Shown here piece after piece: positions 1 through 47,083 of a stretch of DNA of 47,083 nt (its first letter is position 1; each line of letters starts with the position of its first letter). The position numbers and the translations under genes were made by a program. A model generated the notes under the pieces. The model was not told the DNA's origin and did no database searches. It worked only from the letters and a program-made list of their open reading frames with translations. This DNA is from Cognatilysobacter segetis (GTDB taxonomy: Bacteria > Pseudomonadota > Gammaproteobacteria > Xanthomonadales > Xanthomonadaceae): positions 1 through 47,083 of the forward strand of contig NZ_SMRQ01000026.1 in the NCBI RefSeq assembly GCF_004359965.1, in the 5' to 3' direction.

Positions 1-7
1 TCCACGC

Positions 8-40
8 GAAAGCCGGCCCCGTGCCGGCTTTCGTCGTTTT
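8..40 (+). terminator. Rho-independent terminator of an upstream gene outside the window
   Basis: A perfect 10-bp stem (8-17 with 23-32) closes a 5-nt loop and is followed by a TCGTCGTTTT tail with four terminal T. No gene precedes it in the window, so it most likely ends a plus-strand gene to the left. Confidence 0.75.
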
Positions 41-93
41 GCGGCGCCGACGGTTTCACCCGGTCGACAAGCCCGGCCTGCGAGGCTCCGCCC

Positions 94-420
94 ATGACGA
101 CGGAGAACGACCCGCAGGACGACGACCGCCTGGAAGCCCTCGAGGCCGAGGTGGCGTTCCTCAAGGAGCAGATGTCGCTGCTCGCGCAGTACCTCGCGAT
201 CATGATCGGTCGCGCGCAGGTCAACGACTGCATGCTGTCGGCGCTGATCCTCTCGCATCCGGATCGCGAATCGCTCAACGCGGTGTGGCGGCAGTCGTCG
301 GCGGCGGTCATCCCGAACGTGATCGTTCGCGGCCCGTCGCCCTGGGACTCGGAGATCGCCGACACGGCCAAGCAGCGCGTCGAGCATCTCAACGAGCTGG
401 CGGACCCCGACGCGACCTGA
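94..420 (+). CDS. Small hypothetical protein, acidic with a short coiled-coil-like start
   Basis: 108 codons from an ATG preceded by GAGG (82-85, spacing 8). I do not recognise the family. The N-terminus is acidic (ENDPQDDDRLEALEAEVAFL) with a heptad-like Leu/Ala pattern suggesting a short helix or coiled coil over about residues 10-35. A Met/Leu/Ile-rich segment follows (about 25-55), then a polar C-terminus. There is no signal peptide and no clear membrane segment. It stands alone between an upstream terminator and the pga promoter region, on the same strand as pgaA but about 180 bases ahead of it. Ribosome-site spacing and third-position GC support it as a real gene; the function is unknown. 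Confidence 0.6.
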   Translation: MTTENDPQDDDRLEALEAEVAFLKEQMSLLAQYLAIMIGRAQVNDCMLSALILSHPDRESLNAVWRQSSAAVIPNVIVRGPSPWDSEIADTAKQRVEHLNELADPDAT

Positions 421-506
421 TCGGCAGCCGTGCCGCGCGACAGGGGCCTCTCGGGCACGCCTCGCCTCGCCGCCCGTCGGAGCCCTCGCCTGACACGGCC
501 GCTGTT

Positions 507-522
507 TGTGACGCGTTTCACG
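507..522 (+). promoter_or_regulatory. Candidate Clp/CRP-family binding site upstream of pgaA
   Basis: TGTGA (507-511), six bases, then TCACG (518-522) matches the CRP consensus TGTGA-N6-TCACA in nine of ten arm positions. It lies about 83-98 bases upstream of the pgaA start, inside the 184-base gap between the hypothetical gene and pgaA. Xanthomonads carry Clp, a CRP homologue with this consensus whose DNA binding is blocked by c-di-GMP. The rest of the gap shows no convincing -35/-10 pair; a short GCCG/CGGC inverted repeat lies near 574-586. Confidence 0.5.
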
Positions 523-604
523 ATTCGGCCGACACTGCCTTCACGCGCACCTGCCAAGACTCATCCGCGTTCAGCCGCGATTCGGCTAGCTCTCGGAACG
601 ACAC

Positions 605-2692
605 GTGCGCCCATTCAGAAAAAAAGCATTGGCGCTGCTGTTGCCCCTCGTATGGACGCCGGGGTTCGCACAGTCGCTGCCATCCCCAGTCGCGGCGGTC
701 GCAGCCGCCGCATCCGACCTGCCGCCCGTGACCGGCCGCGCCGCCCGCGACCAGCTGCTGGCGCGCGCGGAGGCCGCCCGCAAGGACCAGCGCTGGGTCG
801 AGGCGCTGGCGATCTACGAGCACCTGCTGGCGGCCGATCCCCGCGACGACGTCGCGTACCGGCTGCAGGCCGTCACCCTGGCCGACCTCGGCGCGGCGTA
901 CCGCGCGGACGAGCTGAGGGCCCGGTGGCCGGCGGTCTTCGCCGACTACCAGCGCGACCGCATCGAGGGCGACCGCATCGCCCGCGCGATTGGCTGGGGC
1001 ATGGCCTATCCGGAGAACCCGGACGACCCCAACGCCGAGCTGCGACGCGCGTACGACGCGCTGCTCGAGCTGCAGACGCATCCCGAGCGCACGAACTGGG
1101 AGAAGACGCGGCTGCGCATGGACTCGCTGATGGCCACGAATGCACTGGGCCTGTACCAGCAGACGATCGACGAGTATGAGGCGCTGCGACGCGAGGGCGT
1201 CGACCTGCCCGCCTACGCCCACGGGCCGGCCGGCGACTCCTACCTCGCGCTGCATCGCCCCGAGGACGCGCAGCTCGCGCTCGAGCGCGCGGTCGCCCTC
1301 GACCCCGCCGACGTCGACACGAAGATCCTGCTCGCCTACGCCTACCTCGAACAGGAGCGCTTCGACCGCGCGCTGCCGATGATGCGCGCGCTGGTCGAAT
1401 CGCAGCCGGCGTGGATCGAGCGCGCGGGCGCCGAAGCCGACCAGGCGAACTGGCGCCGTTACCGCGCCGAAATGACCTACGCGCAGATGATCTCGTTCGG
1501 CGACGACAATGCGCGCGCGCAGCGGATCCTCGAGCCCCTGCTGCGCACCGGCCCGAACCGGTCGTCCACGCAGGCGGCGATGGGCGCGCTGATGTACCGC
1601 CGCGGCCATCCGACCGCCGCACTGGAGCGCTACGACATGGCGCTGACGCTCGATCCGCGCAATCGCGACGCCGAGATGGGCCGCGTGTCCGCGCTGTTCG
1701 AGACCGGGCGCGCCGACGAGGCGCTCGAGGCGAACCGCCAGGTGCAGCTGCGGTATCCGAGGAACCTGCACGCGCAGCGCCTTCAGAAGGAGGTCGACCT
1801 GCGCACCGGCCCGATGGGCCGCATCGGCTGGGTCAAGGGGCGCAACGACGCCGAGTCGCCCACGGGCTCGCCGTTCGGCATCGAAGACCACCGCTTCGGC
1901 TTCGAAACGTGGACCCCGCTCATCGCGACGCGCTGGAGGCTGGGCATCGTCGGCGACACCGTCGACGCGCATTTCCGCCCCGACACCGTCCGCTACCGCC
2001 GCATCGGCGGCGCGGTCGACTACCGCTACCACCGGCTCGGCCTGCGGCTCTCCGGTTACGAGGTGCAGGAACCCGACCTCGACGGGGCGTGGACGATCGA
2101 TGCGTCGTGGATGCTCAACGACAGCTGGACCCTGCGTGGATCGGTGGCCGACAACGACGTCGACACGTCGCTGCAGGCGCGTCGCGCCGGGTACAAGGCC
2201 GACTCGGTGTCCATCGGCGCCTCGTGGCGGCCGAGCGACCTCGGCGCGGTGGACATGCGCGTCAAGCACCTGCGCTACAGCGACGGCAACGAGCGCGACC
2301 AGGCGTCGGTGTTTGGACGTTGGCGGCTCTTCACCTCGCCGCACCTGATGGTCGAAGGCCTCGGTTCCGGCTGGTGGAGTCGCGGCACCCACGACGATGC
2401 GCCGTACTTCAATCCCGGTCACGACGCGATGGTGACGGCGGGGTTGCGCTTCAACCACATGATCTGGCGTCGCTACGACGCGTACCTGCGCCAGCGGCTC
2501 GACCTCGAGGTCGGGCCGTACTGGCAGGAAGGCTACGGCACGAACTGGGTGCCGTCGGTGGCGTACCGGCAGGAGTGGCGGCCCGCCGCCGGCCACACGT
2601 TCGAGTACGGCGTGTCGTGGTCCAAGCCGGTGTACGACGGCGGCCGCGAGCGCCGCATCGCCTTCGACGTCGCTTATCGGTGGGGGTTCTGA
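605..2692 (+). CDS. pgaA: PgaA-like outer-membrane porin for exopolysaccharide export (TPR + beta-barrel)
   Basis: PgaA exports poly-beta-1,6-N-acetylglucosamine across the outer membrane, with periplasmic TPR repeats that bind PgaB and polymer. The 695-residue product starts at GTG with a basic n-region and hydrophobic core typical of a Sec signal peptide (residues 1-23, ending GFAQ). TPR-like helices with alternating Ala/Leu/Tyr patterns run from about 45 to 390, for example the block near 230-260. The C-terminal 300 residues alternate aromatic and polar residues and end in Phe, as expected of a 16-strand barrel. E. coli PgaA is about 807 residues, so this is a short form. The start has only a weak GGA seven bases upstream, but no better start fits the signal peptide. 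Its stop overlaps the pgaB ATG (TGATG). Confidence 0.88.
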   Translation: MRPFRKKALALLLPLVWTPGFAQSLPSPVAAVAAAASDLPPVTGRAARDQLLARAEAARKDQRWVEALAIYEHLLAADPRDDVAYRLQAVTLADLGAAYRADELRARWPAVFADYQRDRIEGDRIARAIGWGMAYPENPDDPNAELRRAYDALLELQTHPERTNWEKTRLRMDSLMATNALGLYQQTIDEYEALRREGVDLPAYAHGPAGDSYLALHRPEDAQLALERAVALDPADVDTKILLAYAYLEQERFDRALPMMRALVESQPAWIERAGAEADQANWRRYRAEMTYAQMISFGDDNARAQRILEPLLRTGPNRSSTQAAMGALMYRRGHPTAALERYDMALTLDPRNRDAEMGRVSALFETGRADEALEANRQVQLRYPRNLHAQRLQKEVDLRTGPMGRIGWVKGRNDAESPTGSPFGIEDHRFGFETWTPLIATRWRLGIVGDTVDAHFRPDTVRYRRIGGAVDYRYHRLGLRLSGYEVQEPDLDGAWTIDASWMLNDSWTLRGSVADNDVDTSLQARRAGYKADSVSIGASWRPSDLGAVDMRVKHLRYSDGNERDQASVFGRWRLFTSPHLMVEGLGSGWWSRGTHDDAPYFNPGHDAMVTAGLRFNHMIWRRYDAYLRQRLDLEVGPYWQEGYGTNWVPSVAYRQEWRPAAGHTFEYGVSWSKPVYDGGRERRIAFDVAYRWGF

Positions 2693-4377
2693 TGCGATCG
2701 CTCGCGCTTTTTCTCGTCCTGCTGATGGCCGCGCTGACGCCGCGTCCCGCCGCGGCCGTCGTCGTGCTGGGCTGGCACGACATCCGTGACCGCATCCCCG
2801 ATGGCGACCCGGATGCCGACGCCATCACCGCGCGCAATTTCGCCATGCAGCTCGACTGGCTGCGCGCGCACGGCTACGTGCCGGTGACCGCCCAGGCCCT
2901 TCGCGATGCGCGCGACGGCCGCGCGGCGCTGCCGCCGAAGGCCGTGCTGCTGACGTTCGACGGCGGCTACCGCAGCGCGTACACGCATGCGCTGCCACTG
3001 CTGGAGGCATTCGGTTACCCCGCGCTCGTGGCGCTGCCGACCGCGCGGATCGACGCCGGGGCCGGCGCGATGCTGCGGGAAGGTGCGCGCGCGCTGCCGC
3101 GCGATGCGTTCCTCACGTGGGCCGACGTCAAGGCGTTGCAGGCCAGCGGCCTCGTGGAGCTCGCGTCGCAGGGGCACGACCTCGTGACGCCCGTCCCCGC
3201 CGACCCGCAGGGCGACCTGCTGCCGGCATCGACCACCCGGCGCTGGGACGGCGGCTACGAGTCCGATGCGGCGTACCGCGAGCGCCTGCGCCGTGACCTC
3301 GCCACGAGCGCCGAGCTGATCGCGCGGGCGACGGGTCGGCGCCCGCAGGCGCTGGTGCTGCCCGGCAGCGCCGGCAACACGGCGGCGGCGGCCCTGGCCG
3401 GCTCGCTGGGCATGCCGCTCGTACTCGCGAGCGACGCCCGCAGCGGCAGCGCCGACGCGCGCTTCGGTGGGCATCTCTCGCTCGACGCCGCGCCCGCGAA
3501 TCCGGTGCGCCTCGTGATGCACGACAATCCCGGCGCCAGCGACCTCGCCTACGAGCTGCGACGCGACGTGCGGCGCGACGGGCTGCGCGGCGTGCATGTC
3601 GCGCTCGACGACATCGTCGGCGCGGACGCGGCCGCGACCGGCCGCAACGTCGAGGCACTGGCCGAGCGGATCCGCGGCATCCATCCCAGCCACGTCTTCC
3701 TGCAGGCACTGACGGATACGAACGGCGACGGCCGCGTCGACGCCGCCTACTTCCCGACCGCCCGCCTGCCGATGCGGAGCGACCTGTTCACGCACGTCGC
3801 CGCACGCCTGATGGCGCGCGCAGGCGTCGACGTCTACGCCTGGGTGCCGGGCGACGGCCCCGCCGACGCATCCGCCGTCTACGAGGACCTCGCGATCGCG
3901 GCGCCGATCTCGGGCCTCGTCTTCGACGACGCGAATGCCGGGTCCTCCAACGCGAGCCGTGCTCTCGTCGCCGCCGCATCCGCGTGGCGTCCGGGCATGG
4001 TCACGATGCACGCCGTGCCGGCGTCGGCCGGCGACGCGCCGGGCCTCGCCGCGCGGCTCGCTGCGCTTGCGGACGACGATTTCGTCGCGGTGATGCTGCC
4101 GCCGGGACTGCGTGCGAACCGCGGCGACGTCGACCGGATCGTGGCGAACGTGGCGCGCGTGCCCGGCGCGCTGGACCGCACCGTGTTCGTCGTCGACGCG
4201 GGCGATGCCACTCATGCGGTCCCCGCCGCCGAGCTCGAAGCCCAGGTGCGCCGCGTCATCGCGAGCGGCGGCCAGCACGTCGCGTATTCACGGGACAACG
4301 CCCTGACGGACCAGCCGCCCCTCGACCCCGCACGTGCAGCCATCAGCGCGCGCGCGTTCCCCTACCTGGAGCGCTGA
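2692..4377 (+). CDS. pgaB: PgaB-like protein with degenerate deacetylase and shortened hydrolase domain
   Basis: Homology to PgaB is clear from position in the operon and from conserved blocks such as YFP...LPMRSDLF and GVDVYAWVPG near residues 355-390. Canonical PgaB is a two-domain periplasmic lipoprotein that de-N-acetylates PNAG and carries a C-terminal glycoside-hydrolase fold. Here the first catalytic motif is FDGG (D90, G91) instead of FDDG, the H-x4-H metal motif reads SQGHDLV (Q160, V165), and the PYG motif is PGS (224-226). All three family metal ligands are therefore replaced. The C-terminal domain lacks two long loop regions of E. coli PgaB; the protein is 561 residues against about 672. 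The signal peptide ends AAA without a lipobox Cys. The reading frame is intact. It may be a non-catalytic polymer-binding chaperone; that is inference. Confidence 0.82.
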   Translation: MRSLALFLVLLMAALTPRPAAAVVVLGWHDIRDRIPDGDPDADAITARNFAMQLDWLRAHGYVPVTAQALRDARDGRAALPPKAVLLTFDGGYRSAYTHALPLLEAFGYPALVALPTARIDAGAGAMLREGARALPRDAFLTWADVKALQASGLVELASQGHDLVTPVPADPQGDLLPASTTRRWDGGYESDAAYRERLRRDLATSAELIARATGRRPQALVLPGSAGNTAAAALAGSLGMPLVLASDARSGSADARFGGHLSLDAAPANPVRLVMHDNPGASDLAYELRRDVRRDGLRGVHVALDDIVGADAAATGRNVEALAERIRGIHPSHVFLQALTDTNGDGRVDAAYFPTARLPMRSDLFTHVAARLMARAGVDVYAWVPGDGPADASAVYEDLAIAAPISGLVFDDANAGSSNASRALVAAASAWRPGMVTMHAVPASAGDAPGLAARLAALADDDFVAVMLPPGLRANRGDVDRIVANVARVPGALDRTVFVVDAGDATHAVPAAELEAQVRRVIASGGQHVAYSRDNALTDQPPLDPARAAISARAFPYLER

Positions 4378-4378
4378 C

Positions 4379-5629
4379 ATGCGGTTCGATCTCCTCGGCG
4401 TACTGTTCGGCTTCGCGTTCTTCTATCCGATCGTGATGTCGCTGTTCTGGATGGCGGGCGGCCTGTACTACTACGTGCGCCGCGAACGCAAGCATCCCGG
4501 CGTGGGCGAGCCGCCGGCCATGAACGCCTATCCGATGGTCTCGATCCTGGTGCCGTCGCACAACGAGGGGCCGTGCGTCGACGACACGATCGCGTCGCTC
4601 GTGGCGCAGCGTTATCCGAGCTTCGAGATCATCGCGATCAACGACGGCAGCACGGACGACACCGGCGAGCGCCTCGACCGGCTCGCCGGCATCCACGAGA
4701 ACCTGCGGGTCATCCACCTCGACCGCAACCTCGGCAAGGCGAACGCGCTGCGCATCGGCACGCTGGCGTCGCGCAGCGAGTACCTCGTCTGCATCGACGG
4801 CGACGCGCTGCTGCATCCCACCGCCACGCACTGGATGGTCCACCACCTCACCAGCGGCCCGCGCGTCGGCGCGGTCACCGGCAACCCGCGCATCCGCAAC
4901 CGCTCGACGCTGCTGGGCAAGATGCAGGTTGGCGAGTTCAGCTCGATCATCGGCATGATCAAGCGCGCTCAGCGCGCGTACGGCCGCATCTTCACCGTGT
5001 CGGGCGTGGTGTCGGCTTTCCGCAAGACCGCGCTGCACCGCGTCGGTTACTGGTCGGAGGACATGCAGACCGAGGACATCGACGTGAGCTGGCGCCTGCA
5101 GATGGACCACTGGGACATCCGCTACGAACCCAATGCGCTGGCCTACATCCTCATGCCCGAGACGTTCCGGGGCCTGTGGCGGCAGCGCCTGCGCTGGGCG
5201 AGCGGCGCGGTCGAAGTCATCACGCGCCACGCGAAGGGCCTGAACAACTGGCGGCGCCGGCGCATGTGGGGCGTGGTGCTCGAATACCTGCTGAGCGTGG
5301 TCTGGGCCTACGTGATGCTGCTGTCGATCGTGCTCTGGCTGCTGAGCTACTTCTTCGACATTCCGCCGGGCCTGCAGACGGGCGGCCTGATCCCGCGCTG
5401 GCACGGCGTGGTGCTGGGCGTCACCTGCCTGCTGCAGTTCGCCATCAGCCTGTTCATCGACCGCCGCTACGAGAAAGGCATCGGCTGGACGTACTTCTGG
5501 ATCATCTGGTACCCGCTCGCGTACTGGGTTCTCAATCTGCTGACGACGATCGTTGCGGTACCCAGGATCCTGTTCGCCCGCCCGCGCGGCGCCGCCACGT
5601 GGACCAGTCCCGACCGAGGCTACCGATGA
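4379..5629 (+). CDS. pgaC: PgaC-type family 2 glycosyltransferase (PNAG synthase)
   Basis: The inner-membrane processive glycosyltransferase polymerises UDP-GlcNAc into beta-1,6-linked polymer. 416 residues. An N-terminal membrane segment covers about 3-28. The GT-A domain follows with ILVPSHNEG (about 58-66), DGSTDDT, the DxD-equivalent CIDGDALL (about 140-147), TEDIDVSWR and the QRLRW motif (about 275) that marks processive synthases such as cellulose and hyaluronan synthase. Three C-terminal membrane segments lie near 298-325, 342-362 and 372-402. Start ATG lies one base past the pgaB stop, preceded by GGAG within the pgaB end. It overlaps pgaD by four bases. In E. coli, PgaC-PgaD jointly bind c-di-GMP, so this step is the likely control point. 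All catalytic motifs appear intact. Confidence 0.93.
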   Translation: MRFDLLGVLFGFAFFYPIVMSLFWMAGGLYYYVRRERKHPGVGEPPAMNAYPMVSILVPSHNEGPCVDDTIASLVAQRYPSFEIIAINDGSTDDTGERLDRLAGIHENLRVIHLDRNLGKANALRIGTLASRSEYLVCIDGDALLHPTATHWMVHHLTSGPRVGAVTGNPRIRNRSTLLGKMQVGEFSSIIGMIKRAQRAYGRIFTVSGVVSAFRKTALHRVGYWSEDMQTEDIDVSWRLQMDHWDIRYEPNALAYILMPETFRGLWRQRLRWASGAVEVITRHAKGLNNWRRRRMWGVVLEYLLSVVWAYVMLLSIVLWLLSYFFDIPPGLQTGGLIPRWHGVVLGVTCLLQFAISLFIDRRYEKGIGWTYFWIIWYPLAYWVLNLLTTIVAVPRILFARPRGAATWTSPDRGYR

Positions 5630-6105
5630 GCGCTCCCAACCCCACCGACCATCCCTACATCTACACGCCGCAGGACCGCCCGGCCGGCGCCACGCGCACG
5701 GTGCACGGCGTCCTCACGCTCATCGCCTGGGGGCTCTACGCGTACCTGTGGCTGCCGCTGCTCACTGTGCTGGCCTGGGTGCTGGGCATCCGCACGAGCT
5801 TCATCGAGCTGTACATGCGCAACAACCGCGTGGACAACCAGATCTTCCTGGTGATCGGCGTGCTGGCGCTGGTCGCGACGCTGCTGCTCGTGGGCTGGGC
5901 GGAATGGAACCGCCACAAGTACGGCGGGCAGGACCGCCGCGCCGCGCCGCGTCACGTGGATGCCAACGACGTCGCGGAGTCCCTGTTCGCCCCCATCGAC
6001 GTGTCGCAGCGCCTCACGCGCGCGAAGTCGGCAACGCTGCAGATGGGCGACGACTCGCGCCTCATCGGCCTGCACCGCGAGACACCGATGCGCGGTCAGC
6101 TCTGA
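5626..6105 (+). CDS. pgaD: PgaD-like small membrane partner of the PNAG synthase
   Basis: PgaD stabilises PgaC and shares its c-di-GMP site in E. coli. The 159-residue product has two hydrophobic spans at about 26-50 and 72-92, separated by a short loop containing FIELYMRNN, then a polar cytoplasmic tail with RNRHKYGG-like basic residues near 97-103. Topology, size and operon position match PgaD; sequence identity in this family is low. Start ATG overlaps the pgaC stop (ATGA). The C-terminal extension beyond about 125 is not conserved in the E. coli protein as I recall it. The operon ends here with a hairpin. Confidence 0.85.
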   Translation: MSAPNPTDHPYIYTPQDRPAGATRTVHGVLTLIAWGLYAYLWLPLLTVLAWVLGIRTSFIELYMRNNRVDNQIFLVIGVLALVATLLLVGWAEWNRHKYGGQDRRAAPRHVDANDVAESLFAPIDVSQRLTRAKSATLQMGDDSRLIGLHRETPMRGQL

Positions 6106-6122
6106 CCGGTTTCCTCGCGCTT

Positions 6123-6155
6123 GCGCGGGGCGGCCCGTTCGCCCCGCGCCATTTT
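6123..6155 (+). terminator. Terminator between convergent pgaD and argH
   Basis: A 9-bp GC stem (6123-6131 with 6141-6149, 9-nt loop) is followed by CATTTT. The T run is on the plus strand, so it mainly ends the pga transcript; argH converges with its stop at 6161. Confidence 0.65.
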
Positions 6156-6160
6156 GACCG

Positions 6161-7462
6161 TCAGATCGGGCCAGCCGCGTCGAGCGCGCGCAGCCGCGCC
6201 TCGATCACGTCGAGCCGGAGGTCGCCGGGTGCACCCGGCGAGACGCGGGCGTCGAGGCTGGCCTGCGGATCCCGGGCCTCCCATGCCGCCGGATCGGCAG
6301 CCTGCCGATAGGCGTCCCGGAACGGCACGCCGTCGCGCGCCAGCTCGACCGCGAGATCGGTCGCGTACATCGACGGATCGATCGCGGCCCGCATCGCGTC
6401 CTGTCGCCATGCGAGGCTGCGCATGAGGTCGGGCAGCAGTTCGAGTGCCCGCAGCCCATGCGCCATGCCACGCACCAGAGGCGCTTTCGTGAACTGCAGG
6501 TCGCGGTGGTAGCCCGACGGCAATGCGACGACCTGCTCGATTTCGGCACGCGCTGCCGCCACCACGGCATGGCTCGCGCGCAGCAGTTCCACCACGTCCG
6601 GATTGCGCTTGTTCGGCATGATCGAGCTGCCGGTCGTGTACCGCGGCGGCAATGCCACGAAGCCGAACTCGGCCGTGGTGAACAGGCTGAGGTCCCAGGC
6701 GAAACGGCGCAGGTCCATCGTCGCCGACGACACCGCTTCGAGTGCGGCGATCTCGAACTTGCCCCGCGAAAGCTGCGCATAGCCCGGATTCACCTGCAGG
6801 CGCGCAAAGCCGAGCGCCTGCGTGGCGGCGTCGCGCTGCAGCGGCAGGTTGACGCCGTAACCCGCCGCGGTGCCCATCGGGTTCGCGTCGATCCAGTCAA
6901 AGGTAAGCCGCGCGCGCTGCGCGTTGTCCGTGAACGCTTCCGCCCAGCCCGCCCACCAGTGCGCCGCGGAGGACACGACCGCGCGCTGCAGGTGCGTATA
7001 GCCCGGCATCGCGATCCCGTGCTCGGTGCGCGCGCGCTCCAGGGCGACGCCCGCCGCCTCGGCACAGGTCGTGGCCAGCGCGCGCAATCGCTCACGCAGC
7101 CACAGCCGCGTGGCCACGAGCACCTGGTCGTTGCGGCTGCGTCCAGTGTGGATGCGCCGTCCGGCGTCGCCGAGCTGCTCGGTCAGGAACGCTTCGATCG
7201 CCGAGTGGCCGTCCTCGTATCGATCGTCCAGCACGAACCCACCCGCGCCATAGCGATGCGCGAGATCGTCCAGCGCCGCGTCGATGGCCGCGAGCTCGGG
7301 GCCGGACAGGATGCCGATCGCCGCCAGCCCCTGCGCATGCGCGCGCGAGGCCGTGATGTCGTGCAGGAAGAACTCGCGGTCGAGCTGGACGTCGTCCCCG
7401 GCGAGGAACGACTGGATGCGCTGGTCGACCTGGACCCCCTGTTTCTGCCACAACAGACTCAT
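6161..7462 (-). CDS. argH: Argininosuccinate lyase
   Basis: Cleaves argininosuccinate to arginine and fumarate, the last step of arginine synthesis. 433 residues, slightly short for the family (about 460). Signatures seen: HTGRSRNDQ near residue 105-115, YTHLQRAV with the catalytic His near 155, and the fumarase/aspartase-superfamily signature [12 protein letters not shown] near 270-280 containing the catalytic Ser loop. The start MSLLWQ overlaps the argC stop by four bases (ATGA), so translation is probably coupled. It is the final gene of the minus-strand arg operon. An in-frame extension upstream exists only as an open frame through argC and is not a better start. Confidence 0.95.
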
Positions 7463-8424
7463 GCGGACGGCTCCAGCGTCGATGCCGCCGGGTCGATGCC
7501 GGTGAGGCCATCGAGCCCGAAGGCGAGATTGAGGTTCTGCACGGCCTGCGTCGCCGCGCCCTTGAGCAGGTTGTCGAGCACCGACACCACGACCAGGCGT
7601 CGGCCGTCGCCCGCGAGCGCGAAACCGCCAACGGTCGCGCCGTGCCGGCCCGCGATGTCGCGCACCCACGGCGCGTCGTCGGAGACGGACACCAGTGGCG
7701 CGTCGGCATACCGCGCGCGGTAGCGCGCGCGCACGTCGTCGAGCGCCATCGCGCCGTCGAGGTGCAGGTTCGCCGTGATCGCGAGGCCGCGGAAATGCGC
7801 CGCGACGTGCGGCATGAACTCCACCGCATGCAGGTGACGCGTCACCTCGCGCTCGTGCACATGGCCCGTGAGCGCGTACGGCATCAGGTTGTCGTGCAGC
7901 AATGCGGGATCGTTGCGCGGCGACGGCGTGGTGCCGGCACCCGAATACCCCGACACGCCGAAGCACTGCGCCGGTCCGGCCATGCGGTCGAGCATCGGCG
8001 CAATCGCCAGCTGCATCGCCGTGGCATAGCAGCCGGGATTCGCGATGCGGCGGCCCGGTGCCGACGTGGCGAGCTCGGGCAGGCCGTAATGCCAGCGATC
8101 GTCGAAGCGGAAGTCGGCCGAGAGATCGACAACGACCGCATCGGGCGCGACGCGCTCGATGGCCTCGACATACGGCGCCGCCATGCCATTAGGCAGGGCG
8201 AGAATGTACGCACCGCCGCCGAGCACCGGCAGCGTCTCCGGCGACGGCGCGCTGTAGCGCAGCGACGCATCCACACCCGGCACCTGTACGTCGACCGGCT
8301 GCCCGGCGCGTTCGCGCGACGCGGCGTGCACCAGTGAAAACCGCGGAGGCGCGGCCAGCAGCCGCATGAGTTCCAGGCCGGTATGGCCGCGCGCGCCGAT
8401 CAGGCTGACGGGAATCGGATTCAT
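7459..8424 (-). CDS. argC: N-acetyl-gamma-glutamyl-phosphate reductase
   Basis: NADPH-dependent reduction of N-acetylglutamyl phosphate to the semialdehyde. 321 residues. The N-terminal Rossmann motif is [17 protein letters not shown] (residues 6-22). The active-site Cys lies in [12 protein letters not shown] (about 130-140). A GYSGAG segment (about 160) and the VHERE/EFMPH substrate region follow. The C-terminus returns to a nucleotide-binding helix. Start MNPIPV overlaps the GNAT stop (ATGA) and its own stop overlaps the argH start. This is the compact form found in xanthomonads. Confidence 0.95.
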
Positions 8425-9020
8425 GCCGGGGTCTCCAGCCGCTCGCGAAGGCGCGCGTCGATCGCGGGCCATTCGTCGCGAACGATGGAATAGCGGTGCG
8501 TGTGGCGCAGCGTGCCGTCACGGTGGCGCATGTGCGCGCGGAGGATGCCGTCGCGCGCTGCGCCGAGGCGCTCGATCGCGGCCTGCGAACGCAGGTTCAG
8601 ATGGCTGGTCTCGAACGACACCGATTCGCAGCCGAGCACGTCGAATGCGTGAGACAGAAGCAGGCGCTTGGCGGCCGTATTCAGGCCGGTGCGCTGCGCG
8701 CGCCGCGCATACCAGGTGTAGCCGATATGAAGCGTCGGCACGGACCGGTCGATGTCGTAGTAGCGCGTGGTGCCGACGACCTCGCCCGCCGCGTCGAGGA
8801 CGACGAACGGCATCGAATCCCCGGCGTCGCGAAGCGACAGCGCACCCCGCACGTAGTCCGCTTCCTCGCCCGGCGCGGGCACGCTGGTGAACGCGAGCGT
8901 CCACAGCTCGCCATCGGCCGCGGCTCGCGCCAGTGGCGCCGCATGCTCGGGCTGCAGCGGCAGCAGCGACACGTGCCCGTCGCGTAGCCAGGGCGTGCGC
9001 CAGCGGTCGACGTCCGTCAT
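8421..9020 (-). CDS. GNAT-family N-acetyltransferase embedded in the arg operon
   Basis: 199-residue acetyltransferase of the RimJ/RimL type. Features seen: [16 protein letters not shown] at the N-terminus, a central strand with [19 protein letters not shown], the sheet HIGYTWY, and the acetyl-CoA loop-like [17 protein letters not shown] (about 125-140), followed by [13 protein letters not shown], the usual C-terminal helix of RimL proteins. It overlaps both neighbours by four bases (ATGA on each side), which ties its expression to arginine synthesis. The upstream kinase-synthase already supplies acetylglutamate, so this enzyme is not needed for the known pathway; its substrate is unknown. 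The family could acetylate protein N-termini, amino acids or small molecules. Confidence 0.82.
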
Positions 9021-10345
9021 CGCGGATCCTCCAGCGACGGGGGGTGCGACGCGCAGTACTCGACGCAGCCGGCGATGGTGGCCATGTCCTCGATGCCGTA
9101 CCAGAAGACCTGCCACGGCCCGCGGCGGATGCTGCCGTCCGACTCGCCCATGTAGAAGCCGTTCACCGGATTGCCGCGACGCGACCGCCAGAACAGGGCC
9201 GGCGTCTCGTCGCGCATGACCTGCCAGACCGCCCGGCCGAGACCCTCGCCCTGCGCCTCGTCGAGCACGGCGAACTTGTCGAGGTACGGCATGCCGTTCT
9301 CGAACGTCAGGATCACCGCGGCCCGGTAGTTCTCGCTGACGTAGGCGCGGTGCAGCGTCTTCCTCCCGAAATAGTCGGGCAGAAGGCGCCGGCCGAAGGC
9401 GGACTCGATCAGGTCGCGCAGGCGCTCGAGGTCGAGGCCGGCCCACGCGTCGGCCCGCAGCACCCGTTCGCCGCGGCGTACCAGCGTTCCCGAGCCGCGA
9501 TGGGTGAACAGCTCCTTGGCGAGCTCCGCCGGGCGCGTGATCGATACCGACGACGCCAGCGGCAGCGCTTCCAGAAGCTCGCGGATCTGTTCGATCTTCA
9601 GGCGCATTCCGCCCGTCAGCCAAGGCTGCGCCAGCAGGTGCTCGTACTCGGTCGACAGGTTGATCGAATCGATCACGTTGCCGTCGCCGTCCAGCAGGCC
9701 GCCGGTGCCGGTCAGGAACACGATCTTGTACGGCTGGAGTTCCCGCACGAGCTCGTTCGCCGCGTAGTCGGCGTTGACGTTGACGATCTGCCCTTCGATC
9801 GTTTCGCCGAGGCTGGCGATCACCGGGATGGACCCGACGCGCAGCGCGGCCTTGATCGGTGCCAGCTCGACGCGCTTCACGCGGCCGACCAGGCCCAGGC
9901 GCTCGCGATCGATGAACTCCGATTCGAACACGCCGGAGACGATCGAGGTCGAGCGCGCGCCGGCTTCCTGCAAGGCTTCGGCAAGACGCAGGTTCTGCGC
10001 CTGCATCACGCGCCGCACGATCGCGAGGCCTTCCGGCGTCGTCACGCGCAGGCCGTCGACGGTCTCCTTGGTAATCCCGGCGGCCGCCATCTCCTCGTCG
10101 AGCTGCGGCCCCGCGCCATGCACGACGATCGGCGTCAGGCCCACGTCCTGCAGGAAGGCGAGCGAGGACGACAGCGCATCGAGATCGTCGCGCAACACCG
10201 CGCCACCCACTTTCACCACCGCGAAGCGTTCGGCGTCGAGCTGCGCGAAGCGGCGCAGGTACTGGTCGATCTCCTTCGCGCTGCCCATGCTCGAGAGCAG
10301 GCGCACGATGGTCTGCCGGGTCTGGATGTCTTCGATCGGCGTCAT
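9017..10345 (-). CDS. argB: Bifunctional N-acetylglutamate kinase-synthase
   Basis: Makes N-acetylglutamate and phosphorylates it, the first two arginine steps, in one 442-residue chain as described for Xanthomonas and related to vertebrate NAGS. The amino-acid kinase domain runs from about 25 to 285: [11 protein letters not shown] (phosphate loop), [10 protein letters not shown], and [11 protein letters not shown] with [11 protein letters not shown]. The C-terminal GNAT-like synthase domain (about 295-442) holds [29 protein letters not shown] (acetyl-CoA loop) and [11 protein letters not shown]. The start MTPIEDIQ overlaps the deacetylase stop; the stop overlaps the GNAT start. This fusion means no separate argA is needed. 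Arginine feedback is usual in the family. Confidence 0.94.
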
Positions 10346-11436
10346 GCCGGCGTGTTTCCGATGATGCGGGCCGCGTGCGCGGCATAGGTGTCGAGCTGGT
10401 CGAGGGCGACCCATTCGTCGGCGGTGTGCGCCTGCGCGATGTCGCCGGGGCCGAACACGAAAGCGGTCAGGCCGGCCTGCGAGAACAGCGAGGCTTCTGT
10501 CCAGAAGTCGACGGCGTTGCCGATCGGCAGGCCGAGCTCGTCGGCGAGATCGCGTGCGGCGAGACGCTGGCGTTCGGCTTCGTGCAGCACGCCTGCAGGC
10601 AGCGGCGGACCGCGGAAGGTTTCCTCGTAGGCGTCGAGTTCGCCCTCGCCGGCCAAGCCCTGCAACGTTGCGTGCATCGCGTCGATGTCCATCGAGGGCA
10701 GTGGGCGGAAGTTGAAGCGCAGCTCACCACTGGGCGCGATCACGTTGCCCTTGATGCCACCCGCCATGGTGCCGATGTTGAAGCGCAGCCCCGTCAGCCC
10801 GCCGAAGCGCTCGTGCGCGAGCGACTGCGCGTGGTCGAGCGCGCGAACGCCCCAGCGCATCGCGCGATGCACGGCGCTGAGCTGCATGGCGTTCGGCGAG
10901 GACGCGTGGCCGGCCTCGCCACGGAAGGCGATGCGCGCGGAGCTCAGGCCGCGATGCGCGAGCACGGCTTCGCAGTTCGTCGGTTCCGCGATCAGCGCTT
11001 CGCTGAAGCCGTGGTCGCTCGCGAGGAAGGCGGCGATGCACCGCGGGTCGTTGGCTTCCTCGTCCGTCGAGAACAGGAACGCGGCATCGCCCGTCGTCAC
11101 CGCGGCCGCAGCGAGCAGACACGCAGCCGCGCCCTTGATGTCGCATGCGCCGAGCCCGATCGCGCGGTCACCCTCGACGCGCAGGCGCAAGGGATCGTCC
11201 GACCACGCGGCGGACGATGGCACGGTATCGAGGTGCACGTTGAACAGCCGCGCCGGGCGACCGCGCACGGCGAGCATCGACACCGCACCCGCGCCGTGAT
11301 CGTTCACCTGTATCTGGAACCCCGGCAGCTGCGCGCGCAGGTAGTCGAAGATGCCGTCGGTGCCGATCGCGCGCGGCGGATTGCGGGTGTCGAACGCGAC
11401 CAGCGCCTCCAGGTGGCGGAGCACCGCCTCACGCAT
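10342..11436 (-). CDS. argE': M20 deacetylase, acetylcitrulline/acetylornithine type
   Basis: In xanthomonads this M20 zinc peptidase removes acetate from N-acetylcitrulline after the acetylated transcarbamylase step. 364 residues. Metal ligands and catalytic residues visible: HLDTVP (about 68-73), GLGACDIKG (about 92-100, bridging Asp), STDEEANDP (catalytic Glu and metal Glu, near 123-131), AEPTNCEAV, and a C-terminal HTADEWV His. The dimerisation domain with [11 protein letters not shown] lies mid-protein. The start overlaps the argG stop by eight bases. Its neighbour is acetylornithine transcarbamylase, so acetylcitrulline is the likely substrate; the sequence alone cannot exclude acetylornithine. 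Confidence 0.92.
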
Positions 11437-12661
11437 CGGACGTCGCTCCGGTCACTTCTGCCCACAACGTGCTGCTCATGCCGAACAGCTTGATGAAGCC
11501 TTCCGCTTCTTCGACGCCCCAGTCGGCCGACTGCGCATACGTCGCGCCCTTGGCGTTGAGCAGGTGCGGCGACTTCACGGCGACGGCGTCGACGCGCGCG
11601 CCATGCGTTTCCAGCACGACGTCGCCGTTGACGGTGCGCTGCGAACTCGCGAGGAACGCTTCGAGGTCGGTCTTGAGCGGATCGTGGAAGAAGCCTTCGT
11701 AGACCAGCTCCACCCACTTGCGCGCCACATCGGGCTTGAAGCGGTTCTGCTGCTTGGTCAGCACCGCTTCCTCGAGCGCGCGGTGCGCGGTGAGCAGCGC
11801 GGTGATGCCCGGCGCCTCGAACACGATGCGGCCCTTGAGCCCGATCGTCGTATCGCCGGTGTACATGCCGCGACCGACACCGTAGGCCGCGAACATCGTG
11901 TTGAGCTTGGCCAGCATGGCGTGCCCCGGCATCGACACGCCGTCGAGCGTCACCGCCTCACCATTGCGGAAGCCGATCGCAACGCGCAGCGGCTGCTCCG
12001 GCCAGGCCTCGCGCGGCGCGCACCAGCCCCGCGCACCCTCGCCCGGCGCCTCCCACTTGTCGATCTCGCCGCCCGACAGCGTCACGCCGAGCACGTTCTC
12101 GTTGATCGTGTAGCTCTGCTGCTTGGCGCGCACGCCGAAGCCGCGTTCCTCGAGGTACTTCTGCTCGTACGCGCGCGTCTGCGTGTGTTCCTTCTGGATC
12201 TCGCGGATCGGCGCCACGATGCGGTACGTGCCCTGCGCCTTCACCGCGAGGTCGAAACGCACCTGGTCGTTGCCCATGCCCGTGCAGCCGTGGGCGATCG
12301 CGTCGGTGCCGAGTTCCTTGCAGCGCTGCAGCGCGGCGTCGACAATCAGGTAGCGATCCGACACCAGCAGCGGGTACTGGCCCTGATAGCCCTCGCCCGC
12401 CTGCACGAACGGCTTGACGAAGCCGTTCCAGATCGCGGGGCCGCCGTCGACGGTGACGTGGCTCGCGACGCCGAGCTCCTTCGCGCGTGCCTCGATGAAC
12501 GCTCGCTCCTCGGCGTCGACGCCGCCGGTGTCGGCGAACACGGTGTGCACGTTCCAGCCGCGCTCCTTGAGGTACGGAACGCAGAAGCTGGTGTCGAGGC
12601 CGCCGGAGAAGGCGAGGACGATGTCGCGGGAGGCCGACGGCGCGGTCGATTCGGTGGTCAT
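11429..12661 (-). CDS. argG: Argininosuccinate synthase
   Basis: ATP-dependent condensation of citrulline and aspartate. 410 residues. The PP-loop [12 protein letters not shown] lies at about 17-28, [12 protein letters not shown] near 43, [14 protein letters not shown] near 118-131 (citrulline/aspartate site), and [14 protein letters not shown] near 155. Start ATG is 27 bases downstream of the argF' stop with GAGC/GGAA-type purines ahead. It is second in the operon and overlaps the deacetylase gene by eight bases. Confidence 0.95.
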
Positions 12662-12688
12662 GGAAGGGCTCGGAAAGGAAATTCGGGG

Positions 12689-13699
12689 TCAGGCGCGTTG
12701 CTTGATGAGCGAGGCCATCACGGCCTTCTGCACATGCAGGCGGTTTTCGGCTTCGTCGATCGCGATGCACGCGGGCGAATCCATGACGGCATCGGTCGCC
12801 TTCACGTTGCGGCGCAGCGGCAGGCAATGGCTGAAGACGCCGTTCTTGGTCAGCGCCATCTTCCGTTCGTCGACGATGAAGTGCTTGTACTGGTCGCGGA
12901 TGGGCTTCTCGTCCTGCCAGCGCCCGAAGAACGGGATCGCGCCCCAGCTCTTGGCGTACACGACGTCCGCGCCCGCGTAGGCGCTGTCGATGTCGTGGCT
13001 GACCGTCAGCGAGCCGCCGCTCTCGGCGACGTTCTGCTGGGCCCAGCCCATGTAGCGCTGGTCGAGCAGGTAGTCCGGCGTCGGGCACAGCAACGTCACG
13101 TCCATGCCGAGGCGCGTCGCGATCGTCAGCGCCGAGTTGGCCACGGCCGTGTTGAGCGGCTTGGGGTGGTAGGTCCACGTCAGCACGTACTTCCTGCCGC
13201 GCAGGTCGGCTGTGCCGAAATGCTCCTGCAGCGCGAGTGCGTGCGCGAGTTCCTGGCACGGATGCGTGATCGTCTCCATGTTGATCACCGGCACCGTGGA
13301 GTACTGCGCGAAGGCCTTGAGCACACGGTCCTCGCGGTCGACCGACCAGTCGACGAACTTCGGGAAGGCGCGCACGCCGATCAGGTCGACGTAGCGGGCG
13401 AGCACGCGCGCCACTTCGGCGATGTGCTCCTCGGTGTCGCCGTCCATCACGGTGCCGAGGTCGAACTCGATCGGCCACGCATCCTTGCCCGGCTGCAGCA
13501 CCACGGCGTGGCCGCCCAGTTGGAACGCGCCCAGCTCGAAGCTCGTGCGCGTGCGCATGGACGGGTTGAAGAACACCAGCGCGATGGACTTGCCCTTGAG
13601 CTGGTCGCCGAGCTTGGACGTCTTGAAGGCGGCGGCATCGGCGAGCACCGCGTCGAGTTCGGCGCGGGACCAGTCCTGGGTATTGAGGAAGTGCTTCAT
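12689..13699 (-). CDS. argF': N-acetylornithine carbamoyltransferase
   Basis: Transfers carbamoyl phosphate to N-acetylornithine, giving N-acetylcitrulline. 336 residues, closely similar throughout to the Xanthomonas campestris enzyme as I recall it. Motifs: carbamoyl-phosphate loop SMRTR (47-51), W75 and E90 in the GDTEEH loop (the Glu that distinguishes acetylornithine from succinylornithine enzymes), HPCQ near 145, KPLNTAVANS, and HCLPLRRN near 285. The ATG follows GGAG eight bases upstream. It is the first structural gene after a long leader with an Arg-rich peptide and terminator, so it is probably attenuated by arginine supply. Confidence 0.96.
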   Translation of the reverse strand: MKHFLNTQDWSRAELDAVLADAAAFKTSKLGDQLKGKSIALVFFNPSMRTRTSFELGAFQLGGHAVVLQPGKDAWPIEFDLGTVMDGDTEEHIAEVARVLARYVDLIGVRAFPKFVDWSVDREDRVLKAFAQYSTVPVINMETITHPCQELAHALALQEHFGTADLRGRKYVLTWTYHPKPLNTAVANSALTIATRLGMDVTLLCPTPDYLLDQRYMGWAQQNVAESGGSLTVSHDIDSAYAGADVVYAKSWGAIPFFGRWQDEKPIRDQYKHFIVDERKMALTKNGVFSHCLPLRRNVKATDAVMDSPACIAIDEAENRLHVQKAVMASLIKQRA

Positions 13700-13730
13700 C
13701 GGGGCTCCGGGAGGAAGGTCGCCGGGTCCC

Positions 13731-13763
13731 TGAAACGCAAGAACCCAGCGCGAGGCTGGGTTC
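13731..13763 (-). terminator. Intrinsic terminator in the arg leader (putative attenuator)
   Basis: On the minus strand GAACCCAGC (13763-13755), loop CTCGC, GCTGGGTTC (13749-13741) form a perfect 9-bp hairpin followed by a U-rich but interrupted TTGCGTTTCA. It lies 42 bases upstream of the argF' start and downstream of the leader peptide stop. It could simply terminate the gene at 13937-14344, but its 5' arm is also complementary to the leader end. Confidence 0.72.
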
Positions 13764-13803
13764 GAGTCTGACGCCGAAAGGCGAAAAGCCGCGTTACCCA
13801 GCC
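13754..13803 (-). promoter_or_regulatory. Putative antiterminator pairing of the arg attenuator
   Basis: GGCTGGGT on the minus strand (13803-13796, covering the last codons and stop of the leader peptide) is perfectly complementary over 8 bp to ACCCAGCC (13761-13754), the 5' arm of the terminator. The two hairpins exclude each other. A ribosome stalled on the early Arg codons would leave the upstream segment free to form the antiterminator. A ribosome that reaches the stop would cover it and allow termination. Confidence 0.65.
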
Positions 13804-13895
13804 GTGTGGCGGGTGCGTCGGCGCGCGCGCGAGGTCATGCCCGCCGCCATGTAGGCGGAGGTCAGGATGTCGGCGTCGGCGTAGTCGGTGCGCAT
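13794..13895 (-). CDS. Arg-rich leader peptide of the arg operon (putative)
   Basis: A 33-codon frame ending with TAA. Its C-terminal part reads MTSRARRRTRHTAG: five Arg in seven residues (codons 23-29 of the full frame; CGC, CGC, CGA, CGC, CGC). Possible starts are Met1 (13895), Met16 (13850) and Met20 (13838, giving a 14-residue peptide); none has a strong Shine-Dalgarno site. The predicted transcription start is only a few bases before Met1, so leaderless initiation is possible. Position between a candidate promoter and the terminator ahead of argF', and the Arg codon cluster, match the design of classical attenuator leader peptides. Not verified by expression or conservation. Confidence 0.6.
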   Translation of the reverse strand: MRTDYADADILTSAYMAAGMTSRARRRTRHTAG

Positions 13896-13905
13896 GCGGG
13901 CGGCG

Positions 13906-13934
13906 ATTCTGCGGCCTGCGGGCGGTCGATGCAA
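13906..13934 (-). promoter_or_regulatory. Candidate promoter of the arg operon
   Basis: Minus strand TTGCAT (13934-13929), 17-bp spacer, CAGAAT (13911-13906). The -10 matches four of six consensus bases and the spacing is ideal. The predicted start near 13899 falls just ahead of the leader peptide. Confidence 0.4.
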
Positions 13935-13936
13935 GG

Positions 13937-14344
13937 TCAGGGTGCCGGCATCACGGAAATGCGGATCCGCAACAGGTGGCCCGGATCGTCGGCCAGCCGT
14001 GAGCGGTACTTCGCGCCGCGGTAGGTGTAGTCGACGTCGTAGGCGACCGGCCGCCGGAACTGGCGTTCGACCGGCACGGTGCGGCAGTCCTCGCCCGACT
14101 GGTTCCGCTCGCGCTCGCGCTTGAGCACGCTGCGCACGGCGCCGAGGGCACGGGAAACACGGGAGCCGTCCTCGCACCGCGTCTCGACGCTCGTGGCCGT
14201 CAGGGTCTGGTAGACCGGCGTCACCCGCAGCACCCGCGCGTATTCGTAGCGGACGTTCTCGCGCTGGACCACGGTTTCGGCGGAGGCGGTCGCCGCGGCG
14301 ATGGACAGCAGGAGCGCGATGAACGGCAGCGTTCGACGTCGCAA
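13937..14344 (-). CDS. Small exported protein, UmoD-like
   Basis: 135 residues from a TTG start with GGAGAG six bases upstream. Residues 1-23 form a Sec signal peptide (LRRRTLPFIALLLSIAAATA then SAE). The mature part has the pattern YEYARVLRVTPVYQTL, an Arg-rich mid section with two Cys (in TRCEDG and EDCRTV), and a C-terminal YDVDYTYRGAKYRSRL strand-like repeat. This arrangement resembles the UmoD/glycine-zipper-associated proteins common in xanthomonads; I hold that assignment loosely. Longer upstream in-frame Met codons would run into the divergent cysS leader and lack ribosome sites. A -10-like TACACT sits at 14380-14375. It is followed by the arg leader on the same strand. Confidence 0.65.
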   Translation of the reverse strand: MRRRTLPFIALLLSIAAATASAETVVQRENVRYEYARVLRVTPVYQTLTATSVETRCEDGSRVSRALGAVRSVLKRERERNQSGEDCRTVPVERQFRRPVAYDVDYTYRGAKYRSRLADDPGHLLRIRISVMPAP

Positions 14345-14455
14345 GGCGGGCTCTCCGCGGGGCTCGGACCGGGAAGTGTATGCGGGCCGCGGCGAACCCC
14401 GATGAATGCCCCCTGTCCCCGCCCGGTCCGCCGCGGGCCGCGGGGCACGCGCCGG

Positions 14456-14461
14456 TACAAT
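14456..14461 (+). promoter_or_regulatory. Candidate -10 element of cysS
   Basis: TACAAT 34 bases before the cysS ATG, in an otherwise very GC-rich gap. No clear -35 is visible 17 bases upstream. Confidence 0.45.
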
Positions 14462-14495
14462 GGCCGGCTCGCCGCCACGCGACGCACCCGCGCCC

Positions 14496-15878
14496 ATGAG
14501 CCTGCACCTGTACAACAGCCTGACCCGCCGGCTGGAGCCGTTCGAGCCGCTCGATGCGTCCTGCCCGACGATGTACGTCTGCGGGCCGACCGTCTACAAC
14601 TACGTGCACATCGGCAACGCGCGCCCCTACGTCGTGTTCGGCGTGCTCGCCGAGCTGCTGCGCCGTCGCTACGGTGCGGTGCGCTACGTGCGCAACATCA
14701 CCGACGTCGACGACAAGATCAACAACGCCGCGCGCGAGCTCGGCGTACCGATCTCGGCGATCACCGATCGCTACGCCGCCGCCTTCCGCGACGACATGGC
14801 GGCGATCGGCGCCGTCGCCCCCGATGCGGAGCCGACGGTCACCGGCCACATCCCGCAGATCGTCGCGATGATCGAACGCCTGATCGCCTCCGGCCATGCG
14901 TACGCGGCCGAAAACCACGTGCTGTTCTCGGTCGGCTCGTTCGACAGCTACGGCAAGCTCTCGCGCCGCGACCGCGACGAGATGATCGCCGGCGCCCGCA
15001 TCGACGTGGCGCCGTACAAGCGTGACCCGGGCGATTTCGTGCTCTGGAAGCCGTCGACCGACGACCTGCCCGGCTGGGAGTCGCCCTGGGGCCGCGGCCG
15101 CCCGGGCTGGCACATCGAGTGCTCGGCGATGGCCGAGGCGCTGCTGGGCGAGACCATCGACATCCATGCCGGCGGCGTGGACCTGCAGTTCCCGCACCAC
15201 GAGAACGAGATCGCGCAGAGCGAGTGCGCGCACGGCGGGCGCATTTTCGCGCGCTACTGGCTGCACAACGGCATGCTCAACTTCGGCGGCGCGAAGATGA
15301 GCAAGTCGATCGGCAACATCGAGAAGATCCACGACCTCGTTGCGAAGCACCCGCCCGAGGCCCTGCGCTACGCCCTGCTCTCCGCGCACTACCGCCAGCC
15401 GCTGGAATGGTCGGAGGGGGTCATCGAGCAGTGCGTGCGCACGCTGGACCGGCTGTACGGCACGCTGCGCGACCTCGGCGACGTGCCGGCGGCCGCCGCG
15501 ATTCCGGCCGCCGTCGAACAGGCGCTCGACGAGGACCTCAACACGCCGCAGGCGCTGGCGATCCTCAATGAGCTCGCCCGTGACGCCCGCGCGGCGCTCG
15601 CGGCGGGCGATGCCGATCCGTCCCGCCTGGCGCCGCTGAAATCCGCACTGCTGGGCGCGGGTCTCGCGCTCGGCCTGCTGCAGCAGGCGCCCGCCGACTG
15701 GTTTGGCCGGGGCGCGGGCGACGGTGACGACGGGCGCATCAGCGCCCTCGTGGAGGAGCGCACCGCCGCCAAGAAGTCGCGCGATTTCGCCCGCGCCGAC
15801 GCCATACGCGACGCTCTCGCCGCGGAGGGCATCCTGCTCGAGGACACCGCGGCCGGCGTGCGCTGGCGCCGCGCCTGA
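14496..15878 (+). CDS. cysS: Cysteinyl-tRNA synthetase
   Basis: Charges tRNA-Cys. 460 residues, the usual length. Class I signatures: HIGN at 38-41 in the [11 protein letters not shown] block, and KMSKS in [10 protein letters not shown] near 267-271. Zinc ligands expected of the family are visible as C29, the Cys in HIECSAM (about 209), and His/Glu in FPHHENE (about 234-238). The helical C-terminal domain follows. I chose the internal ATG giving [12 protein letters not shown] because this matches the family; the longer frame to 14406 would overlap the promoter. sufE starts 10 bases after the stop. Confidence 0.96.
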
Positions 15879-15888
15879 GGACATCGAT

Positions 15889-16335
15889 TTGGCCGACACC
15901 GCGTTCCCGCTCGAACCCACGGCCGCCGAGGCCCAGCAGGCGATCCGCGACGAGTTCGCCTTCTTCGGCGACTGGGCCGAGCGCTACCAGTACCTGATCG
16001 ACCTCGGCCGCAAGCTTCCGCCGATGGCGGACGACCTGCGCATCGAGGACAACCGCCTGCTCGGCTGCCAGTCGAAGGTCTGGATCGTCAGCCACGGCGA
16101 CGCCGCGCGACTGGACTTCGTGGCCGCGAGCGATTCGGCCATCGTGTCGGGGCTGGTCTTCCTCGCGCTGCGTGTCTACTCGGGGCGCAGCGCCGACGAG
16201 ATCCTCGCGACCGAGCCGTCGTTCGTCGCCGACATCGGCCTGTCGCGCCATCTCTCGCCCACGCGCAGCAACGGGCTGAGCGCACTCCTGCAACGCATCC
16301 GCGACACCGCACGGGCCGCGCGGGACGCCGCATGA
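15889..16335 (+). CDS. sufE: SufE-type cysteine desulfurase sulfur acceptor
   Basis: SufE takes persulfide sulfur from SufS for Fe-S cluster assembly. 148 residues. The acceptor Cys lies in RLLGCQSKVW (about residue 58), and the block YQYLIDLGRKLPP is typical. The start is TTG; TGAGGA overlapping the cysS stop gives a ribosome site eight bases upstream, and no ATG fits. No other suf gene is adjacent. The stop overlaps the following transporter ATG. CsdE is an alternative name for the same fold. Confidence 0.9.
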   Translation: MADTAFPLEPTAAEAQQAIRDEFAFFGDWAERYQYLIDLGRKLPPMADDLRIEDNRLLGCQSKVWIVSHGDAARLDFVAASDSAIVSGLVFLALRVYSGRSADEILATEPSFVADIGLSRHLSPTRSNGLSALLQRIRDTARAARDAA

Positions 16336-17564
16336 CGGCGGACGCCGTGCCGAGCCCGATGCGCGTGCCCGCGTTCGTCGCGTTGATGGGCTACCGCATC
16401 CTGACGATCCTGTCGTACCAGATCGTGGCCATCGCGGTCGGTTGGCAGATCTACCAGCTCACGCACGATCCGCTGAAGCTCGGCCTCATCGGGCTGGCCG
16501 AGGTGATCCCGTACTTCTGCATGGCGCCGTTCGCCGGCTACCTGGTGGACCACCTGCCGCGCCGCCGGCTTGGCATGGCCGCCTGCCTCGGGCTGGCGGC
16601 GACCGCGCTGATCCTCGTCGCCGTTTCCGCGCGGCATGCCGGCGCCTCGCAGCTCGCGCTGATGTACGGCGCGGTCGCGCTGACAGGCGCCGTGCGTTCG
16701 GTCCTCGGACCGGTCTACAACGCGCTGTTCGGACGGGTCCTGGTGCGTGAGCAGTACACGCGCGGCGCGAGCGTCGGCAGCATCGTGTTCCAGTCGGGAC
16801 TGGTCGTCGGTCCCGCCCTCGGCGGTGCACTCGTGGGCGAAGGCAGCGTGGTGCTGGCCTACTGGATCGCGGCCGCGTTGGCAATCGGCGCGGCGCTCGC
16901 GGTGGTCTCGCTGCGCGTCACCGAGCCGCCGCAGCAGATGCAGCGCGGGCCGATCTTCCGCAGCATCGGCGAGGGCATCCGCTTCGTCTTCGGGCACCAG
17001 ATCCTGCTGGGCGCGCTCGCGCTGGACATGTTCGCCGTGCTGCTGGGCGGCGCGATCTCGCTGGCGCCCGCGTTCATCCACGACGTTCTCCACCGGGGCC
17101 CCGAGGCGCTGGGCATCCTGCGCGGCGCACCGGCACTGGGCGCGGTCGCCGTGGGCTTCTGGCTCGCGCGCAAGCCACTCGACCGCCACGCCGGCCGCAT
17201 CCTGCTGGGCGCGGTGGCCGGCTTCGGGCTATGCATGATCGCGTTCGGGCTGTCGACCTCGTTCTGGCTGTCGGCCGCCATCCTGCTGGTGTCGGGGATC
17301 TGCGATGGCGTGTCGGTGGTGCTGCGCTCGACCATCCTGCAGCTCGCCACGCCCGACGACATGCGCGGCCGCGTCTCGTCGATCAACGGCATCTTCATCG
17401 GCTCGTCGAACGAACTCGGTGCCTTCTGGTCCGGCTCGATGGCGCGCCTGCTGGGACTCGTGCCTTCGGTGGTACTCGGCGGGTTCATGACGATCGCCGT
17501 GGTCGGAGCGACGGCCTGGCGCGCGCCCCGCCTGCGCCGCCTGGTGCTGGGCGACCTGCGCTAG
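16332..17564 (+). CDS. MFS transporter, EntS/MFS_3 type
   Basis: 410 residues with about 12 hydrophobic segments. The MFS motif between segments 2 and 3 appears as GYLVDHLPRRRLGM (about 68-81), and a second half-repeat occurs near 280-300 (RKPLDRHAGR). The N-terminal segment ALMGYRILTILSYQIVAIAVGWQIYQLT is typical of the MFS_3 group that includes enterobactin exporter EntS and macrolide exporters. Substrate cannot be told from the sequence. The start overlaps the sufE stop by four bases, so cysS, sufE and this gene probably form one transcript, ended by the hairpin at 17590-17622. Confidence 0.85.
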   Translation: MTADAVPSPMRVPAFVALMGYRILTILSYQIVAIAVGWQIYQLTHDPLKLGLIGLAEVIPYFCMAPFAGYLVDHLPRRRLGMAACLGLAATALILVAVSARHAGASQLALMYGAVALTGAVRSVLGPVYNALFGRVLVREQYTRGASVGSIVFQSGLVVGPALGGALVGEGSVVLAYWIAAALAIGAALAVVSLRVTEPPQQMQRGPIFRSIGEGIRFVFGHQILLGALALDMFAVLLGGAISLAPAFIHDVLHRGPEALGILRGAPALGAVAVGFWLARKPLDRHAGRILLGAVAGFGLCMIAFGLSTSFWLSAAILLVSGICDGVSVVLRSTILQLATPDDMRGRVSSINGIFIGSSNELGAFWSGSMARLLGLVPSVVLGGFMTIAVVGATAWRAPRLRRLVLGDLR

Positions 17565-17589
17565 GACGACGCGCCGTTCCCGCCGCCGT

Positions 17590-17622
17590 AAAAAACGAAG
17601 CCCCGCTCGAGGCGGGGCTTCG
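17590..17622 (-). terminator. Terminator between convergent MFS gene and dksA-like gene
   Basis: An 11-bp perfect stem (17596-17606 with 17612-17622, 5-nt loop). On the minus strand it is followed by six T, giving a strong terminator for the dksA-like gene. On the plus strand the tail is weak, but the hairpin may also end the MFS transcript. Confidence 0.85.
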
Positions 17623-17644
17623 TCGTATCGGGCCAGCGCGTGGG

Positions 17645-18814
17645 TCAGTCGCCCATCTGCTTCTGCAGGTGCTCCCAGCGCTCCTGCGCATCGATGGTGC
17701 GCTCGGCGGTCAGTCGCGCTTCCAGGCGCTCCAGGCCGATCTCCTCGCCCGTATCGACACAGAAGCCGTAGTCGCCCGAATCGATGCGCTTGAGCGTGCT
17801 GTCGATCTTGCTGATCAGCTTGCGGTAGCGATCGCGGGTACGCAGCTCGAGCGAATTCTCCGTTTCGCGGGTCGCCCGCTCGGCCTCGTCACCGACATCA
17901 CGCACTTCCTCGCGGAGGTTCTCGATCGTCTGCTTCGATTCCTCGACGAGATCGCCGCGCCACTGCAGCAGCCGCTGACGGAAATACTCCAGCTGCAGCG
18001 GATTCATGTACTCCTCGTCGCCCGCCGGCTTGTAGCCATCGGGCACGACCGGACGGCCGGTCGTTTCGTCGGTGGTGTACGTGGGCACGCGGCGCGGACG
18101 CTCCGCCCCCGACGCGCCACCGCGATTGGCCGTCACGGCGACGGCGACCTTTCCTTGCGGGCGCTGGGCGGGTGCGACGGCTGCGCCGCCTTCGGTACCC
18201 GCTGCGGACGTTGCCGCCGCGCTCTTCTTGTTGGGACTCTTGCTCATCGACTCCACCTGCAGGGACGAACGCGCCGCGTCTTTCGCGGTCGACGACGTCC
18301 CGGTCTTCAACGCGCCCGCCGCGGCGCCGGTCGAGCCGGTCCGCGTCGAGCGTTCATTCGTTCCCTCGGTCGCCTTGACCGGCGCGACCGGCCGTGGCGC
18401 GGGCGTCGCGACCTTCGTCGCGGCGGTCTTGCTCACCGTCGTCGACTTGCGCGCTGCCGCTGCCTCGGCAGCGCGCGATGCCGGCGCGCTCGTTGCCGCC
18501 GCCTTCTTGACGACGGGCGCCTTCACCGGAGCCTTGCTGACGGCCGCTGTCTTCCGGGCCGGCAACACTGCCTTCTTCACGGGGGCCGCCTTCTTGGCCG
18601 GCAACGCCTTCTTCGCAGGCGCGGCCTTCTTGGCGACGGGCTTCGCGGCAGGCTTGGCGGCCTTCGCGACCGGCTTCGCCGGCGCCTTCCTGGCGGGCGC
18701 CGCCTTCTTTGCAGCCGGCTTGGACGCGGGCTTGGCGGCCTTTTTGGCGGCCGGCTTCGCTGCGGACTTGCGGGCCGGCGGAGCGGCCTTCTTCGCGGTT
18801 TTCTTTGTCGCCAC
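17645..18814 (-). CDS. dksA: DksA-like RNA polymerase-binding protein with long Lys/Ala-rich N-terminus
   Basis: The C-terminal 120 residues (about 270-389) match DksA: a coiled coil with NSLELRTRDRYRKLI, the tip motif D306-x2-D309-x-A311 that acts in the RNAP secondary channel, and a globular part with GDYGFC and EEIGLERLEAR. Only one Cys (352) of the four zinc-finger Cys remains; the second pair reads ERTIDAQ. DksA2-type proteins also lack the full zinc site. Residues 1-190 are histone H1/AlgP-like KAAPAKK repeats; 190-265 is a low-complexity linker. I chose GTG at 18814 because AAGGAAAGG lies six bases upstream. DksA mediates ppGpp control of stable RNA; the basic tail may bind DNA (inference). 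A dedicated terminator follows. Confidence 0.85.
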   Translation of the reverse strand: MATKKTAKKAAPPARKSAAKPAAKKAAKPASKPAAKKAAPARKAPAKPVAKAAKPAAKPVAKKAAPAKKALPAKKAAPVKKAVLPARKTAAVSKAPVKAPVVKKAAATSAPASRAAEAAAARKSTTVSKTAATKVATPAPRPVAPVKATEGTNERSTRTGSTGAAAGALKTGTSSTAKDAARSSLQVESMSKSPNKKSAAATSAAGTEGGAAVAPAQRPQGKVAVAVTANRGGASGAERPRRVPTYTTDETTGRPVVPDGYKPAGDEEYMNPLQLEYFRQRLLQWRGDLVEESKQTIENLREEVRDVGDEAERATRETENSLELRTRDRYRKLISKIDSTLKRIDSGDYGFCVDTGEEIGLERLEARLTAERTIDAQERWEHLQKQMGD

Positions 18815-18854
18815 GAGCGCCTTTCCTTCTTCCCTTGAGGCGGGAAAGCGCGCT

Positions 18855-18884
18855 GTTATACCCTGCCCGCAACAGCCGCGGCAA
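18855..18884 (-). promoter_or_regulatory. dksA: Candidate sigma-70 promoter of the dksA-like gene
   Basis: Minus strand TTGCCG (18884-18879), 18-bp spacer, TATAAC (18860-18855), with the start codon 41 bases downstream of the -10. The 18815-19016 gap holds no other clear element; yidD on the opposite strand begins at its far end. Confidence 0.6.
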
Positions 18885-19016
18885 CCGCGCTGGACATGCG
18901 TTTGATGCAGGGCGCGAACGCGCTTCGACGCTGTTTGCAATGCCTGCACGTGCCGCGGAGCGCGGCGAACGGCAGGACGTGGCCGCCATGATGGTGAGCC
19001 GGAGCATCAAGATTCC

Positions 19017-19235
19017 GTGATCGACCGCATGCTGATCGCCGCACTTCGCGGCTACAAGCGCTGGATCAGTCCATTGCTCGGCCCGCGTTGCCGGTTCCAC
19101 CCGTCGTGCTCGGTTTACGCCATGCAGGCCATCGAACGCTTCGGTGCAGTACGCGGCGGTTGGCTGGCGACGCGGCGCGTGCTGCGCTGCCACCCATTCC
19201 ATCCGGGCGGCCACGACCCGGTGCCACCGCGTTGA
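19017..19235 (+). CDS. yidD: YidD membrane protein insertion efficiency factor
   Basis: 72 residues matching YidD: an N-terminal amphipathic segment, then [20 protein letters not shown] (three-Cys region RCRF-PSCS), [18 protein letters not shown] and the signature [14 protein letters not shown]. YidD assists Sec/YidC insertion at the inner membrane. GTG at 19017 gives the full family N-terminus; ATG at 19029 is an alternative. GGAG lies 12 bases ahead of the GTG, a long spacing. Unusually it is not beside rnpA and yidC here, but next to an M23 lipoprotein gene 16 bases downstream. Confidence 0.9.
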
Positions 19236-19251
19236 CCTGCATCGCGCGATC

Positions 19252-20136
19252 ATGCCGGCCATGAAAGCGCTGCGCTCCGCCCTCGTTGCCCTGGTCGCCG
19301 CGATCGCACTGCCCGGCTGCGCCGGAACGCGATCGCCTGCACCGCCCGCATCCGCAGGGGTCGCCGCGGAGCGCGCGCGACCGGCGATCGACGTGCCGCG
19401 CACCGCTTCGCAGGGCGCGTTGGTCATCGGCCGCGTCGCGCCCGGCACGCGTGTTGAGTTCGCCGGGCGAGAGCTCGGCGTCGCGCCGGACGGGCGCTTC
19501 GTGTTCGGTGTCGCGCGCGATGCGCAGGGGCGCCTGCCGTTGCAGCTCACATCGGCCGGTGGTACGCAGGACTCGCTCGAAATCACGGTGACCCCGCGCG
19601 CCTGGCCGATCGAGCGCATCGACGGCGTCCCGCCCGCCACCGTGACTCCGCCGCCGGCGATCGCGGCGCGCATCGCCGCGGAGCAGGCGCGCGTGACGGA
19701 TGCGCGTCGCCGCGACGATCCGCGCGAGGATTTCCTCGCGCGATTCGTGTGGCCCGTCCAGGGCCGCATCAGCGGCCGGTTCGGCAACCAGCGCGTGTAC
19801 AACGGCAGCGCCGGCGCGCCGCATTCGGGCATGGACATCGCCGCCGCACGCGGTACGCCTGTACATGCACCGGCGGCGGGCGTGATCACCTTCGCGGACC
19901 CGGATCTCTACCTGACCGGCGGCACGGTGCTGCTCGACCACGGCCGCGGCGTCAGTTCGAACTTCCTGCATCTCTCGCGGATCGACGTGCGCGTCGGCGA
20001 TCGCGTCGAGCAGGGGCAGGTCATCGGCGCGGTCGGCGCGACCGGGCGCGCGACCGGGCCCCACCTGCACTGGGGCATGAACTGGTTCGACGTGCGGATC
20101 GACCCGCTGCTGGTACTGGAGACCCCGCCCCGCTGA
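19252..20136 (+). CDS. M23 (LytM) peptidase lipoprotein
   Basis: 294 residues. The N-terminus is a lipoprotein signal (MKALRSALVALVAAIALPGC, lipobox LPGC, Cys23). An Ig-like/all-beta region covers about 55-125. The M23 domain (about 160-290) keeps the zinc and catalytic motifs: HSGMDIAA (H-x3-D) and HLHWG (H-x-H), with a third His in SSNFLHLSR. Such enzymes cleave peptidoglycan cross-links or, like NlpD/EnvC, activate amidases when degenerate; here the ligands look complete, so it is probably an active endopeptidase. ATG at 19261 is an equally good start. It follows yidD closely and converges on folE2 with a 12-base gap and no visible terminator. Confidence 0.87.
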   Translation: MPAMKALRSALVALVAAIALPGCAGTRSPAPPASAGVAAERARPAIDVPRTASQGALVIGRVAPGTRVEFAGRELGVAPDGRFVFGVARDAQGRLPLQLTSAGGTQDSLEITVTPRAWPIERIDGVPPATVTPPPAIAARIAAEQARVTDARRRDDPREDFLARFVWPVQGRISGRFGNQRVYNGSAGAPHSGMDIAAARGTPVHAPAAGVITFADPDLYLTGGTVLLDHGRGVSSNFLHLSRIDVRVGDRVEQGQVIGAVGATGRATGPHLHWGMNWFDVRIDPLLVLETPPR

Positions 20137-20148
20137 GGCGGTGGACGC

Positions 20149-21069
20149 TCAGGGCGCGCCACCCTCGCCCGCGACGGACGCCACCGCGTCGTGCGCGTGC
20201 AGGCTCTCGAAATGCGCGACGCGCGCTTCGAACCGGCGCACGTGCGGGTCCATGGACAGCGCGTGCGCCACGCGTCGCGCGGCGTCCTCGCAGAACATCA
20301 GGTTGCGCGCGTTAAGCGCCGCGAACGCCTGCTCGTCCTCACGCTTGACCGCCGTTTGCACCGGCGTGCCGAGCGCGAGTTCGACGCGATCGATCAGGTC
20401 GGCGATCGGCAAGGCCGTGAGGCCGTCCGCGAGGCGGACGCGCACCTCGGCGCGACTGCGCTGCGCATGCGGCGTAGCGACCAGCCCCGCTTCGGAATGA
20501 AGCCAGTCGCGCGCGGCCGCGGCCGGGATGTCGCCGTCCGCGCCGAACTGGCGCGCGAATGCCTCGCTGGCCATCTGCCGCGAGAGCGCGGCGGAGGCGG
20601 GACAGGTGGACGAATAGTCGACCGCCACGCCGAGCGAAAGCATCAGTTCGCCGTCGGCGAGCTGCGCATCGACTTCGACCGGATACGCCTTCCATCCCGC
20701 GTTGGCGCTGGCCAGCGCCGGCCGCAGCAGCAGGTGGTCGAACCGGATCACGAGCTGCCCGGTACCGGCCAGGCCGGCCTGCGTCTCGACCAGCGCTTCC
20801 AGTACCCGCGCGAGTCCCGCGGGCGTCATCTCCTCGGCCGCGAACGCATGCTGCAGGCGCAGGTACAGCCGCGACATGTGGATGCCGCGCGCATGCGGGT
20901 CGCGCAGGTCGACGTGCACGTCGACGCGCGCGGGCACCTGCATCGCCTCGCCCGTCGCCGAACGCGTACGCACCGGCAACGCGATCCCGGCCATGCCGAC
21001 CCGGTCGAGCGTGCGCGCCGACGCGGCGCGATCGAGCGCGACGTCGGGCATGGGGCGGATCGGATTCAT
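20149..21069 (-). CDS. folE2: GTP cyclohydrolase I, FolE2 (type IB)
   Basis: Converts GTP to dihydroneopterin triphosphate for folate. About 306 residues from MNPIRPMPDV. The catalytic Cys is in YSSTCPASAALSRQ; the C-terminal metal/substrate block is FESLHAHDAVA. Family hallmarks VDVHVDLRDPHARGIHMSRLY and the T-fold are present. FolE2 differs from FolE in metal use (it can use Mn instead of Zn). I chose ATG at 21069 because a -10-like TAGAAT overlaps the other candidate at 21099, which would leave that start almost without a leader; the choice is not certain. It is separated by 84 bases from the preceding minus-strand gene, so it may have its own promoter. Confidence 0.93.
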   Translation of the reverse strand: MNPIRPMPDVALDRAASARTLDRVGMAGIALPVRTRSATGEAMQVPARVDVHVDLRDPHARGIHMSRLYLRLQHAFAAEEMTPAGLARVLEALVETQAGLAGTGQLVIRFDHLLLRPALASANAGWKAYPVEVDAQLADGELMLSLGVAVDYSSTCPASAALSRQMASEAFARQFGADGDIPAAAARDWLHSEAGLVATPHAQRSRAEVRVRLADGLTALPIADLIDRVELALGTPVQTAVKREDEQAFAALNARNLMFCEDAARRVAHALSMDPHVRRFEARVAHFESLHAHDAVASVAGEGGAP

Positions 21070-21097
21070 GGCGGATGCGGTGTCGGCGGAATCGCGC

Positions 21098-21103
21098 ATT
21101 CTA
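21098..21103 (-). promoter_or_regulatory. folE2: Candidate -10 element of folE2
   Basis: Minus strand TAGAAT, about 29 bases before the chosen folE2 ATG. No good -35 is visible. Confidence 0.4.
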
Positions 21104-21153
21104 CCGGCGCGGTCCGACGCGCCCGGCCCGCGGGCGCAACGCTGCGTACGCGA

Positions 21154-21858
21154 TCAGCCGCGCGCGCCGCGCCAGCCCGCCCAGAGCGCGGACCAGGGCG
21201 TCAGCGGCGCCGCCGCGTCGCCGCGGACGAGCCGACGGCGCGCGAGCGCCAGGGCGATGCCCCGGGGCGCGCCGACACCGCGCGTTCGCGGCCAGCGGGC
21301 GAGCAGCGCCGTCGCCGCGAGTCGACGTGCCTGCGCTGCGTCCTCGCCGCCGGCGGACGGCGGCAGTGCGTTCTCCGGATGCCGGGCGAGCCGCGCGTGC
21401 AGCCAGCAGGCCGTCACCGCGGCCGCATCGGCCTGTCCGCCGAACAACGCGGCATCCACCTGAGCGACCGCCCCGGCAACCGGGTCCAGCGCGCTCCACG
21501 CGCTATCCGGCGACAGCGGCCGCTCGCGGGTGGCGAGCAGCGCAGGCAGTGCGACCGCGACCTCACGCCAAGGCGCTGCGCCGCGCAGCAGCACCGCGCC
21601 CAGCGGATGCCGGCGACGGCCCTTCGCCCAGCCGTCCAGCTCCTCGATCCACCAGGCGAGCTTCGCCTCGCCCGGACGCGCGTCCGCGCCGCCCCAGGCC
21701 GCTTCCTGCCACTCGAACTGCAGTGCCTGCCACGCATCGACGAGCGGGCGCCGTGCGGCCGGCAGGAAGTTCTCGACCATCGCCCATTCGGGCCAGGCGC
21801 CACGCCACTTGGCGACGAAGGCCTCGACGTCGGCGCCGTCCGCGGTCGGGTCGTGCAT
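21154..21858 (-). CDS. Divergent squalene/phytoene synthase-like protein
   Basis: 234 residues. The segment MVENFLPAARRPLVDAWQAL followed by EAKLAWWIEELDGWAKG and HPLG recalls the N-terminal helices of the squalene/phytoene synthase fold (RLQWWREAL...HP pattern). The two aspartate-rich DxxxD metal motifs of true synthases are not visible, so it is probably not a prenyl-condensing enzyme. Mitochondrial NDUFAF6 is a non-catalytic member of the same fold. There is no signal peptide or membrane span. The start overlaps the gph stop (ATGA), putting it in the mtaD-ubiG-gph operon. High Ala/Arg/Trp content limits certainty; another helical fold is possible. Confidence 0.5.
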   Translation of the reverse strand: MHDPTADGADVEAFVAKWRGAWPEWAMVENFLPAARRPLVDAWQALQFEWQEAAWGGADARPGEAKLAWWIEELDGWAKGRRRHPLGAVLLRGAAPWREVAVALPALLATRERPLSPDSAWSALDPVAGAVAQVDAALFGGQADAAAVTACWLHARLARHPENALPPSAGGEDAAQARRLAATALLARWPRTRGVGAPRGIALALARRRLVRGDAAAPLTPWSALWAGWRGARG

Positions 21859-22526
21859 CAGCCCACCCAGCGCGCGGGGTCGAGCATGTCGCGCGGCTCA
21901 TCGAGCATCACGTCGCCCTGCCAGCTCATCGGATCGTCGCCGTCGAGCCGGTAGCCCCAGAGCGCGACCACGGAACGCATGCCGGCCGCGCGCGCGGCGA
22001 CGATGTCGCGCTCGTCGTCGCCGACGTAGACGCAATCGGCTTCCATCACGCCCATGCGTTCGGCAGCGACCTGCAACGGCAGCGGATCGGGCTTGCGCGC
22101 CGGCAGCGAGTCGCCGCCGATCAGCACGTCGCAGCGCGTCTCCCAGCCCAGCAGCGGCATCAGCGCGACCGCGAGCGCCTCGGGCTTGTTGGTGACGATG
22201 CCCCAGCGCGAGCCGGCGGCCTCGATGGCCGACAGCACCTCTTCGATGCCGTCGAACGGCAGGCCATGCCGGCCGAGCTCACGGCGGTAATGCTCGAGGA
22301 ATTCGGGAATCCACGCGTCGCGCGTCGCGGCGTCGATGCCCGGAAACGCGGCGCCGACCATCGCGCGCGCGCCCTTGGATACGTGCGGTCGCAGGGCCTC
22401 GAGCGTCATCGGCTCGATGTCGCGGGCCGCGCGCATCGCATTGACCGCGGCGAGCATGTCCGGCGCGCTGTCGAGCAGCGTGCCGTCCAGGTCGAACAGC
22501 ACGGCCTTCGGGAACACCCTGTTCAT
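21858..22526 (-). CDS. gph: Phosphoglycolate phosphatase (HAD family)
   Basis: 222 residues with the four HAD motifs: [12 protein letters not shown] (nucleophile D near residue 11), VTNKP (about 115, motif II Thr), the Lys of ARKPDP (about 150) and VGDDERDI (about 172-179). The helical cap lies between motifs I and II. Phosphoglycolate is the usual substrate for this group, which salvages the product of oxidised DNA ends. The adjacent ubiG is a common xanthomonad and pseudomonad arrangement. Both ends overlap neighbours by four bases or fewer. Confidence 0.9.
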
Positions 22527-23236
22527 GCCGGCTTGCGCGCGCTGACGATGTAGTTGACGTCGGCACGGCGGGACAGCCGCGCCGAATTCGTCAACGGCAT
22601 GTAGGACAGGCCGCTGACGTCCTCCAGCTCGAGGTCCGCCGCGCGAAGCCACGCGGCCAGCTCGTGCGGACGCACGAAATCGCGGTACTGGTGCGTGCCT
22701 TTGGGCAGCAGGCGCGCGACGTACTCGGCCCCGACGATCGCGAGCGCGAACGCGGCCGGCGTCCGGTTGATGGTCGACACGAACAGCCGGCCGCCGGGCT
22801 TGAGCGCGTCGGCGCAGGCGCGGATCACGGCCTGCGGATCGGGCACGTGCTCGATCATTTCCATGCACGTCACCGCGTCGAACGCCGCGGGCATGGCCGC
22901 GGCGACCTCCTCCACGGGCTGCACGCGATAGTCGACCGTCGCACCGCTTTCCATCGCGTGCAGGCGCGCGACCTTGACGAGTTCGGGCGCGAGATCGAGC
23001 GCTGTCACCTCGGCGCCCGCAAGCGCCATCGCCTCGCTCAGAAGGCCGGCGCCGCAGCCGACGTCCAGCACCTTCGAGCCGGCGAGCGGCGTCCGCTCGG
23101 CGACGTAGCGAAGGCGCACGGGGTTCAGCGCGTGCAGCGGCTTCTGCGGGCCGTGCGGATCCCACCAGCGCGCGGCGAGCGCGCCGAAGCGGTCGAGTTC
23201 GGACTGGCGGAAATTGCCCGCGGCCTGGGTCGTCAT
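22523..23236 (-). CDS. ubiG: Ubiquinone biosynthesis O-methyltransferase
   Basis: SAM-dependent methyltransferase acting twice in ubiquinone synthesis. 237 residues. The N-terminus [19 protein letters not shown] and NPVRLRY are UbiG-specific. SAM motif I is [16 protein letters not shown] (about 58-73), motif post-I is TALDLAPE, and EMIEHVPDP (about 125-133) and [14 protein letters not shown] (about 147-160) follow. It overlaps gph at the 3' end (ATGA) and the deaminase stop at its start (TAATG). Confidence 0.96.
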
Positions 23237-24573
23237 TACGAGGTCCTGATGTCGGCGATGCGGCGGCGCCACTGGCGGGCGTTGGCGATGATCGAGTCGA
23301 GGTCCATGTCGACCAGCACGTGCTCGCGCAGCTTCGCGCGGCCGGCGATCCAGACGTCGGTGACCTGGTGCCGCCCGGTCGCATAGACCAGCTGCGAAAT
23401 CACGTGGTGCAGCGGCTGGCTCTCGAGCCCGTCCAGGTCGATGCAGGCGAGGTCCGCCTGCTTGCCCGGCTCGATCGAGCCGATGCGGTCGCCGAGGCCG
23501 AGCGTGATCGCGCCGCCCAGCGTTGCCGCGCGCAGCGCGCTGGCGGCATCGAGGGCGGAGGCATCGTTCGCCACCGCCTTCGCCAGCAGCGCGGCCGTGC
23601 GGGTCTCGCCGACCATGTCGAGGTCGTTGTTGCTGGCGCAGCCGTCGGTACCGATGCCGAAGGTGACGCCCGCGTGCTGGAGCTTGCAGACCGGGCAGAA
23701 GCCCGAGGCGAGCTTGAGGTTCGATTCGGGGCAGTGCGCCACGCACACGCCGCGCTCGGCGCAGAGCGCGATCTCCTCGTCGGTCAGCTGGGTCATGTGC
23801 ACGGCGATCAGGCGGTCGTCGACCAGCCCGAGCCGGTCGAGCCGTGCGATCGGCCGCATCCCGGTCTGGGCGACGGCGTCGGCGACTTCCTGGGCCGTCT
23901 CGTGCAGGTGCAGGTGCACGCGGACGTCGCGCTCGCGGGCGAAGTCGCGGACGCGCTCGAAGTTCGCATCGCTGACGGTGTACGGCGCATGCGGCGCCAT
24001 CGCGGTGCCGACGAGCGCGTGGCCGCGCCAGGCATCGTGCACGTCGCCGGCCTTGGCGAAGTACTCGTCGGAGGTCTTCGCCCATGCGGTCGGGAAATCG
24101 ATCACCGGCAGCCCCACCAGCGCGCGGAAACCGTGCCGCGCGTAGGTCTCGGCCTGCACGTCCGGAAAGAAGTAGTTCTCGTTGGCGCAGGTGGTGCCGC
24201 CGCGAAGCATCTCCGCGATCGCGAGCGTGACGCCGTCGCGCACGAACTCCGGCCCGATCACCGCGCCCTCGACCGGCCAGATGTGGCCCTGCAGCCAGTC
24301 CATCAGCGGCAGGTCGTCGGCGATGCCGCGCAGCAGCGTCATCGGATTGTGCGTATGCGAATTGACGAGGCCGGGAATGAGCGCCGAGCCGTGGCGCTCG
24401 ATCGTCTGGCCCGCGACGAAGCGCGCGCGCATCTCCGCGCGCGGGCCGATCGCAACGATCCGGTCGCCCTGCACCGCCACCGAGTGGTCCTCCAGCACCG
24501 CGCCATGCGGCACCACCGGCACGACCCAGCCGGCCTCGATCAGCACGTCACAGCCTTCGTTCGACTCGCCCAT
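23236..24573 (-). CDS. mtaD: 5-methylthioadenosine/S-adenosylhomocysteine deaminase
   Basis: Amidohydrolase that deaminates MTA or SAH, or a related TRZ/ATZ amidohydrolase. 445 residues. Metal ligands: HTHNPM (about 73-78), the His in [10 protein letters not shown] (about 217-226), HMTQL and the Asp in [14 protein letters not shown] (about 312-325). The block [11 protein letters not shown] is typical of MtaD rather than chlorohydrolases. It is the first gene of the operon mtaD-ubiG-gph-SQS-like. Coupling with ubiG makes sense because UbiG releases SAH, whose removal favours methylation. The TRZ/ATZ family is broad, so substrate is inferred. Confidence 0.85.
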
Positions 24574-24647
24574 CCGTCCACCCCGTCTTTCCCATGCGGA
24601 AGCCTAGCCGCGCCGGCGTTACCCGCGCGACATCGGCCCGATACGCA

Positions 24648-24673
24648 GAAGCCCGCGGAGGTCCGCGGGCTTC
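24648..24673 (-). terminator. efp: Terminator downstream of efp
   Basis: An 11-bp stem (24648-24658 with 24663-24673, 4-nt loop) 38 bases after the efp stop. On the minus strand the tail is CTTCTGCGTAT, only moderately T-rich. Confidence 0.6.
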
Positions 24674-24710
24674 GGCATGGCGCCGGCCGTCGTGCGGCCG
24701 GTGCGATGAC

Positions 24711-25277
24711 TCACTTCACGCGGCTGACGTAGTCGCCCGAGCGCGTGTCGACCTTGATCACTTCGTCCTGGTTCACGAACAGCGGGACGCGCACGACCGC
24801 ACCGGTTTCCAGCGTCGCCGGCTTGCCGCCGCCACCCGAGGTGTCGCCGCGCACGCCCGGATCGGTCTCGACGATCTTGAGCTCGACGAAGTTCGGCGGC
24901 TGCACCGAGATCGGCGTGCCGTTCCACAGCGTCACCACGCACTCCTCCTCGCCCTTCAGCCACTTCTCGGCGCCGGCCATGCCCGCCTTGTCGGACTGGA
25001 CCTGCTCGAAGGTCTCGGGGTTCATGAAGTGCCAGTACTCGCCGTCGGCGTAGAGGTACTGCATGTCGGTGTCGACCACGTCGGCCACTTCGAGGTTGTC
25101 CGTCGCCTTCATCGTCAGCTCGACCACGCGGCCGGACTTGATGTTGCGGTACTTGATGCGCGTAAAGGCCTGGCCCTTGCCCGGCTTGACGTACTCGGTC
25201 TCGGTGATGACGCACGGATCGTTGTTGACCAGGATCTTCTGTCCGGTCTTGACGTCGTTCATGCCCAGGCTGGCCAT
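24711..25277 (-). CDS. efp: Translation elongation factor P
   Basis: Relieves ribosome stalling at polyproline. 188 residues in three beta-barrel domains. The modified tip lysine lies in [10 protein letters not shown] (about residue 34), the type that receives beta-lysine from EpmA/EpmB rather than rhamnose. [10 protein letters not shown] is the start, with GGAG about nine bases upstream; ATG at MNDVK is a possible alternative. epmB is transcribed divergently 99 bases away, supporting beta-lysylation. epmA is not in the window. Confidence 0.96.
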
Positions 25278-25321
25278 GGAAACACTCCTGCAGATGGTCG
25301 GGCCGGCGCGGGGCGCGCGGC

Positions 25322-25327
25322 TAGAAT
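25322..25327 (+). promoter_or_regulatory. epmB: Candidate -10 element of epmB
   Basis: TAGAAT 50 bases before the epmB ATG in the efp-epmB divergent gap. The -35 is not clear. Confidence 0.4.
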
Positions 25328-25376
25328 GGGACGATGCCGCCCGGACGGGCCGCGAATCGATTCGGATCAGCCCGCA

Positions 25377-26390
25377 ATGATACCCGCTGCCCTCACCCCG
25401 CCGCACGCCACGCCGGCCCCGCGCTGGCAACAGCTCTGGCGCGACGCGGTGCGCGATCCCCGCGAGTTGCTGGCGATGCTGGGACTGGACGCGGCGGCGA
25501 GCGGGATGTCGGACGCCGCCGCCGCGCAGTTCGCCCTGCGCGTGCCGCGCGGCTTCGTGGCGCGCATGCGGGCGGGCGATCCGGGCGACCCGCTGCTCCG
25601 CCAGGTCCTCCCGCTGGACGCCGAGATGCAGCCCACGCCCGGGTTCGCGCTCGATGCGGTGGGGGACACGCTGGCCCGCGCCGGGCAGGGCGTGATCCGC
25701 AAGTACCGGGGCCGGGCGCTGCTTGTCGCCACGGGCAGCTGCGCCGTCAATTGCCGGTACTGCTTCCGTCGCCACTTCCCCTACGGCGAGGAGACGGCCG
25801 CGGCTGCGGGCTGGCGCGAGGCCGTCGGCCTCATCGCCGCCGACCCGTCGATCGACGAGGTCATCCTGTCCGGTGGCGACCCGTGGTCGCTGTCCACCCC
25901 GAAACTGGCCGAGCTCACCGACGCGCTTGCCGGCGTGCCGCACCTGCGCCGCCTCCGGGTGCACACGCGCCTGCCGGTCGTGCTGCCCGAGCGCGTGGAC
26001 GAGGCGCTCGTCGCGTGGCTGCGCGCCCTGCCCTGGCCGGTGACGGTGGTCCTGCACGCGAACCATGCCAACGAGTTCGACGACACCGTGGACGCGGCCC
26101 TCGCCCGCCTTCGCGCGGCCGGCGCGACCCTGCTCAACCAGGCGGTGCTGCTGCGGGGCGTCAACGACTCGGTCGACGCGCTCGCCGCGCTGTCCGAGCG
26201 CGGCTTCGCGGCCGGCGTGCTGCCCTACTACCTGCACCAGCTCGACCGCGTGCAGGGCGCCGCGCATTTCGAGGTCGACGACGCCACGGCCCGCGAACTC
26301 CATCGCGCGCTGGCCGCGCGCCTGTCGGGCTACCTCGTGCCGCGGCTGGTGCGCGAGGTCGCGGGCGACCCCGGCAAGCGCCCGCTCTGA
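25377..26390 (+). CDS. epmB: EF-P beta-lysylation protein, lysine 2,3-aminomutase-like
   Basis: Radical-SAM PLP enzyme that makes beta-lysine for EF-P. 337 residues. The Fe-S motif CAVNCRYC (C-x3-C-x2-C) lies near 122-129 followed by RRHFPY. SGGDPW (about 163-168), the PLP-lysine region near the C-terminus ([19 protein letters not shown]) and HANHANEF are conserved. The ATG gives [10 protein letters not shown]; the frame extends upstream through the promoter and efp, which is a shadow. It is divergent from efp. Confidence 0.94.
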
Positions 26391-26494
26391 AGCATCCGGC
26401 CCCGCGGCCGATCAGGACGGGTAAGGGTCCGATCGCTACCCCTGCGGACCGGGATGGACGTCGCCATTCGTCCGCCGGGATCGACCGTTCGGGG

Positions 26495-26524
26495 ATGACG
26501 CGGCCGGGCCCGGCATGTCATAAA
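26495..26524 (+). promoter_or_regulatory. fimX: Candidate promoter of fimX
   Basis: ATGACG (26495-26500), 18-bp spacer, CATAAA (26519-26524), 24 bases before the fimX start. Each box matches four of six consensus bases. The 157-base gap also holds a GGTCCG/CGGACC inverted repeat near 26426-26450 without a T run. Confidence 0.35.
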
Positions 26525-26547
26525 GGACCGATCGCCAGGAGATGCGA

Positions 26548-28626
26548 ATGCAGTTCGGCAAAGACGCAGCCCTACGACTCCTCATCGTCGATGACACCGT
26601 CGAGGCGGCCGAGGCCGTCGTCAGCACGCTCCGCAACGCCGGCATCGCGGTCCGCCCCTCGCGGCCGGAGAACGCCGACGAGCTGGTCCACCAGATCACC
26701 CAGCAGTCGCCCGACCTGGCGCTGGTCGGGCGCGACGCCGCGCTCGTCCCGGCCTCGCTGGTCCTGCAGCACGTCGCGACGAGCGGCAAGGATCTCCCGG
26801 TGCTCCTGCTGGTCGATACGATCGACGAGGCGGGCCTGCTCGACGCGCTGTCCGTCGGCGCCCGCGGCGTGCTGCTGCGGCACCGCAACGACCACATCGT
26901 CAATACCGTGCGCACCGAGTGGGCCGACCTCGAGGCGCGCCGCGCGCTGCGCAAGCTCGAGTTCCAGGTCCGCGAGACCGAGCGCCGCTGCGACGCGCTG
27001 ATCGAGTCCTCGCGCGACCCGATCGCCTACATCCACGAGGGCATGCACATCCGGGCCAATTCGGCCTACCTCGAGATGTTCGGCTACGAGTCGTTCGACG
27101 AGGTCGAGGGCATGTCGATCCTCGACATGATCGCGCCGTCGCACGTCGAGCCCTTCAAGGCGCTGCTGAAGAAGCTGTCCAAGGGCGAGGCGCCGCCGCC
27201 GCGCGTGGAAGTCGAGGCGCGCACGCTGGACGGGAACCAGGTCCCGGCGGTGATGGAATTCACGCCCGCGATGTACGAGGGCGAACACTGCCTGCAACTC
27301 GTGCTGCGGCGGCAGGAACTCGACCCCGACCTCGCGCGGGAAGTCGAGGAGCTGCGCCAGCGCGACCAGGCCACGGGCCTGCTCAACCGCCCCACGTTCC
27401 TGCGTGCGCTGGAGGACGCGGTGGCGGACGCGGCGCAGAACTCGACGCACAGCGGCTTCCTGCTGATCGAGCCGGACTATTACGCCAAGCTGCTGCAGGA
27501 CATCGGGCTGGACGCCGCGGACGACCTCGTCGCCGCCTGCGCCCGCCGGTTGCGCGAGAGCGTGCCGGAGGACGTCGTGCTGGCCCGCTTCGGCGAGCAC
27601 CAGTTCGCCGCGCTCGCCCGGGGCGCCACGCACGAGGTCACGCAGCAGCTGGCCGAACAGGTGCGCACGGCGTTCGCCGAGCACGTGGTCGAGGTCGGCA
27701 ACCGCTCGCTCAACGCGACCCTGAGCATCGGCGGCGTGCAGGTCGGCGAGAAGATCGCGAGCGTCACCGCGGTGCTCGCGCGCGCGACCCAGGGCGTGCA
27801 GTCCTGCGTCGGCATGGGCGGCAACCGCGTCGAGCTGTTCGACCCGGGCGCGGCCGACCGCGCCGAGGAAGAGCGCGTGCAGGCTTGGGTCGACCGCATC
27901 CGCGATGCCCTCGATTCCGACCGCTTCACGATGGCCTACCAGCCGCTCGTGAGCCTGCATGGCGAGCCGGGCGAGATCTACGAGGCCTACCTGCGCATGA
28001 AGGGCGACCAGGGCGAGCTCGTCGCTCCCCTCGCCTTCCTGCAGATCGCCGAGGAGAACGGCCTGCTGTGGGAGATCGACCGCTGGGTCGTCGGCCGCGC
28101 GCTCGAGGTCATCGGCGAGCGCATGCGCGCCGGAAAGCGCACGACGCTGCTGGTGAAGATCACCGAGAGCTCGCTGCAGGACGACAGCCTGCTCAAGCAC
28201 ATCGAGGAGCAGATCACCCGCCACGGCGCCGATGGCAGCCTGCTGGTCGTGCAGTTGCCCGAGTCGAAGGTGTTCACCAACCTGCGCGCGGCACAGGAGT
28301 TCCAGGCGCGCGCCGCACGCTCGGGCGTGCGCGTCGGGCTGGAGCACTTCGGCGCCGGCCTCAACTCGTTCCAGCTGCTCGCCCACTTCGAGGCCGATTT
28401 CCTGAAGATCGACCGCACCTTCATGGAGAGCCTGGGCACCAGCACCGAGCACCAGCAGCGCCTGCGCGAAATCACCGACAAGGCGCGCGCGCTCGGCAAG
28501 CGCACCATCGCCGAGCACGTGCGCGACGCGCAGAGCATGACCGTGCTGTTCGGCGCCGGCGTCGACTACGCGCAGGGCTTCTTCCTCGCCGGCGTGAGCA
28601 CGGCGATGGACTACGACTTCGGCTGA
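26548..28626 (+). CDS. fimX: FimX-like REC-PAS-GGDEF-EAL protein, degenerate c-di-GMP receptor
   Basis: FimX binds c-di-GMP and works with PilZ and PilB in type IV pilus assembly and twitching. 692 residues, the length of Xanthomonas FimX. Domains: receiver-like at about 10-120 with DLALVGRD in place of the phosphoacceptor loop; PAS at about 150-260; GGDEF-like at about 275-420 with RFGEHQF for GGDEF, so no cyclase activity is expected; EAL-like at about 440-690 with EAYLRM for EALLR and EHFGAG for DDFGTG, so no phosphodiesterase activity is expected. The LKIDRTFM and IAEHV segments are kept. ATG at 26548 is preferred over 26542 because AGGAG lies six bases ahead of it. A strong terminator follows. 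Confidence 0.92.
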   Translation: MQFGKDAALRLLIVDDTVEAAEAVVSTLRNAGIAVRPSRPENADELVHQITQQSPDLALVGRDAALVPASLVLQHVATSGKDLPVLLLVDTIDEAGLLDALSVGARGVLLRHRNDHIVNTVRTEWADLEARRALRKLEFQVRETERRCDALIESSRDPIAYIHEGMHIRANSAYLEMFGYESFDEVEGMSILDMIAPSHVEPFKALLKKLSKGEAPPPRVEVEARTLDGNQVPAVMEFTPAMYEGEHCLQLVLRRQELDPDLAREVEELRQRDQATGLLNRPTFLRALEDAVADAAQNSTHSGFLLIEPDYYAKLLQDIGLDAADDLVAACARRLRESVPEDVVLARFGEHQFAALARGATHEVTQQLAEQVRTAFAEHVVEVGNRSLNATLSIGGVQVGEKIASVTAVLARATQGVQSCVGMGGNRVELFDPGAADRAEEERVQAWVDRIRDALDSDRFTMAYQPLVSLHGEPGEIYEAYLRMKGDQGELVAPLAFLQIAEENGLLWEIDRWVVGRALEVIGERMRAGKRTTLLVKITESSLQDDSLLKHIEEQITRHGADGSLLVVQLPESKVFTNLRAAQEFQARAARSGVRVGLEHFGAGLNSFQLLAHFEADFLKIDRTFMESLGTSTEHQQRLREITDKARALGKRTIAEHVRDAQSMTVLFGAGVDYAQGFFLAGVSTAMDYDFG

Positions 28627-28648
28627 GCCACGCCGACGGCCCAACGAA

Positions 28649-28680
28649 AAAGCCCGCCGTCAGGCGGGCTTTCTTTCGTT
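28649..28680 (+). terminator. Bidirectional terminator between fimX and htpX
   Basis: A 10-bp stem (28649-28658 with 28663-28672, loop GTCA) has a CTTTCGTT tail on the plus strand and a T run on the minus strand, so it can end both convergent genes. Confidence 0.9.
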
Positions 28681-28691
28681 TCGAGACCGAC

Positions 28692-29585
28692 TCAGCTGAC
28701 CACGCGCACCGACGGCGCTTCCGTCGGCATCCGCCGCAGCGCCTCGATGCGCTCGGCCAGCGGCGGATGCGTCATGAACAGGCTGCGCAACCCGTGCGCG
28801 ACGCCGCCGCTGATGCCGAACGCCTGCACCTGCTTGGGCAGCGTCGTCTCGCCGTAGGTGCGCGACAGCTTTTCCAGCGCCGAGATCATCTTCTCGCGAC
28901 CGGCCAGGCGCGCGCCGCCGGCATCGGCACGGAACTCGCGATGGCGCGAGAACCACATCGCGATCACGCTCGCGAACAGACCGAACACCAGATCGAGCAC
29001 CATGACCGTGGCGAAGTAGCCGAAGCCGCCGCGACGGTCGCCGCCGCCGAGGTAGCCGTCGATCATCCGGCCGACCACGCGCGCGAGCACGATCACGAAC
29101 GTATTCAGCACGCCCTGCACGAGCATCATCGTGACCATGTCGCCGTTGGCGACGTGGCTGACCTCGTGGCCGAGGACGGCTTCCGCCTCGTCGCGATCCA
29201 TGTTGCGCAGCAGGCCGGTGGACACCGCGACCAGCGCGTCGTTGCGGCTCGGCCCGGTCGCGAAGGCGTTGATTTCGGGCGCGTCGTAGACGGCCACTTC
29301 CGGCATTGCGATGCCCGCCGCCTCGGACTGGCGGCGCACGGTGTCGAGCAGCCAGCGCTCGGACTCGTTGCGCGGCTGGTCGATCACCTGCGCGCCGGTG
29401 CTGCGCTTGGCCACCCATTTCGACATCATCAGCGAAATGAACGAGCCGCCGAAGCCGAACAGCGTCGCCATCACGAGGAGGCCTCCGCTGGTCTGCGGGT
29501 CCACGCCCAGCAGCCGCATGACGATGCTGAGCAGCACCAGCACGGCGAGGTTGGTGGCGAGGAACAGGGTGATTCGCTTGAGCAT
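28692..29585 (-). CDS. htpX: HtpX inner-membrane M48 protease
   Basis: Membrane zinc protease for quality control of misfolded membrane proteins. 297 residues. Two N-terminal membrane spans (about 5-25 and 35-55) precede [10 protein letters not shown]; the zinc motif HEVSH lies near 144-148, two more hydrophobic spans follow (about 160-182 and 195-217), then the third ligand in [10 protein letters not shown]. The C-terminus [12 protein letters not shown] is diagnostic. It is monocistronic, with a terminator just past the stop. Confidence 0.96.
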
Positions 29586-29690
29586 GGCGTCGATCGTCCG
29601 GAGGGGCGTGCTGCGTCCACTGCAACGTGGCGCGCGGACGGCCGCTTTTCAAGCGCCGCTCGCCCGCACGTGCAGCACGGCTTCAGCGCG

Positions 29691-30557
29691 GTGACAGTGC
29701 CGACCGGCTATCGCGGGCGCTTCGCGCCGTCCCCGACCGGCGACCTGCACGCCGGATCCTTGCTGGCCGCGCTCGGCAGCTGGCTGTTCGCGCGACGCGC
29801 CGCGGGCCGCTGGCTCGTGCGCATCGAGGACGTCGATCGGCCGCGCGAGGTCGCCGGCGCGGCGGTCCGCCAGCTCGCCGCCCTGCGCGCTTGCGGGCTG
29901 CAGCCGGACGAGCCGGTGCAACGGCAGAGCGAGCGCGAACAGCTGTACCGCGCCGCGCTGGAGGACCTGGCCGACCGTGGCCTCGCGTTTCCGTGCTGGT
30001 GCAGCCGCAGCGACCTCGCCGCGACCGGCGGCATCCACCGCGCCTGCGTGCGCGCCCCGGACCCCGATCGCATGCCGGCGATCCGATTGCGGGTCGCGGA
30101 CGGGACCCGCATCCGTTTCGTCGACGACGTCCGCGGCCCGCAGGTGCAGGACGTCGACGCCGAGGTCGGCGACTTCGTGCTGTTCCGTGCGGACGGCCTG
30201 TGGGCCTACCAGCTGGCCGTGGTCGTCGACGATGCGGCGCAGGGCATCGGACACGTCGTCCGCGGCGCCGACCTGCTCGATTCCACGCCGCGGCAGATCC
30301 TGCTGCAGCACGCGCTGGGCCTGCCCACGCCCGGCTACGCGCACCTGCCCCTGGTGACGGATGCCGGCGGCCGCAAGCTCTCGAAGTCCGATGCCGCGCA
30401 TCCGTTCGACCCGGCCGCCCCCCTGCCCGCGATGCGACGCGCCTGGGCCGCGCTGGGGCAGTCGCCGCTGCCGGACGCGGGCCTGCACGAACCCGCCGAC
30501 TGGCTCGCGCTGGCGCTGGCGGCGTTCGATCCGGCCCGCATTCCCACCTGCGACTAG
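29691..30557 (+). CDS. gluQ: Glutamyl-Q tRNA(Asp) synthetase
   Basis: Attaches Glu to queuosine of tRNA-Asp. 288 residues, a truncated GluRS without anticodon domain. HIGH-like motif in FAPSPTGDLHAGSL (about 11-24), KMSKS variant KLSKSDAAHP near 225, and the zinc Cys set CWC...C near 101-119. GTG at 29691 starts MTVPTGYRGRFAPSP; a second GTG two codons later is possible. The ribosome site is weak. It is divergent from htpX across about 105 bases. Confidence 0.92.
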   Translation: MTVPTGYRGRFAPSPTGDLHAGSLLAALGSWLFARRAAGRWLVRIEDVDRPREVAGAAVRQLAALRACGLQPDEPVQRQSEREQLYRAALEDLADRGLAFPCWCSRSDLAATGGIHRACVRAPDPDRMPAIRLRVADGTRIRFVDDVRGPQVQDVDAEVGDFVLFRADGLWAYQLAVVVDDAAQGIGHVVRGADLLDSTPRQILLQHALGLPTPGYAHLPLVTDAGGRKLSKSDAAHPFDPAAPLPAMRRAWAALGQSPLPDAGLHEPADWLALALAAFDPARIPTCD

Positions 30558-30568
30558 GGCTTCGTGCC

Positions 30569-30574
30569 TAGAAT
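30569..30574 (+). promoter_or_regulatory. phbB: Candidate -10 element of phbB
   Basis: TAGAAT 39 bases before the phbB ATG, just past the gluQ stop. No convincing -35. Confidence 0.4.
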
Positions 30575-30613
30575 CCCGCCACGGGCGCAGGTCGCGCCGG
30601 CAGGGAGGAACAC

Positions 30614-31354
30614 ATGCAGAGCCGCGTAGCACTGGTCACGGGCGGAACGGGTGGCATCGGTACGTCGATCATCGAGCGGCTGGCCGGGATGGGCCTTCGC
30701 GTCGCCACCAACTATCGCGACGAAGGCCGCGCGCGCGCCTGGCAGCAGTCGATGCGCGACCGCGGCATCGAGGTGCACCTGTCGCGGGCGGACGTCGCCG
30801 ATCCCGCGCAGTGCGAAGCGATGGTGCGCGACATCGAGCAGGCGCTCGGGCCGGTCGACGTGCTCGTCAACAACGCCGGCATCACGCGCGACACGCCGTT
30901 CCACCGCATGACCGCGCAGCAGTGGAACGACGTGATCGCGACGAACCTGGGCTCGGTGTTCAACGTGACGCGCCCGGTGATCGAGGGCATGCGCGAGCGC
31001 AAGTGGGGCCGCATCATCCAGATCAGCTCGATCAACGGCCAGAAGGGCCAGTACGGCCAGGCGAACTACGCGGCATCGAAGGCCGGCATGCACGGGTTCA
31101 CGATCTCGCTGGCGCAGGAAAACGCGAAGTTCGGCATCACGGTGAACACGGTGTCGCCCGGCTACATCGCCACCGACATGGTGATGGCCGTGCCCGAGGA
31201 AGTCCGCGGCAAGATCATCCAGCAGATCCCGACGGGCCGGCTCGGCAAGCCCGAGGAGATCGCCTACGCGGTGGCGTTCTTCATCCCGGACGACGCCGGC
31301 TGGATCACCGGCGCCAACCTGTCGGCCAACGGCGGCCAGTACATGGGTTGGTAA
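30614..31354 (+). CDS. phbB: Acetoacetyl-CoA reductase
   Basis: NADPH-dependent SDR that makes (R)-3-hydroxybutyryl-CoA for polyhydroxyalkanoate. 246 residues. Cofactor loop TGGTGGIG (about 9-16), NNAG near 89, catalytic Ser in ISSINGQKGQ, Y-x3-K in NYAASK (about 154-159), and C-terminal ANGGQYMGW, typical of PhaB. A strong GGGAGGAA ribosome site precedes the ATG. phaR follows, which supports the PHA role, but no PHA synthase or thiolase is in the window. Related FabG proteins share the fold. Confidence 0.88.
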   Translation: MQSRVALVTGGTGGIGTSIIERLAGMGLRVATNYRDEGRARAWQQSMRDRGIEVHLSRADVADPAQCEAMVRDIEQALGPVDVLVNNAGITRDTPFHRMTAQQWNDVIATNLGSVFNVTRPVIEGMRERKWGRIIQISSINGQKGQYGQANYAASKAGMHGFTISLAQENAKFGITVNTVSPGYIATDMVMAVPEEVRGKIIQQIPTGRLGKPEEIAYAVAFFIPDDAGWITGANLSANGGQYMGW

Positions 31355-31364
31355 CCCGCGCTGA

Positions 31365-31390
31365 AGCGGTCAGCCACGGGGCTGGCCGCT
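31365..31390 (+). terminator. Hairpin between phbB and phaR
   Basis: An 11-bp stem with one G-U pair (31365-31375 with 31380-31390, loop ACGG) 10 bases after the phbB stop. No T run follows, so it is a weak intrinsic terminator or an mRNA 3' stabiliser. Confidence 0.45.
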
Positions 31391-31459
31391 CGCGGCGCGA
31401 GGTTGCGTGGCGTTGCGCACTGCGTCATTCTCGACGCATCCCGCTTCCGGTCCTTGCAG

Positions 31460-31936
31460 ATGGCTTCTCCGCGCGTCATCAAGAAGTACCCGAACCGCCG
31501 GCTCTACGACACGGAAATCTCGAGCTACATCACCATCGAGGACGTGCGCCAACTGATCGTCGATGGCGAGGAGTTCGAAGTGCGCGATGCGCGCTCCGGT
31601 GACGATCTCACCCGGCAGGTGCTGCTGCAGATCATTGCCGAGCACGAACAGGACGGCGAGCCCATGCTCTCCACGCAGCTGCTCAGCCAGATCATCCGCT
31701 TCTACGGCGATTCGATGCAGGGCTTCATGGGCACCTACCTCGAGAAGTCGATGCAGGTCTTCCTCGACCAGCAGCAGCAGTTCCGCGCGCAGATGGGCGG
31801 GTTGCTCGGCCAGACGCCGTGGACGCTGATGAACCAGCTCACCGAGCGCAACCTGCAGATGTGGAAGGACTTCCAGCAGAACCTCGCCGGCAGCATGGGC
31901 ACGCCGACCGCACGCAAGGGTGAGGCACAGAAATAA
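31460..31936 (+). CDS. phaR: PhaR polyhydroxyalkanoate synthesis repressor
   Basis: DNA-binding repressor of phasin and PHA genes that also senses PHA granules. 158 residues. The N-terminal domain VIKKYPNRRLYDTEISSYIT and IEDVRQLIVDGEEFEVRDA is the PHB_acc_N signature; the C-terminal PHB_acc region (about 65-110) has LLQIIAEHE and a Gln/Met-rich helical tail. ATG at 31460 gives the family N-terminus; there is no clear Shine-Dalgarno site, and no in-frame alternative is better. It is 105 bases downstream of phbB with a hairpin between, so it probably has its own promoter. Confidence 0.93.
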   Translation: MASPRVIKKYPNRRLYDTEISSYITIEDVRQLIVDGEEFEVRDARSGDDLTRQVLLQIIAEHEQDGEPMLSTQLLSQIIRFYGDSMQGFMGTYLEKSMQVFLDQQQQFRAQMGGLLGQTPWTLMNQLTERNLQMWKDFQQNLAGSMGTPTARKGEAQK

Positions 31937-31975
31937 GCGCCTGCGGCATCGCGCCGCGGGCGCCCCTGCACCGCC

Positions 31976-32902
31976 TTACTGGCGCGGTGCCGTCCCGCAG
32001 TACTTCTGGTAGAACGCTTCCGCGCGCGGCATGAGCTGCTGCAGGCGGGCCATGCGGTTTTCCGGGTCCGGGTGCGTCGACGCGAATTCCGGCGGACGCT
32101 GCCCCCCGCCGATCTGCGACATGCGCTGCCACAGCGGCACGGCCTCGTGCGGATTGAAGCAGGCCGCCGCCGCGAGCATCAGCCCTACCTCATCCGCCTG
32201 GGATTCGTGATTGCGGCCGTACGGCAGGATGAAGCCGTACTGCGCGCCGGCGCCCAGCGCACCCATCACCGCGCGCTGCTGGTTTGGGTCCATGCCGCCC
32301 AGCGCGACGCCCGCCGCCATCTGGCCCATCTGAACCAGCTTCTGCTGCGCCATTCGCTGCGAGCCGTGGCGCAGAAGCGCATGCGCGATCTCGTGGCCCA
32401 TCACGATGGCCATCGCATCCTGGTTCTGCGCGACGGGCAGCAGCCCGGTGTACACGGCCATCTTGCCGCCGGGCAGGCAGAACGCGTTCGCGTCGTCGGA
32501 CTGGATCACGGCGACGTCCCACTGGAAGTTGCGGTAGTCCTCGGGCGCCGGCGCGCCGTGCTCGGCGGCCAGTGCCTGCGTCACGTCGGGCACGCGCTGG
32601 ATCAGGCGCTGCGCGATGCCGCGGATCTGCTGGCTCACCTGCGCGTCAGCCGGCATGAGCGCGTTCTGCGCCTGCGCATCGCCGATGACCTGGTCGAAGG
32701 CCTGCGCGCCGAGCTGCACCTCCTCGTCGGTCGACGCGCCGTAATGCGCCGTCTCGCCGGTGTACGGATCCTTCTTGGCGCTGCCCATCCACGAGACCGC
32801 CGCGTAGATCGCGAAGCCGATCATCACGATCCAGCGGATGGAGCCGAGGCCGAAGCCACGGCGTCGCGCGCCCATGCCCTGGCCCATTGGATCGATACGC
32901 AT
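31976..32902 (-). CDS. M48 metallopeptidase, LoiP/BepA-like
   Basis: 308 residues. One N-terminal hydrophobic span (about 20-40) anchors the protein or serves as an uncleaved signal. The M48 zinc motif is HEIAH (about 169-173), with the third ligand Glu in ESQADEVGL (about 231). STHPDPENRMARLQQL is the typical C-terminal motif of periplasmic M48 proteases such as LoiP, YcaL and BepA; no TPR region is present. A ribosome site AGGAG precedes the start. It lies 25 bases downstream of the FGE-fold lipoprotein gene and is probably co-transcribed with it. Confidence 0.88.
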   Translation of the reverse strand: MRIDPMGQGMGARRRGFGLGSIRWIVMIGFAIYAAVSWMGSAKKDPYTGETAHYGASTDEEVQLGAQAFDQVIGDAQAQNALMPADAQVSQQIRGIAQRLIQRVPDVTQALAAEHGAPAPEDYRNFQWDVAVIQSDDANAFCLPGGKMAVYTGLLPVAQNQDAMAIVMGHEIAHALLRHGSQRMAQQKLVQMGQMAAGVALGGMDPNQQRAVMGALGAGAQYGFILPYGRNHESQADEVGLMLAAAACFNPHEAVPLWQRMSQIGGGQRPPEFASTHPDPENRMARLQQLMPRAEAFYQKYCGTAPRQ

Positions 32903-32927
32903 CGGAGCACTCCTGAAGGTTGCGACG

Positions 32928-34760
32928 TCAGAGGTCGCGCACCACCCGGAAGCCGATGCGCGCGTTCGTGGTGTCGGCGTCCAGCCCGGCGCGGAAGGCC
33001 GAGCGCGTCTGCGCCGGCGCGCTGGCCCATGAACCGCCGCGCACCACGCGCTGCCGGCAGCCCGGATTCACCCAGGCGCGCTGGTCGCGCGGCGCGCGGC
33101 GGTAGCTGGCATGCCAACAGTCCGCGACCCACTCGCTGACATTGCCGCCGAGGTCGTGAAGACCGAATCGTCCGGGGCGATAGCGCCCCACCGGCGTCGG
33201 CCCCCACGCGCCGTCGAGGTAACCGCGGAACGCGTCCGTCCAGCCCCGCCCGGTCGGCGAGCGATCGGCGGCGCCGGTGAAATTGCCCGCGCCGGGCGGT
33301 GGCGTCCCGGTGCCCCACGGGTACGCGGTTCGTGCTCCGGCCCGCAAGGCGTACTCGAACTCGGCCTCGCTGGGCAGGCGGTAGCGATGCCCGGTCTGGT
33401 CGGCCAGCCACTGCGCATAGGCGCTGGCGTCCTTCGCGCTGACGTGGATGACGGGCAGGTCGTCGGCGGCGGGCCGGCCGAGGTAATCGTCGCGCCAGTC
33501 GACGTGGCCGCGCCGCGCGAAGTTGCCGCTGCGCAGGTCGTAGGCGACGGAGTAGCCGCGCCGCGTCGAACGCGGGCGATAACCGGTCGACTCGACGAAG
33601 CGGCGGAACTGCCCGACGGTGACTTCGGTCACCGACATCGCGAAGCCGCGCTGGAAATGCAGGGGCCGCGTCGGCCGCTCCGCGTCGGTCGCGCCGCGTT
33701 CGCCGGCGGGCGCTCCCATCACGAAGTCCCCGTGCGGCACGACGATCATCGTCGGCGTGCGTCCCCCGCCCTGCAGGCCGTCGGTGAAGCGCTGTCCCGG
33801 TACGAACAAGCCGTAATGCACCGCGAAGTCGATGCGCCGGCGCAACTCGGCCGCGGTCGGATCCGCCGCGGGCGCGATCCGCAGGATATGCGCGAGGTAG
33901 CCGCGCGCGATCTCGATGCCCTTGGGCTGCGGGAGCGCGGCGATGCCCGCGTCGCGCAGGTCGCCGATGCGGGCGGCGCGTTCGAAGGCGATGCGCGCCC
34001 GCGCCTCCGCCACCGGCGCGTTGTCCGGCCTGACCGCCGCCGCGAACGCGAGCCAGCGCTCGGCGCCCGCGTATTCCTCCCGCGCCGCGGCATCCTCCGC
34101 CCGCCGGATCAGCGCGCTCTCGGCCGCCGCGAGGCCCTGGCGCGCGCGGGCGTCGGTCGCCCGCAGGGCCAGCGCGCGGCGGAAGAACCCGATCGCGCCC
34201 CCGCCCGCCTCGCCCACGTCGCCGCGCGCGAGTGCCGCCTCGCCGAGTTCGCTGAAGCGTTGTCCGTCCTCGACGCGATCGACCTGCTGCAGGAAGCGCT
34301 CGACGTCCGGCCGGTCGAGCGCGACGACGCGCAGCGCGGCGGCGGCCTGCCGCACGCGGTCGAGCGCGCCCGGATCGGTATCGATGTCCGACAACGCCTC
34401 GCGGGCCTGCAGCAGGAGGCCGTCGATCGAATGCACCACGCCGGCCTCGGCGCGCGTGCGGATCGGCTCGTACGCGCGAAGGGCGAGGAAGATCGGCAGC
34501 GCGCCGTCGTCTTCGACGAAGCGGCCCTCCGACAGCGCGCGGTCGGCCTGCGCCGCGAGCGTCAACGCATTGCGGCGGTCGACCTCGATGCGCGGTGCGC
34601 GCCACGTCGGCAGGCGATCGTCGCTGCCCGCGACGGTCACGGTCGGCGCCGTGCGCGGCTTCGGCGGTGGCGCGTCGCGGCCCTGTCCGCAGCCGCCCGC
34701 CAGCAGCGCGACGGCGATCGCGATGCCACGGACGCGCGTCGTCGGGGCCTTCGTGCGCAA
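32928..34760 (-). CDS. FGE-sulfatase (SUMF1) fold lipoprotein, probably non-catalytic
   Basis: 610 residues from a TTG start with AGGAG five bases upstream. Residues 1-24 form a signal with a lipobox-like AGGC. A long helical, Arg/Ala-rich region (about 50-320) resembles tandem alpha-helical repeats. The C-terminal domain (about 345-610) is SUMF1-like: VVPHGDFVMGA, VTEVTVGQFRRFV, RLPSEAEFEYA, DLGGNVSEWV, RVVRGGSWAS and RIGFRVVR. The paired Cys that bind copper and do catalysis in true formylglycine-generating enzymes, just after GGS, are absent here. It is therefore likely a binding or structural module. A TTG at 34760 is chosen because the longer frame would cross the rnd promoter and has no ribosome site. 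Confidence 0.8.
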   Translation of the reverse strand: MRTKAPTTRVRGIAIAVALLAGGCGQGRDAPPPKPRTAPTVTVAGSDDRLPTWRAPRIEVDRRNALTLAAQADRALSEGRFVEDDGALPIFLALRAYEPIRTRAEAGVVHSIDGLLLQAREALSDIDTDPGALDRVRQAAAALRVVALDRPDVERFLQQVDRVEDGQRFSELGEAALARGDVGEAGGGAIGFFRRALALRATDARARQGLAAAESALIRRAEDAAAREEYAGAERWLAFAAAVRPDNAPVAEARARIAFERAARIGDLRDAGIAALPQPKGIEIARGYLAHILRIAPAADPTAAELRRRIDFAVHYGLFVPGQRFTDGLQGGGRTPTMIVVPHGDFVMGAPAGERGATDAERPTRPLHFQRGFAMSVTEVTVGQFRRFVESTGYRPRSTRRGYSVAYDLRSGNFARRGHVDWRDDYLGRPAADDLPVIHVSAKDASAYAQWLADQTGHRYRLPSEAEFEYALRAGARTAYPWGTGTPPPGAGNFTGAADRSPTGRGWTDAFRGYLDGAWGPTPVGRYRPGRFGLHDLGGNVSEWVADCWHASYRRAPRDQRAWVNPGCRQRVVRGGSWASAPAQTRSAFRAGLDADTTNARIGFRVVRDL

Positions 34761-34843
34761 GACGTCTCCTGCCTGCGGCCGCTGCCGCCGGGTCCACGGA
34801 AAGTAGGCTATTGTCGCCCGCTCCCGCAAACCCGGCACCCGTC

Positions 34844-35947
34844 TTGGCCCACTGGATCGACAGCCCCGACGCGCTGCGCGCGCGCCTTTCCACGCGACCC
34901 GCGCGCGTCGGCCTGGATACCGAGTTCATCCGCGAACGCACTTACTGGCCGAAGCTAGCGCTCGTGCAGATCGCGCTCCCGCTGGACGACGGCGGCATCG
35001 ACATCCTGCTCGTCGACACGCTGGTTCCCGGCATGACGGAGGCGCTCGCGCCACTGCTCGCGAACACCTCGGTGCTGAAGGTCATGCACAGCCCGAGCGA
35101 GGACCTCGTCGCGTTCCGTCAGTCCTGCGGCGAAGTGCCGCGGCCACTGTTCGATACGCAGGCCGCCGCCGCGCTCGTGGGGCTGGGCGCCGGCATGGGC
35201 TACCAGAAGCTGGTCGCCGAGATCACCGGCACCGCACTCGAGAAGGGCGAAACGCGCTCGGACTGGCTGCGACGCCCGCTGTCGCCGTCGCAGCTGACGT
35301 ACGCCGCCGAGGACGTCGCGCACCTGTTCGAGATGCACGACGTGCTGTCGACGAAGCTCGACGCGCTCGACCGCCGCGCGTGGTTCGAGGCCGACATGGC
35401 GCGCACCGTCGCGACGGCGATCGAGGATCCCGTCGAGCGCTGGCCGCACCTGTCCATGCGCACCGCCAGCTTCCTCGATCGCGGCGCGCAGCTCCGCCTG
35501 CTCCGCCTGCTGCGCTGGCGCGATGCGCACGCACGCACCGCCGACCTGCCGCGCGGCTGGGTGCTCGACAACGAGCTCGCGGCGTCGCTCGCGCGACTGC
35601 CAGACCCCACCCGCGACGATGTGGGCGAGGCAATCCGCGCCCATCCCAAGGGACCGCGAAAGCTGGTCGATGCCGTCTGGTCCGCGATGACGACCGCATT
35701 GCCCGACGAAGCCGAGGCTCCGGACGCCGCGCTGGCGGAGCGTCGCGACAAGTCCCGCCTGAAAGCGCTACAGGACGCGGTCTCGCGCCGCGCCGCCGAG
35801 TTGGGCGTGCCCGACGCCGTGCTCGCGTCGCGCCGGATGCTCGAGCCGCTGCTGGACAGTGGCGAGTGGCCGGATGCACTGGAAGGCTGGCGCCGCGAAC
35901 AGCTCGAGCCGGCGCTGCAGCCGCTGCTGGCGAAGCCGGCGGGCTGA
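34844..35947 (+). CDS. rnd: Ribonuclease D
   Basis: 3'-5' exoribonuclease that trims tRNA ends. 367 residues. DEDD exonuclease residues: D and E in GLDTEFIRERTY, D in SPSEDLVAF, and Y-D in YAAEDVAHL. An HRDC domain follows from about 205 to 280 (LRLLRWRDAHAR...PRGWVLDNELAASLA). TTG at 34844 gives LAHWIDSPDA, close to the usual N-terminus; no ATG is near and no ribosome site is visible. A -10-like TATTGT occurs 30 bases upstream (34809-34814). The stop is followed by the tRNA-Ala terminator, which can act in both directions. Confidence 0.92.
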   Translation: MAHWIDSPDALRARLSTRPARVGLDTEFIRERTYWPKLALVQIALPLDDGGIDILLVDTLVPGMTEALAPLLANTSVLKVMHSPSEDLVAFRQSCGEVPRPLFDTQAAAALVGLGAGMGYQKLVAEITGTALEKGETRSDWLRRPLSPSQLTYAAEDVAHLFEMHDVLSTKLDALDRRAWFEADMARTVATAIEDPVERWPHLSMRTASFLDRGAQLRLLRLLRWRDAHARTADLPRGWVLDNELAASLARLPDPTRDDVGEAIRAHPKGPRKLVDAVWSAMTTALPDEAEAPDAALAERRDKSRLKALQDAVSRRAAELGVPDAVLASRRMLEPLLDSGEWPDALEGWRREQLEPALQPLLAKPAG

Positions 35948-35986
35948 GTCGCGGTCGACGCGCCATCGGCGCGCGCATCGGGCGGA

Positions 35987-36012
35987 TAAAAAACGGCGCC
36001 CGAAGGCGCCGT
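35987..36012 (-). terminator. Terminator of tRNA-Ala, also downstream of rnd
   Basis: A perfect 8-bp stem (35993-36000 with 36005-36012, CGAA loop). On the minus strand it is followed by TTTTTTATCC, an excellent terminator 9 bases past the tRNA 3' end. Confidence 0.9.
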
Positions 36013-36021
36013 CTGGAATCG

Positions 36022-36097
<76 letters not shown>

Positions 36098-36111
36098 ACG
36101 GTGGGACGCGC

Positions 36112-36141
36112 AGTGTAACGGGGCGACGGCCGTCCTGCCAA
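36112..36141 (-). promoter_or_regulatory. Candidate promoter of tRNA-Ala
   Basis: Minus strand TTGGCA (36141-36136), 18-bp spacer, TACACT (36117-36112); the tRNA 5' end is 15 bases past the -10. Both boxes match well for a GC-rich genome. Confidence 0.6.
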
Positions 36142-36209
36142 GCGGTCGGCAGCGGCCCGGAACGTGATTAACGGCACGGTCCGCGTCCGTGCGAAAATCG
36201 CCCGCTTGG

Positions 36210-36286
36210 GGCCCCGTAGCTCAGCTGGATAGAGCGTCCCCCTCCTAAGGGGAAGGTCGCACGTTCGAATCGTGTCGGGGCTGCCA
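36210..36286 (+). tRNA. tRNA-Arg (anticodon CCT)
   Basis: 77 bases including encoded CCA. Acceptor GGCCCCG pairs with CGGGGCT (terminal G-T), discriminator G. Anticodon stem TCCCC/GGGGA with loop CTCCTAA gives anticodon CCT, reading AGG. T-arm GCACGTTCGAATCGTGT. It is divergent from tRNA-Ala with about 110 bases between; a GAAAAT box at 36193-36198 may be its -10. Confidence 0.95.
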
Positions 36287-36377
36287 TTCCACCCACGCCG
36301 CTACGCCGCCTGTGCCCGCTGCGATGCCCCATCGGCATCGGCCGCGGCTGCCGTCCGGCCGATCCATGGAGCCACCG

Positions 36378-37910
36378 ATGCCGCACCCCGTCCTCTCCGC
36401 CCTCGGCCTGACCGAGCTCGAATCCGGCACCTACCTCGGCGCAGGCGAGTGGTCGTCCACGCGCGATGCCGGCGTGCTCGAGTCGATCAGCCCGACCGAC
36501 GGCGCCCTGCTCGCCCGCGTGCAGGCCTCGTCGCAGGAGGATTACGACACCATCGTCGAGCGCGCGCAGGCCGCCTACAAGGTGTGGCGCACCACGCCGG
36601 CCCCGCGCCGCGGCGAGGCGATCCGCCTCTGCGCCGAGGCGCTGCGCCAGCACAAGGACGCGCTCGGCTCGCTGGTCGCGCTGGAGATGGGCAAGTCGAA
36701 GCCGGAAGGCGACGGCGAGGTGCAGGAGATGATCGACATCGGCGATTTCGCCGTCGGCCTCTCGCGCCAGCTCTACGGCCTGACGATGCATTCGGAGCGC
36801 CCCGGCCACCGCATGTACGAGCAGTGGCATCCGATCGGCCTGGTCGGGATCATCTCGGCGTTCAACTTCCCGGTCGCGGTGTGGGCCTGGAACTCGTTCG
36901 TCGCGGCCGTCTGCGGCGACATCTCGATCTGGAAGCCCTCGCCCAAGACGCCGCTGTCGGCCATCGCGTCGATGAAGATCTGCAACGAGGCGCTGCGCGC
37001 CGGCGGCTTCCCCGACATCTTCTTCCTGTTCAACGACGCCGGCTCCGACCTCGCGCAGGCGTTCGTCGACGACAAGCGCATCCCGCTGATCAGCTTCACC
37101 GGCTCGACGAAGGTCGGCCGCATGGTGGGTGAGCGCGTCGCGCGCCGCATGGGCCGCTCCCTGCTGGAGCTCGGCGGCAACAACGCGATCATCGTCGACC
37201 CATCGGCCGAGCTGAAGCTGGCGATTCCGGCGATCGTGTTCGGCGCCGTCGGCACCGCGGGCCAGCGCTGCACGACCACGCGCCGCCTGTTCGTGCACGA
37301 GTCGATCTACGACGACGTGCTCGCCAAGCTCGTGACCGCCTACAAGCAGGTCGAGGGCAAGATCGGCGATCCGACCGATCCGGCCAACCTGATGGGCCCG
37401 CTGAACTCGCGCGATGCCGTGCAGGCCTATCTCGACGCGATCGAACGCGCGAAGGCGCAGGGCGGCACGATCGTATCCGGCGGCGCCGCGATCGACCGTC
37501 CCGGCAACTTCGTGCTGCCGGCGCTGGTCACCGGTCTGACCAACGATGCCGAAGTCGTGCAGACCGAGACGTTCGCGCCGATCCTCTACGTCATGAAGTA
37601 TTCGACGCTCGACGAGGCGATCGAGCTGCAGAACGCCGTGCCGCAGGGCCTGTCGTCGTCGATCTTCACCACCAACCTCAAGGCGGCCGAGCAGTTCCTG
37701 TCGGCGGCGGGTTCGGACTGCGGCATCGCCAACGTCAACATCGGCACGTCCGGTGCGGAAATCGGCGGTGCGTTCGGTGGCGAGAAGGAGACGGGCGGCG
37801 GTCGCGAGTCGGGTTCGGATGCGTGGAAGGCCTACATGCGCCGCCAGACCAACACCATCAACTACTCCGACGCACTGCCGCTGGCGCAGGGCATCAAGTT
37901 CGACCTCTGA
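36378..37910 (+). CDS. amaB: ALDH7-type dehydrogenase, L-piperidine-6-carboxylate / aminoadipate semialdehyde
   Basis: NAD-dependent oxidation of alpha-aminoadipate semialdehyde in lysine catabolism (AmaB, related to ALDH7A1). 510 residues. NAD-fold motifs: [13 protein letters not shown] (about 157-169), [19 protein letters not shown] (about 244-252). Catalytic Glu in LELGGNN (about 265-271) and nucleophile Cys in GQRCTTTRR (about 299). The C-terminus [18 protein letters not shown] is ALDH7-specific. ATG at 36378 has GGAG six bases upstream; the upstream extension to 36312 overlaps no known element but lacks a ribosome site. The next gene starts five bases after the stop. Confidence 0.9.
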
Positions 37911-37914
37911 CGCC

Positions 37915-38229
37915 ATGAACGCGCTGCCGCCTCCGTCCGCGTCGACGTTGCCGACGAGCCCCCTGGCGATCGCGAGCCTGGTCTTCGGCATCGCGTGTTG
38001 GGTCGTGCTGCCCGTGCTGGGCAGCCTCGGCGCGATCATCTGCGGCCACCTGGCGAAGCGCGAAATCCGCGACGCCCACGGACGGGTCGGTGGAAGCGGC
38101 ATGGCGACCGCCGGGCTGGCACTCGGGTACGTGCACCTGGCATTCGCGATCATCGCCACCGTGTTCGTGATCCTGCTGTTCGGCGGGTTCGCGGCAGCGC
38201 TGCTCGCGATCGGGCTGCACGCGCACTGA
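37915..38229 (+). CDS. Small membrane protein, DUF4190 type
   Basis: 104 residues with two hydrophobic spans (about 15-40 and 68-98). The linker [30 protein letters not shown] is the DUF4190 signature, known from many bacteria without assigned function. It sits between amaB and pyrD, four bases after one and overlapping the other by one base (TGATG), so it is probably co-transcribed. No catalytic residues are evident. Confidence 0.82.
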
Positions 38230-39290
38230 TGTACGGCCTGCTGCGGCCCCTGCTGTTCACGCTCGACGCGGAGACCGCGCATGGCATCGGCCTGCGCGGC
38301 CTCGACGCGCTCGAACGGATGGGCGCGCTCGACCTCGTCGCGCGGCGGCCGGCGGAATCGCCGTTCCCGGTGTCCGTGTTCGGGCTCGACTTCCCGAACC
38401 CGGTCGGCCTGGCCGCGGGCCTCGACAAGAACGGCGCGCACATCGACGCGCTGTTCGGCCTCGGCTTCGGTTTCGTCGAGGTGGGCACAGTGACGCCCCG
38501 CCCGCAGGCCGGCAATCCGAAGCCGCGCATGTTCCGGCTGGCGAAGCACCGCGCGATCATCAACCGGCTCGGCTTCAACAACCTGGGCGTGGATGCGCTG
38601 GTGCGCAACGTCGAGGCCGTGCGCCACCGTCGCGGCATCCTCGGCATCAACATCGGCAAGAACAAGGACACGCCGAACGAGTCGGCGCAGGACGATTACC
38701 TGCACTGCCTCGAGCGCGTGTATCCGCTGGCGGACTACATCACCGTCAACATCTCCTCGCCGAACACCGCCGGCCTGCGCGAACTGCAGGAAGAGCAGGC
38801 GCTTCGCCGCCTCGTCGGCACGCTGCGCGAGGCGCAGGAGCGCCTCGGCGCGCAGCACGGCAAGCGCGTGCCGATGCTGGTGAAGGTCGCGCCGGATCTC
38901 TCGGACGATGACATCGAGGCCGCGGCGCGCGTGCTGGCCGACCTGCAGGTCGACGGCGTGGTCGCGACCAACACCACGATCTCGCGCGAAGGCGTCGAGG
39001 ACTCGCCCCATGCGGACGAACCCGGCGGGCTGTCCGGCGCGCCGCTGATGCCGCAGGCGACCTACGTGCTGCGGCGCATGCGCACGCGCATGCCCGAATC
39101 GATCCCGCTCATCGGCGTCGGCGGCATCCTGTCCGGCGCGGACGCGGTCGCGAAGATGGCGGCCGGCGCAAGCCTCGTGCAGTGCTACACCGGCTTCATC
39201 TACCGCGGCCCGGTGCTCGTGCGCGAATGCGTCGCGGCGATCCGCCGTCGCAAGGAAGCGCCGAGCCGCGGGCACGTGCCGCCCGCATGA
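38229..39290 (+). CDS. pyrD: Dihydroorotate dehydrogenase (class 2, quinone)
   Basis: Membrane-associated FMN enzyme of pyrimidine synthesis using quinone. 353 residues. An N-terminal helical hairpin [21 protein letters not shown] is the class 2 membrane-associating part. FMN and substrate motifs: [35 protein letters not shown], the catalytic Ser in NISSPNT (about 177), [12 protein letters not shown] and IGVGGILSG. Start overlaps the small membrane protein stop; the stop overlaps murB (ATGA). Confidence 0.96.
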
Positions 39291-40333
39291 GCACGCCGGG
39301 CCTGCGCATCCATCGCGACGCCGACCTGCGCCGCCTGAATACGTTCGGCGTCGCCGTGCGCGCGCCGTGGCTGGTCGAGGTCGACGATGCCGCGCGCCTG
39401 CCGCAGGCGTTCGCGGCGGAGCCGATCGCCGGCCGCGTGCCGCTCGTGCTCGGCGGCGGCAGCAACATGCTGTTCGTCGCACCCCCGGCCGAGCCGGTGC
39501 TGCGCCTACCGGGCGTCGACGTGCGCATGGTCGACGACGACGGCGACGTGGTGACGGTGTACGCCGACGCCGGCGTCGAATGGCATGCGCTGGTGATGCG
39601 CACGCTGGACGAGGGGCTGTCCGGACTGGAAAACCTCGCGCTGATCCCGGGCACCGTGGGCGCTTCGCCGATCCAGAACATCGGCGCCTACGGGGTGGAG
39701 ATCGGCGAGCGCATCGTGGCCGTGCACGCGTTCGAGCCGGCCACCGGCGGCAATGTGCGACTGCCGCGCGAGGCCTGCGACTTCGCCTACCGCGACAGCC
39801 TGTTCAAGCACGAACCGTCGCGCTACGTCGTGACGGGCGTGGAATTCGCGCTGCGTCGCGGCGGCGCGCCCAACCTTTCGTATGCGGGCATCGCCGACGA
39901 GTTGGCCGCGCGCGGGATCGATGCGCCGTCGGCACGCGACGTCGCCGACGCGGTGATCGCCATCCGTCGCCGCAAGCTGCCCGACCCGGCGGTCATCGGC
40001 AACGCCGGCAGCTTCTTCAAGAACCCGATCGTGCCGGCCGCGCAGGCCGACGCGCTGCTCGCGGCGAATCCGCGCCTGCCCGTATTCGCCGCCGGCGACG
40101 GCCGCCGCAAGCTGTCGGCGGCCTGGCTGATCGACAGCGCCGGCCTCCGTGGCTATCGCGACGGCGACGCCGGCGTGTCGGAAGGCCACGCGCTGGTGCT
40201 GGTCAACCACGGCAATGCGACCGGCGCCGACCTGCTGCGCGTGGCGCGACACGTGGCCGCTGGCGTGCACGCGCGCCACGGCGTCGCGCTCGAGCCCGAG
40301 CCGCGACTGGTCGGCGCGACCTGGGCGCAGTGA
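39287..40333 (+). CDS. murB: UDP-N-acetylenolpyruvoylglucosamine reductase
   Basis: FAD enzyme forming UDP-MurNAc. 348 residues, type I MurB. Motifs: NTFGV near the N-terminus, [10 protein letters not shown] (about 51-60, FAD), [27 protein letters not shown] (about 112-138), the Tyr-Arg-Ser motif FAYRDSLFK and catalytic Ser in [10 protein letters not shown] (about 240), and a C-terminal Glu in EPEPRLVG. It is the last gene of the amaB-DUF4190-pyrD-murB group. No terminator hairpin with a T run follows. Confidence 0.96.
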
Positions 40334-40388
40334 CGGCGGCGCCCGCGAGGTCATCGCCACGACGCTGCATCGCGCCGGCCACCGACTC

Positions 40389-40428
40389 CGTGACCCAGCG
40401 TCACGAACGCATCGCCCCGATGGGCGAT
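40389..40428. repeat. Two adjacent inverted repeats upstream of the EamA gene
   Basis: CGTGAC-CCAGC-GTCACG (40389-40405) and ATCGCCC-CGAT-GGGCGAT (40411-40428) are perfect 6- and 7-bp palindromes in the 105-base murB-eamA gap. The second could be an RNA hairpin just upstream of the start; the first looks like an operator. Neither carries a T run. Confidence 0.5.
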
Positions 40429-40438
40429 CCTTGACCCG

Positions 40439-41359
40439 ATGACCGCCCCCGCCCCGCCCGCCCCCGCGACCGTCATGCGCGCGGCGCTGCTCATGCTCGC
40501 CAGCACGCTGTTCTTCGGACTCATGGCGATCACGATCCGCTACGCCTCGCGCACGCTGCCGACGTTCGAGATCGCTTTCTGGCGCAACACGTTCGGTCTG
40601 CTCGCGCTGTTGCCGCTGCTGCTGCGAAGTGGCGCCTCGCTGCGCACCCGGCAGCTTCCGAAATACCTGCTGCGCAGCGCGATCGGCATCGGCTCGATGC
40701 TCTGCTCGTTCTGGGCGATCGGCCACCTTCCGCTCTCGCAGGCCATCTCCCTCTCGTACTCGACGCCGCTGTTCGTGACGATCGCCGCGGTGATCTGGCT
40801 GGGCGAAGTGGTGCGCAAGCGCCGCTGGACCGCGGTGCTGCTGGGTTTCGTCGGCGTACTGGTGATCGTGCGGCCGGGCACCAGCGGCTTCACGCACGGC
40901 TCGCTGATCGCAGTGGCTGCCGCGGTCCTCAGCGCCGTCGTGGCCATCCAGATCAAGCAGCTCTCGCGCGTCGACGCCGCCGACACGATCGTCTTCTACA
41001 CGTACGCCTTCTGGGTGCCGCTGTCACTGTTGCCCGCGCTCTTCGTCTGGGTGTGGCCCGAGCCGACCACGTGGATCTGGCTGGCGCTCACGGGCCTGTT
41101 CGGCACCGGTGGGCAGCTGCTCTGGACGCGCGCACTGCGGCTGGGCGACGTCTCCGCGCTCACGCCGATCACCTTCATGCAGCTGCCGGTGGTCAGCGTG
41201 GCCGGCTACCTACTGTTCGACGAGTCCATCGATCGCTACACGGTGGCAGGCGCGCTGATCATCTTCGGCGCCAATGCCTACATCGCCCACCGCGAGGCGC
41301 AACTGGCGCGTCGGGCAGCGACCACCGCGCCGGTCGAGGCCGTCAGCCCCGCCGAGTGA
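40439..41359 (+). CDS. EamA/DMT-family transporter
   Basis: 306 residues with ten hydrophobic spans in two EamA repeats (about 12-140 and 155-285). Signature features include FWRNTFGLLALLPLLL and the end-of-repeat segments FVGVLVIVRPG and LIIFGANAYIAHRE. Substrate could be riboflavin (RibN-like), SAM or amino acids; it cannot be told here. No Shine-Dalgarno site precedes the ATG; Met13 is an alternative start. Its TGA abuts the stop of the opposing PAP2 gene with no base between. Confidence 0.85.
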   Translation: MTAPAPPAPATVMRAALLMLASTLFFGLMAITIRYASRTLPTFEIAFWRNTFGLLALLPLLLRSGASLRTRQLPKYLLRSAIGIGSMLCSFWAIGHLPLSQAISLSYSTPLFVTIAAVIWLGEVVRKRRWTAVLLGFVGVLVIVRPGTSGFTHGSLIAVAAAVLSAVVAIQIKQLSRVDAADTIVFYTYAFWVPLSLLPALFVWVWPEPTTWIWLALTGLFGTGGQLLWTRALRLGDVSALTPITFMQLPVVSVAGYLLFDESIDRYTVAGALIIFGANAYIAHREAQLARRAATTAPVEAVSPAE

Positions 41360-42085
41360 TCAGACCCGCGTGCTGCCCGTCAGCAGCCCGCGATGGAAGG
41401 CGATCAGGCGCACGCCGAGCGTCCATGCAATGGCCGCCGACCAGCCGGCCAGCACGTCCGACGGGTAATGCACGCCGAGGTACGCGCGCGAGAGCCCCAC
41501 GCCGAGCGTGAACAGCGCGCCGACCGCGATCACCGGCCAGCGCCAGCGCGTGTCCCAGGCGAGGCAGGCCAGCACGCAGGCGAGCGTCGCGGAGCCCATC
41601 GCGTGGCCACTGGGGAAGCTGTAGGTGGTTTCCGGCGCGAGCGACAGCCACAGCGCCGGACGCGCGCGTGCAAACAGGTGCTTGGCGGCGGCATTGGCCA
41701 GCGCGGAGCCGACCACGGCGATGGCCGCGAACGTCGCGCTGCGCGGATGGCGGCGCAGCATCAGGCCCACCACGAGCGCGATGTCCATCGGCACCACGCC
41801 GCCCGAGTAGCCGATGGCCGACAGTGCGAGGAACAGCGCATTGAGCGTGGGGCTCGAGATCGAGTGCAGCCATTCCAGCACCGGCACGTCGAAGAAGAAC
41901 GGGTGCCCCTCGGCTACGTCCTCGGCGATTTCGCCGAAGCCCCAGAGCGGAAGCGCGACCAGCGCGAACATCGCGACCAGGCGCGGCCCGTACTTGCGGA
42001 AGACCTCACGCCCGACCTTCGCCTGCGTGGACAGCGCCTCGACGGGCGCCGCGGTGACCGGCTCAGACGGCCCCGGCGATTCCAT
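41360..42085 (-). CDS. PAP2-family membrane phosphatase
   Basis: 241 residues, about six membrane spans. The three phosphatase motifs are present: KHLFARARP (K-x6-RP, about 135-143), PSGH (about 157-160) and [12 protein letters not shown] (SR-x5-H, about 199-210). Likely substrates are undecaprenyl pyrophosphate, phosphatidic acid or lipid A phosphate. The start overlaps the end of ispG by 23 bases. Linkage to ispG (isoprenoid precursors) makes a polyprenyl phosphate role plausible, but this is inference. Confidence 0.87.
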
Positions 42086-43340
42086 AGTGGCGCTCCACGT
42101 AGCGATCGATCAGCTCGACGAAATCGTCGGCGATGCGGTCGCCGCGCAGCGTGACGGTCTTCTCGCCGTCCTCGAACACGGGCGCGGACGGTGCCTCGCC
42201 CGTGCCCGGCAGCGAGATGCCGATGTTGGCGTGGCGCGATTCGCCGGGCCCGTTCACCACGCAGCCCATCACCGCGAGCGTCAGGTTCTCCGCGCCCGGA
42301 TGCGTGATCTTCCATTCCGGCATCTTCGCGCGCACGTGCTCCTGCACCTTCTGCGCGAGTTCCTGGAAGAAGGTGCTGGTGGTGCGACCGCAGCCCGGGC
42401 ACGCCGTCACCATCGGGGTGAACGCGCGCAGGCCCATGGTCTGCAGCAGCTCCTGCGCGACGATCACTTCGTTGGTGCGCGACTGGCCGGGCTCGGGCGT
42501 CAGCGAGATGCGGATCGTGTCGCCGATGCCTTCCTGCAGCAGCACCGCGAGCGCGGCGCTTGAGGCCACGATGCCCTTGCTGCCGATGCCCGCCTCGGTG
42601 AGGCCGAGGTGCAGCGCGTAATCGCCGCGCGTGGCGAGTTCGCGGTACACGGCGATGAGTTCCTGCACGCCGCTGACCTTCGCGCTCAGTACGATGCGCT
42701 CGCGCGGCAGGCCAAGCTCCTCGGCGCGCGCGGCGGAATCGAGTGCGCTGCGGATCAATGCTTCGCGCAGCACGCGGCCGGCATCCCACGGATTCGCACG
42801 CTGCGCGTTCTCGTCCATCAGCGTGGCGGCGAGCGCCTGGTCGAGCGAGCCCCAGTTGGCGCCGATGCGCACGGGCTTGCCGTAGCGGATCGCGAAGTCG
42901 ATGAGCTGCGCGAACTGCGTGTCGCGCTTCTTGCCGAAGCCGACGTTGCCGGGGTTGATGCGGTACTTCGCCAGCGCCTCGGCGCAGGCCGGCTCGCCCG
43001 CGAGCAGCTGGTGGCCGTTGTAGTGGAAGTCGCCGATCAGCGGCACGCTGACGCCCATCATTTCCAGGCGCTCGCGGATGCGCGGCACGGCCGCGGCGGC
43101 CTCGGCGGTGTTGACGGTGATGCGCACGAGCTCCGAGCCGGCGCGCCAGAGGTCGGCGACCTGCTGCGCGGTCGAGGCGACATCGGCCGTGTCGGTATTG
43201 GTCATCGACTGCACGACCACCGGCGCGCCGCCGCCGACCTGCACGCCCCCGATCACCACGCCCCGGGTGAGGCGGCGGTCGAGCGGGCCGAAGCGGCCCT
43301 CGTCGGGAGAAACGGGCGGGATCGGGGCGACGGCATTCAT
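42063..43340 (-). CDS. ispG: 4-hydroxy-3-methylbut-2-enyl diphosphate synthase
   Basis: 4Fe-4S enzyme of the MEP isoprenoid pathway. 425 residues, the long proteobacterial form. [13 protein letters not shown] near the N-terminus, [20 protein letters not shown] and the Fe-S Cys in CPGCGRT (about 305-311) and GCVVNGPGE (about 348-356). The start MNAVAPIPP lies only eight bases past a TACAAT box (43353-43348), so the transcript may be leaderless. There is no Shine-Dalgarno site, consistent with that. PAP2 follows with a 23-base overlap. Confidence 0.95.
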
Positions 43341-43347
43341 GCCGCGA

Positions 43348-43353
43348 ATTGTA
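43348..43353 (-). promoter_or_regulatory. ispG: Candidate -10 element of ispG
   Basis: Minus strand TACAAT ends eight bases before the ispG ATG. The usual start distance places transcription initiation within a base or two of the ATG. No good -35 at 17 bases. Confidence 0.45.
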
Positions 43354-43450
43354 GGCCAGCGGCCCCGGCGCCTTCTGAACCCCACCGCGCCGTGGCGCCG
43401 TCGTCGCACCGGCTGCGCTAACGTGTGCGGCCGTTCCGCGCGCCCGATCG

Positions 43451-44800
43451 ATGTCCACCGAGCCTTCCCGCGACGTCTTCACGCCCAGCCAGCTCAATAC
43501 GCTGGCGCGCGACATGCTGGAGAGCACCTTCGGTTCGGTCTGGATCGAGGGCGAGCTCGGCGGCGTCTCGAGGCCGGCCTCGGGCCATCTGTACTTCACG
43601 ATCAAGGACGCCCGCGCGCAGATCCGCTGCGCGATGTTCAAGCCGAAGGCCAGCTGGCTGCGTTTCCAGCCGCGCGAGGGCCTGCACGTGCTCGGCCGCG
43701 GCCGGCTGACCCTGTACGAGGCGCGCGGCGAGTACCAGCTGGTGCTCGACCACATGGAGGAAGCCGGCGAGGGCGCGCTGCGGCGTGCGTTCGACGAGCT
43801 CAAGGCCCGACTCGCGGCGGAAGGCCTGTTCGACGCCGAGCGCAAGCGCCCCCTGCCCGCCTTCCCGGCACGCATCGGCGTGGTCACCTCGCCCACCGGC
43901 GCGGCGATCCGCGACGTGCTCAGCGTGCTCGCGCGTCGCTTCCCGCTGGTCGAAGTCGACGTGCTGCCCGTGCAGGTCCAGGGCGCGGGTTCCGCGGCGC
44001 AGATCGTCGACATGCTCCGCCGCGCCGGCGCCAGCGGCCGCTACGACGTGCTGATGCTCACCCGCGGCGGCGGTTCGCTGGAGGACCTCTGGTCGTTCAA
44101 CGAGGAACCGGTCGCGCGCGCGGTCGCGTCGAGCCCGGTGCCGGTCATCTGCGCGGTCGGCCACGAGACGGACTTCTGCCTCGCCGAGTTCGCCTCCGAC
44201 CGCCGCGCGCCGACGCCTTCGGTCGCCGCCGAGCTGCTCGTGCCGAACCGCGACGACCTGATGCGTCGACTCGATGCGCTGCAGCGCCGCCTGCACGCGC
44301 GCCAGGCGCAGTCGCTGCGCGACGCGATGCAGCGCACCGACCGTGCGGCGCTCAAGCTCAACGCCCTGCGCCCGCAGGCGTACGTCGAGATGCTCTGCCG
44401 ACGTCAGGCGGAGGCGTATCGCCGCCTCGACGCGGCCTGGAAGCGCCGGCTCGAGCGCGAGCATGCGCGCCTGCGGCATGCCGATGCCGTGCTGCGCGCG
44501 CGGCATCCCGAACGCCGGCTGTCGCGGCTGCGCGAGCGCGTGGCCGCGATCGCGAACCGGCCGCAGGCGGCGATCGCGCGTCGCCTCGCGCACGAGGCGC
44601 TGCGGCTGCGCGGTCTCGCGCGCTCGCTGGAAGCGATCAGCCCGCTCGCGACCGTCGCGCGCGGCTACAGCATCCTGCGCCGCGAGGACGGCGCCATCGT
44701 GCGGCGCGTGGGGGACGTGGCCGCGGGCGATCGCGTGTCCGCGCGCGTCGGCGACGGCGAACTCGCGTTGCGTGTCGAAGATGCGCAGCGGACGGGCTGA
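43451..44800 (+). CDS. xseA: Exodeoxyribonuclease VII large subunit
   Basis: Single-strand exonuclease subunit. 449 residues. N-terminal OB-fold (about 10-105) with [24 protein letters not shown]; catalytic domain (about 125-325) with [38 protein letters not shown] and [18 protein letters not shown]; Arg/Ala-rich coiled coil (about 270-390); C-terminal barrel with [10 protein letters not shown]. No xseB is adjacent. No ribosome site is obvious; a TAACGT box at 43419-43424 may belong to its promoter. Confidence 0.95.
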
Positions 44801-44869
44801 CGCGGCGGCTGCCCGGCTCGACCGCACGTTTGGCCGCAGTGCGAACACGTTCGAATCCGCGAGGACGCC

Positions 44870-46300
<1,431 letters not shown>

Positions 46301-46309
46301 CCGGCTGGC

Positions 46310-47083
46310 TCAACCGACGAGGATTTCCTCGACCTGCACGCCTTCCACCAGCTCGGGCAACGGGCGGCCGTACAGGTAGCCCTGCCCCAGCGTGCAGCCG
46401 AGCTCGCGCACGAGCCGCTGCTGGTGCACGTTCTCGATGCCCTCGGCCACGGTATGGATGCCAAGCGATCCAGCCAGCGCCTGGATCGCGCGGACGACCG
46501 CCTCGCTTTCGACGCGCGTTTCGCTGCCGAGGCCCGCGATGAAGCTCTGGTCGATCTTGAGGCACTCGATCGGGAAGCGGTGCAGGTAGCTCAGCGCCGA
46601 GAAGCCGGTGCCGAAATCGTCCAGCTGCGCCAGTACGCCGTGGCCGCGCAGGTGCTTGAGCATGTTCAGGACGCGCGGCGCTTCCTCGAGCAGCGCGACC
46701 TCCGTGATCTCGATGCGCAGGCGGCGCGGGTCGGCCTTCGCCTTTTCCAGCAGCCGCAGCAGTCGGTCGGCGAAGGCGCTGTCGCGGAAATGCCGCGGCG
46801 ACACGTTGACCGAGATGTAGCCACCGGAGGTATGCGCGATCCGGTCGGCGACCTGCGCGTACACCAGCCAGTCCACTTCCTCGATCAACGAGCTGTTCTC
46901 GCCGACGTTGACGAACGACGCCGGCGTCAGGAGGCCGCTGCTCGAGTGGCTCCAGCGCAGCAGCGCCTCGTGGCCGACCACGCTGCGGTCGGACAGGCGC
47001 ACGATCGGCTGGTAGAACGCGACGAAGCCGTCGCCGTTGATCGCGCGGCGCAGGTCGGCCTCGAGGTCGAGGATGCGCATCGC
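46310..47083 (-). CDS. EAL-domain protein, C-terminal part (5' end outside window)
   Basis: The minus-strand frame runs off the right edge, so the N-terminus is missing. The 257 visible residues are one complete EAL domain: AFYQPIV, EALLRW (signature), VNVSPRHF, EITEVALL, DDFGTGFSAL, LKIDQSFI and VAEGIE. The metal-binding Glu/Asp set, the DDFGTG loop 6 region and the Lys look intact, so it is probably an active c-di-GMP phosphodiesterase. The residues just before the first visible Met (LDLEADLRRAI) are typical of a linker from an upstream GGDEF or PAS domain, so the full protein is probably multi-domain. Confidence 0.92.
   Translation of the reverse strand, partial: AMRILDLEADLRRAINGDGFVAFYQPIVRLSDRSVVGHEALLRWSHSSSGLLTPASFVNVGENSSLIEEVDWLVYAQVADRIAHTSGGYISVNVSPRHFRDSAFADRLLRLLEKAKADPRRLRIEITEVALLEEAPRVLNMLKHLRGHGVLAQLDDFGTGFSALSYLHRFPIECLKIDQSFIAGLGSETRVESEAVVRAIQALAGSLGIHTVAEGIENVHQQRLVRELGCTLGQGYLYGRPLPELVEGVQVEEILVG

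Follow-up and report, generated by a model that had tools for sequence, protein, structure and literature searches.

Ribosome-mediated transcription attenuators control the trp, his, leu, ilv and thr operons. They are composed of a leader ORF with codons for the operon product, a mutually exclusive choice between 2:3 and 3:4 pairing, and a terminator located before the biosynthetic genes. The trpL leader peptide of Sinorhizobium belongs to such an attenuator and is reportedly also translated from a leaderless end. In fungi, arginine synthesis is under the arginine attenuator peptide, an arginine-sensing leader peptide. Salmonella senses arginine through ribosome pausing in orf34 of the speF leader, a 34-codon ORF with two consecutive Arg codons (PMC6386406). 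The speF leader acts on ornithine decarboxylase by way of Rho, RNase G and mRNA structure, and the authors, in the relevant passages, saw no intrinsic terminator in it (PMC6386406). A search of the open-access literature yielded no arginine attenuator before an arginine biosynthetic operon. Xanthomonas oryzae pv. oryzae expresses a small RNA of 124 nt, sRNA-Xoo5, with a 5' end set by 5' RACE (PMC3039613, Table 2), which is located between PXO_00354 and PXO_00353, the latter encoding N-acetylornithine carbamoyltransferase (PMC3039613).

This work describes the leader of the argF' operon in Cognatilysobacter segetis, which we interpret as a ribosome-mediated transcription attenuator sensing charged arginyl-tRNA (probability about 0.86). 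The window is the whole stretch of DNA analysed (47,083 nucleotides, contig NZ_SMRQ01000026.1). The leader region, its parts and the arg genes are all encoded on the minus strand:

13929..13934, minus strand: -35 element TTGCAT (sequence reading and conserved site)
13906..13911, minus strand: -10 element CAGAAT (sequence reading and conserved site)
13896..13898, minus strand: predicted transcription start, ~2 nt 5' of the leader ATG (by analogy with Xoo5)
13794..13895, minus strand: leader peptide ORF, 33 codons plus TAA (start conserved relative to the promoter)
13809..13829, minus strand: regulatory Arg codon cluster CGC GCG CGC CGA CGC ACC CGC (SRARR conserved)
13808..13822, minus strand: segment 1, 5' side of the 1:2 hairpin (fold and pair counts)
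13788..13803, minus strand: segment 2, with the antiterminator strand GGCTGGGT at 13803-13796 (complementarity, folding)
13754..13761, minus strand: segment 3, ACCCAGCC, partner of segment 2 or segment 4 (complementarity, folding)
13741..13763, minus strand: intrinsic terminator hairpin (3:4), 9 bp (terminator scan, pair counts)
13732..13740, minus strand: poor T-containing tract 3' of the terminator, TTGCGTTTC (terminator scan)
12689..13699, minus strand: argF', N-acetylornithine carbamoyltransferase, first gene controlled (NF003384, 2.7e-191)
11429..12661, minus strand: argG, argininosuccinate synthase (NF003385, 2.9e-233)
10342..11436, minus strand: argE-type deacetylase, matching an acetylornithine deacetylase model (NF006439, 4.3e-170)
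9017..10414, minus strand: acetylglutamate kinase with N-acetyltransferase domain, start codon uncertain (NF003386, 1.9e-230; PF04768)

The amino acid that would be sensed is the product of the operon, which comprises argF', argG, the deacetylase and acetylglutamate kinase. A sequence-only reading had already proposed the attenuator, and its coordinates for the leader parts were all right on re-reading. Its candidate promoter, TTGCAT (13934-13929) and CAGAAT (13911-13906) with a 17-nt spacer, is correctly placed, and a generic sigma-70 scan of 12600-14600 under stricter criteria listed no promoter. Relatives were collected by a protein search with at least 571 results, from which the best 80 loci were kept, giving 81 sequences with the window. 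A promoter-like site (TTGN, 17 or 18 nt, NANNNT) is present 6-10 nt upstream of the leader start in all 81, and the same rule found such a site in 19 of 4050 shuffled upstream stretches. Just upstream of the -35 box ends a frame of the same orientation (13937-14515, minus strand; 192 aa as listed, true start uncertain), from which read-through into the leader is possible. Elsewhere in the window, at 36022-36286, tRNA-Ala (cgc) and tRNA-Arg (cct) genes are adjacent on opposite strands.

The leader ORF had been given 14 codons, counted from an internal ATG. Most likely it has 33 (13895-13794), with the translation MRTDYADADILTSAYMAAGMTSRARRRTRHTAG and the stop codon TAA at 13796-13794. ATG 13895 is preferred because the matching start sits 6-10 nt behind the -10-like box in 81/81 sequences. 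The rule for choosing starts favoured a distance to the conserved Ser of 17-24 codons; the selected starts lie 19-24 codons upstream of it, and five of the 81 are GTG or TTG. A Shine-Dalgarno-like 4-mer occurs 18-4 nt before the start in 40/81 sequences, in a stretch that overlaps the -10 box. By analogy with the orthologous RNA, which has its 5' end ~2 nt before the AUG, the leader appears to be nearly leaderless. The peptide has no Pfam family match.

Five of seven consecutive codons encode Arg (CGC-GCG-CGC-CGA-CGC-ACC-CGC, 13829-13809), as the sequence-only reading had observed. All 81 sequences (80 loci and the window) have a terminator and a leader frame that contains SRARR and ends in a stop codon, and the SRARR codons are conserved with synonymous changes. 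The cluster's first two Arg codons are either CGC or CGT, while the last Arg of the motif is CGA in 81/81. Among 1370 Arg codons counted in the 80 argF' genes (first 330 codons of each), 0.7% are CGA. Its invariance is no selection effect, because the detection pattern that demanded CGA missed no locus. Overall, the leader ORF is rich in codons for the operon product: Arg content is 13.0% in the 81 leaders versus 5.2% in the argF' genes of the 80 loci, again over their first 330 codons.

Conservation extends beyond Arg. A(-8), A(-5) and S(0) are found in 81/81 sequences, M(-2) in 80/81 and T(-1) in 79/81, and the Ala between the Arg residues of SRARR is found in 81/81 with three codons used, while third codon positions vary. 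Such residue-level conservation with synonymous drift is a suggestive sign of arrest-peptide sensing. The peptide A-x-M-A-S-G-M-T-S-R-A-R-R might act in the exit tunnel as a nascent-peptide sensor, stalling upon arginine or ornithine binding, or more strongly at R-A-R-R, and not through slow decoding of the codons alone. The invariant CGA argues against this, as it points to the codon and not to the residue alone, and we consider a peptide sensor rather unlikely. Arg-X-Arg motifs are associated with ribosome stalling that depends on macrolides. PMC8632094 makes a related point about Arg-Leu-Arg in one passage. The leader includes Arg-Ala-Arg (13809-13829, minus strand), and by analogy macrolides might induce the arg operon.

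Both pairings of the proposed attenuator are present as the sequence-only reading had described them. The terminator is a hairpin of nine perfect pairs, GAACCCAGC-ctcgc-GCTGGGTTC (13763-13741), and the 8 nt at 13803-13796 are the exact complement of 13761-13754. The leader of the window folds 2.9 sd better than shuffles. A scan of 12600-14600 found one terminator-like site, with 1.1 expected from shuffles. The single sequence alone is unconvincing, and it is the conservation that makes the observation convincing. An intrinsic terminator lies between the leader ORF and argF' in 81/81 sequences, that of the window with a poor U-tract. The antiterminator segment begins at most 7 nt from the stop codon in 81/81. 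Segment 2 starts 17-24 nt past the first base of CGA in 81/81 (20 or 21 nt in 74/81), which roughly matches how far a stalled ribosome reaches.

The alternative pairing is likewise kept in relatives. At least six contiguous 2:3 pairs (G-U allowed) can form in 75/81 sequences, five in four (L004, L007, L042 and L075) and four in two (L055 and L072, with a C.A mismatch). In 12/81 sequences, the stop codon lies 5' of segment 2, which is non-coding there and still reads GCTGGG. The conservation of segment 2 is not explained by coding, because GCTGGG is kept in these 12 loci without translation. Twelve loci carry CCCGGC terminators. In L004, L007, L022, L042, L069 and L075, segment 2 is changed to CCGGG or CGGG, and in L009, L034, L050, L051, L052 and L058 it is unchanged and pairs via G-U.

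Conserved pairing was also counted on the family alignment. For 1:2 together with 3:4, 95.3% of cells are paired, versus at most 60.9% in slid controls, with 32 two-sided cells versus 7.1 in shuffles; the 1:2 helices are paired in 93.4% and 90.8%. For 2:3, 94.7% of cells are paired versus at most 53.4% in slid controls. On the family MAFFT register, 2:3 shows no two-sided changes and does not pass the shuffle control, in part because of a one-column shift of the Luteimonas rows in which both sides co-vary. When terminator arms were swapped, segment 2 of the CCCGGC group preferred its own arm type (-12.92 versus -11.16 kcal/mol), and segment 2 of the CCCAGC group bound both alike (-14.16 and -14.10 kcal/mol). 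Within-family swaps discriminate poorly, because GCTGGG pairs with CCCGGC arms about equally via G-U. Compensatory changes, suggested at the outset as a check on both stems, are slight for 2:3 within the family.

Arg-rich frames are common in GC-rich DNA of this kind, and the leader could be such an unrelated frame or an ordinary constitutive terminator. A specificity scan of the window and the 80 loci (both strands, 881,084 bases, 193 terminator-like clusters) indeed found 44 non-leader places with an Arg-rich frame before a terminator-like hairpin. At only 5 of these 44 does the complement score to the terminator arm reach 6 or more, versus 75 of the 81 leaders. The comparative data contradict a chance origin, which we reject as almost certainly wrong: conservation is 81/81, the promoter-to-start spacing is fixed, CGA is invariant, and the leader recurs in other families, AT-richer ones included.

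Five chosen leaders (the window, L024, L011, L009 and L022) were folded. When the RNA is freed from 13 nt past the CGA and transcribed as far as segment 3, its minimum-energy fold is the antiterminator in 5/5. In the full transcript with the ribosome at the CGA, the antiterminator is still favoured in two leaders, the window and L011, and L024, L009 and L022 prefer the terminator, so that antitermination in most of the folded leaders would have to be settled before segment 4 is made. The classical model likewise has antitermination decided before segment 4 is made. With the ribosome at the stop (full RNA freed from 13 nt past it), the terminator forms in 5/5. Ribosome-free RNA up to segment 3 forms 2:3 rather than 1:2 in four of the five leaders, L022 being the exception, and when the full RNA is ribosome-free, L011 alone does not form the terminator. 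The 2:3 fold of ribosome-free RNA counts against the model, in which a 1:2 hairpin would protect termination when no ribosome stalls.

These parts, with their observed conservation, spacing and folding, would operate as follows. Transcription would start ~2 nt before the leader AUG, and a ribosome would load on the nearly leaderless end and translate the 33-codon peptide behind RNA polymerase. When arginine is plentiful, it would reach the stop codon and cover segment 2, upon which the 3:4 terminator would form and a short leader RNA would be released. When arginine is scarce, it would stall at the CGC/CGA cluster and cover segment 1. Segment 2 would then stay free to pair with segment 3, and polymerase would continue into argF', argG and the rest of the operon. 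The model predicts that the ORF is translated and that ribosomes stall in it; dependence on arginine and the ratio of termination are likewise predictions. The attenuator interpretation gains support from the Arg cluster, the stop, both pairings and the terminator, which are conserved in relatives and in other families, and from these a response to arginine would follow.

To describe the spread of the leader, a covariance model was searched in 298 genomes of the order, which includes Xanthomonas and Stenotrophomonas. At E 0.001, it matches in 237/298 genomes, including all 104 of the same family, and 237 is an upper figure because some of the non-family matches at this threshold are chance. 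Among 28 matches checked in 20 non-family genomes, the 12 strongest (E ≤ 4.9e-7) and one weaker lie directly before argF'; the other 15 do not, and are weak (E 4.9e-6 or worse). All eight stretches taken from families f11 and f2 carry the leader before argF' (one of them also among the 28). GMTSRARR or SMTSRARR is kept in 18 loci read from f11, f2 and f3, as a peptide sensor would lead one to expect. Counting against that sensor, the motif is gone from the leaders read in f4, f6, f7, f8 and f9, while Arg clusters remain (RRLRRP, RRRRR, NPRRRR).

The leaders of these five families are mostly invisible to the covariance model. An Arg-rich frame with a terminator was found in 23 of the 26 loci read from f4 and f6-f9 (the 26 include one f5 locus). 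No such leader was seen at argF' of L159 (f5), L175 and L178 (both f9), whose genomes are also without a PF01316 match. L185, the second carbamoyltransferase of an f4 genome, was left unscored. Judging from these sequences, the attenuator design recurs in eight further families, five of which have lost the leader motif and kept the Arg clusters. Within the own genome, the model gave 49 matches at E up to 5. The seven that rank behind the leader (E 4.5e-5 to 4.4e-4) are not next to any of the four arg query genes and indicate no second attenuator; the remaining 41 are weaker. Ahead of the putative carA of this genome (601 bases read by eye), no such leader was seen, and the preceding frame is dapB-like.

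The 2:3 pairing was compared between families in 43 loci from the eight other families; the position of the segment 2 window was set independently of pairing. Own duplexes have a mean of -16.14 kcal/mol versus -14.49 kcal/mol when swapped between families, and none of 10000 permutations reached the own mean (relatedness uncorrected). When one locus per family was drawn, own 2:3 was better in 1995 of 2000 draws. Together with the 75/81 within the family, this argues that the mutually exclusive antiterminator is conserved by pairing. Taken singly, only 28 of 43 loci have an own 2:3 energy no higher than their swap mean, and in 13 of 43 no complement within 12 nt of the chosen stop reached a score of 5.5. 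A selection-biased variant, in which stops were picked partly by their own complementarity, gave 0/1000 permutations, the same outcome as the fixed window. In L171, L173 and L177, the automatic stop choice took the wrong frame, and the Arg frames are those read directly. Letters are changed on both pairing sides in L171, with GCCAGGTT/AACCTGGC versus GCTGGGT/ACCCAGC elsewhere (the pairing in L171 and L177 is CCAGGTT/AACCTGG). In L176 and L180, segment 2 pairs with the terminator loop and arm end instead.

Arginine genes could also be controlled by a DNA-binding repressor, ArgR being a usual arginine regulator in gammaproteobacteria according to a passage of PMC5343134. Alternatively, the leader could hold a T-box or a riboswitch. 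The repressor search used the PF01316 ArgR domain model only. This domain was found neither in the own genome nor in 149 family genomes, and among 298 genomes of the order it was found in five, all from family f10, and not in the other 293. The f10 carbamoyltransferase is a distant relative (41% identity in two genomes examined), and the two f10 argF' loci examined have no leader before the carbamoyltransferase gene. ArgR control was rejected on this distribution. At Rfam thresholds, the window contains no T-box or riboswitch family, and such a leader was rejected as well. We regard this whole group of regulators as improbable here. Arginine reduced the activity of an X. citri carAB reporter to 36%, with the regulator unnamed in the passages concerned (PMC4619228); this shows only that arginine regulates another operon in Xanthomonas.

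A permissive Rfam search matched 13888-13775 to RF02242 (Xoo5) with 25.4 bits (E 0.002), a score below the curated cut-off of 50, so that the window by itself does not qualify as a member. Seven of the eight relatives tested match RF02242 above the cut-off over the whole model, L004 being the exception, and it is through these relatives that sequence similarity supports the homology of the window leader to Xoo5. The model (124 positions) begins at cu-AUG of the orthologous leader. Its position 1 is taken as the RACE end because the lengths are equal. Xoo5 is an RNA known from cells with a mapped 5' end, for which an attenuator role is proposed here. No paper calling Xoo5 an attenuator was found in the open-access literature, and in the searched text of the Xoo5 paper the words "arginine", "argF" and "leader" are absent, while its tables name the downstream gene (PMC3039613).

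Xoo5 could instead be a trans-acting small RNA whose position at the operon is incidental. Rfam files it as an sRNA gene, and the published passages report Northern bands of ~130 and ~100 nt, with both transcripts present early in growth and the shorter alone at later stages (PMC3039613). According to the same passages, X. oryzae sRNA deletions including Xoo5 left the expression of flanking genes unaffected, and the Xoo5 deletion was among the strains without a change in growth or virulence (PMC3039613). As deletion of the leader would be expected to change argF' expression, the published deletion counts against the attenuator. So does RNA length: the predicted terminated leader RNA is ~160 nt, and the Northern bands are shorter. 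The poor U-tract of the window and the six loci with fewer than six contiguous 2:3 pairs count against it too. The 3' end of Xoo5, set by clone, lies before the terminator (PMC3039613), so that processing or truncation is needed to reconcile the two. In L024 (1731-1854), the modelled Xoo5 RNA ends between the 1:2 hairpin and the terminator. A trans-acting role nevertheless fits poorly with the location directly before argF' of the strongest other-family matches (12 and one weaker of 28) and of all eight f11 and f2 leaders, with a codon-shaped conservation that includes synonymous drift, and with an Xoo5 level that was reportedly unchanged in an hfq mutant (PMC3039613). We consider this explanation very unlikely, and a cis-acting attenuator remains our preferred reading.

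A composite of these readings is conceivable, if doubtful: an order-wide, nearly leaderless attenuator would replace ArgR, in families with the AxMASGMTSRARR motif the nascent peptide would tune or drive stalling at the CGA as part of a combined codon and peptide sensor of arginine, and the released leader RNA, Xoo5, might have a second role in trans. The attenuator itself offers a possible answer to how arginine synthesis is controlled in genomes without an ArgR match, in an order that includes Xanthomonas and Stenotrophomonas. Xoo5, so far an orphan among Rfam sRNA families, would gain a likely function, and arginine would join the amino acids that classical transcription attenuators sense. 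The invariant CGA makes codon choice as the setter of attenuator sensitivity directly testable.

Compared with the known systems, the arg leader is set apart from the fungal arginine attenuator peptide, which is eukaryotic and translational and depends on a nascent-peptide stall at high arginine. It also differs from Sinorhizobium trpL, which senses tryptophan and whose peptide is said to act in trans as well. Like speF orf34, it has Arg codons in a short leader ORF, and unlike orf34, it has an intrinsic terminator and precedes a biosynthetic operon. Rfam RF02242 describes the same RNA, with the matches of relatives beginning at the leader AUG, yet it is filed as an sRNA gene and its model stops before the terminator. 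With the trp, his, leu, ilv and thr attenuators, the arg leader shares clustered product codons, exclusive 2:3 and 3:4 pairing and an intrinsic terminator. It departs from them in sensing arginine, in being nearly leaderless, in placing its antiterminator strand at the stop codon, in a rare CGA that is invariant in 81 sequences, and in the conservation of a wider peptide motif.
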